The notes beneath the pieces were generated by a model, which worked only from the letters and a program-made list of their open reading frames with translations, was not told the origin of the DNA and did no database searches. The position numbers and the translations under genes were made by a program. A stretch of DNA of 64,000 bases from Bacteroides sp. (GTDB taxonomy: Bacteria > Bacteroidota > Bacteroidia > Bacteroidales > Bacteroidaceae), in contig SUXY01000003.1 of NCBI GenBank assembly GCA_015060705.1, positions 1 through 64,000 of the forward strand. Direction: 5' to 3'. Shown here one piece after another: positions 1 to 64,000 of the stretch. The first letter of the stretch is position 1, and the number at the start of each line of letters is the position of its first letter.

Positions 1-252
1 ATGGTGGAAGAAAACAAGTTCCCAGTGGAGTTCTGTACTGAAGACCTCTATCATTCGGGTTTGGTGGATGATATCCTAGGCATCCGAACTTATTACGAAC
101 AACAATGGCTTGACCGTGGCTTGAACATTAAGTACATGAAGTTCCGTCTTCCACAAGAAGGTGAACTTCGTGAACCGGATGTGGAAATCGAACTCGATGA
201 ATACCGTAGCTACAACCGAAGTAAACGTAGCGGATTGAAAACAAGCAAATGA
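1..252 (+). CDS. trmB: tRNA (guanine-N7-)-methyltransferase, C-terminal part (starts before window)
   Basis: C-terminal residues ([12 protein letters not shown]...[20 protein letters not shown]) resemble Bacteroidales TrmB and lie directly upstream of mrp; ORF is open at the window edge. Confidence 0.7.
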
Positions 253-260
253 AAATTGAC

Positions 261-333
261 TCACCACAGATTACACAGATTGACACAGATAAATAATTAA
301 AGAATCTGTGCTAATTTGTGTGATCTGTGGTGA
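261..333. repeat. Long imperfect palindrome (TCACCACAGATTACACAGATTGACACAGAT ... AATCTGTGCTAATTTGTGTGATCTGTGGTGA)
   Basis: Two ~30-nt arms are reverse complements with few mismatches, separated by an AT-rich loop, between trmB and mrp. Confidence 0.85.
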
Positions 334-347
334 AAAAAAAGATAATT

Positions 348-1451
348 ATGACTCTTTATCCGAAACTTATACTCGACGCACTGGCAACCGTGCGTTATCC
401 CGGTACCGGAAAGAACCTCGTTGAGGCTGATATGGTAGCCGACAATATCCGTATCGACGGAATGAGTGTTAGCTTTTCACTTACTTTTGAAAAGCCGACC
501 GATCCTTTCATGAAATCCATGGTGAAAGCGGCTGAAACCGCTATCCATACTTATATCTCACCGGAGGTACAAGTAACCATCAGTACCGAAAGCCGTCAGG
601 CGGCTCGTCCGGAACCGGGCAAGATGCTTCCGCAAGTGAAGAATGTCATTGCCGTATCGTCCGGTAAGGGTGGGGTAGGTAAGTCTACCGTATCCGCTAA
701 TTTGGCGGTAGCTTTGGCGAAGCTCGGTTATAAAGTTGGTTTGCTCGATGCTGATATCTTCGGTCCTTCCATGCCGAAGATGTTCCAGGTGGAAGATGCC
801 CGTCCGTATGCCGAACTCATTGATGGTCGCGACTTGATTGTTCCGATTGAAAAGTATGGCATCAAGATGCTTTCCATCGGTTTCTTTGTAGACCCTGACC
901 AGCCGACTTTGTGGCGTGGAGGTATGGCAAGCAATGCTTTGAAACAACTCATTGGCGATGCCAACTGGGGAGAATTGGATTACTTTATCCTCGATACTCC
1001 TCCGGGAACCAGCGACATTCACTTGACTTTGGTGCAGACCTTGGCCATTACAGGTGCCGTGATTGTCAGCACTCCGCAACAAGTAGCTTTGGCGGATGCT
1101 CGTAAGGGTATTAACATGTATACCAACGATAAGGTGAATGTGCCTATTCTCGGTTTGGTGGAAAATATGTCGTGGTTTACGCCTGCCGAATTGCCGGAAA
1201 ACAAATACTACCTTTTCGGTAAGGAAGGAGCGAAGCAGTTGGCAGAAGAGATGAATGTACCTTTGCTCGGTCAGATTCCTATTGTGCAGAGCATCTGCGA
1301 GAACGGTGATAAGGGTACACCGGCTGCCCTCGATGAAAACTCCATCACAGGTCGTGCGTTCCTGACATTGGCGGAAAATGTGGTGAAGCAGACTGAAATC
1401 CGTAATGCAGAACAAGATCCTACTCGCATTGTAGAACTGAAAAAGCAATAA
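348..1451 (+). CDS. mrp: Mrp/NBP35-family P-loop ATPase (Fe-S cluster carrier)
   Basis: GKGGVGKST deviant Walker A, DUF59-like N-terminus, LDADIFGPSMP motif; ATG at 348 preferred because the longer ORF start (327) lies in the palindrome. Confidence 0.9.
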   Translation: MTLYPKLILDALATVRYPGTGKNLVEADMVADNIRIDGMSVSFSLTFEKPTDPFMKSMVKAAETAIHTYISPEVQVTISTESRQAARPEPGKMLPQVKNVIAVSSGKGGVGKSTVSANLAVALAKLGYKVGLLDADIFGPSMPKMFQVEDARPYAELIDGRDLIVPIEKYGIKMLSIGFFVDPDQPTLWRGGMASNALKQLIGDANWGELDYFILDTPPGTSDIHLTLVQTLAITGAVIVSTPQQVALADARKGINMYTNDKVNVPILGLVENMSWFTPAELPENKYYLFGKEGAKQLAEEMNVPLLGQIPIVQSICENGDKGTPAALDENSITGRAFLTLAENVVKQTEIRNAEQDPTRIVELKKQ

Positions 1452-1510
1452 TCAGCAAGTTGTGTGAGTTTAGGTTTCACGCTTCAAACTAGCTGATATA
1501 CAAAGAATAA

Positions 1511-1541
1511 GGCTGAAAGCAGACATTGTTTGCTTTCAGCC
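1511..1541. terminator. Hairpin GGCTGAAAGCA...TGCTTTCAGCC in convergent intergenic region
   Basis: Perfect 11-bp stem between convergent genes mrp and the M56 peptidase. Confidence 0.65.
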
Positions 1542-1590
1542 TCGTTTCATATACGGGCTTTCGCCTGAAGACGTATCATCTTATCGCAGT

Positions 1591-1628
1591 AAGCCCATAC
1601 GTCTTGCTCTGATAAGACGTATGGGCTT
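1591..1628. terminator. Hairpin AAGCCCATACGTCTT...AAGACGTATGGGCTT
   Basis: Perfect 15-bp inverted repeat immediately 3' of the minus-strand M56 peptidase gene. Confidence 0.65.
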
Positions 1629-1636
1629 GTTAAAGA

Positions 1637-3286
1637 TCATTGCAGTCTAAACATCACAGGGATGGTGTACTTCACACGTACCGCTTCCCCTTTTTGCTTG
1701 CCTGGTTTCCACTTCGGCATGATAGAAATGACACGGAGCGCTTCCTTATCCAAGTCTGGGTCTACTCCACGAACGACCTTTGGTTCTACGATAGAGCCGT
1801 CGCGATTAACTACAAATTGTACAATGACACGACCTTGTATGCCTTTTTCCTGTGCTGTGGCAGGATACTTGACATTCTTTCCTAAGAAATTCATGCATTC
1901 TCTCATACCACCCGGGAATTCAGGCATTTCCTCGCATACCATGTGTATACCGTTTTCGTCCACCTTGGTTTCTCTTGTAGCACTAGCCGACTTGCTTTCC
2001 GGTGCTTCCGATGTTTCATTGCTCAATCTGAACATCACAGGAATGGTATATTTCACATTGACAGCTTCTCCATTTTGTTTACCAGGTTTCCACTTCGGCA
2101 TGGAATTGATTACACGCAAAGCTTCTGCATCCAGATTTGGGTCAACTCCTCTGACTACCTTGGCTTCGGCTACATCACCTTCCTTAGTTACGACCATTTG
2201 TACAATGACTCTACCTTGGATGCCATTTTCTTGAGCAATGGTAGGATACTTGATGTTCTTGCCCAAGAACTTCATGCATTCTGCCATGCCACCCGGAAAT
2301 TCGGGCATTTCTTCTACCACTTGGTAGATTTCACCTTCCGGTACTTTGACAGCACGAGTTTCTTCCGGGGTAGAAGAGAGTGCTTCTTCATTCTTTTCTG
2401 TTGATACACAGCTGATGTTGCTAGCCAATAGTAGAGCAATAGCTAGCGGTACAAACAGGGCATACTTGATGCGTCCTGCCGTACAGGTTCTTTTCTTGTT
2501 CATCATAATGATACGGCGTTTTAAATGTGAGACATTAAAATTATTGCATAAACCGGTTTCTTTCTTGGTATGAGCCAATCCCAATAAGTGGTATTGGTAT
2601 TGCTTGCAATCGGGAATGACTTCCGTTACTTTGTTGTCTGCCAAGTATTCCAGATTCAAGCGGATTTCGGTCTTCATTAGCCAGGAGAACGGATTGAACC
2701 AGCAAACGATGTTGATAAGTTCAACTAGTATCACATCCATGGAATGCCATTGGCGGGCATGAGTCTGTTCGTGCATCAGAATCTCGTCCTCACTCTCTTT
2801 ATCCAATTGGGGGAGGTAGATGAAAATCCAACCAAAGAATGAGAAAGGATTGGCTTCCGAAGGGAGGCTGATGATGCGTTGACCATTCAGGTAGACTGAT
2901 TTACCGATCCATCTCATTCGGAAGATACTCAACAACTGCACCATGAATCGAAGACTTAATGCAATGACACCAATCAGATAGATGTACATACCGATAGTCA
3001 ACAGGTTAGGGAGTTGTGGAGTAGAGGTAGCCTCGGGAGTGACAACGAGGGTTTCGTCCATCATGAGAATGGCATAATAATCAGCCAACTCGTTCATGGC
3101 GGGTTGTTCCTTTATCCAATTCTGAATGTCTATCAGTGGGTAGAGGAAGGAGATGCCCAAGAAACTGAGCAAGGCATAGCGGCGCCATTGGAAGAAGGTG
3201 TCGCGTTGACAGAACAACTTATAGAAAGCATAGAACAAGGCAATGCCTACATTCACTTTCAGCAGGTAAATCCATTCGGGTGCCAT
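1637..3286 (-). CDS. BlaR1-like M56 family metallopeptidase with two tandem TonB C-terminal domains
   Basis: N-terminal TMs, HEQTHARQWHS zinc motif, then two repeats of EMPEFPGGM...IQGRVIVQ...KVVRGVDP(N/D)LD...WKPGKQ...YTIPVMFRL. Start taken at MAPEWIY; the ORF track start is 3328. Confidence 0.85.
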   Translation of the reverse strand: MAPEWIYLLKVNVGIALFYAFYKLFCQRDTFFQWRRYALLSFLGISFLYPLIDIQNWIKEQPAMNELADYYAILMMDETLVVTPEATSTPQLPNLLTIGMYIYLIGVIALSLRFMVQLLSIFRMRWIGKSVYLNGQRIISLPSEANPFSFFGWIFIYLPQLDKESEDEILMHEQTHARQWHSMDVILVELINIVCWFNPFSWLMKTEIRLNLEYLADNKVTEVIPDCKQYQYHLLGLAHTKKETGLCNNFNVSHLKRRIIMMNKKRTCTAGRIKYALFVPLAIALLLASNISCVSTEKNEEALSSTPEETRAVKVPEGEIYQVVEEMPEFPGGMAECMKFLGKNIKYPTIAQENGIQGRVIVQMVVTKEGDVAEAKVVRGVDPNLDAEALRVINSMPKWKPGKQNGEAVNVKYTIPVMFRLSNETSEAPESKSASATRETKVDENGIHMVCEEMPEFPGGMRECMNFLGKNVKYPATAQEKGIQGRVIVQFVVNRDGSIVEPKVVRGVDPDLDKEALRVISIMPKWKPGKQKGEAVRVKYTIPVMFRLQ

Positions 3287-3305
3287 ATATAGATAGGTGT
3301 TTGGG

Positions 3306-3671
3306 TTATTCTTCTTTTCCTTTTTCAATCAGGTTGATGATGTCCTTCAGATCGTCGGTAGAAAGCTTTTGTTCCTTGGCGAAGAAGGAAACCATTTCCT
3401 TGTACGAGTTGGCAAAATAGTTACGGACAACACCGCCCATAAACTTCCGCTTGTATTCGCTTTGTTTGATGAGTGGTTTGTACACATCCGTATTGCCATA
3501 ACGCTTGGCTGATACATAACCTTTGCGTTTCAGGTTTTTTACGATAGATGCCACTGTTGTATAAGGTGGCTGAGGTTCTGGAAATTTAGTAACGATATCC
3601 TTTACCACGAATTCGTCAAGCTCCCAGATATAAAGCATTACTTCTTCTTCTTGTTGTGTCAGTTTGTTCAT
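3306..3671 (-). CDS. BlaI/MecI/CopY family transcriptional repressor
   Basis: MNKLTQQEEEVMLYIWEL...PPYTTVASIVKNLKRKGYV is a typical BlaI winged helix; next to the M56 peptidase. Start taken at MNKL; the ORF track extends to 3728. Confidence 0.85.
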   Translation of the reverse strand: MNKLTQQEEEVMLYIWELDEFVVKDIVTKFPEPQPPYTTVASIVKNLKRKGYVSAKRYGNTDVYKPLIKQSEYKRKFMGGVVRNYFANSYKEMVSFFAKEQKLSTDDLKDIINLIEKGKEE

Positions 3672-3763
3672 AAATATAAGTGGTTTACGATGATGGTACA
3701 AATCTACGAAAGAGTCGTAACAAAGCAAACAATGAGGCGTTAAAGAAGCTTAAAGAGATAAAG

Positions 3764-3790
3764 AAAGGGTGATTCAAAGAATCACCCTTT
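3764..3790 (-). terminator. Hairpin AAAGGGTGATT...AATCACCCTTT
   Basis: Perfect 11-bp stem followed on the minus strand by a T-rich tract, downstream of the SGNH hydrolase gene. Confidence 0.7.
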
Positions 3791-3794
3791 CATT

Positions 3795-5537
3795 CTATTC
3801 TTTTATAATCTTTTCCAACATCTTCGCCATTCGTTGGTAGCCTTCCTGGTTTGGATGTAGACCATCCGTGAAGAGTTCGTTGATGATTCGTCCGTCCGGT
3901 TGGAGGAATTCGGAAGACATATCTACATAAGTCGCTTCTTCGGTATGCAATCTGACTTGCAGGAGTTCATTCAAGGCGGCCACGCGGCTTTCATGCCAAG
4001 CGCGTGGCAATACACCTGCTACATAAATCTGTGCCTTCGGTTGGCGATGACGTACGGCACGTACCAATTCACGGATTCCGTCAATGATTTCGTTGTCTGT
4101 GTTTTTATCTAAGTTATTGGTACCCATCAGCAGGATAATTTTTTCGGCATCGTATCCATCCAATTCGCCGTGGTAGATACGCCACAATGTATTCTCTATG
4201 CGATCCCAGCCGAAGCCGAGGTTACGGACTACCTTACCCTTGAACAATTTTTCCCAACTGTCTGTTCCACGGGCCAAGCTAGCAGCAGGTTCGCCTGCCC
4301 AATAATGAGTGATGGAATTGCCAATCAACAATATCTGTGGTGCTTTTTCTTTGTTCAAAGTCAAGACCTGTTCGTGGCGTTCTTTCCAATTATAAGAGTC
4401 ACGTTGTTGAGTGCGAGGTACAAATATGCTGCGTTTTTCGCTGGTCTCATTTAAGATTTCCTTAATTTTAGGCACATAGGCATCGGCATAGACCTGCATG
4501 CCTAGGTCGTTCGGGTGCCAACCTTCCACGCTACAGTCTTGTGTCAACCCCAATTCTTCTTCGGAGAGGAAATGAAGGTTCTGAACACCTTCTTCTTTCA
4601 AGGTGCGATAGGCTTTTCGGAGTTCCAGGTTGTTTTTCTTGTAACCGCTTTCTTCTTCGATGGAAGTGCCGATGTGACTATTGGTATAATGTTCCACGAA
4701 GAGGATAGGTGCGTTAGTCTTTTCACGAATCTTATGTACCCCGTTGATGGTACGCTCGTAAATCTTCGGAAGACGATCGCCTCCCATGTTTGGCATATTA
4801 TCAAGGATAAAGAGTTGTGCATCGATTTCAGCTAATAGGTCGAATACCTCCGGTTCCATTTGTCCATTACCGGAGAAACCGAGGTTCACAACCGGATGTT
4901 CCAAATTACGTCCGATGATATTGCCGAATGCCATACCTGGACGGGAAGCACAAGCACCTTGGGCGATGGAAGTGCCATACAATACAATAGGCCTTTCTTG
5001 AGATGCCGGGAGGAATTGAAGTTGATGACCTTCCGGTACACCTACTTCCAGCCACTTTACATCATTATAGAGTGGAAGATAGAGTTCGTATTCAAAACCT
5101 TGTGCGGCAGACTGACCGTACGATAGTTTGTTGTATGTGTAAGTCACGGTATCGCGGAAGGCATATCGAGCAGAACACCAATGACGTTCACCGTTGATGT
5201 CAGTGGCATACATGTCTACCCCCGAAACACCGGTAGAAGGCATGTGAGGCATACTGAAACTGCCGCTTACTTGATAGCGGATTTTGATTTGTGGTGCATT
5301 GCTTCGGAAAGCGATGGACATGCCAGCACTGTGTTTGGACAAATCCCATACAGCCTTTCGGATAGTCTTTTCGGCTCTGTCAGGCATACGGTTGTAAGTA
5401 CCTTTCAGCTCGTTTTTCCAAGCCTGTCCACGAAGTACATGAAACGATTCGTTCATCGGATTCTTCCACTGCATTTGAGCGGAGATGGAAAGTGTGCTTG
5501 CAAGACACGCCAATAACACAAAAAGAGTCTTTTTCAT
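3795..5537 (-). CDS. Secreted protein with two SGNH/GDSL hydrolase domains
   Basis: Signal peptide; two hydrolase blocks (VLYGTSIAQGACASRPG...GWHPNDLG and ILLIGNSITHYWAGEP...DGLHPNQEGY). Confidence 0.85.
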   Translation of the reverse strand: MKKTLFVLLACLASTLSISAQMQWKNPMNESFHVLRGQAWKNELKGTYNRMPDRAEKTIRKAVWDLSKHSAGMSIAFRSNAPQIKIRYQVSGSFSMPHMPSTGVSGVDMYATDINGERHWCSARYAFRDTVTYTYNKLSYGQSAAQGFEYELYLPLYNDVKWLEVGVPEGHQLQFLPASQERPIVLYGTSIAQGACASRPGMAFGNIIGRNLEHPVVNLGFSGNGQMEPEVFDLLAEIDAQLFILDNMPNMGGDRLPKIYERTINGVHKIREKTNAPILFVEHYTNSHIGTSIEEESGYKKNNLELRKAYRTLKEEGVQNLHFLSEEELGLTQDCSVEGWHPNDLGMQVYADAYVPKIKEILNETSEKRSIFVPRTQQRDSYNWKERHEQVLTLNKEKAPQILLIGNSITHYWAGEPAASLARGTDSWEKLFKGKVVRNLGFGWDRIENTLWRIYHGELDGYDAEKIILLMGTNNLDKNTDNEIIDGIRELVRAVRHRQPKAQIYVAGVLPRAWHESRVAALNELLQVRLHTEEATYVDMSSEFLQPDGRIINELFTDGLHPNQEGYQRMAKMLEKIIKE

Positions 5538-5547
5538 AAGTATTCCT

Positions 5548-7380
5548 TTATTTCATCTGTTGCATATCACAAAGACGTTTGTAATAACCATCCAACGCCA
5601 ACAGCTCATCGTGCTTGCCTCGTTCCACAATCTGTCCTTCGTGGAGTACGCAAATTTCATCCGCATGACGGATGGTCGAGAGACGGTGGGCAATGGCAAT
5701 GGTTGTACGGTTCTTCATCAACTTTTCGAGGGCATCCTGTACCATGCGTTCGCTTTCAGTATCGAGGGCAGAAGTTGCTTCGTCCAAAATAAGGATTGGA
5801 GGATTCTTCAGAATAGCACGGGCAATACTGATGCGTTGACGCTGACCACCGGAGAGTTTGCCTCCACGGTCGCCAATCATGGTATCGTAACCCTTTTCGC
5901 TAGCCATGATGAAATCGTGTGCATTGGCAATCTTGGCTGCTTCCATCACTTGTTCCATGGTGGCATTTTCTACACCGAAGGAGATGTTGTTGAAGAACGT
6001 ATCATTAAATAGAATGGCTTCCTGGTTCACATTACCCATGATACTGCGGAGGTCGTGCAAGGTCGTAGCTTTTACATTTACTCCGTCAATCAGCACTTCA
6101 CCTTCCTGTACATCGTGATAACGAGGAATCAAATCCACCATGGTCGATTTACCAGAACCGGATTGTCCTACCAGAGCAATGGTCTTACCCTTTTCGATGG
6201 TGAGGTTGATGTCCTTCAAAATCCACTTGGTGTCGTACTTGAAAGAGACGTTCTTGAATTCAATCTTGTCTTTCAATGGACCGATGTGTACTGGATTGGC
6301 TATTTGAGGCATTTTGTTTTCTGCCATGAGGATCTTGTCTACACGTTCCATACTTGCCAAACCTTTTGGAATGGCATAGCTGGCTCTGGAGAACTCCTTC
6401 AACGGATTGATGAGGCTATAAAGCATCACCAAATAGAAAATGAAGGTAGGAGCAGTAATGGTGCTATTGTTGTTCAGAATCAATGTGCCACCAAACCACA
6501 ATACAATCACAATCAGAACGGTACCCAAAAACTCACTCATCGGGTGAGCCATTTGTTGACGGGTGTTCACTCGATTGATGGTATCTCTATAAACGTTGTT
6601 GGAATTGGTGAAGCGCTTGTTCATCTTCTTTTCGGCATTGAATGCCTTGATGATGCGTAAACCTCCCAATGTTTCTTCTACCTGTGCCATGAGGTCGCTC
6701 CATTGGTCTTGTGCTACCAACGATTTACGTTTCAGCATTCGACCGACTCTACCCATAACCCAACCCATGAATGGAAGGACGGTAATGGTGAATAAGGTCA
6801 GTTGCCAACTGGTAGCAATCAAAGTACCGAAATAGAAAATAATCAGTACCGGATTCTTGAACAACATGTCCAATGATGCCATGATGCTGTTCTCAATTTC
6901 GTTCACGTCACCGCTCATACGGGCGATGATGTCGCCTTTCCGTTCTTCGGAGAAGAAACCTAACGGAAGACTCAGAATCTTCTTATACAAAGATACGCGG
7001 ATGTCGCGAACCACACCGGTACGGATAGGGATGATGGTGGCCGATGAAAGGAAATAGCTGGCCGTCTTCAGGAAAGTCATGAAAGCCAGGAACAACCCCA
7101 ACAACAAGAGAGTCGTGCTGGCACCATAGTTCTCTATCAGTTGCGTCACATAATAATAGAAATTATTGATGGCAATATCCTTGAAGGAACCTTCCGCACC
7201 CCAAGGGATGAAGCTATAGTTCGATTCCTGCATCTTGAAGAGTATCTGCAGGATAGGAACGATGAGCATGAACGAAAAGATGTTCAGAATGGCCGAGAGG
7301 ACATTGAATATAATGTGCAGAATGAGATACTTTTTGTACGGGGGTACAAAGCGACGGAGTACTTGGATAAATTCTTTCAT
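5548..7380 (-). CDS. MsbA-like ABC transporter, fused permease/ATPase
   Basis: N-terminal TMs; Walker A GQSGSGKST; signature LSGGQRQR; Walker B ILILDEATSALD. Confidence 0.92.
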   Translation of the reverse strand: MKEFIQVLRRFVPPYKKYLILHIIFNVLSAILNIFSFMLIVPILQILFKMQESNYSFIPWGAEGSFKDIAINNFYYYVTQLIENYGASTTLLLLGLFLAFMTFLKTASYFLSSATIIPIRTGVVRDIRVSLYKKILSLPLGFFSEERKGDIIARMSGDVNEIENSIMASLDMLFKNPVLIIFYFGTLIATSWQLTLFTITVLPFMGWVMGRVGRMLKRKSLVAQDQWSDLMAQVEETLGGLRIIKAFNAEKKMNKRFTNSNNVYRDTINRVNTRQQMAHPMSEFLGTVLIVIVLWFGGTLILNNNSTITAPTFIFYLVMLYSLINPLKEFSRASYAIPKGLASMERVDKILMAENKMPQIANPVHIGPLKDKIEFKNVSFKYDTKWILKDINLTIEKGKTIALVGQSGSGKSTMVDLIPRYHDVQEGEVLIDGVNVKATTLHDLRSIMGNVNQEAILFNDTFFNNISFGVENATMEQVMEAAKIANAHDFIMASEKGYDTMIGDRGGKLSGGQRQRISIARAILKNPPILILDEATSALDTESERMVQDALEKLMKNRTTIAIAHRLSTIRHADEICVLHEGQIVERGKHDELLALDGYYKRLCDMQQMK

Positions 7381-7538
7381 GTCGTAGTCGATTGATTAAT
7401 GCTACAAAGGTATGAAAAAGGATTGAAATAAGGCGGCAGACAGAAGAAAAAGTGGTTTTTTGAAAAAAAAGTGTGTTTACGATTAGGGTATTTTGCTTTT
7501 CAACCATCATAGCATTATAAACGGATAAGAATACTACT

Positions 7539-8231
7539 ATGAAAATGAAAAGACGTATCGTTTTATGGGCTGTAGGATGCTTGCTAGGTGGAGCTGTTCG
7601 TGCACAGCATCAGCAGATATTTAATGGATACTTACGGGAGGCTGGTGATCAGGCTGAAATGTTTGTAGGGAAAGCTGAACGTGGTTATCCACCGACTCTA
7701 TATTACGCTCATCCTTATTGGTTGTTCGATGAGTTTTTCCCGGGTCAGGTGAAATATAATGGTGTGGTTTATCAGAATGTTCCTTTGCGTTTTGATGCCT
7801 ATCTGCAACAGTTGGTTGTCAATACTCCCGTGAAACGTTCGAAGGTATGTGTACCGATGCATTTGGTAGAGAGTTTTACTTTGGGAGGAACGGAGTATGC
7901 CCGTCGTAATGGAGAGTTTGTGGCTATTCTGTTTGATAGTCCTAGGATGGAGTTGGTGGAGCAGGTTCATATCATCCGGAAAGAGGAACCAGTGGAGAAA
8001 GGACAAATAATGTATGATTTCAAGCGTGAGGTGAAATATTTTGTGCTTCGTGGTGGAAAGACTCACGAGGTGAACAAGTTGAAGACGGTCTTGAAACTTT
8101 ATCCTCGTATTAAAGGTGAGTTGGGGCGTTTTGCAAAACAGCGTTCTCTGAATTTCAAGGAACACCGCCAGTCTTCTTTGATTCAATTGGTGAAGCATGC
8201 AGACGAATTGTTGTCACAATCGGTAAAATGA
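7539..8231 (+). CDS. Secreted hypothetical protein, cassette A gene 1
   Basis: Signal peptide; clear paralog of 16884..17567 (HQQ(I/L)F...GDQAEMF.GK.E.GYPPT...VPLRFDA(Y/F)LQQLVVNTPVKRS). Confidence 0.8.
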   Translation: MKMKRRIVLWAVGCLLGGAVRAQHQQIFNGYLREAGDQAEMFVGKAERGYPPTLYYAHPYWLFDEFFPGQVKYNGVVYQNVPLRFDAYLQQLVVNTPVKRSKVCVPMHLVESFTLGGTEYARRNGEFVAILFDSPRMELVEQVHIIRKEEPVEKGQIMYDFKREVKYFVLRGGKTHEVNKLKTVLKLYPRIKGELGRFAKQRSLNFKEHRQSSLIQLVKHADELLSQSVK

Positions 8232-8238
8232 TGGAATT

Positions 8239-10971
8239 ATGAAAAATGGAATAAGAAAAAGATGGATAGGACTGATGTTGGGATGCTTGGCATGGAGCAT
8301 CGGTACGGAAGTTGTTGCCCAAACACCGGAGGGCGTTTCGGATAGCATCAGCATCATCAGTTTGATAGAGCAGGTAGAAAAGGCGACACCCTATAAGATA
8401 TATACCAATATATCGAAGCCGTTTATGGTCAAGAAACAGGAAGGGGAGGTATCGCTGGAACTTTTGAAGAATGCGTTGGCCGGGACTTTCTGGAGGATGA
8501 ACGTATATGGCAAGAAGGTATTTGTGATACAGGACCTTTTCTTGGAAGCCAATTTGCCAGCCGGATGGAAAGGTGAGCCGGAAGTGCAGAAGGAAATCAA
8601 GTTTACGGAAGTATTGACTTCGGAGAATAAAGTATATGAAATTGGTGATAAGTTTCAGCCGTCCAAGAAAGATAAAATCAAGCTGACTGGACAAATTATC
8701 GATTTCAAGACCAATGCACCGGCTGTGGGTATACATGTCATTCGCCGGGAACCATGGACGGTGGCTGTAACGGATGAAAATGGATATTTCAGTATCGATT
8801 TGGAGTCGGGTTATCAGATGTTGGAATTGCAAGGAGTTACGGTGAAGGATGCCCGTCGTCACTTGATGCTTTATGCCGATGCGGATGTACGTATCGAACT
8901 GGAAGAACAGAACTTGATGATGGAAGAAGTGTTGGTGACAGGTGGACGTGTGGAGACGGTCAAAAGTACGGTATTGGGTATGGAGAAAATAAAACCTTCG
9001 GAATTGAAGAATATTCCGATGGCAATGGGCGAAGTGGATGTGCTGAAGATGGTACAGGCTTTGCCGGGCGTGAAGACCGTGGGTGAGGCATCCACCGGGT
9101 TCAATGTACGTGGTGGCGCTACTGACCAGAACCTGATGCTCCTGAATGGCGGTACCATTTACAATCCTTCTCACATGTTCGGATTCTTCACGGCATTCAG
9201 TAGCGATATGGTGAATGATGTGGAGATTTACAAGAGCAGTATTCCGAGCCAGTATGGGGGACGTATCTCATCAGTATTGAACATTACAGGCAAGGAAGCC
9301 AATAAGGAGAAGTTTGTAGGAGTGGCCGGTATTGGATTGCTTACCAGTAAACTGAATTTGGAAATCCCTTTGTGGAAGGAGCGTACTTCGTTGTTGCTGA
9401 GCGGACGTACCACTTATAGTGACTGGCTCTTGGGCATGTTGCCGGAAAAGAGCGGTTATAAGAATGGTAAGGCTGGTTTCTATGATGTAGGTGCCACTTT
9501 CTCGCATACGTTCAATGACCGGAACAAGCTGAACATCTATGGTTATTATAGCCGTGACCGTTTTTCTTTCAACGATAATGAAAAATATGGCTATAGTAAC
9601 ATGAACGTATCGGCTCATTGGCGTTGTTTTTTCAATGATCGGTTGACTGGGAATTTTTCTATTGGTTATGACCATTATGATTATTGGAATGATGAGACGG
9701 TTGATTCCATTCAGGCAGCCCGTCTTTCTTTCAATATCAACCAATACTTTGCCAAGGCCAACTTCAATTTGGAATTGGAAAAGCATAAGCTCAACTTTGG
9801 GGCATCGACCTTGCTTTATAACATCCGTTCGGGTAAGTATGAACCGTTGGGCAAGTATTCTTTGGTTGCGTTTGACGAATTGCAGAAGGACAAGGCTTTG
9901 GAAAGTGCTGTCTATTTAGGTGAAGAATGGGAAATCACACCGAAGTTCTCCGTGAATGCGGGCATCCGTTATTCCATGTTCAATGCATTGGGACCACGTG
10001 ACTATTACACCTATCAACCGGGTATGTTGCCATCAAGCAATCGTATTGTTGATACGGTCCGTGTGACAGGCAACAAGGTGCTGAAGACCTATCATGGTCC
10101 GGAGTTCCGTTTGTCGGGCCGCTATGCGTTCACCGATGATTTCTCGGTGAAGGCCGGTTTCAATACCATGCGTCAGTACATTCATAAGGTGAGCAATACG
10201 GCTATCATGAGTCCTACGGATACTTGGAAGCTGAGTGATACGAACATCAAGCCTCAACAGGGATGGCAAGTTGCGGGTGGTTTCTATTACAATACCCCGG
10301 ACCGCATGTGGGAATTTTCGTTGGAAGGGTATTACAAGAAAATGAAAGATTATTTGGATTATCGCAGTGGTGCCAAGTTGTTGATGAACCATCACTTGGA
10401 AACGGATGTCATCAATACCGAAGGCTATGCGTATGGGGTGGAACTGGAAGTGAAGAAGCCGAAGGGAAAGCTGAACGGTTGGGTGAACTATACCTACTCA
10501 CGTACGTTCCTCCGTCAGAATGACAAGCGTATTTCCCGTCCTATTAATAATGGAGATTGGTATCCGACAGAATATGACAAGCCGCATGATTTCAAGTTTG
10601 TAGGAAACTATAAGTTTACCCGTCGTTATAGCTTGTCATTGAATATGGACTATAGTACCGGAAGACCCACGACTATTCCTGCCGGTCAGTTCTATGACCA
10701 TAAACTGAATACGACCCAAGTCTTCTATACCGACCGTAACAGTTATCGTGTGCCTGATTATTTCCGTATGGACCTTTCGTTCAATGTGGAATATAGTCAT
10801 CACTTGACATTGGCTACCCATAGCAGCATTTCGTTCGGGATATATAACTTGACAGGTCGTAAGAATGTGTATTCCATTTATTATGCAGTGGAGAACAAGA
10901 AAATACAAGGATACAAGATGTCCATCTTCGGGGCACCGATTCCTTTTGTGACGTATAATATTAAATTCTAA
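8239..10971 (+). CDS. TonB-dependent receptor with N-terminal STN-like and carboxypeptidase-regulatory-like domains, cassette A gene 2
   Basis: STN-like N-terminus (SLIEQVEKATPYKIYTNISKPFMV), plug (LPGVKTVGEASTGFNVRGGATDQNLMLLNGGTIYNPSHMFGFFTAF), beta-barrel ending in aromatic F. Confidence 0.9.
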   Translation: MKNGIRKRWIGLMLGCLAWSIGTEVVAQTPEGVSDSISIISLIEQVEKATPYKIYTNISKPFMVKKQEGEVSLELLKNALAGTFWRMNVYGKKVFVIQDLFLEANLPAGWKGEPEVQKEIKFTEVLTSENKVYEIGDKFQPSKKDKIKLTGQIIDFKTNAPAVGIHVIRREPWTVAVTDENGYFSIDLESGYQMLELQGVTVKDARRHLMLYADADVRIELEEQNLMMEEVLVTGGRVETVKSTVLGMEKIKPSELKNIPMAMGEVDVLKMVQALPGVKTVGEASTGFNVRGGATDQNLMLLNGGTIYNPSHMFGFFTAFSSDMVNDVEIYKSSIPSQYGGRISSVLNITGKEANKEKFVGVAGIGLLTSKLNLEIPLWKERTSLLLSGRTTYSDWLLGMLPEKSGYKNGKAGFYDVGATFSHTFNDRNKLNIYGYYSRDRFSFNDNEKYGYSNMNVSAHWRCFFNDRLTGNFSIGYDHYDYWNDETVDSIQAARLSFNINQYFAKANFNLELEKHKLNFGASTLLYNIRSGKYEPLGKYSLVAFDELQKDKALESAVYLGEEWEITPKFSVNAGIRYSMFNALGPRDYYTYQPGMLPSSNRIVDTVRVTGNKVLKTYHGPEFRLSGRYAFTDDFSVKAGFNTMRQYIHKVSNTAIMSPTDTWKLSDTNIKPQQGWQVAGGFYYNTPDRMWEFSLEGYYKKMKDYLDYRSGAKLLMNHHLETDVINTEGYAYGVELEVKKPKGKLNGWVNYTYSRTFLRQNDKRISRPINNGDWYPTEYDKPHDFKFVGNYKFTRRYSLSLNMDYSTGRPTTIPAGQFYDHKLNTTQVFYTDRNSYRVPDYFRMDLSFNVEYSHHLTLATHSSISFGIYNLTGRKNVYSIYYAVENKKIQGYKMSIFGAPIPFVTYNIKF

Positions 10972-10975
10972 TGGT

Positions 10976-12154
10976 ATGAAGAAGTTTGGACAAATCATAG
11001 GACTATGGGGAGCAATGTCTTTCGTGTTGTTGATGGGATGTGTAGACAAGTTTGAGGCAGACATCAGCGAACTGCCAACCGAAGGATTGGTCATTGAAGG
11101 CAATATCATATCAGATAGTACGGTGGTATTCCATCTGAACAAGAAATTGCCTCTGACGTATTCTAAGGAAAACGAGGACTTGTACGAAACGTATCTGGAT
11201 GTGGATGCTGAACTATATGTACACGGTAGTGATGGTACTTCCTGGGTAGGACATGGACTTGGAGAAGGACAGTATCAAGTAAGGATAGGTACATTGAAAC
11301 CGGATGTGAAATATCATTTGGAAGTGAAGCATGAAGGTGATATTTATTTATCAGAACCTCAGACGCCACTTGAAACGATAGAAATAGAAAATCTTATTTT
11401 CAATCAGCCGGATTTAAAGGGACCGGTGAATATTTCTTTGGATTCAAAAGAAGGGAGTGCGGATGGAGCAAGGTATTATCTTTGGTATTTTGAGGAAGAT
11501 TGGGAAGTGCGTGCCGAGTACGTCTCTGCTATTCTTTATAATTATGAAAAGGATAAGGTCATCCGTTATGATTATCCTCCAGTAGCACAGGGATGGTGCT
11601 ATTATGGTACCGATCAATTGGTGTTGGGAACCACTGAGTCGAATGTGATGAATAAGATTGTGGGTAAATCCATCCATTCGATCAAGAATACTGATCGTCG
11701 GTTGTCTGTACTTTATAGCATTCGGGTCTATCAGCGTACTATGACTCGTCAGGAATATGAATACTATCAGGAACGTGTCAAGTTGAATAAGGAAATGGGT
11801 GGCTTGTTTACTCCTCTGCCTTCGGAATTCCCGACCAACATTACATGCAGCAATTCATCCCGTAAGGTTATCGGTTATGTAGGTTGTAACATGGGAGTAG
11901 CCCAACGTCAACTTTACATATCAACGGACGAAGTTGCTTATGTGAATAAATATGATTGTAAGTTTGGAGAAGCTCCGGAAGGGACATATCGGGAAAAATA
12001 TGCTGCAGGTTTTCAGATATGCGATGATTCCTTTATTTGGGCTAAAGGTGAATGTGTAGACGTAACATGGCTCAATGCAGACCCGTTAGGAAGACCCGAC
12101 TGGTGGCCGAATCCTTATCTGTATTATCCACAGGAGGAAGCTGATACTCATTAA
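10976..12154 (+). CDS. DUF4249-like lipoprotein, cassette A gene 3
   Basis: Lipobox (LLMGC), CVDKFEADISELPTEGLVIEGNI, directly downstream of the receptor; paralog of 20320..21510. Confidence 0.8.
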   Translation: MKKFGQIIGLWGAMSFVLLMGCVDKFEADISELPTEGLVIEGNIISDSTVVFHLNKKLPLTYSKENEDLYETYLDVDAELYVHGSDGTSWVGHGLGEGQYQVRIGTLKPDVKYHLEVKHEGDIYLSEPQTPLETIEIENLIFNQPDLKGPVNISLDSKEGSADGARYYLWYFEEDWEVRAEYVSAILYNYEKDKVIRYDYPPVAQGWCYYGTDQLVLGTTESNVMNKIVGKSIHSIKNTDRRLSVLYSIRVYQRTMTRQEYEYYQERVKLNKEMGGLFTPLPSEFPTNITCSNSSRKVIGYVGCNMGVAQRQLYISTDEVAYVNKYDCKFGEAPEGTYREKYAAGFQICDDSFIWAKGECVDVTWLNADPLGRPDWWPNPYLYYPQEEADTH

Positions 12155-12168
12155 AACAAGATGGAGGA

Positions 12169-13797
12169 ATGAATATGAAAAGAACGATAATTGTAATGTG
12201 GTTGAGTCTGTGTTGGTTAGTGGGTATGTCCCAAACCTTGGACTTGATGAGAATATATACCGACAAGGACTGCTATTTGGCAGGTGAGAAACTATGGGTG
12301 AAGGTTTGTCTGGACGACGACATTCTGCCCGGTAATGGCATGAGCAAGGTGGCCTATGTAGAAATCTGCGATACGGCACAAGTCCGTGCTCAGGGAAAGG
12401 TCGCTTTGCAGGAAGGGGTTGGCTGGGCTTGTATCCAGTTGCCACCTACCATGCATTCGGGTGTCTATCAGTTGACGGCTTATACGCGATATATGCGTAA
12501 CTTGAACCCGGAAAGCTTCCCGCGGAAACATGTGGCGGTACTGAATGTGCGTACCACCTCGTCGGACGACAATCTGGTGGCCAATGATTCTGTTGCTTTC
12601 CCTATACCTTTGCAGGAAAACTCGAAGAGCAGTCTGATGAAGAGTGACAAGGAGACATACGGTATCCGCGAAAAGGTGACGATGACTTGGTCGGCACATT
12701 TGGCGGAAGCCAAGGACTTGTCTTTGTCGGTGGTACGGAAAGATTGTAAGGTACAGTTCCCACAACCGGAAACGGCTGTTCCTGTACCGTTGAGTGGTGC
12801 CCGTTGGCAAGCCGAATGCGAGGGACACATCGTGACCGGACGGGTCGTTGGCGATAGTCTTCCCAAAGGTCTGTTGGCACAACTTTCGTGTGTAGGCAAG
12901 GAAATGAGGGTATTCGAAGGAAAGAAGATGAAGGACGAAACCTATCGTTTCTATGCGCATGGAGTAAATGGCGAGCAGGATGTGGTCTTGTCGGCTTTCA
13001 ACAATGTTGGGAAGGCATACCGTATGGAAGTGGAATCACCGTTTGCCGAGATCTTACCTCAACAACTTCCGGACTTGTATTGCCACTTTCTGGATTCTGC
13101 GTTGATAGACCGCAGTGTCGCCTTGCAGTTGGCACAATCCATGCCTAAAGCCGTATTGCCGAAGAAACTGGATGAGGTCATCTACGGACAGCTTCCGAGC
13201 AAGACCTATAATCTGGACGAATATGTTCGCTTCAATACCGTGAAGGAATGTATCATCGAATTTGTCTTGGGAGCGGCTATCGACAAGAAAGGAGGCCGTA
13301 CCATTATCAAGATGTTGCAGGAAGACAGCAAGGAATACAGCTTGTTCCCCGTGCTGGTACTCATCGACGGTGTGGCTTTCTACGACCATCCGGAGGTGTT
13401 GGCATACAATGCTCACAATGTCCATTACATCCATCAGTACCGAGGCAACTATGTCTTGGGCGAAACGATCTACGGAGGTATCCTTTCGTTGATTACCCAT
13501 CGGGGCAACATGCCAGACATGCGCATCAATGACGATATGCAAATGTTGGCCTACGAATTTCCACAGAACCGCCCTGTCTTTGAAATGCCGGATTACCATA
13601 AGGAAGAAATGAAAGCCTCCCGTCGTCCGGATTTCCGTCATACCTTGTATTGGGACCCGGCAGCAGAAGGTAAGACAGAGGTTACTTTCTTTACTTCGGA
13701 TATGGAGGGCACCTATGTCGCTACCTTGAACGGTATGGATGCAGAAGGAAAGAAGATAGAGGTGAAATGTGAGTTTGTCATTCAAAGTGCCGAATAG
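12169..13797 (+). CDS. MG2-like secreted protein, cassette A gene 4
   Basis: Signal peptide, RIYTDKDCYLAGEKLWVKV macroglobulin-like segment; paralog of 21528..23141. Confidence 0.7.
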   Translation: MNMKRTIIVMWLSLCWLVGMSQTLDLMRIYTDKDCYLAGEKLWVKVCLDDDILPGNGMSKVAYVEICDTAQVRAQGKVALQEGVGWACIQLPPTMHSGVYQLTAYTRYMRNLNPESFPRKHVAVLNVRTTSSDDNLVANDSVAFPIPLQENSKSSLMKSDKETYGIREKVTMTWSAHLAEAKDLSLSVVRKDCKVQFPQPETAVPVPLSGARWQAECEGHIVTGRVVGDSLPKGLLAQLSCVGKEMRVFEGKKMKDETYRFYAHGVNGEQDVVLSAFNNVGKAYRMEVESPFAEILPQQLPDLYCHFLDSALIDRSVALQLAQSMPKAVLPKKLDEVIYGQLPSKTYNLDEYVRFNTVKECIIEFVLGAAIDKKGGRTIIKMLQEDSKEYSLFPVLVLIDGVAFYDHPEVLAYNAHNVHYIHQYRGNYVLGETIYGGILSLITHRGNMPDMRINDDMQMLAYEFPQNRPVFEMPDYHKEEMKASRRPDFRHTLYWDPAAEGKTEVTFFTSDMEGTYVATLNGMDAEGKKIEVKCEFVIQSAE

Positions 13798-13898
13798 GTT
13801 GGATGTGAAAATAGGTTGTCATTTCCAACATTGTTTAGAAAAAAGTATTACTTTTACATTCCCGGCATGGACAAGCACAGAAAAAGAAAGAAAATAAT

Positions 13899-14450
13899 AT
13901 GCTGAAAGACTTATTCTTAATTTCGCAAGTCAAGAAGGGGGACATAAAAGCATTCGAGCAATTGTTTCGCAATTATTATTCCCCGCTTTACCACTATGCC
14001 ATGAGCATTGTTGGTGAACGGGATGCTGCGGAAGAGATTGTCGAAGAACTATTCTATGTCATTTGGAGAGATAGGGGGAAGTTGGATATTTTCCGATCCA
14101 CCAAAAGCTATTTATATACTTCCGTTTGGAATAGTTGCATTCAATATATTCGTCAGCGCCAAAAGGAAAACGAATGCTATCAGAACATGCAACAACTTTT
14201 ACCGGGACATACTGATAGTTTAGAAGAAGAAACGGAGTATCATGAATTGCAGGCGCTCGTTGAGGCGTGTCTGACGAAGATGCCAGACCGGTGTCGGCAG
14301 GTTTTCCAAATGCATCGGACGGAAGGATTGAAATATACGGAAATAGCCAATAAGTTGGATATATCCGTCAAGACGGTGGAAGCTTCCATAAGTAAAGCTC
14401 TGAACATTTTACGTAAAGAAATAGAATCTTATTATAACGAAAGACCATGA
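13899..14450 (+). CDS. RNA polymerase ECF sigma-70 factor
   Basis: Sigma region 2 (FEQLFRNYYSPLYHYAMSIVG) and region 4 (MPDRCRQVFQMHRTEGLKYTEIANKLDISVKTVEASISKAL). Confidence 0.92.
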   Translation: MLKDLFLISQVKKGDIKAFEQLFRNYYSPLYHYAMSIVGERDAAEEIVEELFYVIWRDRGKLDIFRSTKSYLYTSVWNSCIQYIRQRQKENECYQNMQQLLPGHTDSLEEETEYHELQALVEACLTKMPDRCRQVFQMHRTEGLKYTEIANKLDISVKTVEASISKALNILRKEIESYYNERP

Positions 14451-15277
14451 AACAGCAAGAATTCGACAGGAACAGAACAGACGATGCATGGAAAAAATTG
14501 TACAAGCGTCTGGAAGAGGATGAACTGCTGCAAACGAAGCCAGCCAGACAAACCTATTGGCGGGCTGCCGTACTATTGGCCATGGTGGCATTGGCTACCT
14601 TGACGCTGTATGTATCGACCGGCAAGGAACAATCCTTACCTGCCTTGACTTCCCAACAGACAGAACCAGCTCCTATACAGACAACGGTGCTCGAAGATAA
14701 TTCCATCGTTTATTTGGATCAGGAAGCGTCCCTTCAATATCCGGATTCTTTCGATAAGGATGTACGTGAAGTCATTCTGAAGGGAAGTGCCATGTTCGAT
14801 GTGACAGGGAATCCGGAGCAGCCTTTCCGTATTAAGATAGGTGCTGTCCAAGTGGAAGTGTTGGGAACGACGTTTTACATCCGGAGCAACGGAACTAATT
14901 TCACGGAAGCCGGTGTAAAGAGTGGCCGAATCAAGGTTACTGTGCCCGAAATAGGTTATCCGGTCTATATCGGTCAAGGAGAAAAGGTGGTCTTGCAGGA
15001 TAAACAACTTCATGTGTCGAATGGCATTGATGAGGGTACTACGGATCATTACACCCGGCGACTCCATTTTAAGGATGTTGCCTTGGGGCGTGTGCTTCAT
15101 GTGTTGAACCGGTTGAATCAGGAAGGCTTCCATTTCGAGGCCACACCGGAGACTGAAAACAGAAGGCTTACATTCACCTATTCCACCAATCCGGCGGAGA
15201 CTCTTGCCGAACTGATCAGTACGGCACTTGGCATCCGTTATCGAAAGGAAGGTTCTACCCTAATTTTCACCGAATGA
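14447..15277 (+). CDS. FecR-family anti-sigma factor
   Basis: Overlaps sigma gene by 4 nt; one TM; FecR core (VREVILKGSAMFDVTGNPEQPFRIKIGAVQVEVLGTTFYIRS). Confidence 0.9.
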   Translation: MKQQEFDRNRTDDAWKKLYKRLEEDELLQTKPARQTYWRAAVLLAMVALATLTLYVSTGKEQSLPALTSQQTEPAPIQTTVLEDNSIVYLDQEASLQYPDSFDKDVREVILKGSAMFDVTGNPEQPFRIKIGAVQVEVLGTTFYIRSNGTNFTEAGVKSGRIKVTVPEIGYPVYIGQGEKVVLQDKQLHVSNGIDEGTTDHYTRRLHFKDVALGRVLHVLNRLNQEGFHFEATPETENRRLTFTYSTNPAETLAELISTALGIRYRKEGSTLIFTE

Positions 15278-16803
15278 TGAAGAGATGCATCCGATACTTG
15301 TTCGTGGTTCTGGTTGTCCAGTCCGTACTCGGGTTCATTCCTTGTTTGGCACAGAAGGAAGATGGACTCGGGAAGTCCGTTCATTTGCCCCGAAGCAAAG
15401 GAAGCATTTACGAACTGCTCCAGCAAGTAACCCGACAAACGGGTTATCTGCTGATGTATGACAGCAATCTGATAGACAATGAAAAGGTGCAAGAAATAGA
15501 GGAGGGGACACGCACCGTTGCCCAAGCCATCCATGACATTACCGGCAATCCCGGTCTTCAACTGTCCATCCGTGAGAACTACATCCTTATCACTCCACCT
15601 ACAGAACCTTGTGGACAGGAGCCGATGCGGATTTTTGGAACATTGTTGGATGCAGAGACGGGGCAGCCCATCTCTTCGGGTACCGTCTATATTCAAGGAA
15701 GTTCGTGGGGCACGATCAGTAACCAGGACGGTCAGTTTCTCATCCGTATTCCGGATAGCATGAAAACCTCCCGGTTAGTCTTCTCGCACGTCGGATATCG
15801 GAAACTGGAGATGCCTGTACCATCGTTGATGGAAAAGAATCCGGTTATTAGCCTAGAACCCAATCTGGTTTCGTTGCACGAAGTCGTTGTTCGGATGCGT
15901 GACCCCGACCTTTTGATTAAGCGCATGCTGGAAGCCAGGGAACAGAATTATTCCAATGTACCTTCATGCCTCACTACTTTTTATCGGGAAGGTACTCACT
16001 ATCGGAAGAAGTTGTTGGACTTGACAGAAGGTGTCTTCGAAATCTACAAGCCGGGCATCGGATCTCCGCATGTCAGGGAACAGGTGAAGCAACTGAAGAA
16101 CAACCGCATCAGCTTCCGTTCGGAAGAAGATAGCCTGATAGCCAAAATCAGAGGCGGTATAGGAAGTTGTCTGACTTTGGACGTCATGCAGCATCTCCCA
16201 CCGTTCTTGCATCCCGATGGCAAGAACGAGGAATGTGAATACTTTTACTCGAACATTACATGGATAGACGACCGGATTACCCATGTCATTTATTTCCGTC
16301 CTTTGAAAGGAGCACAGGAGAATTATTGCGAGGGAGAGATTTTTCTGGATACAGAAACCTTGGCATTGGTTCAAGTCAATTTCCGGATTCAGCCCGGTCA
16401 TTTGAAGAAGATGACTTTGGTGAAGAAACAAGGGAAATACACCAAAATCACTCCCCTTTCTGCGGAGTATACCCTTTCTTACAGACAGTGGGGGAAGTAC
16501 TTCTACATCAGTCATGTACGGGGAGACCTGCATTTCAAGACCAAGAAGAGAAACTGGCTCAGCCGTTCACCTCTTCTGCATACTTGGCTCGAAATGGCGA
16601 CTTGCCACATCGATACCACTCAAGTGGAACCGTTCTCCAAGAAAGAACGCATGGAAACAGAGGCGATATTCATGGACACTCCATTGGACTACGACCCCGT
16701 GTTCTGGCGTAACTTCAACGTCATTCCCCGTGAAAAGCATTTGAAGGAAAGCATCGACCAATTGCGGGAACAATTCGATAAATTCAGTCAAACAGAGCCT
16801 TAA
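15274..16803 (+). CDS. STN plus carboxypeptidase-regulatory-like domain protein without a TonB receptor barrel
   Basis: STN (SIYELLQQVTRQTGYLLMYDSNLI...YILITPP), CarboxypepD_reg-like (RIFGTLLDAETGQPISSGTVYIQGSSWGTISNQDGQFLIRIP); overlaps anti-sigma gene by 4 nt; ends without plug or barrel. Confidence 0.8.
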   Translation: MMKRCIRYLFVVLVVQSVLGFIPCLAQKEDGLGKSVHLPRSKGSIYELLQQVTRQTGYLLMYDSNLIDNEKVQEIEEGTRTVAQAIHDITGNPGLQLSIRENYILITPPTEPCGQEPMRIFGTLLDAETGQPISSGTVYIQGSSWGTISNQDGQFLIRIPDSMKTSRLVFSHVGYRKLEMPVPSLMEKNPVISLEPNLVSLHEVVVRMRDPDLLIKRMLEAREQNYSNVPSCLTTFYREGTHYRKKLLDLTEGVFEIYKPGIGSPHVREQVKQLKNNRISFRSEEDSLIAKIRGGIGSCLTLDVMQHLPPFLHPDGKNEECEYFYSNITWIDDRITHVIYFRPLKGAQENYCEGEIFLDTETLALVQVNFRIQPGHLKKMTLVKKQGKYTKITPLSAEYTLSYRQWGKYFYISHVRGDLHFKTKKRNWLSRSPLLHTWLEMATCHIDTTQVEPFSKKERMETEAIFMDTPLDYDPVFWRNFNVIPREKHLKESIDQLREQFDKFSQTEP

Positions 16804-16883
16804 AAGATACTTTTACACGCAAATCGGAAACGATTATGCATCTATTGCATGATTTTATTTATATTTGTGCTTTAAAAGTAAAA

Positions 16884-17567
16884 ATGATGAAAAAACGTAT
16901 CTTTCTTTGGATGATGGGTTGCTTGTTCTGTGTGATGGCGCAAGCCCAGCATCAACAACTCTTCGATGAGTTCCGGAAGGAGGTGGGCGACCAAGCCGAA
17001 ATGTTTGCCGGCAAGGTGGAGCTTGGTTATCCTCCCACGATTTATACCAACCATCCTTATTGGATGTCCGGTGATTTTGTTACAGGCGATATCGTATTCA
17101 ATGGACGCTTGTATCGGAGTGTCCCTTTGCGTTTTGATGCTTTCTTGCAACAATTGGTGGTGAATACACCGGTGAAGCGTTCGAACATAATGGTGCCCAT
17201 GGAACGGGTAGAGAAATTTGTAGTGGATGGCATCGAGTACTCCCGTCGGAACGATGAGTTTGTGGCAATCCTTTATAGTAGTCCCCGCATGGAATTGGTG
17301 GAGCAGGTACATGTCACCGTGAAGGAAGGTTTGGTAGACAATGCAAGGGTGCAATATGAATTCAAGCGCAGCGTGAAGTATTATCTTTTGCGTGGAGGAC
17401 AGATGCTTGAAGTGGGCAATTTGAAATCTGTGATGAAGCTTTTCCCGGGACTGAAAAAGGAATTGAAGAGTTTTGCGAAGATGCATTACCTGGATTTCAA
17501 GGTACATCGTCAGTCGTCCTTGATATCTACGATTAAGTATGCCGATGGGCTATTGAACAACCGGTAA
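16884..17567 (+). CDS. Secreted hypothetical protein, cassette B gene 1
   Basis: Paralog of 7539..8231; start chosen at MMKKRIFLW with signal peptide. Confidence 0.8.
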   Translation: MMKKRIFLWMMGCLFCVMAQAQHQQLFDEFRKEVGDQAEMFAGKVELGYPPTIYTNHPYWMSGDFVTGDIVFNGRLYRSVPLRFDAFLQQLVVNTPVKRSNIMVPMERVEKFVVDGIEYSRRNDEFVAILYSSPRMELVEQVHVTVKEGLVDNARVQYEFKRSVKYYLLRGGQMLEVGNLKSVMKLFPGLKKELKSFAKMHYLDFKVHRQSSLISTIKYADGLLNNR

Positions 17568-20315
17568 ATGGAGGTAACGATGAAAGGACAGTTAAGAAAA
17601 AGATGGATGGGCTTGCTGATGGGATTGGTGGTCGGGAGTTCCGGTGTGGAACTAGCGGCTCAAACGCAAGGCACAGTCTCGGACAGCATCAACATCATTA
17701 GTTTGATGGAGCAGGTAGAGCAAGCTACATCGTACAAGATATATACCAATATATCGAAGCCGTTTATGGTGAAGAAACAGGAAGGTACCGCTTCTCTGGA
17801 GCAACTGAAGGAGGCACTGAGTGGAACTTTCTGGCAAGTGAATGTGTTTGGCAACCGGGTGTTTGTCATGCAGAACCTGAATCTGCGTGCCAACCTTCCG
17901 AAGACTTGGACCGACGGCACACAAGATGAACACCAAGGGGTGCGGGTAACGGAAGTATTGACTTCGGAAAATAAGGTGTATGAAATCGGCGACAAGTTCC
18001 GTCCGTCGAAAGCGAAGAAGATTAAGTTGACCGGACAAGTCATCGACTTCAAGACCAATAGTCCTGCGGTAGGGATTCACGTCATTCGTCGGGATCCATG
18101 GACAGCAGCAACAACAGATGTGGACGGACGTTTCGAAATCGAATTGGCTCCGGGATACAATGTTCTGGAGTTGCAAGGTATCAGTGTGAAGGATGCCCGT
18201 CGTCAGTTGATGCTGTATGCCGATGCCGATGTTCGCATCGAACTGGAAGAACAGAACTTGATGCTCGAAGAAGTATTGGTGACCGGTGGACGTGTGGAAG
18301 CAGTCAAGAGTACGGCACTGGGGATGGAAAAGATTACTCCATCGCTCCTGAAGAACATTCCTACCGCTATGGGCGAAGTGGATGTGCTGAAGATGGTGCA
18401 GGCCTTGCCGGGTGTGAAGACGGTAGGCGAAGCGTCCAGTGGCTTCAATGTACGTGGTGGCTCTACCGACCAGAACCTGATGCTCCTGAATGGAGGTACG
18501 ATTTATAATCCGACTCACTTGTTCGGCTTCTTTACGGCTTTCAATAGCGACATGGTGTCCGATGTGGAAATCTACAAGAGCAGTATTCCTAGCCAATATG
18601 GTGGACGTATCTCTTCTGTATTGAACATCACGGGAAAGGAAGCCAATAAGGAGAAGTTCGTAGGGGTAGCAGGCATCGGTTTGTTGACCAGCAAGTTGAA
18701 TTTGGAAATCCCGTTGTGGAAGGAACGTACTTCGTTGTTGCTTAGTGGACGTACCACCTATAGTGATTGGCTCTTGGGCATGTTGCCGGAAAAGAGTGGA
18801 TACAAGGATGGTAAGGCCGGATTCTACGATGTGGGCGGTACCTTCTCGCATACCTTCAACATGCGTAACAAGCTGAATATCTATGGATACTATAGCTGTG
18901 ACCGCTTTGCCTTCAACGACAATGAGAAGTATGGCTATGGCAACATGAATCTGTCGGCTCATTGGCGAAGCATCTTCAACGACCGTCTGACCGGTAATTT
19001 CTCGGTAGGTTATGACCATTATGACTACAAGAACGACGAGACGGTGGATTCCATTCAGGCGGCCCGTCTTTCGTTCGGTATCAACCAATACTTTGCCAAG
19101 GCCAACTTCAATCTGGAATTGGAAAAGCATAAGTTGAACTTCGGGGCATCGACCTTGCTTTACGATATCCGTTCGGGCAAGTATGAGCCATTGGGCGAAT
19201 ATTCATTGGTGGCAACTGATGAATTGCAGAAGGACAAGGCTTTGGAAAGTGCCGTCTATTTAGGAGAAGAATGGGAAATTACTCCAAAGTTCTCCGTGAA
19301 TGCAGGCATCCGCTATTCCATGTTCAATGCATTGGGACCGCGTGATTATTATACGTACCAACCGGGCACCTTGCCTTCGGAAAGTACCATTGCCGATACG
19401 GTTTGCGTGACGGGCAACAAGGTGTTGAAGACTTATCACGGTCCGGAGTTCCGCTTGTCGGGTAGATATGCGTTCAATGATGATTTCTCGGTGAAGGTAG
19501 GGTTCAATACTATGCGCCAATATATTCATAAGGTGAGCAATACCAGCATCATGAGTCCTACGGATACTTGGAAGCTGAGTGATGTCAATATCAAACCGCA
19601 ACAAGGATGGCAATTGGCAGGTGGATTCTATTACAATACATCGGATCGTATGTGGGAGTTCTCCTTGGAAGGTTATTACAAGAAGATGAAGGACTATCTG
19701 GACTACCGCAGTGGTGCCAAGCTCTTGATGAATCATCATTTGGAAACCGATGTAATCAATACCGAAGGCTATGCGTATGGGGTGGAACTGGAAGTGAAGA
19801 AACCGAAGGGCAAGCTGAACGGATGGATTAACTATACCTATTCCCGTACCTTCCTCCGTCAGAACGATGCACGCATTGCTCGTCCGATTAATGGGGGTGA
19901 TTGGTATCCGACCGAGTACGACAAACCGCATGACTTCAAGTTTGTGGGTAATTACAAATTCACTCGTCGATATAGCTTGTCGTTGAATATGGACTATAGT
20001 ACCGGACGTCCGACAACCGTGCCGGCAGGACAGTATTACGACCAGCAGTTGGGTACTACCCAAGCTTTCTATACCGACCGAAACAGTTACCGTGTGCCGG
20101 ACTATTTCCGCATGGACCTTTCGTTCAATGTGGAGGCCAGCCATCACTTGACATTGGCAACACATAGCAGCATCTCGTTCGGTGTATACAACTTGACCGG
20201 ACGCAAGAATGTATATTCCATCTATTACGTGGTGGAAAACAAGAAAATCCAAGGATACAAGATGTCCATCTTCGGGGCACCTATCCCGTTTGTGACATAT
20301 AACATTAAGTTCTAA
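17568..20315 (+). CDS. TonB-dependent receptor with N-terminal STN-like domain, cassette B gene 2
   Basis: Very similar to 8239..10971 across the plug and barrel. Confidence 0.9.
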   Translation: MEVTMKGQLRKRWMGLLMGLVVGSSGVELAAQTQGTVSDSINIISLMEQVEQATSYKIYTNISKPFMVKKQEGTASLEQLKEALSGTFWQVNVFGNRVFVMQNLNLRANLPKTWTDGTQDEHQGVRVTEVLTSENKVYEIGDKFRPSKAKKIKLTGQVIDFKTNSPAVGIHVIRRDPWTAATTDVDGRFEIELAPGYNVLELQGISVKDARRQLMLYADADVRIELEEQNLMLEEVLVTGGRVEAVKSTALGMEKITPSLLKNIPTAMGEVDVLKMVQALPGVKTVGEASSGFNVRGGSTDQNLMLLNGGTIYNPTHLFGFFTAFNSDMVSDVEIYKSSIPSQYGGRISSVLNITGKEANKEKFVGVAGIGLLTSKLNLEIPLWKERTSLLLSGRTTYSDWLLGMLPEKSGYKDGKAGFYDVGGTFSHTFNMRNKLNIYGYYSCDRFAFNDNEKYGYGNMNLSAHWRSIFNDRLTGNFSVGYDHYDYKNDETVDSIQAARLSFGINQYFAKANFNLELEKHKLNFGASTLLYDIRSGKYEPLGEYSLVATDELQKDKALESAVYLGEEWEITPKFSVNAGIRYSMFNALGPRDYYTYQPGTLPSESTIADTVCVTGNKVLKTYHGPEFRLSGRYAFNDDFSVKVGFNTMRQYIHKVSNTSIMSPTDTWKLSDVNIKPQQGWQLAGGFYYNTSDRMWEFSLEGYYKKMKDYLDYRSGAKLLMNHHLETDVINTEGYAYGVELEVKKPKGKLNGWINYTYSRTFLRQNDARIARPINGGDWYPTEYDKPHDFKFVGNYKFTRRYSLSLNMDYSTGRPTTVPAGQYYDQQLGTTQAFYTDRNSYRVPDYFRMDLSFNVEASHHLTLATHSSISFGVYNLTGRKNVYSIYYVVENKKIQGYKMSIFGAPIPFVTYNIKF

Positions 20316-20319
20316 GAGC

Positions 20320-21510
20320 ATGAAGAAGTTTAGATATATCGTAGGAATAATCGGAGCATTGGTCCTGATGGCTTCGACGGGATGCGTCGAGAAGTTTGAA
20401 GCCGACATCAGCGACTTGATGACAGAAGGACTGGTGGTGGAAGGCAATATCATTTCGGACAGTACCGTGGTATTCAACCTGAGTAAGACGATGCCTTTGA
20501 ATTTCTCGGAAGACAATAAGGATGCTTTCGAGAACTATCAGGATGTGTATGCCGAGCTTGCTGTAGTAGGAAGCGATGGTTCTTCTTATCCCGGTTTTTG
20601 GTGGGGAAGAGGCCGGTATCGTGTAGAAATCGGAACGTTGAAACCGGATGTGGCCTATCATTTGGAGATATTGTACAATGGCGATACCTATCAGTCGGAA
20701 CCTCAGAAACCGATGGCTTGTCGGGGAATCAAGGAACTGACTTTTCGCCAACCGGATTTGAGCGGACCGGTAAGTGTTCATCTTACTTCCCAACCATCCG
20801 ATTCGGGTGAAGCCGAATACTATTTGTGGTATTTTGAGGAAGACTGGGAAGTACGTGCCCATTATGCAACCACCGACCTCTTTGTACCGGAATTGAAAAG
20901 CATTATTCATTATGACTATCCGCCGGTGGCTCAAGGATGGTGCTACAACGGAACCGACCAAATCTTGTTGGGCTCGACCGAATCGGTAACGGGCAATCAA
21001 ATCGTAGGCCGTACCATTCAGAGCATCAAGCCTACTGACCATCGTCTGTCGGTGCTTTATAGCATCCGTGTGCAACAACGCAATCTGAGCCGTATGGAAT
21101 ACGAGTACTATCAGGTACGTGCCAAACTGAACAATGAAATGGGTGGCTTGTTTACGCCACAACCGTCGGAACTTCCTACCAACATCACTTGCAGCAATCC
21201 TACCCGTAAGGTCATCGGATATGTGGGTTGCAACATGGGAGTGGCTCATGCCCAACTGTATATTCCGGAAGAAGAAGTAGTCTATATCGACTATTACAAA
21301 TGTGATGCAGGCATGGAGCCGACAGGTTCCAATATGGACAAATATGCTGCAGGTTTCCAGGTGGCCGACAAGGTAGAAAGTGATGTGGAATGGGCGAAGG
21401 TAGGCTGTGTCGATGTCCGCAGTTGGCAAGCCAATCCTACGGGACGTCCTTCGTGGTGGCCCAATCCTTATCTTTATTACAAGGAAGAACCCGAATACGA
21501 TGGTTTTTAA
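20320..21510 (+). CDS. DUF4249-like lipoprotein, cassette B gene 3
   Basis: Paralog of 10976..12154 (CVEKFEADISDLMTEGLVVEGNI...YLWYFEEDWEVRA). Confidence 0.8.
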   Translation: MKKFRYIVGIIGALVLMASTGCVEKFEADISDLMTEGLVVEGNIISDSTVVFNLSKTMPLNFSEDNKDAFENYQDVYAELAVVGSDGSSYPGFWWGRGRYRVEIGTLKPDVAYHLEILYNGDTYQSEPQKPMACRGIKELTFRQPDLSGPVSVHLTSQPSDSGEAEYYLWYFEEDWEVRAHYATTDLFVPELKSIIHYDYPPVAQGWCYNGTDQILLGSTESVTGNQIVGRTIQSIKPTDHRLSVLYSIRVQQRNLSRMEYEYYQVRAKLNNEMGGLFTPQPSELPTNITCSNPTRKVIGYVGCNMGVAHAQLYIPEEEVVYIDYYKCDAGMEPTGSNMDKYAAGFQVADKVESDVEWAKVGCVDVRSWQANPTGRPSWWPNPYLYYKEEPEYDGF

Positions 21511-21527
21511 TCTTTAATGGAATGTGT

Positions 21528-23141
21528 ATGAGAAGAACGATACTATTTGGCTTGTTTTGCCTATGCGCCCTTCTGGGGATGGCTCAAACGGCAGAACTGA
21601 TGAGAATATATACCGACAAGGATACGTACTTGGCGGGCGAAGAGCTTTGGGTAAAGGTCACTGTAGAAGATGAGGCCTATCCGGGAAATGCCGTGAGTCA
21701 GGTGGCTTATGTGGAAATCTGCGATTCGGCTCAAGTCCGTGCCCAAGGCAAGGTGGCATTGAACCAAGGAAAGGGCTGGGCATGCATTCAGTTGCCTCAA
21801 ACCATGCATTCGGGCGTCTATCAGCTCACGGCCTATACCCGATACATGCGAAACTTGAATTCGGAGAGTTTTCCCCGCAAATACCTGGCTGTACTGAATA
21901 CCCTTGGCTCATCGACCGAAGACAACCTGATAGCCAATGATTCTACCGCTTTCCCGAAGGCGGTTTCAGACGCATCGGAGAGTCACCTGATGAAGACAGA
22001 CAAGAAAGTCTATGGACTCCGCGAGAAGGTGGCATTGACATGGTCAGCTCATTTGGCGGAAGCTAAGGACTTGACCCTTTCGGTGGTTCGCAAGGATTGT
22101 GAAGTGAAGCTTCCTCAACCGAAGGTCGCTTCTCCGGTTCCGGCTGGAGGCGAACGATGGATAGCCGAGTGCGAAGGACATATCGTGACAGGTAGGGTAG
22201 AGGGCACCGCACTTCCGGAGCAATTGCTCACACAGTTGTCTTGTGTCGGAAAGGAAATGAAGGTATTCGAAGGCAAGAAGAAAGAGACCGATTCCTATCG
22301 TTTCTATACCTATGGAGTGAACGGTCAGCGGGACATCGTATTGTCGGCATTGGACAACGTAGGACGCGCTTACCGCATGGAAGTGGAGACTCCGTTTGCC
22401 GAGCTTCTTCCTCGCCAGCTTCCCGACTTGTATTGTCGTTTCGATGAATCGGCAATGATATCCCGCAGTGTTGCCTTGCAGTTGACTCAAGCCATGCCGA
22501 AGGCCGTACTTCCGAAAGCATTGGAACCGGTCATCTATGGACAATTGCCTAGCAAGACTTATAACTTGGATGAATACGTCCGCTTCAATACCGTGAAGGA
22601 ATGTATTGTCGAGTTTGTTTTGGGAGCCGCCATGGAAAAGCAAGGAGACAAGACCGTCATCAAGATGCTTCAGGAAGACAGCAAGGCCTACAACATGTTC
22701 CCCGTCTTGGTATTGATAGACGGAGTCGCTTTCTACAATCATGCCGAAGTCTTGGCTTACAATGGTCATAATGTGCAATACATCCATCAGTATCGTGGCA
22801 ACTATGCCTTGGGAGAAACCCTTTATGGAGGTATCCTGTCACTGATAACGCATCGGGGAACCATGCAGGACATGCGTATCAACAAGGACATGCAGATGCT
22901 GGCCTACGAGTTTCCGCAAGACCGTCCAGCTTTCGAGTTGCCGGACTATGGAAAGGCAGAAGTGAAGGCATCGCGCAGACCGGACTTCCGCCATACATTG
23001 TATTGGAATCCGGCGGTAGAGGGAAAGACCGAAGCCACGTTCTACACCTCCGATTTGGAAGGTACCTATGTCGCTACCCTACAAGGAGTGGATGCGGAAG
23101 GAAAGAAGATTGAAATCGAATGGGAGTTTGAAGTAAGATAA
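21528..23141 (+). CDS. MG2-like secreted protein, cassette B gene 4
   Basis: Paralog of 12169..13797; start taken at MRRTILFGLF after the previous stop rather than the upstream ORF start at 21390. Confidence 0.75.
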   Translation: MRRTILFGLFCLCALLGMAQTAELMRIYTDKDTYLAGEELWVKVTVEDEAYPGNAVSQVAYVEICDSAQVRAQGKVALNQGKGWACIQLPQTMHSGVYQLTAYTRYMRNLNSESFPRKYLAVLNTLGSSTEDNLIANDSTAFPKAVSDASESHLMKTDKKVYGLREKVALTWSAHLAEAKDLTLSVVRKDCEVKLPQPKVASPVPAGGERWIAECEGHIVTGRVEGTALPEQLLTQLSCVGKEMKVFEGKKKETDSYRFYTYGVNGQRDIVLSALDNVGRAYRMEVETPFAELLPRQLPDLYCRFDESAMISRSVALQLTQAMPKAVLPKALEPVIYGQLPSKTYNLDEYVRFNTVKECIVEFVLGAAMEKQGDKTVIKMLQEDSKAYNMFPVLVLIDGVAFYNHAEVLAYNGHNVQYIHQYRGNYALGETLYGGILSLITHRGTMQDMRINKDMQMLAYEFPQDRPAFELPDYGKAEVKASRRPDFRHTLYWNPAVEGKTEATFYTSDLEGTYVATLQGVDAEGKKIEIEWEFEVR

Positions 23142-23160
23142 AAATGGAACGATATACCTG

Positions 23161-23332
23161 TTGACACCAATTGTCATTCAGAGCGAAGCGAAGACGGGTT
23201 GTTGAGCCAAAGGCGAAAAATCTCGAGGGAATCCACGTGGATATATTAGTGTATGCTACCGAGATTTTTCGGACAGAGTCCTCAACAACTCGTCTTCCTC
23301 CCTTCGGTCGTCTGAATGACAAATTGTGTCAA
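23161..23332. repeat. MITE/REP-like long imperfect palindrome with terminal inverted repeats
   Basis: Left TTGACACCAATTGTCATTCAG, right CTGAATGACAAATTGTGTCAA; inner arms also complementary (GAAGACGGGTTGTTGAG / CTCAACAACTCGTCTTC; CGAAAAATCTCG / CGAGATTTTTCG). Confidence 0.85.
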
Positions 23333-23349
23333 GAAGTATATTGTTCCCA

Positions 23350-23388
23350 AAAAGAAAGAGGCGCATTGTCAAGCGCCTCTTTCTTTTT
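23350..23388. terminator. Bidirectional intrinsic terminator (AAAAGAAAGAGGCGC...GCGCCTCTTTCTTTTT)
   Basis: Long GC-core stem with T/A flanks between convergent genes. Confidence 0.85.
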
Positions 23389-24259
23389 ATTTCATTTGGA
23401 AGGATTGTTGACCAATCATCGTACCATCGGCGAAGATGTATACGTTGTAAGTACCGGCAGGTAGATATTCTTCTACGTCCCAATATACGGTCACGTTTTG
23501 CTCTTCACCGGTGTATTCAATGTATTTCTTGATGGAATAAGCCAATTGGCGATTTTCGTATGCGAAGGTATCCGATGCATTTTTGCTCAACACTTCGTTG
23601 TCTGGCTTAGCAATGCGGATGTACAAGGTACGTTCACCGGTTTTGGCGGTGATGTTCTTGACGAGTGTAAAGGAAACGGCAATCTTCTTGACATCCTTTA
23701 CTCTTTTGGCTGTTTTTCCTCGTTTGTTTTTGGGTTGGATAGTAATATTGGTTGCATCCAATTGAGCAGCTAGAGTTACTTTCTCATTCAAGTTCTTCTT
23801 CTCTTCTGCCAACGTGTTGATTTGGCGGGTAGCTTCCGAATACTTCTTCTTTACTTCCTTGTTTTCGGTAGTCAAAGCTTCGTTGATCTTGTTCAAGGAG
23901 TCGATTTGGATGACATAGCTACGCAATACGGCACGTACGGTTTTCAATTCCTTCTTCAAGCGCATGATTTCAGCAGCGTTGCTGGTTTTGACTTGGCGAA
24001 GTTCTTCCAGCAAACGTTGGGTCTTGAGCTTTTCGCTTTCCAATTTCTGACGGAGTGAATCATTGTTGATTTGTACTTGCAACTCATCGTATTGAGTGGC
24101 AAAAGTAGTATATTCATTCTCCATCTCTTCCTTTTCGATGGCGAAGAGTTCGGTCATTTCTTTGTTTTCCTGTACTTGATAGAAGGCGAAGAAAGAAACT
24201 CCACCAATAATGGCTATCAGTAGGATGATAATGATAATCAGTTTTTTGTTCTTGTCCAT
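23387..24259 (-). CDS. Single-TM coiled-coil protein of unknown function
   Basis: N-terminal TM (KLIIIIILLIAIIGGVSFFAFY), long heptad-rich region, C-terminal beta-rich domain. Confidence 0.7.
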   Translation of the reverse strand: MDKNKKLIIIIILLIAIIGGVSFFAFYQVQENKEMTELFAIEKEEMENEYTTFATQYDELQVQINNDSLRQKLESEKLKTQRLLEELRQVKTSNAAEIMRLKKELKTVRAVLRSYVIQIDSLNKINEALTTENKEVKKKYSEATRQINTLAEEKKNLNEKVTLAAQLDATNITIQPKNKRGKTAKRVKDVKKIAVSFTLVKNITAKTGERTLYIRIAKPDNEVLSKNASDTFAYENRQLAYSIKKYIEYTGEEQNVTVYWDVEEYLPAGTYNVYIFADGTMIGQQSFQMK

Positions 24260-24351
24260 GGTGCATTGTTTATTTCCCGCAAAAGTACAATATTTATGTA
24301 TATTGTCCGAAATTTGCTATGGATTTTTTTCTTCAAGTCGGAATAAGATTG

Positions 24352-24359
24352 TAAATTTG
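24352..24359 (+). promoter_or_regulatory. Candidate -7 element TAAATTTG upstream of mdh
   Basis: Matches Bacteroides -7 consensus TAnnTTTG; no clear -33 found. Confidence 0.4.
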
Positions 24360-24411
24360 CAGAAGTGAACCTATGAAATTTTAATTATCAACTTAAATAA
24401 ATATTGAGATT

Positions 24412-25353
24412 ATGTCAAAAGTAACCGTAGTAGGCGCTGGTAACGTAGGCGCTACATGTGCAAATGTGCTTGCTTTTAACGAAGTAGCAGACGAAGTGGT
24501 AATGCTCGACGTTAAGGAAGGTGTTTCTGAAGGTAAGGCAATGGATATGATGCAGACAGCTCAGTTGTTGGGCTTCGATTCTACTTTGGTAGGCTGCACA
24601 AATGATTATGAAAAGACTGCAAACTCTGACGTAGTGGTTATTACTTCAGGTATTCCTCGTAAGCCAGGTATGACTCGCGAAGAATTGATTGGTGTTAACG
24701 CTGGTATCGTGAAGTCTGTAGCTCAAAATATTTTGAAGTACTCTCCAAACGCTATTTTGGTAGTTATCTCTAACCCAATGGATACCATGACTTACTTGGC
24801 ACTCAAGTCTTTGGGCTTGCCGAAGAATAGAGTGATCGGTATGGGTGGTGCTTTGGATAGCTCACGTTTCAAGTATTTCTTGTCACAAGCTTTGGGTTGC
24901 AACGCCAACGAAGTAGAAGGTATGGTTATCGGTGGTCACGGTGATACTACTATGATTCCTTTGACTCGCTTCGCTACATACAAGGGCTTGCCAGTTTCTA
25001 ACTTCTTGTCTGCTGAAAAGTTGGAAGCTATCGCTGCTGAAACTATGGTAGGTGGTGCTACATTGACTAAGTTGCTCGGTACTTCTGCATGGTATGCTCC
25101 GGGTGCTGCTGGTGCTTGCGTTGCTGAAGCTATCATCCACAACCAGAAGAAGATGATTCCTTGCTCTGTATTGTTGGAAGGCGAATATGGTCAGTCAGAC
25201 CTCTGCTGCGGTGTTCCAGTAATCTTGGGTAAGAACGGTATCGAAGAAATCATCGAATTGCCGTTGAACGAAGACGAAAAGGCTAAGTTTGCTGCTAGCG
25301 CTGAAGCTGTTCGCAAGACTAACGCTGCTTTGACTGAAGTAGGTGCTCTCTAA
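24412..25353 (+). CDS. mdh: Malate dehydrogenase
   Basis: VTVVGAGNVGATCAN Rossmann motif, SGIPRKPGMTREELI, GGHGDTTMIPLTR. Confidence 0.93.
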   Translation: MSKVTVVGAGNVGATCANVLAFNEVADEVVMLDVKEGVSEGKAMDMMQTAQLLGFDSTLVGCTNDYEKTANSDVVVITSGIPRKPGMTREELIGVNAGIVKSVAQNILKYSPNAILVVISNPMDTMTYLALKSLGLPKNRVIGMGGALDSSRFKYFLSQALGCNANEVEGMVIGGHGDTTMIPLTRFATYKGLPVSNFLSAEKLEAIAAETMVGGATLTKLLGTSAWYAPGAAGACVAEAIIHNQKKMIPCSVLLEGEYGQSDLCCGVPVILGKNGIEEIIELPLNEDEKAKFAASAEAVRKTNAALTEVGAL

Positions 25354-25376
25354 TAGAACATCCTTTCAAAATATAG

Positions 25377-25412
25377 AAGAGGGTATTTCAAAATGAATGC
25401 CCTCTTTTTTTA
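25377..25412 (+). terminator. Intrinsic terminator after mdh
   Basis: AAGAGGG...CCCTC followed by a run of T. Confidence 0.75.
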
Positions 25413-25424
25413 TGTCCGTTGGAT

Positions 25425-27113
25425 TCATTGGAAACAAGCGGAGCTGTCTGCGGCAATCATCCATTTATTGAAGGTGTAATTGGGGAAAGTAGCAGCCCCT
25501 GTTGTTTCCACCCATTCATTGAGCAGTTGGCTGATGTGTACGGAGTCAATACTATAGTCGGAGTCATACAAAGAAGTGTCGGATAGGGTTGTTTTTGCAT
25601 CTTTGGTGTTGCAGACTTCTCCTCTATTGTAGTAGAAGTATTGGATGGCTACTTTAGAAGACGTACCTACAGCTGCTCCCCAATATTGAGTGTTTTGAGA
25701 ATGGAAAATGTAGCAGTTGTTTATATATTGGGTTGTTCGAGGGGTGCTCATTCCTGCAATACTGCCCAGACGATTATTCTTGTCTGAGGAGGTGAATTGG
25801 TTTTCCTTGGAATAGCAGTTGAGAATGTTTCCGTTGGCACTGCCGACAATTCCTCCAGCGATAGCGCTGGTGTTCACATGATAGATTGTGCTTTGGGTGT
25901 AGCAATTGAGGATGGTTCCACCTGTTAACGCACAGATACCGCCCATGTATCCTTTTTCTATGGTGTAGAGGTTGGAATTCGTGAGTGAGCAATTGTCAAT
26001 TGTTCCGTCGTTGATAGAAGCAATACCACCCACATACGAGGTGTTGAGTGTATTCAACGAAGATGCTTTATTAATATGTAAATTCCGGACAATCCCTGTA
26101 GAACCGATATGACCGAAGAGTCCGGTGTATTTTACATCGGGAAGGGTTAATTCGGAAATGGTGTGTCCTTCTCCATCAAAGATGTCTGCGAATGGAGCAC
26201 TGTCTTCTCCGATAGGGGATAGTCTTTGACATTCTTCTTTTGTTAAAGTAATGTCTGACAATAGCCGATATATTCTTTGCTCATCTACCACTTCTCCAAA
26301 TGAATCCAATGTTTCTTCGCCTTCATAGGTTCCGTTGATTAATTGGCAGAAGGCAATCAAATCTTCTACATCCCGGATGCCGGGACGTGAATCATATCGG
26401 GAAATGTTACATGCATAATGCGACCCGCTTAGGAAGGTATGAGGGCTAAAGCTCACTTCGTGGCTAGTGCCGTCCGTGAGTGTAAGAAGGAGGCTTAAGG
26501 TACATTCTTCACAAGGAGGAAGGATAAAAGTGTATTCATGGCCTCCATCGTTATTTTGTAAAATGGTGTGTGAATGGGGAGTCAAAGAGTAGGTCCCGTT
26601 CTGAGGAGTTACTTTTTCGATTTGGACCGGAACGGATAGGGCAAGGCTTTGTAGGCTGGTTGCCAATGTTGGTTCAAAATAGAGTGTCAGTGAGGAGAAA
26701 AGATGCTTGAATTGCAAGTTGATATCTCCTTTCTTTGATAAGGTGTCCTGAGCTATCAGTACATCTTCCAGTTTTCCATTGGAGTATAAATTGTCTAATG
26801 TGTAATTGTTGTTTTCATAGATAGGGTAGAGTGCGGTAATTATTGTCTCTGTTGGGGTGTCGGTCCATTGGAGGTTTTGTCCGTTGTACCAAGTGCTTCC
26901 ATTATAGGTGAAAATTCCATTTTCCACAAATAATCCTCCATTTGCATTCAAGAGAATTTGGCTTCCGGTAGGTAAGGAAGCTGCATCACCATCTCCTCGG
27001 GATAGGATAGGGTAGGTTGATGACAAAGGATAGGAAGGGATTGCTTGTTCGTTATTGCAAGCATAGACCAGTACGAATAAAAAAGCGGGAACAAGTTTTA
27101 GAATTCGTTTCAT
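25425..27113 (-). CDS. Fimbrillin-like / GLUG-repeat lipoprotein
   Basis: Lipoprotein signal (VLVYACNN), fimbrillin-like N-terminal half, GLUG-type repeats (TGLFGHIGSTGIVRNLHI, VGGIASINDGTIDNCSL, GGICALTGGTILNCY, GGIVGSANGNILNCYS). Confidence 0.7.
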   Translation of the reverse strand: MKRILKLVPAFLFVLVYACNNEQAIPSYPLSSTYPILSRGDGDAASLPTGSQILLNANGGLFVENGIFTYNGSTWYNGQNLQWTDTPTETIITALYPIYENNNYTLDNLYSNGKLEDVLIAQDTLSKKGDINLQFKHLFSSLTLYFEPTLATSLQSLALSVPVQIEKVTPQNGTYSLTPHSHTILQNNDGGHEYTFILPPCEECTLSLLLTLTDGTSHEVSFSPHTFLSGSHYACNISRYDSRPGIRDVEDLIAFCQLINGTYEGEETLDSFGEVVDEQRIYRLLSDITLTKEECQRLSPIGEDSAPFADIFDGEGHTISELTLPDVKYTGLFGHIGSTGIVRNLHINKASSLNTLNTSYVGGIASINDGTIDNCSLTNSNLYTIEKGYMGGICALTGGTILNCYTQSTIYHVNTSAIAGGIVGSANGNILNCYSKENQFTSSDKNNRLGSIAGMSTPRTTQYINNCYIFHSQNTQYWGAAVGTSSKVAIQYFYYNRGEVCNTKDAKTTLSDTSLYDSDYSIDSVHISQLLNEWVETTGAATFPNYTFNKWMIAADSSACFQ

Positions 27114-27189
27114 TGTACATGCATTTTTAAGTTAATGGTGCAAATATAGGATATTTTGGGAATATCCGAAAGTATTTGATAAAAAAACA

Positions 27190-27215
27190 TTGCCCGCTTA
27201 TCAAAGCGGGCAATG
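27190..27215 (-). terminator. Hairpin ATTGCCCGCTT...AAGCGGGCAAT
   Basis: Perfect 11-bp stem followed on the minus strand by TTTTTTTA, downstream of gdhA. Confidence 0.8.
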
Positions 27216-27240
27216 GATATGTCATTGAGAACCAGTCTTG

Positions 27241-28578
27241 TTATACAATGCCTTGAGCCATCATGGCATGAGCCACCTTCATGAAACCGGCAATGTTGGC
27301 ACCCTTCACGTAGTTGATGTAACCGTCAGCTTCTGTACCATACTTCACGCATTGTTCGTGGATACCAAGCATGATACCGTGGAGCTTTTCGTCCACTTCT
27401 TCAGCTCTCCAACTCAAGTGCATAGCGTTTTGGCTCATTTCGAGACCGGAAGTAGCTACACCACCTGCGTTTACAGCCTTACCTGGAGCATAGAGCTTCT
27501 TGTTGGCAATAAATGCGTCGATAGCTTCTGGAGTGCAACCCATGTTCGAGATTTCACCGATACACAATGTACCGTTGTTGATCAAGTTCTGAGCGTCTTC
27601 ACCATTCAATTCATTTTGAGTAGCGCAAGGCAAAGCAATGTCTACCTTTACTTCCCATGGACGACGACCTGGAACAAATGTCGCATTCGGATACTTTTCT
27701 GCGTAAGGAGCTACGATATCGTTGCCTGATGCGCGGAGTTCGAGCATGTAGTCAATCTTGTCACCGCTGATACCATCCGGGTCATAAATATAACCGTCAG
27801 GACCAGAGATGGTCACAACCTTTGCACCCAATTGGGTAGCCTTGGTTACAGCACCCCAAGCTACATTACCGAAACCGGATACAGCTACAGTCTTGTCCTT
27901 GATGTCGTGACCGGCGTTCTGCAACATTTGGTTTACGAAGTACAAACCACCGAAACCGGTTGCTTCCGGACGAATCAATGAACCGCCGAATTCCAAGCCC
28001 TTACCTGTGAATGTACCTGTAAATTCGCGGGTGAGTTTCTTGTACATACCGAACATGTAACCAACTTCACGGCCACCTACACCGATGTCACCGGCAGGAA
28101 CGTCCATGTCCGGACCTACATGACGCCACAATTCAAGCATGAACGATTGGCAGAAGCGCATCACTTCAGCATCGCTCTTTCCACGTGGAGAGAAGTCGGA
28201 ACCACCTTTACCACCGCCCATAGGGAGAGTAGTCAAGGCATTCTTGAATGTTTGTTCGAAGCCCAAGAACTTCAATATAGAGAGATTCACTGATGCGTGG
28301 AAACGGATACCGCCCTTGTATGGACCAATGGCGTTGTTGAACTGTACGCGATAACCTAAGTTAACTTGTACCTTACCTTTATCGTCTACCCAAGGCACTT
28401 TGAATGTAAAGATGCGGTCTGGTTCAACCAATCTCTCGATGAGAGAGGCTTTTTCAAATTCCGGATGCTGGTTGTAGATATCTTCAATGGAATGTAACAC
28501 TTCCTTTACAGCCTGCAAGTATTCAGATTCACCAGGATGCTTAGCTTCGAGAGAAGCCATAATTTGATTAATATCCAT
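27241..28578 (-). CDS. gdhA: NADP-type glutamate dehydrogenase, paralog 1
   Basis: PYKGGIRFHASVNLSILKFLGFEQTFKNALTTLPMGGGKGGSDF, DVPAGDIGVGGREVGYMFG. Confidence 0.93.
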   Translation of the reverse strand: MDINQIMASLEAKHPGESEYLQAVKEVLHSIEDIYNQHPEFEKASLIERLVEPDRIFTFKVPWVDDKGKVQVNLGYRVQFNNAIGPYKGGIRFHASVNLSILKFLGFEQTFKNALTTLPMGGGKGGSDFSPRGKSDAEVMRFCQSFMLELWRHVGPDMDVPAGDIGVGGREVGYMFGMYKKLTREFTGTFTGKGLEFGGSLIRPEATGFGGLYFVNQMLQNAGHDIKDKTVAVSGFGNVAWGAVTKATQLGAKVVTISGPDGYIYDPDGISGDKIDYMLELRASGNDIVAPYAEKYPNATFVPGRRPWEVKVDIALPCATQNELNGEDAQNLINNGTLCIGEISNMGCTPEAIDAFIANKKLYAPGKAVNAGGVATSGLEMSQNAMHLSWRAEEVDEKLHGIMLGIHEQCVKYGTEADGYINYVKGANIAGFMKVAHAMMAQGIV

Positions 28579-28807
28579 AATAAAAGTATTAAAGGTTTTG
28601 ACAAAATGAAATTCATTCTAGATGCAAAGATAGCCTTTTGTGGAAATCTGCCAAATGTTTTGCCTATTTTTTTAAATGAAGAAAGTAAAAAGTTGAAAGC
28701 ATTATTGAAGCCTTTTTCTTTCGGGAAGTTCAATTTCAGCCAGGAATTAGTTGCATACGTCAATAATTATGTCGATTTTTGTGTATGAAGATTAAAAACA
28801 GAAGATT

Positions 28808-31765
28808 ATGCTTAGCAAAATTCAATTGAACCAATTATACTTCAAGGATACTTCGTTTGTGAACTTGATGACCAAACGTATCTTCAACGTGCTTTTGGTG
28901 GCCAATCCTTACGATGCATTCATGCTGGAAGATGACGGACGTATCGACGAGAAGATTTTCAATGAATACATGAACCTCAGCCTTCGTTATCCACCACGGT
29001 TTACGCAGGTTTCTACGGAAGAGGATGCTTGGAAGCAGTTAAAGAACACTACTTTTGATTTGGTGATTGTCATGCCGGGTACGGATAATAGTGATACGTT
29101 CGACATTGCCCGTTCCATCAAGCAGGAATATTCCGATATTCCTTTGGTGGTGCTTACCCCTTTCTCTCATGGTATTACGGCTCGCATGGAGCATGAGGAT
29201 TTGAGTATCTTTGAATATGTGTTCTGTTGGTTGGGTAATACCGATTTGTTGGTGTCTATCATCAAGTTGATTGAGGATAAGATGAACTTGGAGCACGACA
29301 TCAAGGAAGTGGGCGTGCAGATGATTCTTCTGGTAGAGGACTCTATCCGTTTCTATTCGTCGGTGCTACCTAATTTATATAAGTTCGTGCTCAAGCAGAG
29401 CCAGGAGTTTGCGACGGAAGCATTGAATGAACACCAGCGTACCCTCCGTATGCGTGGACGTCCTAAGATTGTGTTGGCCCGTACGTATGAAGAAGCCATG
29501 GATTTGTATCATCGGTATGAAAACAATGTGTTGGGAATCATCACCGATGCCCGTTATCCTCGAGAAGGAGTCGTAGACCCTATGGCTGGTATCAAGCTGA
29601 TGGCAGAAATCCGCAAGCTCGATCCATTCATTCCGTTGATTCTCCAATCGTCGGAAGTGGAGAATGCCAAATATGTGGGCCGATATGCGGCTAGCTTTGT
29701 GGACAAGAACTCCAAGAAGATGAATGTGGACTTGCGCGATATCGTTTCCAGTAACTTTGGTTTCGGTGATTTTGTTTTTCGCAATCCCGATACCTTGGAG
29801 GAAGTGGCTCGTGTACGCAACCTGAAGGAATTGCAGAATATTATCTTCAACATTCCGAGGGAGTCGTTACTTTACCATGTGCAGCGCAACCATGTGTCCC
29901 GTTGGCTTTATTCGCGTGCCTTGTTTCCGCCTGCAGAGTTCTTGAAGCAAATTCGTTGGGATTCTGCACAAGATGTTGACGACCATCGTCGTGTCATCTT
30001 CGAGGCCATCGTGAAATATCGTAAGATGAAGAACCGGGGGGTAGTTGCTATCTTCCAACGCGACCGATTTGACCGTTATTCCCATTTTGCCCGCATCGGT
30101 GAAGGTTCGTTGGGAGGTAAGGGCCGTGGCTTGGCATTTATTGACAACATGGTAAAACGACATCCGGAGTTCGAACAATTCGAGAATGCTACTGTCGCTA
30201 TTCCGAAGACCGTGGTACTCTGTACAGACATCTTCGACGAGTTTATGGATACGAATAACCTGTATAAGATAGCGCTGAGCGATGTGCCTGATGATGTCAT
30301 CTTGAAGGCTTTCCTACAAGCCCGTTTGCCGGAACGTTTGTTGGAAGACTTCATGGCATTCTTTGATGTAGTCCGCTCACCGATTGCCATCCGTTCTTCC
30401 AGTTTGTTGGAAGATTCCCATTACCAACCGTTCGCGGGTATTTACAACACCTACATGATTCCATATCTAGAGGACAAGAACGAAATGCTTCAGATGTTGA
30501 GTGATGCCGTGAAAGGGGTCTATGCATCGGTTTATTATAAGGATAGCAAGGCTTATATGCAAGCCACCAGCAATGTCATCGACCAGGAAAAAATGGCAGT
30601 TATCTTGCAGGAAGTAGTCGGTACACAGTATGGTGACCGTTTCTATCCGTCCATTTCAGGGGTAGCCCGTTCATTGAACTATTATCCGATTGGAGATGAA
30701 AAGGCAGAAGAAGGTACGGTCAGTTTGGCTTTGGGGTTGGGTAAGTACATTGTGGATGGCGGTTTGACACTCCGTGTTTGCCCGTATCATCCTACTCAGG
30801 TACTTCAGACGAGTGAGATGGAAATTGCCCTTCGGGAGACACAGACTTCGTTCTATGCACTCGATTTGAGGAACAAGGGTGAGAACTTCTCGTTGGATGA
30901 TGGCTTCAATCTATTGAAATTACCGGTGAAGGAAGCCGAGAAGGATGGGGCGTTGCAATACATCGCTTCCACTTACGACCCCTACGATATGGTCATCCGG
31001 GATGGTATTTATCCGGGAGGCCGCAAGGTGATTACTTTTGCTAATATCTTGCAGCATGAAGTTTTTCCGTTGTCACGTATTCTTCAGTTGGCACAAGAGT
31101 ATGGTCAGCGTGAAATGCGCCGTCCGGTGGAAATTGAATTTGCCGTGACCTTGAATCAGAAGGAAAAGACGGGTACATTCTATCTTTTGCAAGTGCGTCC
31201 GATGGTAGATGTCAAGGCAGACTTGTCGGAAGACTTGAACTTGATTCCGGAAGACAAGGTTTTATTGAAGAGTTCCAATTCATTGGGACATGGAATCATG
31301 GAAGACATTCACGACATTATTTATGTGAAGACTGATGGCTATAATGCAGGCAATAACCCGACCATTGCTTACGAAATAGAAAAACTGAACCGTAAGTTCC
31401 TGGATGCTGGTAAACATTATGTCTTGGTAGGTCCGGGTCGTTGGGGAAGCAGTGATTCGTGGTTGGGTATTCCGATTAAGTGGCCACATATCTCGGCAGC
31501 CCGTGTCATCGTGGAAGCGGGCTTGACCAACTATCGGGTAGATCCGAGTCAGGGTACTCATTTCTTCCAGAATCTCACCTCGTTTGGAGTAGGCTATTTT
31601 ACCATCAATGCTTACATGGGTGATGGCATTTACAAGCAGGATTTCCTTGATAGTCTTCCGGTAGTGGAAGAGACACCGCATCTGCGCCATGTCCGTTTTG
31701 AACGTCCGATTGTGGTGAAGATGGATGGTAAGAAAAAGGTCGGTGTGGTGATGATGCCAAAGTAA
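28808..31765 (+). CDS. Receiver-like domains fused to PPDK_N/ATP-grasp (PEP synthase-like)
   Basis: Two N-terminal receiver-like segments (FNVLLVANPYD..., MILLVEDSIRFYSS...) then PPDK_N-like IGEGSLGGKGRGLAFID...PIAIRSSSLLEDSHYQPFAGIYNTYM; no TSH phosphohistidine motif seen. Confidence 0.75.
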   Translation: MLSKIQLNQLYFKDTSFVNLMTKRIFNVLLVANPYDAFMLEDDGRIDEKIFNEYMNLSLRYPPRFTQVSTEEDAWKQLKNTTFDLVIVMPGTDNSDTFDIARSIKQEYSDIPLVVLTPFSHGITARMEHEDLSIFEYVFCWLGNTDLLVSIIKLIEDKMNLEHDIKEVGVQMILLVEDSIRFYSSVLPNLYKFVLKQSQEFATEALNEHQRTLRMRGRPKIVLARTYEEAMDLYHRYENNVLGIITDARYPREGVVDPMAGIKLMAEIRKLDPFIPLILQSSEVENAKYVGRYAASFVDKNSKKMNVDLRDIVSSNFGFGDFVFRNPDTLEEVARVRNLKELQNIIFNIPRESLLYHVQRNHVSRWLYSRALFPPAEFLKQIRWDSAQDVDDHRRVIFEAIVKYRKMKNRGVVAIFQRDRFDRYSHFARIGEGSLGGKGRGLAFIDNMVKRHPEFEQFENATVAIPKTVVLCTDIFDEFMDTNNLYKIALSDVPDDVILKAFLQARLPERLLEDFMAFFDVVRSPIAIRSSSLLEDSHYQPFAGIYNTYMIPYLEDKNEMLQMLSDAVKGVYASVYYKDSKAYMQATSNVIDQEKMAVILQEVVGTQYGDRFYPSISGVARSLNYYPIGDEKAEEGTVSLALGLGKYIVDGGLTLRVCPYHPTQVLQTSEMEIALRETQTSFYALDLRNKGENFSLDDGFNLLKLPVKEAEKDGALQYIASTYDPYDMVIRDGIYPGGRKVITFANILQHEVFPLSRILQLAQEYGQREMRRPVEIEFAVTLNQKEKTGTFYLLQVRPMVDVKADLSEDLNLIPEDKVLLKSSNSLGHGIMEDIHDIIYVKTDGYNAGNNPTIAYEIEKLNRKFLDAGKHYVLVGPGRWGSSDSWLGIPIKWPHISAARVIVEAGLTNYRVDPSQGTHFFQNLTSFGVGYFTINAYMGDGIYKQDFLDSLPVVEETPHLRHVRFERPIVVKMDGKKKVGVVMMPK

Positions 31766-31826
31766 CTCCCATTTTTGCATACACTCCTGTCACCGGGAGT
31801 TAACGTGTTGATTGGTAGGTCGTAAT

Positions 31827-31849
31827 GGGTTGCAGGACTCCTGCAACCC
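31827..31849. repeat. Palindrome GGGTTGCAGGACTCCTGCAACCC
   Basis: Inverted repeat downstream of the PPDK_N fusion gene. Confidence 0.6.
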
Positions 31850-31877
31850 TCTTGTCACCTATACTTTTTTCGGTTAG

Positions 31878-31955
31878 TTCCAACTTTTTCCACCTATTGG
31901 AACTTTTTGTTCCACTAAGTGGAACTTTTTGTTCCAGATAGTGGTACCTTTTGGA
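31878..31955. repeat. Cluster of GGAACTTTTTGTTCC palindromic repeats
   Basis: TTGGAACTTTTTGTTCCACTAAG and TGGAACTTTTTGTTCCAGATAG in tandem, flanked by degenerate copies. Confidence 0.75.
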
Positions 31956-32040
31956 AGTTGTACTTGTGCATGGCGATGCAACTGTTTTCAGGACGAGACA
32001 AACGTGAAGGGGTGGCATGTCACCCGTGCAACCGAAAAAT

Positions 32041-32118
32041 GTAAGTACTCTCATCACTATGTGTGAGTACTCTCGCAAAGGGATGAGAGTACTTACACAA
32101 GTCGATGAGAGTACTTAC
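32041..32118. repeat. Four copies of GTAAGTACTCTCATC / GATGAGAGTACTTAC in divergent orientation
   Basis: GTAAGTACTCTCATC at 32041-32055, partial GTGAGTACTCTC at 32063-32074, GATGAGAGTACTTAC at 32082-32096 and 32104-32118. Confidence 0.85.
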
Positions 32119-32153
32119 GTTATCCATCGCTTGTACGGAAAAAAGGGTACTGT

Positions 32154-32612
32154 TTAAATTCTCTTTTCACTCCATAGTGCTTCTTTCATCCAAACTTCAG
32201 AAAATCCCATAGCTTTAATATCGATATTAGGATGTTTTCTTATTAATTGTTTTAGACTTTCAGAAAAAGCGTTATTCTGATCAAGTGCAATAAGTAAATA
32301 GTTAATACAGCATAGTTGAGGATATAACTTTTCAGGAGAAATACCAATTGGGTTTATCCAAGGATAAAACAATTTCTTAGGAAGTTGAGGTTTCCAAGGG
32401 AATTTCCGATTCCAAATGCGTGCATGATGAGCAATACAATTTCGAAGAACTGAAAGACTCTTTACCCAACTCTCTAAATATAGATGTTGAGGCAGACCAA
32501 ATTCACGGGCTATTTGTTTTTTTAGTTTAACGTCCGAAAGATTACAATATAGTTTGGACAAAGTGCCGAACGAAGAAACTTCCAAAGTTTTCCATGCTGG
32601 CGGATTTTTTCA
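32154..32612 (-). pseudogene. Abi_2 (AbiD/AbiF-like) abortive-infection family, C-terminal remnant
   Basis: PAWKTLEVSSFGTLSKLYCNL...LRNCIAHHARIWNRKFPW is Abi_2-like; in-frame TGA at 32612-32610 five codons upstream of PAW and only about half a typical length remains. Confidence 0.65.
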
Positions 32613-33025
32613 TAAATGCTAAAAATAAAAGTTCCGCCCTGGTACGCTGTTCTATGGGAAGCGTGGCGGAAATTGTTGATGCAAAGGAAGTGATATTTTC
32701 TAATACTACCAAAATTTCAGATTCTTTTTTTCATATTTTTGTTATTCTAAAATTAACGGTGGCAGGAGCAACACGACGGTTGCACCACTGCTGCCACCGC
32801 TTTCACGATGAATCCCAAACGGTTAAGTCCCGGTTGCAGGAGTGTAAGCAGATGATTGAAATTTTGTGTGGAAAATGCTGGAATACCCTGCTTTAACGAC
32901 CTGTTTCTTTGCGTTTGTAACGCAAAGATTATGATATGAGCATTTGCAATGCGCTTGAATTCTTCTGGGACTATAAGAGGACTATACATCATTAGGGAAA
33001 TGGCTTAATTTTTTATTTAAAAACA

Positions 33026-33059
33026 TTTGTTTAATTCGTTTTTTTTTTGTGTAGCTTTG
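33026..33059 (+). promoter_or_regulatory. Bacteroides-type promoter (TTTG -33, TAGCTTTG -7) of the wHTH regulator gene
   Basis: TTTG at 33026-33029 and TAGCTTTG at 33052-33059, 22-nt spacer, ~25 nt upstream of the ATG. Confidence 0.5.
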
Positions 33060-33084
33060 CATTTATTAAAGACAAATTGAGGGA

Positions 33085-34203
33085 ATGAAACGAAAATACT
33101 ACATATTGGGAACGCTTGCCTTGCTCTGCTTGCTGGGTACGGGTTATTATGCTTGGACGCTGTATGATGCGCATTGCAAGCAAGTTGCTGAATGGAACGA
33201 AGGAGCGAAAGCAGCTTTCGAAGAAGCTTTGTGGATGGAAGTGAATAAAAGGGCGGAGGTGCCATTTTATTCTACTTCTAGTGGAGACGATGGGATGACT
33301 ACTTTTAAAGAAAGAGTTCCAGATTCTGTTTTTGTAACTTCACTTTTGGGACGTAGGGGCTATCGAATAGAACGCAATAAATATAATCATAGTTTAGTAA
33401 AAGATACTCGAAAAAGAGTACGTTTAACTACCTTATTTGCAGGACATCCTTTGTCTACAGATACATTGCTTATTCATTGGGATAGTCTTCTTTTTGCGAA
33501 TCAAATCCCCATAAAGGGTCAAGTCCGTTATATCTATACGGATATGGAATTGCAAAATGATACAATCTATTCTATCGTGTCTAAACGATTATCCAATTTG
33601 GATAGTTTGACGGTGAAATATTTAGGATTTCGCTGTGAACATGAATTGGCTGCCTTTATTTCATATCCGCATTGGATGACTACTTCGTTTAAAGAAAATG
33701 GTTTTATATTATTGCTTCCTTGGATTCTATTGATACTTCTATCTGTTTATTATCCAAGGTTAGAAGTAATGGTAAAACGAAAGTTTACACATGAGATAGT
33801 GATAGAAAAGACAATTGAAATTGAAAAAGAAGTTATTGTAGAAAAGAAGATCCATTTGGCAGATGTGGCGATAGATAAAGCTCAAATGTTTGAACTTCCT
33901 GATGGAACGATATTTGATGCATTTGAATGTACATTGGAAAAAGATGGCTTGAAGCAGCGTTTGCAGCCGCAATCCGTATCGCTTTTGAAACTTTTTTTGA
34001 TAGAGAACAATCATCAGGTTACATCCGATAGCATCTGTCTGAAACTTTGGGGTGATGTCTCTCATTCAGAACGTCTATATTCTGCCATTCGACGTCTTAG
34101 GAATGATTTGAAAAGGGTAAAATCGGAGCTTTTTATCGAATCATCATATGGAATCTATGAACTAAAATCTCCCATTTCATCGCATAAATCTGACCAAACC
34201 TGA
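33085..34203 (+). CDS. Membrane-spanning regulator: N-terminal TM, extracytoplasmic domain, second TM, coiled coil, C-terminal OmpR/PhoB-like wHTH
   Basis: TM1 YYILGTLALLCLLGTGYYAW; TM2 GFILLLPWILLILLSVYY; charged coiled coil; LQPQSVSLLKLFLIENNHQVTSDSICLKLWGDVSHSERLYSAIRRLRNDLK matches OmpR_C. Confidence 0.75.
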   Translation: MKRKYYILGTLALLCLLGTGYYAWTLYDAHCKQVAEWNEGAKAAFEEALWMEVNKRAEVPFYSTSSGDDGMTTFKERVPDSVFVTSLLGRRGYRIERNKYNHSLVKDTRKRVRLTTLFAGHPLSTDTLLIHWDSLLFANQIPIKGQVRYIYTDMELQNDTIYSIVSKRLSNLDSLTVKYLGFRCEHELAAFISYPHWMTTSFKENGFILLLPWILLILLSVYYPRLEVMVKRKFTHEIVIEKTIEIEKEVIVEKKIHLADVAIDKAQMFELPDGTIFDAFECTLEKDGLKQRLQPQSVSLLKLFLIENNHQVTSDSICLKLWGDVSHSERLYSAIRRLRNDLKRVKSELFIESSYGIYELKSPISSHKSDQT

Positions 34204-34241
34204 CCAAACCTGACAAAATTGGTTTTGGTCAGTATTGGTCA
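34191..34241 (+). promoter_or_regulatory. Candidate operator: 10-bp-phased repeats TGACCAAACC x2, TGACAAAATT, then inverted GGTTTTGGTCA, TATTGGTCA
   Basis: Read directly: TGACCAAACC TGACCAAACC TGACAAAATT GGTTTTGGTC AGTATTGGTC A; lies upstream of a TAnnTTTG -7 element. Confidence 0.7.
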
Positions 34242-34275
34242 GATAAAAGATAGTTCTCATTCAATTTTTAATCTA

Positions 34276-34283
34276 TACTTTTG
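34276..34283 (+). promoter_or_regulatory. Candidate -7 element TACTTTTG of the NVEALA/propeller operon
   Basis: TAnnTTTG match; no clear -33 TTTG, consistent with activator dependence. Confidence 0.45.
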
Positions 34284-34342
34284 CTACGTGAACGTTGGGA
34301 AATGTCTCTCGACAAGTGTATAATCTAAATAATAAAAAGCGT

Positions 34343-34585
34343 ATGCAAAAGATTTTTCTATTTTTGTTTGTAGGGGTTTTAGGTGTTTTAATAAGCCAAC
34401 AGATGCAAGAAACTCCAATCGTTGATGATGTATTGTTGGAGAATGTCGAGGCTTTGGCTAATCTTGAAAATAAGTTGCCAACTTATTGTGAAGATGTAGG
34501 CTCTGTGGTGTGTCCTATTACAGGAAAGGGAACAGGAGCCGTTTATGAAGGTTATAGTTTAGAACCGGATGAAGAAAATTATTAG
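34343..34585 (+). CDS. NVEALA-family secreted peptide 1
   Basis: MQKIFLFLFVGVLGVLISQQMQETPIVDDVLLENVEALANLENKLPTYCEDVGSVVCPITGKG...; start at 34343 rather than ORF start 34295. Confidence 0.8.
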   Translation: MQKIFLFLFVGVLGVLISQQMQETPIVDDVLLENVEALANLENKLPTYCEDVGSVVCPITGKGTGAVYEGYSLEPDEENY

Positions 34586-35633
34586 TCTGTCGGTACTTTT
34601 AGTGGTCGTGGCTCTCTATGCTTTTACCAAGACTTCTCCCAGAGCAGAAGATTCTGAAATCACTTTTCCCGTGACAGAAGAACTGCAAGGTCGGGTGATA
34701 CCGATAGATTCCGTCTTCTTCCGTTATCCCTACCGTCTCGAAGTTCGAGGCGATAGGGTGGTAATAGAAGATTTGCATGGTCCCGACCATTTCTATCATC
34801 TCTTTACCTTTCCCGAATTCCGTTATCTCCATTCTTTCGGACAACGGGGCGAGGGACCGGAAGAGATGCAGACGGTGGACGATTTTCGTTGGGATGGGCA
34901 GACCCTTTGGGCATTGGACAACATCAAGTCAGAACTAGTTCGTTGGGAACTGAATGGCAGCCGTGACAAGATGGTTCGGACGGAGCGCATCAAGTTGGAT
35001 AAGGCTACCTTCCGTGCTTTGGACATCGTGCCTTTTCAGAACAATTCTTTCCTGATTCCTAACTATTCGGGTGATACCCGCTTTTGTCAAGTGGATAGAA
35101 ACGGGAAGCTTATCAAGAAGTGGGGTGTGATACCGACCGATAGAAAGAAAGACTTGCAGAAGTATCCATACGCTTTTGGTTATGGATGGCGTAGTTTCAT
35201 CGATTATTCACCGAAAACCGGAATATTGGTAGCTGCCACCCAATTCGGTGAAGTTTTGGAGATATGGAATGTGAAGAAGAATACCCACAAGGTAATGAAA
35301 GGCAAGTTGGGTGAACCCGAATTTGAAATTCTTCCGGAGTATGCTATTCCTGCTGGAGCAGTTGGACATAATGACATTCAAGTAACCGACCGTGCCATTT
35401 ATGTCATTTATCGGGGTATTTCGATAAAGGAAGAGATTTTGGCTCGTCAGAAAGGTAAACCATTGCTTACAGGAGGCAACACCGTCCGTGTCTTCAGTTT
35501 GGAAGGTGAACCTTTGAAAGAATACAAACTCGACCATTCGGTCAGTGGTATTTGGGTAGATGAACAAGCCGGAAAGATGTGGGCTTTGGACGTAAATAGT
35601 GATGAACCGTTGGTGGAATATTCTATAAAGTAA
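34569..35633 (+). CDS. 6-bladed beta-propeller (BF3164/TolB-like) protein 1
   Basis: Overlaps the NVEALA1 stop by 17 nt; FGQRGEGPEEMQTVDDFRWDGQTLWALDN-type propeller motifs. Confidence 0.75.
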   Translation: MKKIISLSVLLVVVALYAFTKTSPRAEDSEITFPVTEELQGRVIPIDSVFFRYPYRLEVRGDRVVIEDLHGPDHFYHLFTFPEFRYLHSFGQRGEGPEEMQTVDDFRWDGQTLWALDNIKSELVRWELNGSRDKMVRTERIKLDKATFRALDIVPFQNNSFLIPNYSGDTRFCQVDRNGKLIKKWGVIPTDRKKDLQKYPYAFGYGWRSFIDYSPKTGILVAATQFGEVLEIWNVKKNTHKVMKGKLGEPEFEILPEYAIPAGAVGHNDIQVTDRAIYVIYRGISIKEEILARQKGKPLLTGGNTVRVFSLEGEPLKEYKLDHSVSGIWVDEQAGKMWALDVNSDEPLVEYSIK

Positions 35634-35640
35634 TGGAGGT

Positions 35641-36507
35641 ATGAGAGTAATTATAACTTTGATAATGTGTGTATGGATGCTGGCTTCCTGTCAGGAGTCT
35701 AGGGAGGAAGCCATGCTCCGTTTGGTAAGTGAATGGAACGGAAAAGAAATCAAGTTCCCTTCCCGTTCGGTTTTTACTATTCAGGGAAAGGATACGGTGG
35801 ATTTTGAGTTTGGGAATGCAGGCTATAAGGTCATCACGTATATCGACTCGGTAGGCTGTACCAGTTGCAAGCTCCAACTTTCCCGATGGAAAAAGTTGGT
35901 AGCGGAAGTCGATTCGTTGACCAATGGTAACGTTCCGTTTCTGTTTTACTTTCATCCGAAGGATATGAAGGAACTTCGTTATCTCACCCGTCGGGACGAT
36001 TTTACTTATCCGGTTTGCTTTGACGAAAAGGACGAATTGAACCAATTGAATCAATTTCCTTCGGATATGACTTTCCAAACTTTCTTGTTGGATAAAGACA
36101 ATAAGGTTGTGGTGATGGGCAATCCCGTACTCAATCCCAATATAAAAGTTTTGTATTTGGACGTGATAATGGGAAAAACGAAAGAAAAGCAGGCGGGCAA
36201 TGTTACTGCGGTATCTGTAGACCGGACAACAATGGACTTCGGTAGTTTCCCTCAATCTGAGAAACAGGAAAGTAGTTTCGTCTTGACCAATACAGGTAAC
36301 GGTCTATTGGTGATACAGGACATCGTCACTTCTTGTGGTTGTACCAAGGTGGAATACTCGAAGGAACCTGTCCGTCCGGGTGAAACATTGGAAGTGAAAG
36401 TGATTTACGAAGCCGAACTGGCGGAACATTTCAACAAGACAGTAACGGTGTATTGCAATGCAGATAATTCTCCACTTCGCTTAGCGGTAAAAGGCGCAGC
36501 TAAATAA
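35641..36507 (+). CDS. Lipoprotein with thioredoxin-like CxxC segment and C-terminal DUF1573
   Basis: LASC lipobox; DSVGCTSCKLQL; DUF1573 segment FGSFPQSEKQESSFVLTNTGNGLLVIQDIVTSCGCTKVEYSKEPVRPGE. Confidence 0.8.
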   Translation: MRVIITLIMCVWMLASCQESREEAMLRLVSEWNGKEIKFPSRSVFTIQGKDTVDFEFGNAGYKVITYIDSVGCTSCKLQLSRWKKLVAEVDSLTNGNVPFLFYFHPKDMKELRYLTRRDDFTYPVCFDEKDELNQLNQFPSDMTFQTFLLDKDNKVVVMGNPVLNPNIKVLYLDVIMGKTKEKQAGNVTAVSVDRTTMDFGSFPQSEKQESSFVLTNTGNGLLVIQDIVTSCGCTKVEYSKEPVRPGETLEVKVIYEAELAEHFNKTVTVYCNADNSPLRLAVKGAAK

Positions 36508-36520
36508 TGTTATTCTGTAA

Positions 36521-36556
36521 ATTGTGTCATCCTGAGCAAAGTGAAGGATCTGAATA
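36521..36556 (+). repeat. Remnant of TTGTGTCATCCTGAGCAAAGTGAAGGATCTGAA repeat
   Basis: Resembles one end of the palindromic element at 23161-23332 (TTGTCATTCAGAGCGAAGCGAAGA). Confidence 0.5.
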
Positions 36557-36591
36557 CATCAACCAAAGTATTAACCAAGAGAACTAAAAAC

Positions 36592-36636
36592 GGGAGAGAA
36601 AGAACCTTAACCTGAAACAACATTCTTTTCTCTCCC
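36592..36636. repeat. Hairpin GGGAGAGAAAGAA...TTCTTTTCTCTCCC upstream of NVEALA2
   Basis: Inverted repeat read directly; followed by a second short hairpin CTCCTTAAAAAGAAGGAGG. Confidence 0.65.
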
Positions 36637-36768
36637 TACCAGTTCTCCTTAAAAAGAAGGAGGTCACAAAAGTAGGAATAAAATTTGAAAGAAGCAATAC
36701 GTTTGCTTTTCTGCTGAAAGGATAGATGCGGAAGAAACAGATAACTAACAATTTAAAAGGAAATAATA

Positions 36769-37023
36769 ATGAGAAAGAAATTTATAAGAGCTACTTTTGT
36801 GGCTGCTATTGCTATGGTGTGTGGTATCAATGTGTTTAACGCTCAGAAGTCAGAAACATTGTCTGATATTGCTATGGCCAATGTGGAAGCTTTGGCAGAA
36901 GGTGAAGGAGAAGGTGGCGATATAACTATTAATCCTGAATGTAAAAATGGATGTTTGAAAGATGGCGATGGTTGTTATTGTTATCACAAATATTCAGATT
37001 ACAAAGAAGCTGTTTGGCCTTAA
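36769..37023 (+). CDS. NVEALA-family secreted peptide 2
   Basis: Leader ...LSDIAMANVEALAEGEGEGGDITINPECKNGCLKDGDGCYCYHKYSDYKEAVWP; 4 Cys after NVEALA. Confidence 0.85.
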   Translation: MRKKFIRATFVAAIAMVCGINVFNAQKSETLSDIAMANVEALAEGEGEGGDITINPECKNGCLKDGDGCYCYHKYSDYKEAVWP

Positions 37024-37068
37024 TTACTAAATTAAGCGTTTTTGTAAATAGAGCTAAATAATAATTGT

Positions 37069-37139
37069 GCTATTCAGTTGTTGTTTAAAATGGTGCGAAG
37101 CAATGATGAACCATAAAATATTAGACACGGCTGAATAGC
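37069..37139. repeat. Inverted repeat GCTATTCAG...CTGAATAGC between NVEALA2 and propeller 2
   Basis: 9-bp complementary arms at 37069-37077 and 37131-37139 in the intergenic gap. Confidence 0.5.
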
Positions 37140-37151
37140 TTCTAATGGGCT

Positions 37152-38174
37152 ATGTATATGAAAGGTTATATTTTTTTGTTTACTATTGTTTTCTTTATGA
37201 TGTCTTTTCTTGAAGGTTGTACTGTTTCCAGTGATAAAGAGATTTATCAGTCAAGTCGTAACGAAGTTCTGAAAGTACAAGATGGTGTTAAAGAAATAAT
37301 AGGGGATGAAGTGTTGATTGGGAGTGTTGCCCGATTGGATTTATTGAATGATTACTTGTTGGTTAAGGATGCATCTTCTTATGATACGTTGATTCATATC
37401 TTTGATAAGTATACATTTAAGCATGTAAGAGGTATTGGAGTCTGGGGAGAAGGTCCCGACGAGATTACGAGCTTGGGTAAAATCTCGGTTGATGAAAATA
37501 ACAATGTTTTTCATGTGCCGGATTTAGGAAAGAATAAGATTCTAGGATATGAGATGGATAGTGTAATAACAAATCCTTCATATAAACCATTCTTGAAGCA
37601 TCGGATTGGAAACACTCAATTCCCTGATGATTATGTTTATTTCTCTGACTCATTGACTATAGCTCGTATTATAAAAATTCTTCCTGATGCTCCTTTCCAG
37701 CAGTCATTGGTTTTTTGGAATATGTTGACGGATGAAATGGTTCCCTTGAATTATAGTAATCCGGAAATTGAGCGTAAACGTGTCCGTTTCAATGCTTCGA
37801 TGGAAAGGAATGTAATTGTGGAGGCGTATTCTCATCATGACTTGATGACGATTTATGATTTTCAAGGGAATCTGAAATGTAATGTGTATGGCCCGAAATG
37901 GGACAACTCGATGAGTAATCGAATGAATTATTACGGAAAGGTTTGTTTCTATAAGAATAATATAATAGTTTCATATTCAGGAAAAGAAAATTTTTCCGAT
38001 GATTATTTGCCTACTTCTCTTCTTGTTTTTGATATGGACGGCAACTATAGAAAGACCTTGGATGTTGGTTATAAGATTCAGGATTATTGTATCGATGAAG
38101 ATAATTCTCGAGTCATTTTTGTTTTTTCGGATGAAATTCAGTTCGGATATTTAAATATAGAAAAATTGATTTGA
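37152..38174 (+). CDS. 6-bladed beta-propeller lipoprotein 2
   Basis: Lipobox LEGC; HVRGIGVWGEGPDEITSLGKISVDENNNVFHVPD propeller motif; 4-nt overlap with next gene. Confidence 0.75.
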   Translation: MYMKGYIFLFTIVFFMMSFLEGCTVSSDKEIYQSSRNEVLKVQDGVKEIIGDEVLIGSVARLDLLNDYLLVKDASSYDTLIHIFDKYTFKHVRGIGVWGEGPDEITSLGKISVDENNNVFHVPDLGKNKILGYEMDSVITNPSYKPFLKHRIGNTQFPDDYVYFSDSLTIARIIKILPDAPFQQSLVFWNMLTDEMVPLNYSNPEIERKRVRFNASMERNVIVEAYSHHDLMTIYDFQGNLKCNVYGPKWDNSMSNRMNYYGKVCFYKNNIIVSYSGKENFSDDYLPTSLLVFDMDGNYRKTLDVGYKIQDYCIDEDNSRVIFVFSDEIQFGYLNIEKLI

Positions 38175-39685
38175 TGATGAAACCTCTGTTATATACCTTA
38201 TTCTTACTATGGGTCTTCTGTTCCTGCACAGAACCCTCCCGTCTTGAAACCGCCTTGCTCCAATCCGGTGCGAACCGTCCGGAACTGGAGAAGGTGCTTT
38301 CGCATTATAAGGACGAGCCGATGAAATATCGTGCCGCTTGCTTCCTCATCGAGCACATGCCCGGTAAGTATAGCCTGGAGGCGGAGAGTGTGGACGACCC
38401 TTACCGGAACTTCCTCCGCCACATTCCTGCCAAGGATTCCATCAACTGGAAGCTGGACAGTTGCCATGTGGGGCATCTGTTGGATTCGGTGGCACAATTG
38501 GCTATCCCTCGTGTTCGGAAAGTGGAAGACCTGCAAACGGTAACGGCAGATTTCCTGATAGACAACATCGACCGGGCTTTCCATGCGTGGGAAACCTCGA
38601 AGTATACCCGTCACTACACCTTCGATGATTTCCTTCACCATGTGCTTCCCTATCGCATCGGTCACGAACCGCTCACCCCGTGGCGTGGCAAGGCTTACGA
38701 ACGGTATGCCCATCTGCTGGATTCGGCTTTCACTCCCTTGCAGGTGGCGGTGGACATGGCGATGAACGAAGGAATGCGCTACAACATCGGCATGACGAAA
38801 TACCCTTATCTGCAGAGCTACGAGGAGATGATGGCGAGCCGTTGGGGAGCCTGTGAGGAGATGGCAGCCTATCTGGCACTTTCGCTCCGTGCCGTGGGCA
38901 TCCCTGCCGACATCGATTTTGTGACGACTTGGGCGAACCGCAGTTCGGGGCATTGCTGGAATATATTGAAAGACACTACAGGCAAGTTTGTGGAGGTGGG
39001 GTATGACCCGAATGGAGAGAACCGTGTCATCTACAAGCCTTCCAAAATCTATCGGAAGGATTATGCTTCGATGGGCGGTGCGGATGTGACATCGGAGTAT
39101 GCGATGCCGCAGAGCGACTTGTCTTTCTCCCTGGCTTCGGAGCATGAAGGGCGGGTGGCTGCCCTCTGTACGTTCAACAACCGCGATTGGGTGCCTGTGG
39201 CTCTGGCCAAATGTGAAAAGGGGAATGTCTTGTTTCCTTCGGTGGGCCGTGGTGCATTATGGGGCAACAACGAGCTGATGCCGCATCTGGATGCCGGTAA
39301 CGGCATTGTATATCTGGTGCAGATGCAGCATGAGGACGGCTGGTTGCCTGTATCCGCTCCGTTGTTGCTTGACGAGGACGGAAGCCTCCATGAACTGACG
39401 CCAGATGCTGGAAGAAAGGAACGTTTGGCATTGGGTCGCAAGTATCCTTACTACGGTGAGGACTTTTCCCGTCCGTATGACAGCAACAATGTCCGGGTGG
39501 GCGATGTGTATGAACTTCGCTACTGGCAGGACGGTTGGCGGAGTTTGGGAAGGATGACGGCAGAAAGCGATACGTTGGTATATGAGGATGTTCCCGTTGG
39601 TGCTTTACTCTGGCTGCACGACCATTCGGGTGGCAGGGAGGAACGTATCTTCACTTACGAGAACGGGAAACAGGTATGGTGGTGA
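38171..39685 (+). CDS. Transglutaminase-like domain lipoprotein
   Basis: Lipobox (FCSC); RWGACEEMAAYLALSLRAVGIPADIDFVTTWANRSSGHCWNILKDTTGKFVEVGYDPN gives a Cys/His/Asp arrangement. Confidence 0.8.
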   Translation: MMMKPLLYTLFLLWVFCSCTEPSRLETALLQSGANRPELEKVLSHYKDEPMKYRAACFLIEHMPGKYSLEAESVDDPYRNFLRHIPAKDSINWKLDSCHVGHLLDSVAQLAIPRVRKVEDLQTVTADFLIDNIDRAFHAWETSKYTRHYTFDDFLHHVLPYRIGHEPLTPWRGKAYERYAHLLDSAFTPLQVAVDMAMNEGMRYNIGMTKYPYLQSYEEMMASRWGACEEMAAYLALSLRAVGIPADIDFVTTWANRSSGHCWNILKDTTGKFVEVGYDPNGENRVIYKPSKIYRKDYASMGGADVTSEYAMPQSDLSFSLASEHEGRVAALCTFNNRDWVPVALAKCEKGNVLFPSVGRGALWGNNELMPHLDAGNGIVYLVQMQHEDGWLPVSAPLLLDEDGSLHELTPDAGRKERLALGRKYPYYGEDFSRPYDSNNVRVGDVYELRYWQDGWRSLGRMTAESDTLVYEDVPVGALLWLHDHSGGREERIFTYENGKQVWW

Positions 39686-39692
39686 AAAAGCA

Positions 39693-39736
39693 GGGAGGAA
39701 AAGGCCGTTCAACGGCAATGAAAGTTCCTTTTCTCT
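39693..39736. repeat. Hairpin GGGAGGAAAAGG...CCTTTTCTCTCCC upstream of NVEALA3
   Basis: Similar to the element at 36592-36636, also followed by CCTTTAAAAGGAAAGGAGG. Confidence 0.6.
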
Positions 39737-39777
39737 CCCCGTGGCTCACCCCTTTAAAAGGAAAGGAGGATTGACCG

Positions 39778-40059
39778 ATGAAAAGTATAGTAAAAACAGT
39801 TGCTATGATGGCATTGGTTTGCGTTGTGGCAATGAAGGCTTATAACAAGCAGAGCGAGGCTCAAGTTTCTGATGTGGTATTGGTTAATGTGGAAGCGTTG
39901 GCGAATAAATCAGAAATTGATAATGGAGGAGTAGGTATAACCTCTGGTAAATGGAAAAGAATAGTGGATGCTTTGGGATGTTATTTGAATCATGAATGTA
40001 AAATAGACGGTGATGGTTATGTATGTTCACCTATAGGTGCAACGACAATCATTCCGTAA
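39778..40059 (+). CDS. NVEALA-family secreted peptide 3
   Basis: MKSIVKTVAMMALVCVVAMKAYNKQSEAQVSDVVLVNVEALANKS...GCYLNHECKIDGDGYVCSPIGATTIIP. Confidence 0.85.
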   Translation: MKSIVKTVAMMALVCVVAMKAYNKQSEAQVSDVVLVNVEALANKSEIDNGGVGITSGKWKRIVDALGCYLNHECKIDGDGYVCSPIGATTIIP

Positions 40060-40099
40060 TTCTGCAGTGGAATAGATCATGTGTCAAGTGAATAAAAAG

Positions 40100-40125
40100 C
40101 AATCTGCATAATTTTATGCAGATTG
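40100..40125. repeat. Perfect hairpin CAATCTGCATAATTTTATGCAGATTG between NVEALA3 and propeller 3
   Basis: 12-bp perfect inverted repeat with 2-nt loop. Confidence 0.75.
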
Positions 40126-40155
40126 TTGAAATGTATATTTAAGATAAGATTGATT

Positions 40156-41262
40156 ATGAAACGGATGTTTATTATGTGTACAGTGCTGTTCTTTCTGGTT
40201 TCGTGTAAAGAACAAACCAAAAATGGAAATGGTCTTTTCCAATTGAACCATGTAGTGGAAACAGAAGCTGATTTATCGGACTTGTTGGATTCTGTGGAAT
40301 ATATTCCATTGGAAACAAACGATGAATCTTTGTTGCCGGGATTAAGCAAGTTGTTGAACGTAAAAGATTGTTTTTATGCGAGTGCTGGTACTGAGGTTAT
40401 GAAATTCGACAGAACAGGTCGTTTTATCGGAAAACTTTCCATGATGGGTAATGGTCCTCAAGACTATTTGAGCATCAATGATTATGATATAGTTTTACGT
40501 AATAATGAAGAAGAAATCTGGATTGCTCATCAACGTGGCATATCTTGTTACAGTGCGGAGGATTTCTCGTTTTTGAGGTTAATCCCATTGGATATTTCAG
40601 TGTTGCACTTTAAATATGTTTCAGACGTTGCCATTATCATTCAGACTTCAGGAGACTATTCTTTCTGTTTGTGCAATATGGAAGGTGTGTTAAGGAATGA
40701 ATTCTTGCCTAACGATCCGGCGAATCTGTCGCATTCCATGATGCAGTTCGTTGACTCGGATAATGGAATCTTCTGTATTCTTGCAGGAACGGATGAGGCC
40801 GTACATTATAATGAAAAGCAGGATTGTTTGGAACTGTTGAGATATATAGAAGGTGTTGATAATGTATTGACACGTAGTGACAATAAGAATTATATGGATA
40901 AATATGGCTATTTACAATATTCCCAAAAAGTGGCCCAGGATTTTGTAAATGTAGTCACATTCCGGCAAAAAGGAGGTAATAGCGTATTCTTTCTTCGTTC
41001 GGGTAATGGTGAAAGGATGTTGATAAATAGAAAGGGGAATAATGAATGGGAATCATATGACATTCATCCTAATCCAAGTATAGAGAATGATTTGTTGGAA
41101 GGATTGAATGTGCGTTATTTTTTGACAATGGCTTCTTGTGATTCTGATGATTCTTTTATTATGAGTGTACCTGCTCCTATGATTGCAGGAACATCTGTAA
41201 ATGGAAAGATTGTAGATGCAGAAGACAATCCTGTTATCATAAAATATCAATTGAAGAAGTGA
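40156..41262 (+). CDS. 6-bladed beta-propeller lipoprotein 3
   Basis: Start at MKRMFIMCTVLFFLVSC (lipobox LVSC); SLLDSVEYIPLE-type N-terminus and FIGKLSMMGNGPQDYLSINDYDIV propeller motif. Confidence 0.75.
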   Translation: MKRMFIMCTVLFFLVSCKEQTKNGNGLFQLNHVVETEADLSDLLDSVEYIPLETNDESLLPGLSKLLNVKDCFYASAGTEVMKFDRTGRFIGKLSMMGNGPQDYLSINDYDIVLRNNEEEIWIAHQRGISCYSAEDFSFLRLIPLDISVLHFKYVSDVAIIIQTSGDYSFCLCNMEGVLRNEFLPNDPANLSHSMMQFVDSDNGIFCILAGTDEAVHYNEKQDCLELLRYIEGVDNVLTRSDNKNYMDKYGYLQYSQKVAQDFVNVVTFRQKGGNSVFFLRSGNGERMLINRKGNNEWESYDIHPNPSIENDLLEGLNVRYFLTMASCDSDDSFIMSVPAPMIAGTSVNGKIVDAEDNPVIIKYQLKK

Positions 41263-41285
41263 AAGGCTAATTACAGAATTGGGAC

Positions 41286-42200
41286 ATGGTGGCGATAGGA
41301 ATTCTTTGGAAGAAATACGGCAAGCGGTTGGAGCGCTGGGCGGACTTTCTGCTGACCGTGGTGGCATGCGGTGGCTTGGGCTTTCTGCTCTGGATGCTGC
41401 TGCAGGTGACAACTCTGGTGAGTTTCCGCATCCCCACCGAATCGATGCAGCCCACATTGATTCCCGGCGACTATATCCTGGTGGAGAAGTGGACGATGGG
41501 CGGACGGATATTCGATTTGCCGGATGCCGCCGAAGGGAAGGAGGTGGAAATCCGTCGCTTGCCTGGTTTCGGCAAGGTGGAGCGGAACGATGTGCTGGTG
41601 TTCAACTTTCCGCACCATCACCGTTGGGACAGCATCGGTATGGACCTGATGGTGTATTATGTGAAGCGCTGCATCGGCTTGCCGGGCGATACGGTTTCCA
41701 TCCGCAACGGCTATTATCGGGTGGCAGGTGTGGCGGATACATTGGGGTATGTCCCTTCGCAGCGGAGGCTGGAACGGTTGCTGGCTACGGACAGGCTCAA
41801 GGATGCGGGCATCGCCTACCGGAGTTTTCCGGAAGACAGCGTGAGGGACTGGACCATCGGTGATTTCGGCCCGTTGTTCATTCCATCTGAGGGTAGCCGT
41901 GTCCTTCTGACAGAGGGGGAGGTTCCGCTCTACCGTCGGGCTATCGAATGGGAGCAGAAGAAACGGCTGGATGTGAAGGACGGCCGGGTGCTGCTGGGCG
42001 ACAGTGCGGTGCATGAATATGTGTTCCGCAAGAATTACTACTTTGTGGGTGGCGACAATGTGCTCTATTCGCAGGACTCCCGTTATTGGGGCTTGCTGCC
42101 GGAAGAATACATTGTGGGCAGAGCCGTAAGAATTTGGAAGTCCGTGGACAGGATCACGGACGGTATGCGTTGGGACAGAGTGATGAAAAAGATAGAATGA
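41286..42200 (+). CDS. lepB: Signal peptidase I (S26 family)
   Basis: FRIPTESMQPTLIPGDYILVEK (Ser box) and YYVKRCIGLPGDTVSIRNG (Lys box), Y(F)VGGDN..SQDSRYWG box. Confidence 0.88.
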   Translation: MVAIGILWKKYGKRLERWADFLLTVVACGGLGFLLWMLLQVTTLVSFRIPTESMQPTLIPGDYILVEKWTMGGRIFDLPDAAEGKEVEIRRLPGFGKVERNDVLVFNFPHHHRWDSIGMDLMVYYVKRCIGLPGDTVSIRNGYYRVAGVADTLGYVPSQRRLERLLATDRLKDAGIAYRSFPEDSVRDWTIGDFGPLFIPSEGSRVLLTEGEVPLYRRAIEWEQKKRLDVKDGRVLLGDSAVHEYVFRKNYYFVGGDNVLYSQDSRYWGLLPEEYIVGRAVRIWKSVDRITDGMRWDRVMKKIE

Positions 42201-42204
42201 AAGG

Positions 42205-43488
42205 ATGGAAAGACTGAAACTGTTAATAAGTTGGCTGCTGATACTTGCCGGAGCGGTGGAAGCCGTCTGGGGCTTGCTTCAGGTGTATGGTTACGAGCCT
42301 TCGAACCATTCGCTGTATGCGCTGACGGGTTCGTTCTACAATCCCGGCCCTTATTCGGGCTTCCTGGCGATATGCCTGCCGTTGGCACTCCATGAGTGGT
42401 TGAATGGAAAGCGGTTTTGGAAGCATCTTGCTTTGGCGGCACTGGTGCTGATGGTGGTGATTCTCCCCTCGGGCATGAGCCGTTCGGCATGGTTGGCTGC
42501 TTTGGTGGCTTCGGGTTATGTGTGGGCAATGCACTATCCGAAGGTGATTGTCCGATATTGGAAAGCGTTGCTGGTAGGTGGTTTATTACTCGTTGTCTTG
42601 GGTATAGGTGCTTACCATTGGAAGAAGGACTCGGCGGACGGTCGTCTGCTGATGTGGAAGATTGCTTTTACGGAAGTACCGGCCACGATTGGTGTGGGCT
42701 GGGAGAACGTAGCAGGGGCATACGGCGATGCCCAGGAGCGGTATTTTGCATCGGGCAAGGGTACGGAGCAGGAGAAACATGTGGCAGGTGCACCGGAATA
42801 TGTGTTCAATGAATATCTGCAGGTGGGTATCGCTTGGGGTGTTCCTGTTTTGTTCGTCATCTTGACTGTGGTGATTGTTCTTTTCAGTTGGGGACATCGG
42901 GACAGGCAGTACGGTGTCTGCGGCGGTCTGTTCTCGTTGGCTGTCTTTGCCTTTTCGTCCTATCCGTTCCAGTTCCTGGAGTTCATCCTGGCTTTCTTGG
43001 CCCTGTTGGTGTGCTGTGCGCTGGGGTACCGGAAGGTGTGGGTACGGTGGACGGCGCTGGTGCTGGGCATCGGTATAGGTGTCTACCTGTCGTGTAACCG
43101 CCCCCAGAAGAATGCCCGAAGGATGTTTGAGCAGGCTCATGCCTTGCACAAGTCCGGGGAGTGGCATGCATCGATAGAACTATTGGAAGAAACAATGAAA
43201 GTCAGCAGTGATGCGATGATACTGAACATCATCGGGAAGAACTATCAGGCATTGGGACAGCCCTATCTAGCGGAGATTTGGTACATCCGCTCCACGAATC
43301 GGTTGCCGAACCGCGTCTATCCTTACTATCTGTTGGCAAAGCTCTATGCGGAACACCCGAGGTATTTCCCGAAAGAGAAGCTGGAATGGGCTGCAAGGAT
43401 GGTGCTGGAGAAGAAAGCCAAGGTGGAATCGACTGCCATTAAGCAGATGAGGGAGGAAATGAAGAAAATGTTGGAAGAAAAAGAATGA
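42205..43488 (+). CDS. O-antigen ligase / Wzy_C-like multi-TM protein with C-terminal TPR-like region
   Basis: Multiple TMs, SFYNPGPYSGFLAICLPLALH and LPSGMSRSAWLAALVAS motifs; C-terminal helical repeat (ALHKSGEWHASIELLEETMKVSSDAMILNIIGKNYQALGQPYLAEIWY). Confidence 0.7.
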   Translation: MERLKLLISWLLILAGAVEAVWGLLQVYGYEPSNHSLYALTGSFYNPGPYSGFLAICLPLALHEWLNGKRFWKHLALAALVLMVVILPSGMSRSAWLAALVASGYVWAMHYPKVIVRYWKALLVGGLLLVVLGIGAYHWKKDSADGRLLMWKIAFTEVPATIGVGWENVAGAYGDAQERYFASGKGTEQEKHVAGAPEYVFNEYLQVGIAWGVPVLFVILTVVIVLFSWGHRDRQYGVCGGLFSLAVFAFSSYPFQFLEFILAFLALLVCCALGYRKVWVRWTALVLGIGIGVYLSCNRPQKNARRMFEQAHALHKSGEWHASIELLEETMKVSSDAMILNIIGKNYQALGQPYLAEIWYIRSTNRLPNRVYPYYLLAKLYAEHPRYFPKEKLEWAARMVLEKKAKVESTAIKQMREEMKKMLEEKE

Positions 43489-43492
43489 ACAG

Positions 43493-43657
43493 ATGGATAA
43501 GAAGGAATTGATAAAGGAAGAACTCACGGAACTGTTGGAAACGCACTACGATGGTTCTTTCGTCCGATTGGCATGCGATTACATCCGCTCCATGGGAATG
43601 ACGGAGGAGGAAGTGGAGGAGTTGTTGGAAGCGATGAAAAAACAAAAAGGGGCATGA
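43493..43657 (+). CDS. 54-aa hypothetical acidic protein
   Basis: Manually translated: MDKKELIKEELTELLETHYDGSFVRLACDYIRSMGMTEEEVEELLEAMKKQKGA*; immediately downstream of 42205..43488; too short for the ORF track. Confidence 0.55.
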   Translation: MDKKELIKEELTELLETHYDGSFVRLACDYIRSMGMTEEEVEELLEAMKKQKGA

Positions 43658-43667
43658 AGCCCCTTTC
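43645..43667. terminator. Hairpin AAAAGGGGC...GCCCCTTTC
   Basis: Short GC stem between convergent genes, overlapping the end of the 54-aa ORF. Confidence 0.6.
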
Positions 43668-43691
43668 TTCGTTTATATTCGAGTTTGACTA

Positions 43692-45026
43692 TTATACAAT
43701 GCCTTGCGCCATCATGGCCTTAGCTACCTTCATGAAGCCGGCGATGTTTGCACCCTTCACGTAGTTTACGTAGCCGTCTTCTTCAGTACCGTACTTCACA
43801 CAGTTTTCGTGGATATTTTCCATGATGTAGTGAAGTTTGTTGTCCACTTCTTCGGCACTCCAAGAGAGGCGTTCCGAGTTCTGGCTCATTTCAAGACCCG
43901 ATACCGATACACCACCTGCATTGGCAGCCTTGCCCGGAGCATAGAGAATCTTGGCTTCCTGGAAGATACGGATAGCTTCTGGAGTAGAAGGCATGTTGGC
44001 ACCTTCCGATACAGCAATCACGCCGTTGTCTACCAACATGCGGGCATGTTCGCCGTTCAATTCGTTCTGAGTAGCCGATGGAAGAGCAATGTCTGCCTTT
44101 TCGCCCCATGGCTTTTCACCTGGTACATACTTCACACCATATTGTTCTGCGTATTCACGGATACGGCCACGATAGAGGTTCTTCAATTCCATGATGTAGT
44201 CCAACTTTTCGCGGTCGATGCCATCCGGGTCGTATACATAACCGTCTGAGTCTGACATGGTCAATACCTTACCACCCATTTGGATGACCTTTTCGGCTGT
44301 ATATTGAGCTACATTACCCGAACCGGAAATCAAGACAGTCTTACCCTTCAAGTCCATACCCTTGGTCTTCAGCATTTCCAACAAGAAGTATACGTTACCG
44401 TAACCGGTTGCTTCCGGACGTACCAAAGAACCACCGAATTCGCGGCCCTTACCGGTAAATGTACCTGTAAATTCGTGGGAAAGCTTCTTGTACATGCCGA
44501 ACATGTAACCTACTTCACGACCACCTACACCGATATCGCCTGCCGGTACGTCGGTGTCCGGACCAATGTGACGCCATAATTCCAGCATGAATGCCTGGCA
44601 GAAGCGCATCACTTCTGCATTCGACTTGCCACGTGGAGAAAAGTCGGAGCCGCCCTTGCCACCACCCATCGGGAGGGTAGTCAAAGAATTCTTGAATGTC
44701 TGTTCGAATGCCAAGAACTTCAAGATGCCGAGGTTGACAGATGCATGGAAACGGATACCGCCCTTGTAAGGACCAATGGCGTTGTTATGTTGTACGCGAT
44801 AGCCCATGTTGGTTTGGATGTTACCTTTATCGTCCATCCAAGTGACGCGGAATTGATATACGCGGTCAGGAATACACAGGCGTTCAATCAAATTTACCTT
44901 GTCGAATTCCGGGTGCTTGTTGTATTCTTCTTCAATGGTTCCAAGCACTTCTTCTACTGCCTGATGGTATTCAGGTTCGTTAGGGAATCTTCTTTTTAAA
45001 TCTTCTAATACCTTTGCTGCGTTCAT
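43692..45026 (-). CDS. gdhA: NADP-type glutamate dehydrogenase, paralog 2
   Basis: Same motifs as 27241..28578 (PYKGGIRFHASVNLGILKFLAFEQTFKNSLTTLPMGGGKGGSDF). Confidence 0.93.
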   Translation of the reverse strand: MNAAKVLEDLKRRFPNEPEYHQAVEEVLGTIEEEYNKHPEFDKVNLIERLCIPDRVYQFRVTWMDDKGNIQTNMGYRVQHNNAIGPYKGGIRFHASVNLGILKFLAFEQTFKNSLTTLPMGGGKGGSDFSPRGKSNAEVMRFCQAFMLELWRHIGPDTDVPAGDIGVGGREVGYMFGMYKKLSHEFTGTFTGKGREFGGSLVRPEATGYGNVYFLLEMLKTKGMDLKGKTVLISGSGNVAQYTAEKVIQMGGKVLTMSDSDGYVYDPDGIDREKLDYIMELKNLYRGRIREYAEQYGVKYVPGEKPWGEKADIALPSATQNELNGEHARMLVDNGVIAVSEGANMPSTPEAIRIFQEAKILYAPGKAANAGGVSVSGLEMSQNSERLSWSAEEVDNKLHYIMENIHENCVKYGTEEDGYVNYVKGANIAGFMKVAKAMMAQGIV

Positions 45027-45176
45027 AATTTTTATTCTTTAGTGTTGTTATTATTCTTTATTAAAATTGCGGTTGCGAAAGTATGTATAATATTTGAAGT
45101 GTGCAACATTTTATAAACAAAATAACAAGAAAAATATCAAATAGTTTAATATTTGAATGAATATTCGATAAAAAGC

Positions 45177-45356
45177 TTATCTTTTTCTGTTTTTAACGGA
45201 TTTTATTATCGGAATAAATACTAAGGCTCCCGAGATGATAATTGTTAGTATCAACGGGCCGTCAATTTGTTCGGCTCCCACTAATATGAGGTAGCAGATA
45301 GCTACCCATAATAGCGTGAGGATGACGGATTGTGTTGTATTTAAAGGTCTTCTCAT
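45177..45356 (-). CDS. Small (59-aa) membrane protein
   Basis: Manually translated: [63 protein letters not shown] overlap with the maeB stop. Confidence 0.6.
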   Translation of the reverse strand: MRRPLNTTQSVILTLLWVAICYLILVGAEQIDGPLILTIIISGALVFIPIIKSVKNRKR

Positions 45357-47635
45357 TGTTTCTTCTTTTTCTCAACGATTGCATCAATAACTGCAACAGC
45401 CGTGATGTTCACGATATCGCGAACAGATGCTTCACAGTCGGTGAAATGAATCGGTTTGTTCAATCCCATTTGGATAGGGCCAATGACTTCGGTTTCGTTC
45501 ATCGATTGGATGAGTTGGTAAGTGGCATTGGCCGAACTGAGGTTCGGGAATATCAAGGTATTCACATCCTTACCTATCAAACGGGTAAACGGGTATTTTT
45601 CGTCGCGTGCTTCCTTGTTCATGGCATACTTCACTTGCATTTCGCCATCGATAGCCAATCCCGGATATTCACGTTGCATGATTTCAATTGCTTCGTGTAC
45701 CTTGGCCGGGCTACCTTCATTGTCCGAACCGAAATTGGAGTAAGAGAGCATGGCCATGACCGGAGTGTGGTTGAAGAATTCCACGGTTGTCTTCGACAAT
45801 TTGGCAATATCAATCAAAGTATCGGTGTCCGGATGACGGTTAATCAAGGTGTCTGCCAAGAAATATGTACCCTTCTTGGAATTAAGGATGTGCATGGTAC
45901 CGAAATGCTTGAATTCTGGACGGATACCAATTACTTCCTTCGCTACCTTAATGGTATTGGAGTACTTGGTATATAGACCGGTAATGAAGGCATCGGCTTC
46001 ACCGGTTTCGACCATCATCATGCCAAAATAGTTGCGCTCAAACATCTTGTCGTTCGCTTCCTGGAAGTTGGCTCCTTGACGGGCACGCTTTTCGGCCAGG
46101 ATACGGGCATAACGTTCACGGCGCGGGGCTTCGTTCGGATGGCGGAGATTCACCACTTCAATGCCTTCCAGACTGAGGTCAAGTTCCTTGGCGAGCTTGC
46201 CGATGGCTTCGTCGTTACCCAAAAGGATGGGATGACAGATACCTTCTGCCTTGGCTTCAACAGCTGCTTTCAGCATGGTCGGGTGGATACCTTCAGCAAA
46301 TACAACTCGTTGTGGATCACGACGGGCAGTATCGTATAACTGACGGGTAAGTTTGCTTTCCTGACCCATCAATTCCTTCAAGTGTTGGCGATATGCTTCC
46401 CAATCTGTAATAGGCTTGCGGGCTACTCCCGATTCCATCGCTGCCTTGGCTACGGCCATGGATACTTCGGTAATCAAGCGTGGGTCTACTGGTTTCGGAA
46501 TGAAATAGTCCGGACCGAAAGTGAAGTTGTTCACATGGTAGACTTCGTTTACTACATCAGGAACCGGTTGCTTGGCCAAATTGGCAATGGCATGTACGGC
46601 AGCCAATTTCATCTCTTCGTTGATAGCTGTGGAAGCTACGTCCAAGGCACCACGGAAGATATAAGGGAAACCGATCACATTGTTGATTTGGTTCGGATAG
46701 TCGCTACGTCCGGTAGACATCAATACATCCGGACGGGCAGCCATGGCGTCTTCGTACGAGATTTCCGGTACCGGGTTGGCCAAAGCGAATACAATTGGGT
46801 GGCTGGCCATGCTACGGATCATGTCTTGGGTCAAGACATTTCCTTTGGACAAGCCGAGGAATACGTCGGCTCCTTGGATGGCTTCTGCCAACGTATGGAG
46901 ATCACGACGATCGGTTGCAAAATAACGTTTGGTTTCATCCAACTTTTCACGGTCGCTGGTAATTACGCCCTTTGAGTCGAGCATGATGATGTTTTCGTGG
47001 GTAGCACCCAAGGCTTCATACAACTTGGTACAAGAGATAGCAGCTGCACCGGCACCATTTACCACAATGCGGACATCTTGAATTTTCTTGCCAGCCACTT
47101 CGAGTGCATTGAGCAAACCTGCGGCCGAAATGATAGCCGTACCATGCTGGTCATCGTGCATCACCGGAATATCCAATTCTTCCTTCAAACGACGTTCGAT
47201 TTCAAAGCATTCAGGAGCCTTGATATCTTCCAAATTGATCCCTCCGAAAGTCGGTGCAATCGCTTTGACGGCTTCGATGAACTTTTCAGGGTCCTTTTCA
47301 TTCACTTCAATGTCAAAAACATCGATTCCACCGTATATTTTGAATAAAAGCCCCTTTCCTTCCATGACCGGTTTTCCTGCCATGGCACCGATATCTCCAA
47401 GGCCCAATACGGCAGTACCGTTGGAAATGACTGCCACCAAGTTACCTTTGGCAGTATATTTGTAAGCATCTTGCGGATTCTTTTCGATTTCGAGACAAGG
47501 TTCGGCTACGCCTGGAGAATAGGCGAGTGACAAGTCTGTCTGCGTTCTATAAGGCTTGGTTGGGACAACCTCAATCTTGCCCGGCTTGCCCTGTGAGTGG
47601 TAGAGCAAGGCGGCTTCTTTTGTAATTTTAGCCAT
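45353..47635 (-). CDS. maeB: NADP-dependent malic enzyme with phosphotransacetylase-like C-terminal domain
   Basis: Malic domain ([39 protein letters not shown]) plus C-terminal PTA-like domain. Confidence 0.92.
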
Positions 47636-47880
47636 AATCTTTTTCCTTAAAAATTCCTATTCTTGTAAAATTGGTCGCAAATGTACAAATAAAATTATAA
47701 AATGTCGTTTGTTGACAAAGAAAAATGTCGAAACGATTAATTTAAGAATGTTGCCATCTTCTTTAATAAAAATGACCCTGAATTTGTTTAGAACCTTCTA
47801 AATTTCTGATTTTGTAGTAAAGAGGTGTTATTATTGCTTAATGGATACCTCCTATACTTTATTATGTGCGAAAAAAAGAA

Positions 47881-47888
47881 TAATTTTG
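47881..47888 (+). promoter_or_regulatory. Candidate -7 element TAATTTTG of efflux operon
   Basis: TAnnTTTG match upstream of 47963. Confidence 0.4.
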
Positions 47889-47962
47889 CACGTCAAAATA
47901 ATGATAGGATTAGAAACAACCAAAACTAGAAACAATATAACATTAAAATTAGGTATACATTA

Positions 47963-49294
47963 ATGAAATTCTTATTGAAACCCGTGTTGGCTCTTGCTTT
48001 GCTGGTAATGGCGGCAACGAGCGTAAAGGCTCAGGACACGCTGAAGATTTCGCTGAAAGAAGCGATACAGATTGCGTTGAGCGAAAATCCGACTATTAAG
48101 GTAGCCGATCAGGAAATTCAGTTGAAGAAAGAAGCGAACCGTGAAATGCTTTATGGTTTACTCCCGGAAGCGAATTTGGTAGGTAGCTATACGCATACCA
48201 TCAAGAAGCAGACTTTCGCGATGATGGACACCATTATGCAGGTGGGTACTACCAATAACATGAGTGGTGGTATTTCTGTTAGCCTCCCGATTTTTGCACC
48301 AGCTTTGTACAAGAGCATCAAATTGACTAAGACTGATGTGAAGTTGGCTGAAGAAAAATCACGTGCTTCTCGTCTGGACATGGTGAATCAAGTAACCAAG
48401 GCTTTCTATCAGTTGCTTTTGGCGCAGGATAGCTACAACGTGCTTCAGAAGAGCTACAAGCAGAGTGAAGACAACTTCAACGTAGTGAAGGCGAAGTATG
48501 AACAGGGTTCGGTAAGTGAATATGATAAGATCAGTGCCGACGTACAGATGCGTTCGTTGAAGCCAAGCGTGGTTTCTGCCGGTAATGGTGTCAACTTGGC
48601 TACTCTTCAGTTGAAGGTGTTGTTGGGATTGGATTCGGATATGCCGATTGCTGTCGTGGGTAACTTGAAGGATTATGAAATGGCGATGTTCACTCGTCAG
48701 GCACAACCACAGCCGGCTGATATTGTTGGTGGAAATACCACACTCCGTCAGTTGGATTTGAACTATGCCATGTTGAAGCAGAACTTGCAATTGAAGTACA
48801 CTAACTTCATGCCGACCTTGGCTGCTTCTTTCCAATACATGTATACTACCATGGCCAACCACATGCGTATCGGTGATTTCAAGTGGAATCCGTATTCTAC
48901 CATCGGTTTGAGCCTCTCTATTCCTTTGTTTAAGGGTGGTAACTTCTCGCAGGTAAAGCAAACGAAGTTGCAGTTGAAGCAGTTGGATCAGACTCGCATC
49001 AATACAGAACGTCAACTCAAGATGCAGGCACAGAGCTACTTGAACAATATGGCTGCCAGCACAGAACAAGTTGTCAGCAACAAGGAAGCCGTACTTCAAG
49101 CTGAAAAGGGACGTACCATTGCAGAAAAGCGTTACGAAGTTGGTCGCGGTACTATCCTCGAACTGAACAGTTCGGAAGTAGCTTTGACTCAGGCACAGCT
49201 CACTTACAACCAATCCATTTTCGATTATTTGGTGGCTAAGGCCGACCTTGACCTCGTGATGGGTGTGGAAGACTTGATTACTATCGAAAAATAA
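47963..49294 (+). CDS. TolC-family outer membrane efflux protein
   Basis: Signal peptide; LKISLKEAIQIALSENPTIKVADQEIQLKKEA; repeat in C-terminal half; first gene of an RND operon. Confidence 0.9.
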   Translation: MKFLLKPVLALALLVMAATSVKAQDTLKISLKEAIQIALSENPTIKVADQEIQLKKEANREMLYGLLPEANLVGSYTHTIKKQTFAMMDTIMQVGTTNNMSGGISVSLPIFAPALYKSIKLTKTDVKLAEEKSRASRLDMVNQVTKAFYQLLLAQDSYNVLQKSYKQSEDNFNVVKAKYEQGSVSEYDKISADVQMRSLKPSVVSAGNGVNLATLQLKVLLGLDSDMPIAVVGNLKDYEMAMFTRQAQPQPADIVGGNTTLRQLDLNYAMLKQNLQLKYTNFMPTLAASFQYMYTTMANHMRIGDFKWNPYSTIGLSLSIPLFKGGNFSQVKQTKLQLKQLDQTRINTERQLKMQAQSYLNNMAASTEQVVSNKEAVLQAEKGRTIAEKRYEVGRGTILELNSSEVALTQAQLTYNQSIFDYLVAKADLDLVMGVEDLITIEK

Positions 49295-49321
49295 GAATAA
49301 CAGAATAAATAGAACAACAGT

Positions 49322-50353
49322 ATGAAGAAAAGTTTTCAGATGGTTGCAGTGTTGGTTGCAGCTATGTTGGGCGCCTGCTCAGGCGGTGAAGAAAAGAAGG
49401 CAGAAACAACTGCTGCTGAAACTGTAGTCGAAAAACCGGCTGTGAAGCTTGCCACTGTAACATCACGTGATGTAGACCAGATTGGTGAATACACTGCTAC
49501 TGTAGAGGCAGAAGCGAAGAACAACATTGCTCCGACTGCACCGGGACGTATCAGCAAGATTTTTGTAGAAGTAGGCGATTATGTACGCAAGGGGCAGAAG
49601 TTGGTACAGATGGATGCTGCTAACCTCACTCAGTTGAAACTCCAGTTGGACAATCAGGAAAAGGAATTCAATCGTGTAGACGAATTATATAAGGTAGGTG
49701 GTGCTTCCAAGTCGGAATGGGATGCTGCCAAGACTAATTTGGATGTACGTCGTTCATCTTATGAAAACTTGTTGGAAAATACACAGTTGGTAAGCCCGTT
49801 GAACGGTGTGGTGACTGCACGTAACTTCGATAACGGTGACTTGTATACTTCTACTCAGATGCCGGTATTGGTCGTACAACAAATTTCTCCGGTAAAGTTG
49901 ATGGTAAACGTTTCAGAACCGAACTTCCCGAAGGTAACTAAGGGTATGCCTGTTACTATTAAGCTTGATGTGTATGGTGACGAAGAATTCGAAGGTAAGG
50001 TAAGCTTGGTTTACCCGACTATCGATGCTGCTACTCACACATTCCCTGTAGAAGTGACATTGGCTAATGCAAACCAGCGTGTACGTCCAGGTATGTTTGC
50101 TCGTGTTACCATGAACTTCGGTACCAAGAACCATGTGGTAGTTCCTGATATGGCAGTTGTAAAGCGTGCCGGTTCGGGTGACCGTTTCGTATATGTATAC
50201 AACAATGGTAAGGTATCCTATAATAAGGTAGAGTTGGGCCGTCGTATGGGCACTGAATACGAATTGATTTCGGGTGTAGACAACAACTCACAAGTAGTAG
50301 TTGCTGGTCAGACTCGTTTGGCTGACGGTGTAGAAGTAGAAGTAATCCAATAA
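49322..50353 (+). CDS. RND efflux periplasmic adaptor (membrane fusion protein)
   Basis: Lipoprotein (LGAC); GRISKIFVEVGDYVRKGQKLVQMDAANL; NTQLVSPLNGVVTARNFDNGD. Confidence 0.92.
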   Translation: MKKSFQMVAVLVAAMLGACSGGEEKKAETTAAETVVEKPAVKLATVTSRDVDQIGEYTATVEAEAKNNIAPTAPGRISKIFVEVGDYVRKGQKLVQMDAANLTQLKLQLDNQEKEFNRVDELYKVGGASKSEWDAAKTNLDVRRSSYENLLENTQLVSPLNGVVTARNFDNGDLYTSTQMPVLVVQQISPVKLMVNVSEPNFPKVTKGMPVTIKLDVYGDEEFEGKVSLVYPTIDAATHTFPVEVTLANANQRVRPGMFARVTMNFGTKNHVVVPDMAVVKRAGSGDRFVYVYNNGKVSYNKVELGRRMGTEYELISGVDNNSQVVVAGQTRLADGVEVEVIQ

Positions 50354-50382
50354 TCATTTAACCACTTTTTAATTAGCATATT

Positions 50383-53300
50383 ATGAGTTTATACGAAGGA
50401 GCGGTTAAACGACCGATTATGACCTCGCTTGCTTTCCTTGCGGTGGCAATCTTTGGTCTCTTCTCTTTGTCTCGCTTGCCGATTGACTTGCTTCCGGACA
50501 TTGAGACAAATACGATTATGGTCATGACATCCTATCAGGGTGCCAGTGCCTCGGATATTGAAAACAACGTGACTCGTCCGTTGGAAAATACTTTGAACTC
50601 GGTAGAAAACTTGAAGCACATCACTTCCAAGTCTTCCGAAGGTATTTCGGTGATTACACTGGAATTTGAATTCGGTAATGACATTGACGTGCTGACCAAT
50701 GACGTGCGTGACAAGCTGGACATGGTGACTTCCATGCTTCCGGACGAAGTGAATACACCGATTATCTTCAAGTTCAGTACCGATATGATTCCTATCTTGA
50801 TGTTGTCCGTACAGGCCGACGAAAGCCAACCGGCACTCTACAAGATTCTGGACGATGCGGTAGTGAACCCATTGGCTCGTGTGCCGGGTGTAGGTACGGT
50901 GTCCATCGCCGGTGCTGCACAACGTGAAATCAACGTTTATTGTGACCCGAACAAGCTCGATGCCTACAACCTTTCCATCGAAACGATCAGTGGTATTATC
51001 AGTGCTGAAAACCGTAATACTCCGGGTGGTACTTTCGATATGGGTAGCGATACATACTCTCTCCGTGTAGAAGGTGAATTCGATGACCCGAAGGAAATGG
51101 AAAACATCATCGTAGGTACTCACAACGGCGCTGCCGTTTATTTGCGTGATGTGGCAAAGGTCGTTGACTCAGTTCAAGAACGTGCCCAACGTACGTTCAA
51201 CAACGGTGTGGAAGGTGCGATGATTATCGTACAGAAGCAGAGTGGTGGTAACTCGGTGGAAATCTCCAACCGTGTAATGGAAATGCTTCCGGAACTTCAG
51301 AAGACACTTCCGAGTGACGTGAAGTTGGGTATCATTGTGAATACTTCAGATAATATCTTGAATACCATTAACAGTTTGGCGGAAACCATTGCATACGCGA
51401 TGTTGTTCGTTATCCTCGTGGTGTTCGTGTTCTTGGGTCGTTGGCGTGCGACGGTGATTATCTGTATCACCATCCCGATGTCATTGATTGGTTCCTTCAT
51501 CTATTTGGGAATCATCGACGGTGGTTCGTTGAACATCATTTCGTTGTCGTGTCTTTCTATCGCGATTGGTTCAGTGGTGGACGACGCTATCGTAGTATTG
51601 GAAAACGTAACCACCCATATCGAACGTGGTGCTGAACCGAAACAGGCTGCCGTATTGGCAACCAATGAAGTGGCGATTTCTGTAATCGCTTCTACGTTGA
51701 CCATGATTGCCGTGTTCTTCCCGTTGACTATGGTGACCGGTATGTCCGGTGTGCTCTTCCGTCAGTTGGGTTGGATGATGTGTGTGATTATGACCATTTC
51801 TACTGTTTCGGCCTTGTCGTTCACTCCGATGATGTGTGCTTACTTCTTGAAGTTGCAGAAGAAGCCGAGCAAGATTTTCTTGGCATTCTATAAGCCGATT
51901 GAACGTGCGTTGGACAAGTTGGATGACTGGTATAAGGCTCGTTTGGATTGGGCAGTACGTCACCGTGTGACAGTATTCTTGGGCTGTGTGGCATTCTTCG
52001 TGTTGAGCTGCTTGGCTGCCGGAACCATCGGTACCGAGTTCTTCCCATCACAAGATAACGGCCGTATCGGTGTAACCTTGAAGTTGCCTATCGGTGCCCG
52101 TGTAGAACGTGCACAGGAATTGGCGGCTGAATTGACCGACAAGTGGATGACCCGTTACCAAGGTGTGATGAAGGTATGTAACTACCGTGTAGGTCAGGCC
52201 GACTCCGACAATACTTTTGCTTCTATGCAGGACAATGGTAGCCACATCATTTCATTCAACATCAGTTTGGTGAGTGTGGTTGACCGTGAAATAGGCTTGG
52301 AACAGGTATGTAACGAAATGCGTGAAGACTTGAAGCTCTACCCGGAACTCGACGAAGGACAAGTGCTCCTCGGCGGTGGCGGTGGCGGTATGGGTGGTCA
52401 ATCCACTGCCGACTTCGAAGTCTATGGCTATGATTTCGAGACAACCGACCGTTTGGCTGCCGAATTGCAGCGTGAACTCTTGAAGGTGGAAGGTGTACGC
52501 GAAGTGAACATCAGCCGTGAAGACTATCAGCCGGAATATCAGGTAGATTTCGACCGTGAGAAGTTGGCTCTCCATGGCATGAACCTTTCTACTGCCGCTA
52601 CTTATCTCCGTAACCGTGTGAACGGTGCCTTGGCTACCTACTATCGTGAAGACGGTGATGAATACGATGTGAAGGTTCGTTACGCTCCGGAATATCGTAC
52701 CAGTGTGGAAGACTTGGAAAATATCCTGATTTATTCACCTCTCACCGGTAAGGGTGTCCGTGTGAAGGACTTGGGTCAAGTCGTGGAACGTTCTAACCCG
52801 CCGACCATCGAACGTAAGGACCGTGAACGTATCGTGACTGTATCAGCCGTTATCTCCGGTGCTCCGTTGGGTGACGTGGTGACAGCCGGTGAAGCTATCA
52901 TTGATGAAATGGATCTTCCTTCGGGTATTACTATCCAGATTGCCGGTTCGTACGAAGACCAGCAGGAATCGTTTGCCGACCTCGGTACATTGGGTATCTT
53001 GATTGTGGTATTGGTATTCATCGTGATGGCGGCTCAGTTCGAATCCATGACCTATCCGTTCATCATCATGTTCTCCATTCCGTTCGCATTCAGCGGTATC
53101 TTGATGGCATTGGCTATCTCGGGTACAACATTGAACGTAATGAGTATGCTCGGTGGTATCATGTTGATTGGTATCGTAGTAAAGAACGGTATCGTGCTTA
53201 TCGACTACACCATGCTGTGTCGCGAACGCGGTATGTCGGCTCTCCGTGCAGCCGTAGTGGCAGGCCGTAGCCGTCTCCGTCCGGTATTGATGACTACCTT

Positions 53301-53556
53301 TACAACTATCCTCGGTATGGTGCCGATGGCTATCAGCCAAGGTGAAGGTGCTGAAATGTGGCGTCCGCTCGGTGTATCCGTAATCGGTGGTTTGACTGTA
53401 TCAACCATCTTGACATTGATTCTCGTTCCGGTACTCTACTGCTCGTTCGCAGGTACAGGTATCAAGCGTCAGCGTAAGGCTTTGAAGAAGCAACGTATGC
53501 TGAACGAATACTATCAGAGCCATAAGGAAAAGATGACTAAAGCTAAGAAACAATAA
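50383..53556 (+). CDS. RND-family efflux pump permease
   Basis: 1057 aa; AcrB-like topology; DDAIVVLENVTTHIERG motif and GIVVKNGIVLIDY motif. Confidence 0.93.
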   Translation: MSLYEGAVKRPIMTSLAFLAVAIFGLFSLSRLPIDLLPDIETNTIMVMTSYQGASASDIENNVTRPLENTLNSVENLKHITSKSSEGISVITLEFEFGNDIDVLTNDVRDKLDMVTSMLPDEVNTPIIFKFSTDMIPILMLSVQADESQPALYKILDDAVVNPLARVPGVGTVSIAGAAQREINVYCDPNKLDAYNLSIETISGIISAENRNTPGGTFDMGSDTYSLRVEGEFDDPKEMENIIVGTHNGAAVYLRDVAKVVDSVQERAQRTFNNGVEGAMIIVQKQSGGNSVEISNRVMEMLPELQKTLPSDVKLGIIVNTSDNILNTINSLAETIAYAMLFVILVVFVFLGRWRATVIICITIPMSLIGSFIYLGIIDGGSLNIISLSCLSIAIGSVVDDAIVVLENVTTHIERGAEPKQAAVLATNEVAISVIASTLTMIAVFFPLTMVTGMSGVLFRQLGWMMCVIMTISTVSALSFTPMMCAYFLKLQKKPSKIFLAFYKPIERALDKLDDWYKARLDWAVRHRVTVFLGCVAFFVLSCLAAGTIGTEFFPSQDNGRIGVTLKLPIGARVERAQELAAELTDKWMTRYQGVMKVCNYRVGQADSDNTFASMQDNGSHIISFNISLVSVVDREIGLEQVCNEMREDLKLYPELDEGQVLLGGGGGGMGGQSTADFEVYGYDFETTDRLAAELQRELLKVEGVREVNISREDYQPEYQVDFDREKLALHGMNLSTAATYLRNRVNGALATYYREDGDEYDVKVRYAPEYRTSVEDLENILIYSPLTGKGVRVKDLGQVVERSNPPTIERKDRERIVTVSAVISGAPLGDVVTAGEAIIDEMDLPSGITIQIAGSYEDQQESFADLGTLGILIVVLVFIVMAAQFESMTYPFIIMFSIPFAFSGILMALAISGTTLNVMSMLGGIMLIGIVVKNGIVLIDYTMLCRERGMSALRAAVVAGRSRLRPVLMTTFTTILGMVPMAISQGEGAEMWRPLGVSVIGGLTVSTILTLILVPVLYCSFAGTGIKRQRKALKKQRMLNEYYQSHKEKMTKAKKQ

Positions 53557-53564
53557 TATTAATT

Positions 53565-53662
53565 TGATGTATGATTTATGATTTATGATGTCTGATTCGT
53601 TTGCGTATTCATACGATGAAAATCATAAATCATAAATCATACATCATAAATCATACATCAGA
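53565..53662. repeat. Inverted array of TCATAAA/TTTATGA-type repeats
   Basis: Left TGATGTATGATTTATGATTTATGATGTC, right AATCATAAATCATAAATCATACATCATAAATCATACATCA. Confidence 0.85.
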
Positions 53663-53664
53663 TT

Positions 53665-53958
53665 ATGAAATCAGTAATGATAACTTTCGACCAGGCCTTC
53701 TACGAACGTATCATCAAGACGCTCGACCGCTTGAACTGCCGTGGATTCAGCTATTTCCAGCAGGTACAGGGCCGTGGTAGCAAGACCGGTGAGCCTCACT
53801 ACGGAAGCCATGCATGGCCAAGTATGTGTTCGGCTATCATCACGATTGTAGAAGATTCACGTGTAGATCCGTTGCTTGAAGCGCTCCATGCCATGGACAA
53901 GGAAACCGAAATGCTCGGTTTGAGAGCCTTTGTCTGGAACGTTGAAAAGTCGATTTAA
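53665..53958 (+). CDS. PII-like small protein downstream of RND pump
   Basis: 97 aa, MKSVMITFDQAFYERIIKTLDRLNCRGFSYFQQVQGRGSKTGEPHYGSHAWPSMCSAIITIVEDSRVDPLLEAL resembles PII-fold (GlnB-like) architecture. Confidence 0.55.
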   Translation: MKSVMITFDQAFYERIIKTLDRLNCRGFSYFQQVQGRGSKTGEPHYGSHAWPSMCSAIITIVEDSRVDPLLEALHAMDKETEMLGLRAFVWNVEKSI

Positions 53959-53964
53959 TAAATG

Positions 53965-53997
53965 AAAGAGGGAACCTTTAAGGGCTCCCTCTTTTTT
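53965..53997 (+). terminator. Intrinsic terminator AAAGAGGGA...TCCCTCTTTTTT
   Basis: 9-bp stem followed by T run after the PII-like gene. Confidence 0.85.
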
Positions 53998-54029
53998 GTA
54001 ACTTATGTTGTTTTGCTGTAAATAGGATG

Positions 54030-55850
54030 TTATTCTACAATATCCAACAGCACCTTTCCTGTTGCATCCAATACTTTGATTCTCAATTCATCTTTCTTCT
54101 TTTCGAGAATCATGACCGTTGCATTCTCTACCTTGTTTCCTCCACCAATCACAACAGGGTAATTGTTCTTCAAAGAACCTTTCGGATGGTAGGCGAATCT
54201 GTGAGTGTGGGCATTGATGGATACATGGAATGGAGCCTTGCGGAGCAATGGTTCCCAAAGATTCCAGCATAAATTGTCACAACCATACAATGGAATGTGA
54301 TGAATCAAGATACGTTTGTCGGCTTTCTTGAAGGCTTTGGATTGCAGCTCTTCTTGAAGGAAGCCTACTTGTTCGTGACGAAGCTGGGTAAAGTCGTTCA
54401 AACCGGAGTATTCTTTGTGGTCATCGGTTTTGTCTTCTCCACAATCCAACATGACGATACGGGTATCGCCCCAGTTGAAAGCACCATACGTTTTTCCGCC
54501 TACATAGTCGAAGTGCTTGCGGAGACCAATGGAGTAAGCATTGCGGATTTCATGGTTGCCTCTTATAAATAAGGTAGGAGTGCGGTCGCCATGTACTCCT
54601 TCGGTCAGCAACTTGATGAAACGGGTGGCTTGGTCGTGGTTGGCTGGGTCGTCGATGCAGTCACCGTTGAATACCACGAAGTCGTAATCCACCTTTTCCA
54701 CTTGCTTAAGGAGCGCTTGGAACACATTCGGACGTTGATGTAAATCATTGAAGATAACAGCGGTAAAGGAATCGGTCTCTGCATCGGGCATGGTAAATGA
54801 ATAGAACTCCGACTTGGCGATATGACCGAACTTCTTGCTGTAAGCCTTGTACTGAAGAATCTCCTGCGAGCAGACGCGGTAATAATAAGTCTGTCCGGAT
54901 ATCAAATCTTCGAGACGGATTTTGTGGATGCTTTCATTGAACTCGGCTTGTCCGTCGATGATAAGGCGTTTTTGCTTCAAGTTTAGGGTGTCGGTACCAT
55001 ATTCTACCCAACTATAAGCTGGAATCGTAGTTTCCCACACAAGGGTCATGCCATTGTTCACCGGATTTTGCAGATAAGGTTTTGTGCGGAACAGTTCGCT
55101 TGGATTCAATGCCATGCGGAGTTGTACGGACAACGGGCGATGATCTGATGCGACCGGTTCTTCCAACACCTGTGCCGAAAGGTTGGCAAAGTCATTTGAA
55201 CCATGCTTCCAGGCAGCAATGTAGTCGATGGTTTCTGTCGGTTCCGGAGCCGGGAAGGTAGGCTTTTTGATATGGGTCAGCACCTGGAAGTCTTGTTGCA
55301 AAGCCTGAATGAAGTTGGAATCAGGTTGGTCGTTCAAGTCACCTGCCAAGAAGTAAGGCTTGTTGCTCTTAACCACACTGCTCTTGATGATATCAAGGGA
55401 AGCCAATCGGTCTTCCTCCGTCAATGACAAATGGGTGCAAGCAAAGAAATAATTTTCGAATTCAGCCACCAAAAGCATACGGGCTTCTTCCCGTCCGGGC
55501 AATGGATAAGTCCGGATGTTGAGAGGCGTTTCCTTCGACAAGATACCGATGCCGTACTTCCCGCCTTGGAAAGAAATGGCTGGGGCATAGGTGGCATGCA
55601 TCTGTGTCCGTTCAGCCAATTCGCCCAATACATATTGTTGATTGCTGCGGGTCGTCATACTGTCCAGTTCTTGAACGGCTACAACATCCGGCGCTTCATT
55701 GATGATGACATTGGCCACACGCTGGAGGTTACGTATCCCGTCCATTCCTTTGGTATTTCGGACGTTGTAACTCATCAGCTTCACATAGTCTTGCGAAAAG
55801 GCGCTGAGAGCCATGGCAAGCATACATAATAAGAAGGTTGTCTTTTTCAT
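54030..55850 (-). CDS. Secreted two-domain phosphoesterase: endonuclease/exonuclease/phosphatase (EEP) plus calcineurin-like metallophosphoesterase
   Basis: EEP: VKLMSYNVRNTKGMDG...AVQELDSMT...LAGDLNDQPDS...SDHRPLS; metallophosphoesterase: VIFNDLHQRPN...FVVFNGDCIDD...FIRGNHEIRN...HHIPLYG...NAHTHRFAYH. Confidence 0.88.
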   Translation of the reverse strand: MKKTTFLLCMLAMALSAFSQDYVKLMSYNVRNTKGMDGIRNLQRVANVIINEAPDVVAVQELDSMTTRSNQQYVLGELAERTQMHATYAPAISFQGGKYGIGILSKETPLNIRTYPLPGREEARMLLVAEFENYFFACTHLSLTEEDRLASLDIIKSSVVKSNKPYFLAGDLNDQPDSNFIQALQQDFQVLTHIKKPTFPAPEPTETIDYIAAWKHGSNDFANLSAQVLEEPVASDHRPLSVQLRMALNPSELFRTKPYLQNPVNNGMTLVWETTIPAYSWVEYGTDTLNLKQKRLIIDGQAEFNESIHKIRLEDLISGQTYYYRVCSQEILQYKAYSKKFGHIAKSEFYSFTMPDAETDSFTAVIFNDLHQRPNVFQALLKQVEKVDYDFVVFNGDCIDDPANHDQATRFIKLLTEGVHGDRTPTLFIRGNHEIRNAYSIGLRKHFDYVGGKTYGAFNWGDTRIVMLDCGEDKTDDHKEYSGLNDFTQLRHEQVGFLQEELQSKAFKKADKRILIHHIPLYGCDNLCWNLWEPLLRKAPFHVSINAHTHRFAYHPKGSLKNNYPVVIGGGNKVENATVMILEKKKDELRIKVLDATGKVLLDIVE

Positions 55851-55874
55851 GGTCTATATCTGATAGAATGTTAT

Positions 55875-56762
55875 TTATCCTCTGCCGTCTGCTCCCCACA
55901 TCATCTTGTCTCTCAAGGTGTGGAAGAAAATATGATTGGGCCGTTTCACTACCTTAATTTGATAATCGGCTTTACGGATGACCAGTCGGGTACCTTCCCG
56001 GCAAGTTTCACTTCGTCCGTCGATAGCTACCAGGAAGTTGTGGCTCCGGCTTTCCACATCGAGGGTGATTTCCCAATCATCGTTGATGACAATCGGACGG
56101 ATGTTGAGGCTGTGTGGAGCTACCGGGGTAATGGCAATGGTATTGCTATGAGGAACAATGACCGGTCCACCGATACTCAAGGAATAAGCTGTAGAGCCTG
56201 TAGGGGTGGCTATAACCAAACCGTCGGCCTGGTAGGTAGTAAGGTATGCGCCATTGATAGATGTATGAATCGTGATCATCGAAGAACTATCCCGTTTCAA
56301 GATCGCGATTTCGTTCAATCCGCAAGGATAGCCTTTCAGGGACTGGCCCTCGCTGAATGCTTGGAGCACACTGCGGTCTTCTATCTTGTAGTTCTTTTTA
56401 TAGATGTCTTCGAAAGTCTCTTCCATTTCTTCGGGGGAGACATCGGCCAAGAATCCCAATCGTCCGGTGTTGATACCCAGGATAGGGATGTTCTTGTTGC
56501 CTACATAGCTGGCTGCTTTCAGGAAAGTGCCATCGCCTCCCATGCTCAATACCATGTCGGCATGGAAATCATCGTTCTCGAAAACACCAGCCACTTGAAT
56601 GTCCATTTTCAAGTCTTTGGTCAGGAACTGGTAGAATTCTTTCTGAATATAGACTTCTGCCTGATACTTGTCCAATATGGATAATAGTCGGAGTACATGG
56701 GCCGATTTCTTGGCTTGATAAGTGTTGCCGAACAAGGCGTATTTCTTGGGACGTATGTTCAT
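55875..56762 (-). CDS. nadK: NAD kinase
   Basis: [13 protein letters not shown] (GGDG), [32 protein letters not shown]. Confidence 0.92.
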
Positions 56763-56799
56763 TAGTTTATTTTATATATCTTTTATTCGACAAAATGGG

Positions 56800-56828
56800 T
56801 TGGATTTCCCTAAAACATGCTAACTTTG
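56800..56828 (+). promoter_or_regulatory. Bacteroides-type promoter of pdxJ (TTGG ... TAACTTTG)
   Basis: TTGG at 56800-56803, TAACTTTG at 56821-56828. Confidence 0.5.
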
Positions 56829-56866
56829 CATATTAATTATGCAAAGATAATAATATATTGGTTAAG

Positions 56867-57580
56867 ATGACAAAGTTAAGTGTAAATATAAACAAGATTG
56901 CTACGCTTCGTAATGCACGCGGAGGAAATAATCCGGATGTGGTGAAGGTAGCTTTGGATTGTGAAAAGTTTGGTGCAGAAGGTATTACGGTACATCCTCG
57001 CCCGGATGAACGTCATATCCGTCGAAGCGATGTGTATGCCTTGCGACCGGTATTGACAACCGAATTCAATATGGAGGGGTATCCAAGTCCGGAATTCATT
57101 GATTTGGTACTGAAAGTGAAACCTCATCAGGTGACATTGGTGCCTGATGCACCCGACCAAATAACTTCCAATTCTGGTTGGGATACAAAGACTCATTTGT
57201 CGTTCTTGTCGGACTTGATGGATACATTCGGTGATGCAGGTATCCGCACTTCGATTTTTGTAGGAACGGATATCGAACTGATAGAATATGCGGCTAAAGC
57301 AGGTGCAGACAGAGTAGAACTCTATACCGAACCTTATGCTACCCTTTATCCGGAAAATCCGGAAGCGGCGATTGCTCCTTTTGTAGAAGCTGCAAAGGCT
57401 GTCCGTAGTTTGGGTATGGGCTTGAATGCCGGTCATGACTTAAGCTTGGTGAACTTGAAATACATGCACGACAATATCCCTTGGTTGGATGAAGTATCCA
57501 TTGGTCATGCATTGATCAGTGATGCCTTGTATTTGGGATTGAAGAAAACGATTGAAGAATATAAAAATTGTCTCCGATAA
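56867..57580 (+). CDS. pdxJ: Pyridoxine 5'-phosphate synthase
   Basis: [50 protein letters not shown]; start at MTKLSVN. Confidence 0.95.
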
Positions 57581-57582
57581 TG

Positions 57583-58296
57583 ATGAATATCTTTTTACAG
57601 GCTGCTTCGTTGGCCGATACGCTTGCCGGTGGAAATCCGGTACTCACTCCGCTTGCATCGGGTGAACCACAGATGAATTTGTTGGATATGGCCATGAAAG
57701 GTGGTTGGATTATGCTCGTCTTGGCTTTGTTGTCCGTAGTTTGTTTCTATATCTTCTTTGAGCGCTTGGCGTTTATCCGCAAGGCCGGTAAGGAAGATCC
57801 TTTGTTCATGGAACGTATCCGTGACTATATCCGTAGCGGTGAAGTGAAATCGGCCATCAATTATTGCCGTATCACCAATACACCGACAGCCCGTATGATT
57901 GAAAAGGGGATTACCCGTATGGGACGCCCGGTGGCCGATGTGCAGGCTGCGATAGAAAATACCGGTAACATCGAAGTGGCGAAGTTGGAAAACGGTCTTC
58001 CGGTGGTGGCAACCATTTCGGGGGGTGCACCGATGATTGGATTCTTGGGAACGGTGACCGGTATGGTGCAGGCCTTCTGGGAAATGGCCAATGCAGGCAA
58101 CAATATCGACATTACCTTGTTGTCGGGCGGTATCTACGAAGCGATGATTACTACCGTAGGTGGTTTGGTGGTAGGTATTGCTGCGATGTTTGCCTATAAC
58201 TATTTGGTTACTCGCGTAGACAAGGTAGTAAGCCAGATGGAAGCCCGTACCATGGCATTTATGGATTTGTTGAACGAACCGGACCAGCAAAAGTAA
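57583..58296 (+). CDS. exbB: MotA/TolQ/ExbB proton channel family protein
   Basis: TM topology; GGAPMIGFLGTVTGMVQAFWEMA and GIYEAMITTVGGLVVGIAAMFAYNYL. Confidence 0.88.
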   Translation: MNIFLQAASLADTLAGGNPVLTPLASGEPQMNLLDMAMKGGWIMLVLALLSVVCFYIFFERLAFIRKAGKEDPLFMERIRDYIRSGEVKSAINYCRITNTPTARMIEKGITRMGRPVADVQAAIENTGNIEVAKLENGLPVVATISGGAPMIGFLGTVTGMVQAFWEMANAGNNIDITLLSGGIYEAMITTVGGLVVGIAAMFAYNYLVTRVDKVVSQMEARTMAFMDLLNEPDQQK

Positions 58297-58302
58297 TCGC
58301 GT

Positions 58303-58722
58303 ATGGCATTGAAGAGAAGAAACAAGATATCACCCAACTTCAGTATGGCATCCATGACGGACATCATATTCCTGTTGCTGATATTTTTCATGATTACCTC
58401 GACCATGGTATCGCCCAATGCTATTAAGGTATTGTTGCCACAAGGCAAACAGCAGACATCGGCGAAACCGTTGACTCGGGTCATCATCGACAAACAATTG
58501 AATTATTATACAGCATTCGGCAACGAAGACGAAATGCCGATTGACTTGGAAGAACTACCGGTATTCCTGCAGGAATGTGCCGAAAAAGAGCCGGAAATGT
58601 ATGTAGCTCTTTATGCGGACGAGGCGGTTCCTTATCGGGAAATAGTACGAGTGCTGAATATTGCAAATGAAAACCACTTCAAGATGGTGTTGGCTACTCG
58701 CCCGCCTGAGAAGAAACGATAA
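58303..58722 (+). CDS. exbD: ExbD/TolR biopolymer transporter
   Basis: SMASMTDIIFLLLIFFMITSTMV; follows exbB. Confidence 0.9.
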   Translation: MALKRRNKISPNFSMASMTDIIFLLLIFFMITSTMVSPNAIKVLLPQGKQQTSAKPLTRVIIDKQLNYYTAFGNEDEMPIDLEELPVFLQECAEKEPEMYVALYADEAVPYREIVRVLNIANENHFKMVLATRPPEKKR

Positions 58723-58728
58723 CAAAGA

Positions 58729-59604
58729 ATGAAGAAGAACAAGGTAACAGGTTTGGTAGGTACGTTGGTACTGCATGTTGTTCTGCTGATCTTGCTGTTC
58801 CTGATTGCTATCAGTAAACCGGAATCGCAGGAGGAAGGCGGTGTGCCTGTTATGCTCGGAAATATGGAAATGGCGCAAGGCTATGCGGATCCGTATACGT
58901 TGACGGATGTAGACATATTGGACGAACCGCAACTGCCGACGGAAGTCTCGGCTCCCGAACCGGTACCTACCCCTCCGGTAGAATCGGAGATGATTACGCA
59001 GGAAGACGAACCGACCATTGCTGTACCTAAAAAAGAAACCCCGAAGCCGGCTCCTAAGAAAGAGACCGTGAAAAGGGAGACTCCCAAGAAGGAACCGGTA
59101 AAACCGAAAGAAAAGACAGAAGCCGAAAAACGTGCGGAAGCAGAGCGATTGGCGGCAGAGAAGAAAGCAGCCGAAGAAAGGGCAACTGCAGAAGCGGCAG
59201 CCAAGCGGATTGCCGGTGCGTTCGGTAAGGGTACTCAAATGGGAAGCAAGGGGAACGCAACTTCCGGTGAAGGTATCCAAGGCAGTCCGACCGGTAATGC
59301 GGCGGATGGACAGACCTCGGGCGTTGGTGGATATGGTACCTTTGACTTGAACGGTCGTTCGTTGGGTCCTGGCGGTTTGCCAAGACCGGTCTACAATGTA
59401 CAGGAAGAAGGTCGTGTGGTTGTGACCATAACCGTCAATCCGGCAGGGCAAGTGATACATACGAGCATAAATAAACGTACTAATACGGCAAATGCTGCTC
59501 TTCGTAAAGCGGCTGAAGATGCGGCTCGTAAAGCACGCTTCAATGCTGTAGGGGGCGTGAATAACCAGACAGGAACAATTACATATTACTTTAAATTGAA
59601 GTAG
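58729..59604 (+). CDS. tonB: Energy transducer TonB
   Basis: Single TM, Pro/Lys/Glu-rich linker, C-terminal VVVTITVNPAGQVIHTSI...AALRKAAEDAARKARFNAV. Confidence 0.85.
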   Translation: MKKNKVTGLVGTLVLHVVLLILLFLIAISKPESQEEGGVPVMLGNMEMAQGYADPYTLTDVDILDEPQLPTEVSAPEPVPTPPVESEMITQEDEPTIAVPKKETPKPAPKKETVKRETPKKEPVKPKEKTEAEKRAEAERLAAEKKAAEERATAEAAAKRIAGAFGKGTQMGSKGNATSGEGIQGSPTGNAADGQTSGVGGYGTFDLNGRSLGPGGLPRPVYNVQEEGRVVVTITVNPAGQVIHTSINKRTNTANAALRKAAEDAARKARFNAVGGVNNQTGTITYYFKLK

Positions 59605-59608
59605 CATT

Positions 59609-60160
59609 ATGAAAACCATTTTTGTATTTTTGGCAGAAGGCTTCGAAGAAATTGAAGCGCTGACTCCAGTAGATGTGTTGAGACGTGCAGGTTTGTCTGT
59701 ACAGACAGTGTCCGTAATGGATGAACAAGTGGTAGCCGGTGCACATGGTGTACCTGTATTGGCCGATAAAATGTTTGCTGAAATCAATCCCGAAGATGCG
59801 GAAATGATTTTGTTGCCGGGTGGTCTGCCGGGTGCAACCAATCTGGATGCACACGAAGGTTTGAGTCGGATGATTCTGGACTTTGCTGCTGCAGAAAAGC
59901 CGTTGGCTGCTATCTGCGCTGCTCCTTTGGTATTAGGCAACCGTGGCTTGCTTCAAGGTAAGAAAGCAACTTGCTATCCGGGCTTTGAAACCTATTTGCA
60001 AGGTGCAGAATATACTGCTGCTTTGGTAGAAAAGGATGGTAATATCATTACCGGTAAGGGACCTGGTGCTGCCATGGAGTTTGCTTTTGCGATTGTCGAA
60101 AAGTATTGCGGTATCGACAAGGTGAATGAATTGAAACAAGGCATGATGATTCAGGCATAA
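59609..60160 (+). CDS. DJ-1/ThiJ/PfpI family protein
   Basis: [40 protein letters not shown] nucleophile elbow. Confidence 0.9.
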
Positions 60161-60161
60161 G

Positions 60162-60827
60162 ATGAAAAAACACATCATCATAGTAGCCGGTGGCAAAGGA
60201 TTACGGATGGGTGGAGACATTCCCAAACAGTTTCTGCCCGTCTGTGGAAAGCCTGTGCTGATGCGTACAATGGAGGCTTTCTATGCTTATGATGCCGACA
60301 TTCATATCATTTTGGTACTTCCGGTCAGCCAACAAGCTTATTGGAAGGAACTTTGTCAGGAATATCAGTTTGCCTTGTCGCACGATATTGCCAATGGCGG
60401 AGATACCCGCTTCCATTCGGTCATGAACGGTTTGGCTTTGGTGGAAGGTGATGGTTTGGTGGGAGTACATGACGGCGTGCGTCCGTTTGTATCTCAGGAA
60501 GTAATTGCCCGTTGTTATGGAGAAGCTGCTGATTGCAAAGCGGTGATTCCGGTGATTGATGTGGTGGAAACGGTACGTCATCTGACGGAGGAAGGTAGTG
60601 AGACCGTCCCTCGTGACCGCTATAAATTGGTTCAGACTCCTCAGGTGTTTGAGGTGGCCTTGTTGCGTAGGGCCTATCAACAAACGTATACCGACTTGTT
60701 TACCGACGATGCTTCGGTCGTAGAAGCTTTGGGTGAGAAGGTGCATTTGGTACAAGGCAATCGTGAAAATATCAAACTGACAACTCCTTTCGATTTGAAG
60801 TTGGCAGAAATGTTATGTTTGACATAA
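60162..60827 (+). CDS. ispD: 2-C-methyl-D-erythritol 4-phosphate cytidylyltransferase
   Basis: [45 protein letters not shown]. Confidence 0.93.
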
Positions 60828-62911
60828 CGACACGCGACATAAAGTATCTGCAAGGTGTTGGTCCTCAACGGGCTACCATGCTGAACAAGGAATTGAACAT
60901 CTATTCCTTGCGTGATTTATTATATTATTTCCCCTATAAATATGTTGATAGGAGCCGTCTATATTATATCCATGAAATAGACGGTAACATGCCCTATATT
61001 CAGCTGAAAGGACAAATCCTTAGTTTTGAAACCGTAGGAGAGGGGCGTCAACGACGATTGGTGGCCCATTTTTCGGACGGAACGGGAGTTGTTGACTTGG
61101 TTTGGTTTCAAGGCATCAAATACTTGATGGGTCGATACAAGGCACACGAAGACTACATCGTGTTCGGTAAGCCGACCGTATTCAATGGACGCATCAATGT
61201 AGCCCATCCGGATATTGATCCGGCCAAGGAATTGACGTTGTCTACCATGGGGCTTCAACCCTATTATAATACGACGGAAAAGATGAAACGGGCAGGGTTG
61301 AACTCTCATGCTTTGGAAAAGTTGATGAACAATGCTTTTGCCTTGCTTCAAGGAACACTTCCGGAAACGTTGAGTGACCATTTGGTGGAAAAGCATCACT
61401 TGATGTCCTTGGATGAGGCTTTGCGGAACATCCATTTCCCTCAAAGTCCGGAGAAATTGCGTCATGCACAATATCGGTTGAAGTTCGAAGAACTCTTTTA
61501 TGTACAGCTGAATATCTTGCGCTATACGAAGGACCGTCAACGGAAATACCGGGGATTGGTCTTTGAACGAGTGGGTGAGGTGTTCAATACTTTCTATGCT
61601 CAGAATCTTCCTTTTCAATTAACAGGAGCTCAAAAGCGTGTGATCAAGGAAATCCGAAAGGATATGGGCAGTGGCCGACAGATGAACCGTTTGCTGCAAG
61701 GGGATGTGGGAAGCGGAAAGACTCTCGTTGCTTTGATGTCCATGCTGATAGCATTGGATAATGGTTATCAGGCATGTATGATGGCTCCAACGGAAATTTT
61801 GGCAGCTCAGCATTATGAGACTATCCAGCAGTTGCTTTTTGGTATGGATGTGCGGGTGGAATTGTTGATGGGGTCGGTCAAAGGCAAGAAACGCGAGGAG
61901 ATATTGAAAGGATTGTTGACCGGAGAAGTGCAGATTCTGATTGGAACTCATGCTGTCTTGGAAGATACGGTCAATTTTACTTCGTTAGGCATGGTGGTCA
62001 TCGACGAACAGCATCGTTTTGGAGTGGCTCAACGTGCCAAGTTGTGGGCGAAGAATACTTGTCCTCCCCATGTGTTGGTCATGACGGCAACCCCTATTCC
62101 CCGTACATTGGCCATGACACTTTATGGCGATTTGGATGTGTCGGTTATCGACGAACTTCCTCCAGGTAGAAAGCCTATCCAAACCATTCACCAATTCGAC
62201 AACCGACGGGCAAGTCTGTATGCCGGTATTCGGAAGCAAATCGGAGAAGGGCGTCAGGTGTATATTGTCTATCCGTTGATTAAGGAAAGTGAAAAGATCG
62301 ATATCAAGAACTTGGAAGAAGGATACGGACATATCTGTGCTGAATTTCCGGAATGCAAGGTCAGCAAGGTACATGGACAGATGAAGCCCGCCGAGAAAGA
62401 TGCGGAAATGCAACGTTTTGTCAATGGGGAGACCCAGATCATGGTTGCTACGACTGTGATTGAGGTAGGGGTGAATGTACCCAATGCATCGGTCATGGTC
62501 ATTGAAAATGCAGAACGTTTCGGATTGTCGCAATTGCATCAGTTGCGTGGACGGGTCGGACGTGGAGCCGACCAGTCTTATTGTATTTTGGTTACATCTT
62601 ACAAACTGTCGGAAGAAACCCGAAAACGATTGGAAATTATGGTGCAAACTAATGATGGGTTTGAAATTGCAGAGGCGGATTTGAAGCTTCGGGGACCGGG
62701 TGATTTGGAAGGAACTCAACAAAGTGGAGTGGCTTTTGATCTAAAGATTGCCGATATTGCCCGGGACGGACAATTGTTGCAGCATGTTCGTGAAATTGCT
62801 GCTGAAATCATTGACAAAGATCCGACCGGAATCTTGCCGGAAAATGAGGTGTTGTGGCGACAACTTCAATCGTTGCGGAAGACAAATATCAATTGGGCAG
62901 CCATTTCATAA
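60815..62911 (+). CDS. recG: ATP-dependent DNA helicase RecG
   Basis: [65 protein letters not shown]. Confidence 0.95.
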
Positions 62912-63008
62912 ACGATATCGAAGAACATTTTAAGGGTTTTCACGTTATTTAAATGAAAGGTAAGAGAAAAAGGCGCAGAAAATACAACTTTTTCTCAGAT
63001 TATTATTG

Positions 63009-63016
63009 TAACTTTG
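63009..63016 (+). promoter_or_regulatory. Candidate -7 element TAACTTTG of ndk
   Basis: TAnnTTTG match 50 nt upstream of ndk. Confidence 0.45.
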
Positions 63017-63065
63017 GGGCGGAATTTGAAAACTGAGTAAATCATAACCTTAAAAGAACCTAGAT

Positions 63066-63530
63066 ATGTTAGAAAAAACACTCGTAATTTTGAAGCCTTG
63101 TACCATTCAAAGAGCTTTGATTGGTGAAGTTATCAACCGATTTGAACGCAAAGGTTTGCGCCTTGCAGGTATGAAAATGGTTCAGTTGACAGATGAAATA
63201 CTCAGTGAACATTATGCTCATTTGAGCGAAAAGCCTTTCTTCCAACGCGTGAAGGATGCGATGATGGTATGCCCGGTGATTGTATGTTGTTTCGAAGGTG
63301 TAGGTGCTATTGAAGCTGTTCGCATGATTACAGGTCCTACAACAGGCCGTAAGGCTCCTGCTGGAACAATCCGTGGTGATTATAGCATGAGTTTCCAGGA
63401 AAATATCGTTCACGCATCAGACTCTCCTGAAACTGCAGAAGCAGAATTGAAGAGATTCTTCAAGCCGGAAGAAATTTTTGAATACAAGCAGTCAACTTTC
63501 GACAACTTGTATGCTAACGATGAATTTTAA
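63066..63530 (+). CDS. ndk: Nucleoside diphosphate kinase
   Basis: EKTLVILKPCTIQRALIGEVINRFERKGLRLAGMKM; TTGRKAPAGTIRGDYS; NIVHASDSPETAEAEL. Confidence 0.94.
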   Translation: MLEKTLVILKPCTIQRALIGEVINRFERKGLRLAGMKMVQLTDEILSEHYAHLSEKPFFQRVKDAMMVCPVIVCCFEGVGAIEAVRMITGPTTGRKAPAGTIRGDYSMSFQENIVHASDSPETAEAELKRFFKPEEIFEYKQSTFDNLYANDEF

Positions 63531-63553
63531 TTGAAGATATTAGATAAGGACGA

Positions 63554-64000
63554 ATGATTTTGAAATGCATTAAAGTAGTCGCATTAGCCGCTTTCGCGCT
63601 GGTAAGCCTGAACGTTTCTGGTCAGGACTTGTTGGCTCGCCAAGCTCCTATTGATAAGAAATTGAAGGCAATTGATTCGATTGCGTTGATTCGTCAGATC
63701 CAGAAGGAAATGGCAGCCCTTCCAGGTTATGACCTTTATCCGGATTGGAACAATCAACGGGTTCATGCATTTGGTACTAAGGTAGAGATACCTGATACTT
63801 TCCGTATCGATATGCGCGATTTCTGTATGCCGACTACCAATACCAAGATAACCTCCAAATTTGGCCCACGCCGTCGTCGTATGCACAATGGTATAGACGT
63901 GAAAGTTTATATCGGTGATACCATCCGTTCTGCATTCAGCGGTAAGGTGCGTATGGTGAAATATGAACGTCGTGGCTATGGAAAATATGTGGTGATTCGC
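63554..64000 (+). CDS. M23 family metallopeptidase, N-terminal part (runs off window)
   Basis: Open to the window end: signal peptide then TKITSKFGPRRRRMHNGIDVKVYIGDTIRSAFSGKVRMVKYERRGYGKYVVIR. Confidence 0.85.
   Translation, partial: MILKCIKVVALAAFALVSLNVSGQDLLARQAPIDKKLKAIDSIALIRQIQKEMAALPGYDLYPDWNNQRVHAFGTKVEIPDTFRIDMRDFCMPTTNTKITSKFGPRRRRMHNGIDVKVYIGDTIRSAFSGKVRMVKYERRGYGKYVVIR

What the first reader, a model, noticed from the sequence alone, without database searches (positions are those of the whole stretch)
34191..34283. Helically phased operator-like array upstream of the first NVEALA gene, overlapping the end of the regulator gene
Three direct half-sites with exact 10-bp period (TGACCAAACC, TGACCAAACC, TGACAAAATT) are followed by two inverted half-sites (GGTTTTGGTCA, TATTGGTCA). 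The regulator's own stop codon (TGA 34201-34203) lies inside the array. About 35 nt further is a TAnnTTTG -7 element without an obvious -33. OmpR/PhoB-type wHTH proteins typically bind tandem direct repeats with ~10-11 bp spacing, so this is a natural target for the adjacent wHTH protein.
Basis: partly seen in the sequence, partly recalled or inferred. Interest (0 to 1): 0.8.

Follow-up and report, generated by a model that had tools for sequence, protein, structure and literature searches.

The report
Private operator array of membrane regulator
The phased repeats are very probably the binding site of the neighbouring membrane-anchored regulator, and the same layout (repeats every 10-11 bases, ending a fixed distance from the promoter, with a different repeat word at most loci) recurs in front of comparable secreted-peptide gene clusters across a genus of gut bacteria, so many separate gene switches can be read from DNA sequence alone.

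Summary
The period-10 repeat scores 26, against a maximum of 20 in 2000 shuffles, and is the only period-10 site of that strength in the 64 kb.

The two 'inverted' half-sites (34221-34242) are the conserved core; the three 'direct' ones are an extra mirror-image set. Orthologous loci keep the core with the last half-site starting 38-39 bp upstream of a TAnnTTTG-like -7 element.

Across the genus, regulator-adjacent 'class-1' NVEALA genes have upstream regions enriched for 10/11 and 20-22 bp periodicity (26 loci); internal NVEALA genes lack it (66 loci). The last half-site starts 37-39 bp before the -7 in 15 of 20 loci although the word differs (GGTCAG, GTGAGG, CTAAGG, TAAAGG). Almost every such gene sits beside a TM-periplasm-TM-wHTH gene. 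In one genome two paralogous promoters differ at 4 of 160 bp; two of these are the same C-to-A change in both half-sites.

Best reading: an OmpR/PhoB-type operator through which a membrane-integrated one-component regulator controls, most likely activates, its own NVEALA operon. Binding and activation are inferred, not shown.

The parts
33085..34203 (+). Membrane-integrated one-component regulator, 372 aa: TM1, periplasmic domain, TM2 (about 206-224), linker, C-terminal OmpR/PhoB-type wHTH (about 267-361)
   Evidence: Pfam Trans_reg_C E 3.5e-05, below its gathering cut-off; wHTH part of the model pLDDT 72-84 by block matching solved OmpR/PhoB-type domains; hydropathy; orthologues
34171..34182 (+). 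CCCATTTCATCG element, conserved at nucleotide level across different reading frames and past the stop codon in orthologues; function unknown
34190..34220 (+). Mirror (upstream) half-sites CTGACCAAAC, CTGACCAAACC, TGACAAAATT, 10-bp period; the first two pair with the downstream pair as a palindrome
   Evidence: present as 2+2 in L004, L024, L027, L028, absent in L005, L014, L006
34221..34242 (-). Core operator: promoter-proximal pair GGTTTTGGTCAG TATTGGTCAG (minus strand CTGACCAATA CTGACCAAAA), 10-bp direct repeat
   Evidence: last GGTCAG starts 39 bp upstream of the -7; 38-39 bp in orthologues and 37-39 bp in 15 of 20 class-1 loci
34276..34283 (+). -7 promoter element TACTTTTG (TAnnTTTG); no clear -33
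   Evidence: consensus from PMC7366714
34343..34585 (+). First (class-1) NVEALA gene, C-terminal CxxxGxxxCP type
   Evidence: Pfam NVEALA E 6.9e-07; class by protein sequence
34569..35633 (+). TolB-like 6-bladed propeller protein, overlapping the NVEALA gene (same operon, inferred)
   Evidence: Pfam E 1.2e-63

Best explanation
The array is the operator of the regulator encoded immediately upstream. That protein is anchored in the inner membrane by two helices, has a periplasmic sensing domain, and presents a C-terminal OmpR/PhoB-type winged helix to the cytoplasm. Monomers bind head-to-tail on half-sites spaced 10 bp apart on one face of the helix. The last half-site core starts 39 bp upstream of the -7 element, about -50 relative to the start site, so bound protein sits just upstream of RNA polymerase at a promoter whose -33 element is weak, and most likely activates it. 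The regulon is local: the NVEALA / 6-bladed-propeller operon next door. Paralogous systems use the same geometry with different half-site words, which insulates them from one another. The mirror-image half-sites upstream probably bind a second dimer, for cooperative binding or repression. Shown here: anatomy, conservation, periodicity, fixed spacing, regulator adjacency, concerted half-site divergence. Inferred: binding, activation, insulation, periplasmic signal.
For: Array far above chance and unique at its period in 64 kb; word essentially private to this locus in the genome. Orthologous loci keep 10-bp-phased half-sites at 38-39 bp from the -7 even where the number and orientation of upstream copies vary. 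Upstream regions of 26 class-1 NVEALA genes are enriched at 10 (8/26), 11 (9/26) and 22 bp (6/26) with about 0.9 expected, while 66 internal NVEALA regions are not (10 bp 3/66, 11 bp 1/66, about 2.1 expected). 17 loci whose regulators are outside the window's orthologue group still peak at 11 and 22 bp (7/17, 6/17). Last half-site to -7 spacing is 37-39 bp in 15 of 20 loci measured, with many words; an automatic -7 choice also gives a period-10/11 excess at -40..-31 in class 1 only. All class-1 loci except one degraded and one cut at a contig end have an adjacent wHTH gene, co-directional or divergent; 9 of 10 tested hit Trans_reg_C. Paralogous promoters L005 and L014 in one genome: 4 differences in 160 bp, two being the same C-to-A change in both half-sites, with wHTH domains 46% identical. 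OmpR/PhoB proteins bind tandem direct repeats, and PhoP binds 3 and 4 motifs at 11 bp (PMC4832192).
Against: No binding or expression data. The wHTH Pfam score of the window protein is below the gathering cut-off. The window group uses 10 bp while many relatives use 11 bp. Sign of regulation is deduced from position only. Class-1 assignment and the words were partly chosen by eye after seeing some of the arrays. Loci such as L046 and L035 show no convincing 10-11 bp array, and L100, L099, L033, L123 and L149 do not fit the 37-39 bp rule as measured.
Confidence: 0.84

Rival explanations
1. RNA element: the palindrome is the 3' hairpin (terminator or stabiliser) of the regulator mRNA, and the repeats are just hairpin arms.
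For: RNA fold -30.8 kcal/mol, z -6.4; L004 and L024 have a T-run right after the palindrome.
Against: No T-run in the window. The second arm is missing in L005, L014, L006 and in the L007 group, where phased half-sites persist. A hairpin explains neither the 10-11 bp period nor the constant distance to the downstream -7, nor arrays beside divergent regulators.
Confidence: 0.08
2. Operator, but for repression: the regulator holds the promoter off and lets go on a signal.
For: The divergent-gene layout at many loci allows repression of the regulator's own promoter; the mirror half-sites could support looping.
Against: The core ends upstream of the -33 position rather than over the -7 or start site; the window promoter lacks a -33 and so would need help.
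Confidence: 0.2
3. Operator for some other, unlinked regulator; the adjacent gene is coincidental.
For: No binding data exist for the adjacent protein.
Against: Array and wHTH gene co-occur at nearly all class-1 loci and words diverge along with the local regulator.
Confidence: 0.04
4. Neutral short tandem repeat produced by replication slippage.
For: Two copies are exact.
Against: Diverged but phase-keeping copies in orthologues, fixed promoter distance, absence at internal NVEALA genes.
Confidence: 0.02

Closest known systems
OmpR/PhoB-family tandem operators (PhoB box; M. tuberculosis PhoP 7-bp motif + 4-bp spacer, PMC4832192)
   Same: wHTH fold, head-to-tail half-sites every 10-11 bp, more than two copies possible, placed just upstream of the core promoter
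   Different: No receiver domain or partner kinase; each locus has its own word; the window array adds a mirror-image set, unlike the purely direct repeats reported for OmpR/PhoB response regulators
ToxR/CadC-type membrane-integrated one-component regulators
   Same: OmpR-type wHTH, transmembrane anchor and periplasmic domain in a single protein
   Different: Opposite polarity: wHTH is C-terminal after a second TM helix, sensor domain between two TM helices; no similarity seen outside the wHTH
NVEALA protein family (Pfam PF14055) clusters of Bacteroidales
   Same: The regulated genes are members
   Different: No paper with the word NVEALA in the library searched; I found no description of the regulator pairing or of the operator

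Membership tests
OmpR/PhoB-type wHTH DNA-binding domain | Winged helix of the Trans_reg_C / PhoB effector fold | tested here: met
   Pfam E 3.5e-05 (sub-threshold for the window protein; 8 of the 9 relatives with a match pass the cut-off); Foldseek hits SaeR 4qwq E 6.4e-04, PhoB 1gxq, ToxR 8b4b, CadC 5ju7
OmpR/PhoB-type operator | Direct repeats with 10-11 bp period upstream of the core promoter | tested here: met
OmpR/PhoB-type operator | Bound by the wHTH protein | not testable with these tools
   Needs EMSA or footprinting
Two-component response regulator | N-terminal receiver domain | tested here: not met
   Pfam finds only Trans_reg_C in the window protein and no receiver domain in ten relatives
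ToxR/CadC membrane regulators | wHTH plus TM plus periplasmic domain in one protein | tested here: met
   Two hydrophobic segments flanking a 150-200 aa domain in 21 of 23 family members, positive charge before the first and after the last; TM1 of the window protein falls below the threshold used
ToxR/CadC membrane regulators | N-terminal cytoplasmic wHTH, single TM, C-terminal periplasmic domain | tested here: not met
   wHTH is C-terminal, after the second TM
Intrinsic terminator | Stem-loop followed directly by a U-run | tested here: not met
   Stem present but followed by ATAAAAG
NVEALA (PF14055) | Match above the curated cut-off | tested here: met
   34343 gene 29.3 bits vs 27

The most novel reading that the evidence does not exclude
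A genus-wide set of orthogonal, self-contained signalling modules: each membrane wHTH regulator senses, in the periplasm, the secreted product of its own class-1 NVEALA gene and activates that gene through a private operator word in a fixed promoter architecture. This would be an autoinducing peptide circuit with many insulated channels.
Probability: 0.17. Interest if true: 0.82.

Novelty: new variant of a known kind. Interest (0 to 1): 0.62.

Why it matters
NVEALA genes were found in 34 of 61 genomes of this genus of gut bacteria, and the paper search found no literature on them. The finding gives the clusters a regulator, a predicted operator and a promoter geometry, all readable from sequence. 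It offers a natural set of paired wHTH domains and half-site words for learning how OmpR/PhoB-type specificity changes, including one near-isogenic pair of promoters differing in both half-sites by the same base. It also makes the question of what induces NVEALA operons directly testable with reporters.

Tried and rejected
Alignment A1 could not seed a scan of genome contigs, so a narrower one was used (6 named relatives from gut metagenomes). Search for regulator homologues across the order gave almost none outside the genus. AlphaFold of the full protein is poor outside the wHTH (mean pLDDT 47), so nothing can be said about the periplasmic fold. RNA-hairpin and slippage readings were considered and put aside, see rivals. 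The C-terminal peptide encoded by the first half-site (SDQT) is not conserved among orthologues, so the repeats are not explained by protein constraint. Paper searches for NVEALA, for membrane-bound wHTH regulators of Bacteroides and for related terms returned nothing relevant.

Full report
OBSERVATION. The array is exactly as described. Written by half-site it reads CTGACCAAAC (34190-34199), CTGACCAAACC (34200-34210), TGACAAAATT (34211-34220), GGTTTTGGTCAG (34221-34232), TATTGGTCAG (34233-34242), then 33 bp to the -7 element TACTTTTG (34276-34283). It is a nested palindrome as well as a phased array. A weighted period-10 score of 26 compares with a maximum of 20 in 2000 dinucleotide shuffles of the 240 bp upstream of the NVEALA gene; no shuffle of 1000 reached 26 at any period from 5 to 25, and no other place in the window reaches it at period 10. 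Across the 2.95-Mb genome, CTGACCN4CTGACC with up to one mismatch occurs 9 times; three of these, including two of the three perfect ones, are in this array.

THE REGULATOR. The gene 33085-34203 encodes a 372-aa protein whose only Pfam match is Trans_reg_C (E 3.5e-05, slightly below the curated cut-off). The AlphaFold model is poor except for residues about 267-361 (pLDDT 72-84 by block), and that part matches solved OmpR/PhoB-type domains: SaeR, ArlR, PhoB, ToxR, CadC. Hydropathy of 23 relatives shows one hydrophobic segment at the N-terminus and one near residues 170-240, with positive charge before the first and after the second, in 21 of 23; the window protein passes the threshold only for the second. 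The topology is therefore TM, periplasmic domain, TM, cytoplasmic wHTH: functionally ToxR-like but with the opposite polarity.

ORTHOLOGUES. Homologues are nearly confined to one genus: 19 of 61 genomes, against 2 of 393 across the order including the window's own genome. The genus is probably Phocaeicola, because one single-contig member has exactly 5,163,189 bases, the size I remember for P. vulgatus ATCC 8482; this is memory, not a test. Named close relatives are mostly ruminant-gut metagenome assemblies. Downstream of each orthologue: L004, L024, L027 and L028 have a 2+2 palindrome (for example CTGACCATTA CTGACCAACA AGCTTGGTCAG TAATGGTCAG); L003 has four direct and two inverted half-sites with a shifted word (CTAACC, CTGACC, CTAACG, CTAACC); L005, L014 and L006 keep only the two 'inverted' ones; L007, L026, L029 and L030 have two direct ones (CTGACATGAA CTGACATTTA). 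In the nine loci with inverted half-sites plus the degraded locus L011, the last half-site starts 38-39 bp upstream of a TAnnTTT -7.

GENERALITY. NVEALA genes (PF14055) were found in 34 of 61 genomes of the genus. Their products fall into two sorts: class 1, with a C-terminal CxGxGxxxC-type signature, and class 2, with a GYNVYxSQ-type leader and variable ends. The split was made from the protein sequences, but partly by hand and after some arrays had been seen. In the 240 bp upstream of 26 class-1 genes, strong tandem periodicity is over-represented at 10 bp (8/26), 11 bp (9/26), 20 bp (5/26) and 22 bp (6/26), with about 0.9 expected at each; 7 bp gives 5/26 and the remaining periods 0-4. In 66 de-duplicated class-2 regions the counts are 3/66 at 10 bp and 1/66 at 11 bp, with about 2.1 expected. 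Leaving out all orthologues of the window's regulator, 17 loci still peak at 11 (7/17) and 22 bp (6/17). Examples: six repeats GTGAGGTTTCC / ATAAGGTTTCG / GCAAGATAAAT / ATAAGGCTTTC / GTAAGGTAAAT / GTGAGGTATTC at exactly 11 bp (L141); five ATAAACG-type repeats (L100); CTAAGG repeats at another locus of the window's own genome (L114, contig C68); TCTAAAGGTA repeats at 10 bp at a third (L144, C34). All but one degraded and one contig-end class-1 locus have a wHTH gene beside them, either ending about 100-170 bp upstream in the same direction or divergently transcribed; 9 of 10 tested carry Trans_reg_C. The layout is also seen, more weakly and by eye, in another family of the order (L206, L210, L214).

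FIXED SPACING. For 20 loci where a word and a -7 could be set, the distance from the start of the last half-site to the -7 is 37, 38 or 39 bp in 15; the others are 26, 27, 44, 48 and 62. Words and some -7s were chosen by eye. With an automatic -7 choice (16 class-1, 14 class-2 loci), period-10 and period-11 identity is in excess at -40 to -31 upstream of the -7 in class 1 (0.19 and 0.16) and close to zero in class 2 (0.06 and 0.03). Since the -7 element lies about 7 bp before the start site (PMC7366714), the last half-site sits near -50.

A NATURAL EXPERIMENT. Genome G009 holds two paralogous loci, L005 and L014, where the array is followed directly by the propeller gene. From the first half-site onward 160 bp differ at four positions only; two of them are the same C-to-A change at the same position of both half-sites, turning GGTCAG/GGTCAG into GGTAAG/GGTAAG. 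Their regulators are 55% identical in the N-terminal part and 46% in the wHTH. Both half-sites changing together while the promoter between and after them stayed the same is what co-divergence of a regulator and its site would leave.

MECHANISM. OmpR/PhoB proteins bind direct repeats head-to-tail; M. tuberculosis PhoP binds 7-bp motifs with a strict 4-bp spacer and binds three or four motifs in a row more tightly (PMC4832192). The most likely mechanism here is the same contact geometry made by a membrane-anchored one-component protein, stimulating polymerase at a promoter without a good -33. Activation rather than repression is an inference from position. The mirror half-sites could seat a second dimer facing the regulator gene; in L004 and L024 the same palindrome is followed by a T-run and may double as the regulator's terminator. 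The periplasmic signal is unknown; a product of the NVEALA operon is a reasonable guess and nothing more.

LIMITS. Loci share ancestry, so counts are not independent. Several class-1 genes were truncated in the fetched stretch and assigned by resemblance. No wet data exist here.

VERDICT. An operator of known type serving a little-known regulator family, with an unusual combination: fixed architecture, private words, membrane-bound wHTH of reversed polarity. Interest 0.62.

Noticed in passing
window 34171-34182; L003, L004, L005, L006, L011, L014, L024, L071, L082, L139: A 12-bp string CCCATTYCATCG lies between regulator and array. It is conserved in orthologues in different reading frames or beyond the stop codon, found upstream of 8/26 class-1 NVEALA genes and 0/78 others, and occurs 21 times in the genome against 2 for the reversed control. 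At divergent loci it is reverse-complemented, so it follows the regulator's sense strand.
   Followed up: partly
L168, L170, L172, L175, L180, L181 (own genome, contigs C31, C36, C37, C60, C98, C105): A dispersed repeat of about 120 bp containing the same CCCATTTCATCG string, often with an upstream CTCGATGAAA arm and followed by a TTTATATTT stretch. Relation to the NVEALA element unknown.
   Followed up: no
window 41286-42200; L211: A type I signal peptidase (Peptidase_S26) lies at the end of the NVEALA cluster, and another S26-like gene is divergent from the regulator on contig C34 (by eye); possibly a dedicated processing enzyme for NVEALA peptides.
   Followed up: no
L015, L018, L019, L043 (G034, G009): Short ORFs of about 75-130 aa made of the wHTH domain alone, without the membrane part, related to the window regulator's C-terminus.
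   Followed up: no
L031 (G068 C4); L011 (G005 C16): L031: regulator orthologue split by a frameshift into sensor and wHTH halves. L011: the regulator is degraded, yet the operator-like palindrome and the -7 remain.
   Followed up: no
L213 (own genome C107:8357-9289): Fourth regulator of this family in the window's genome, with no NVEALA gene beside it.
   Followed up: no
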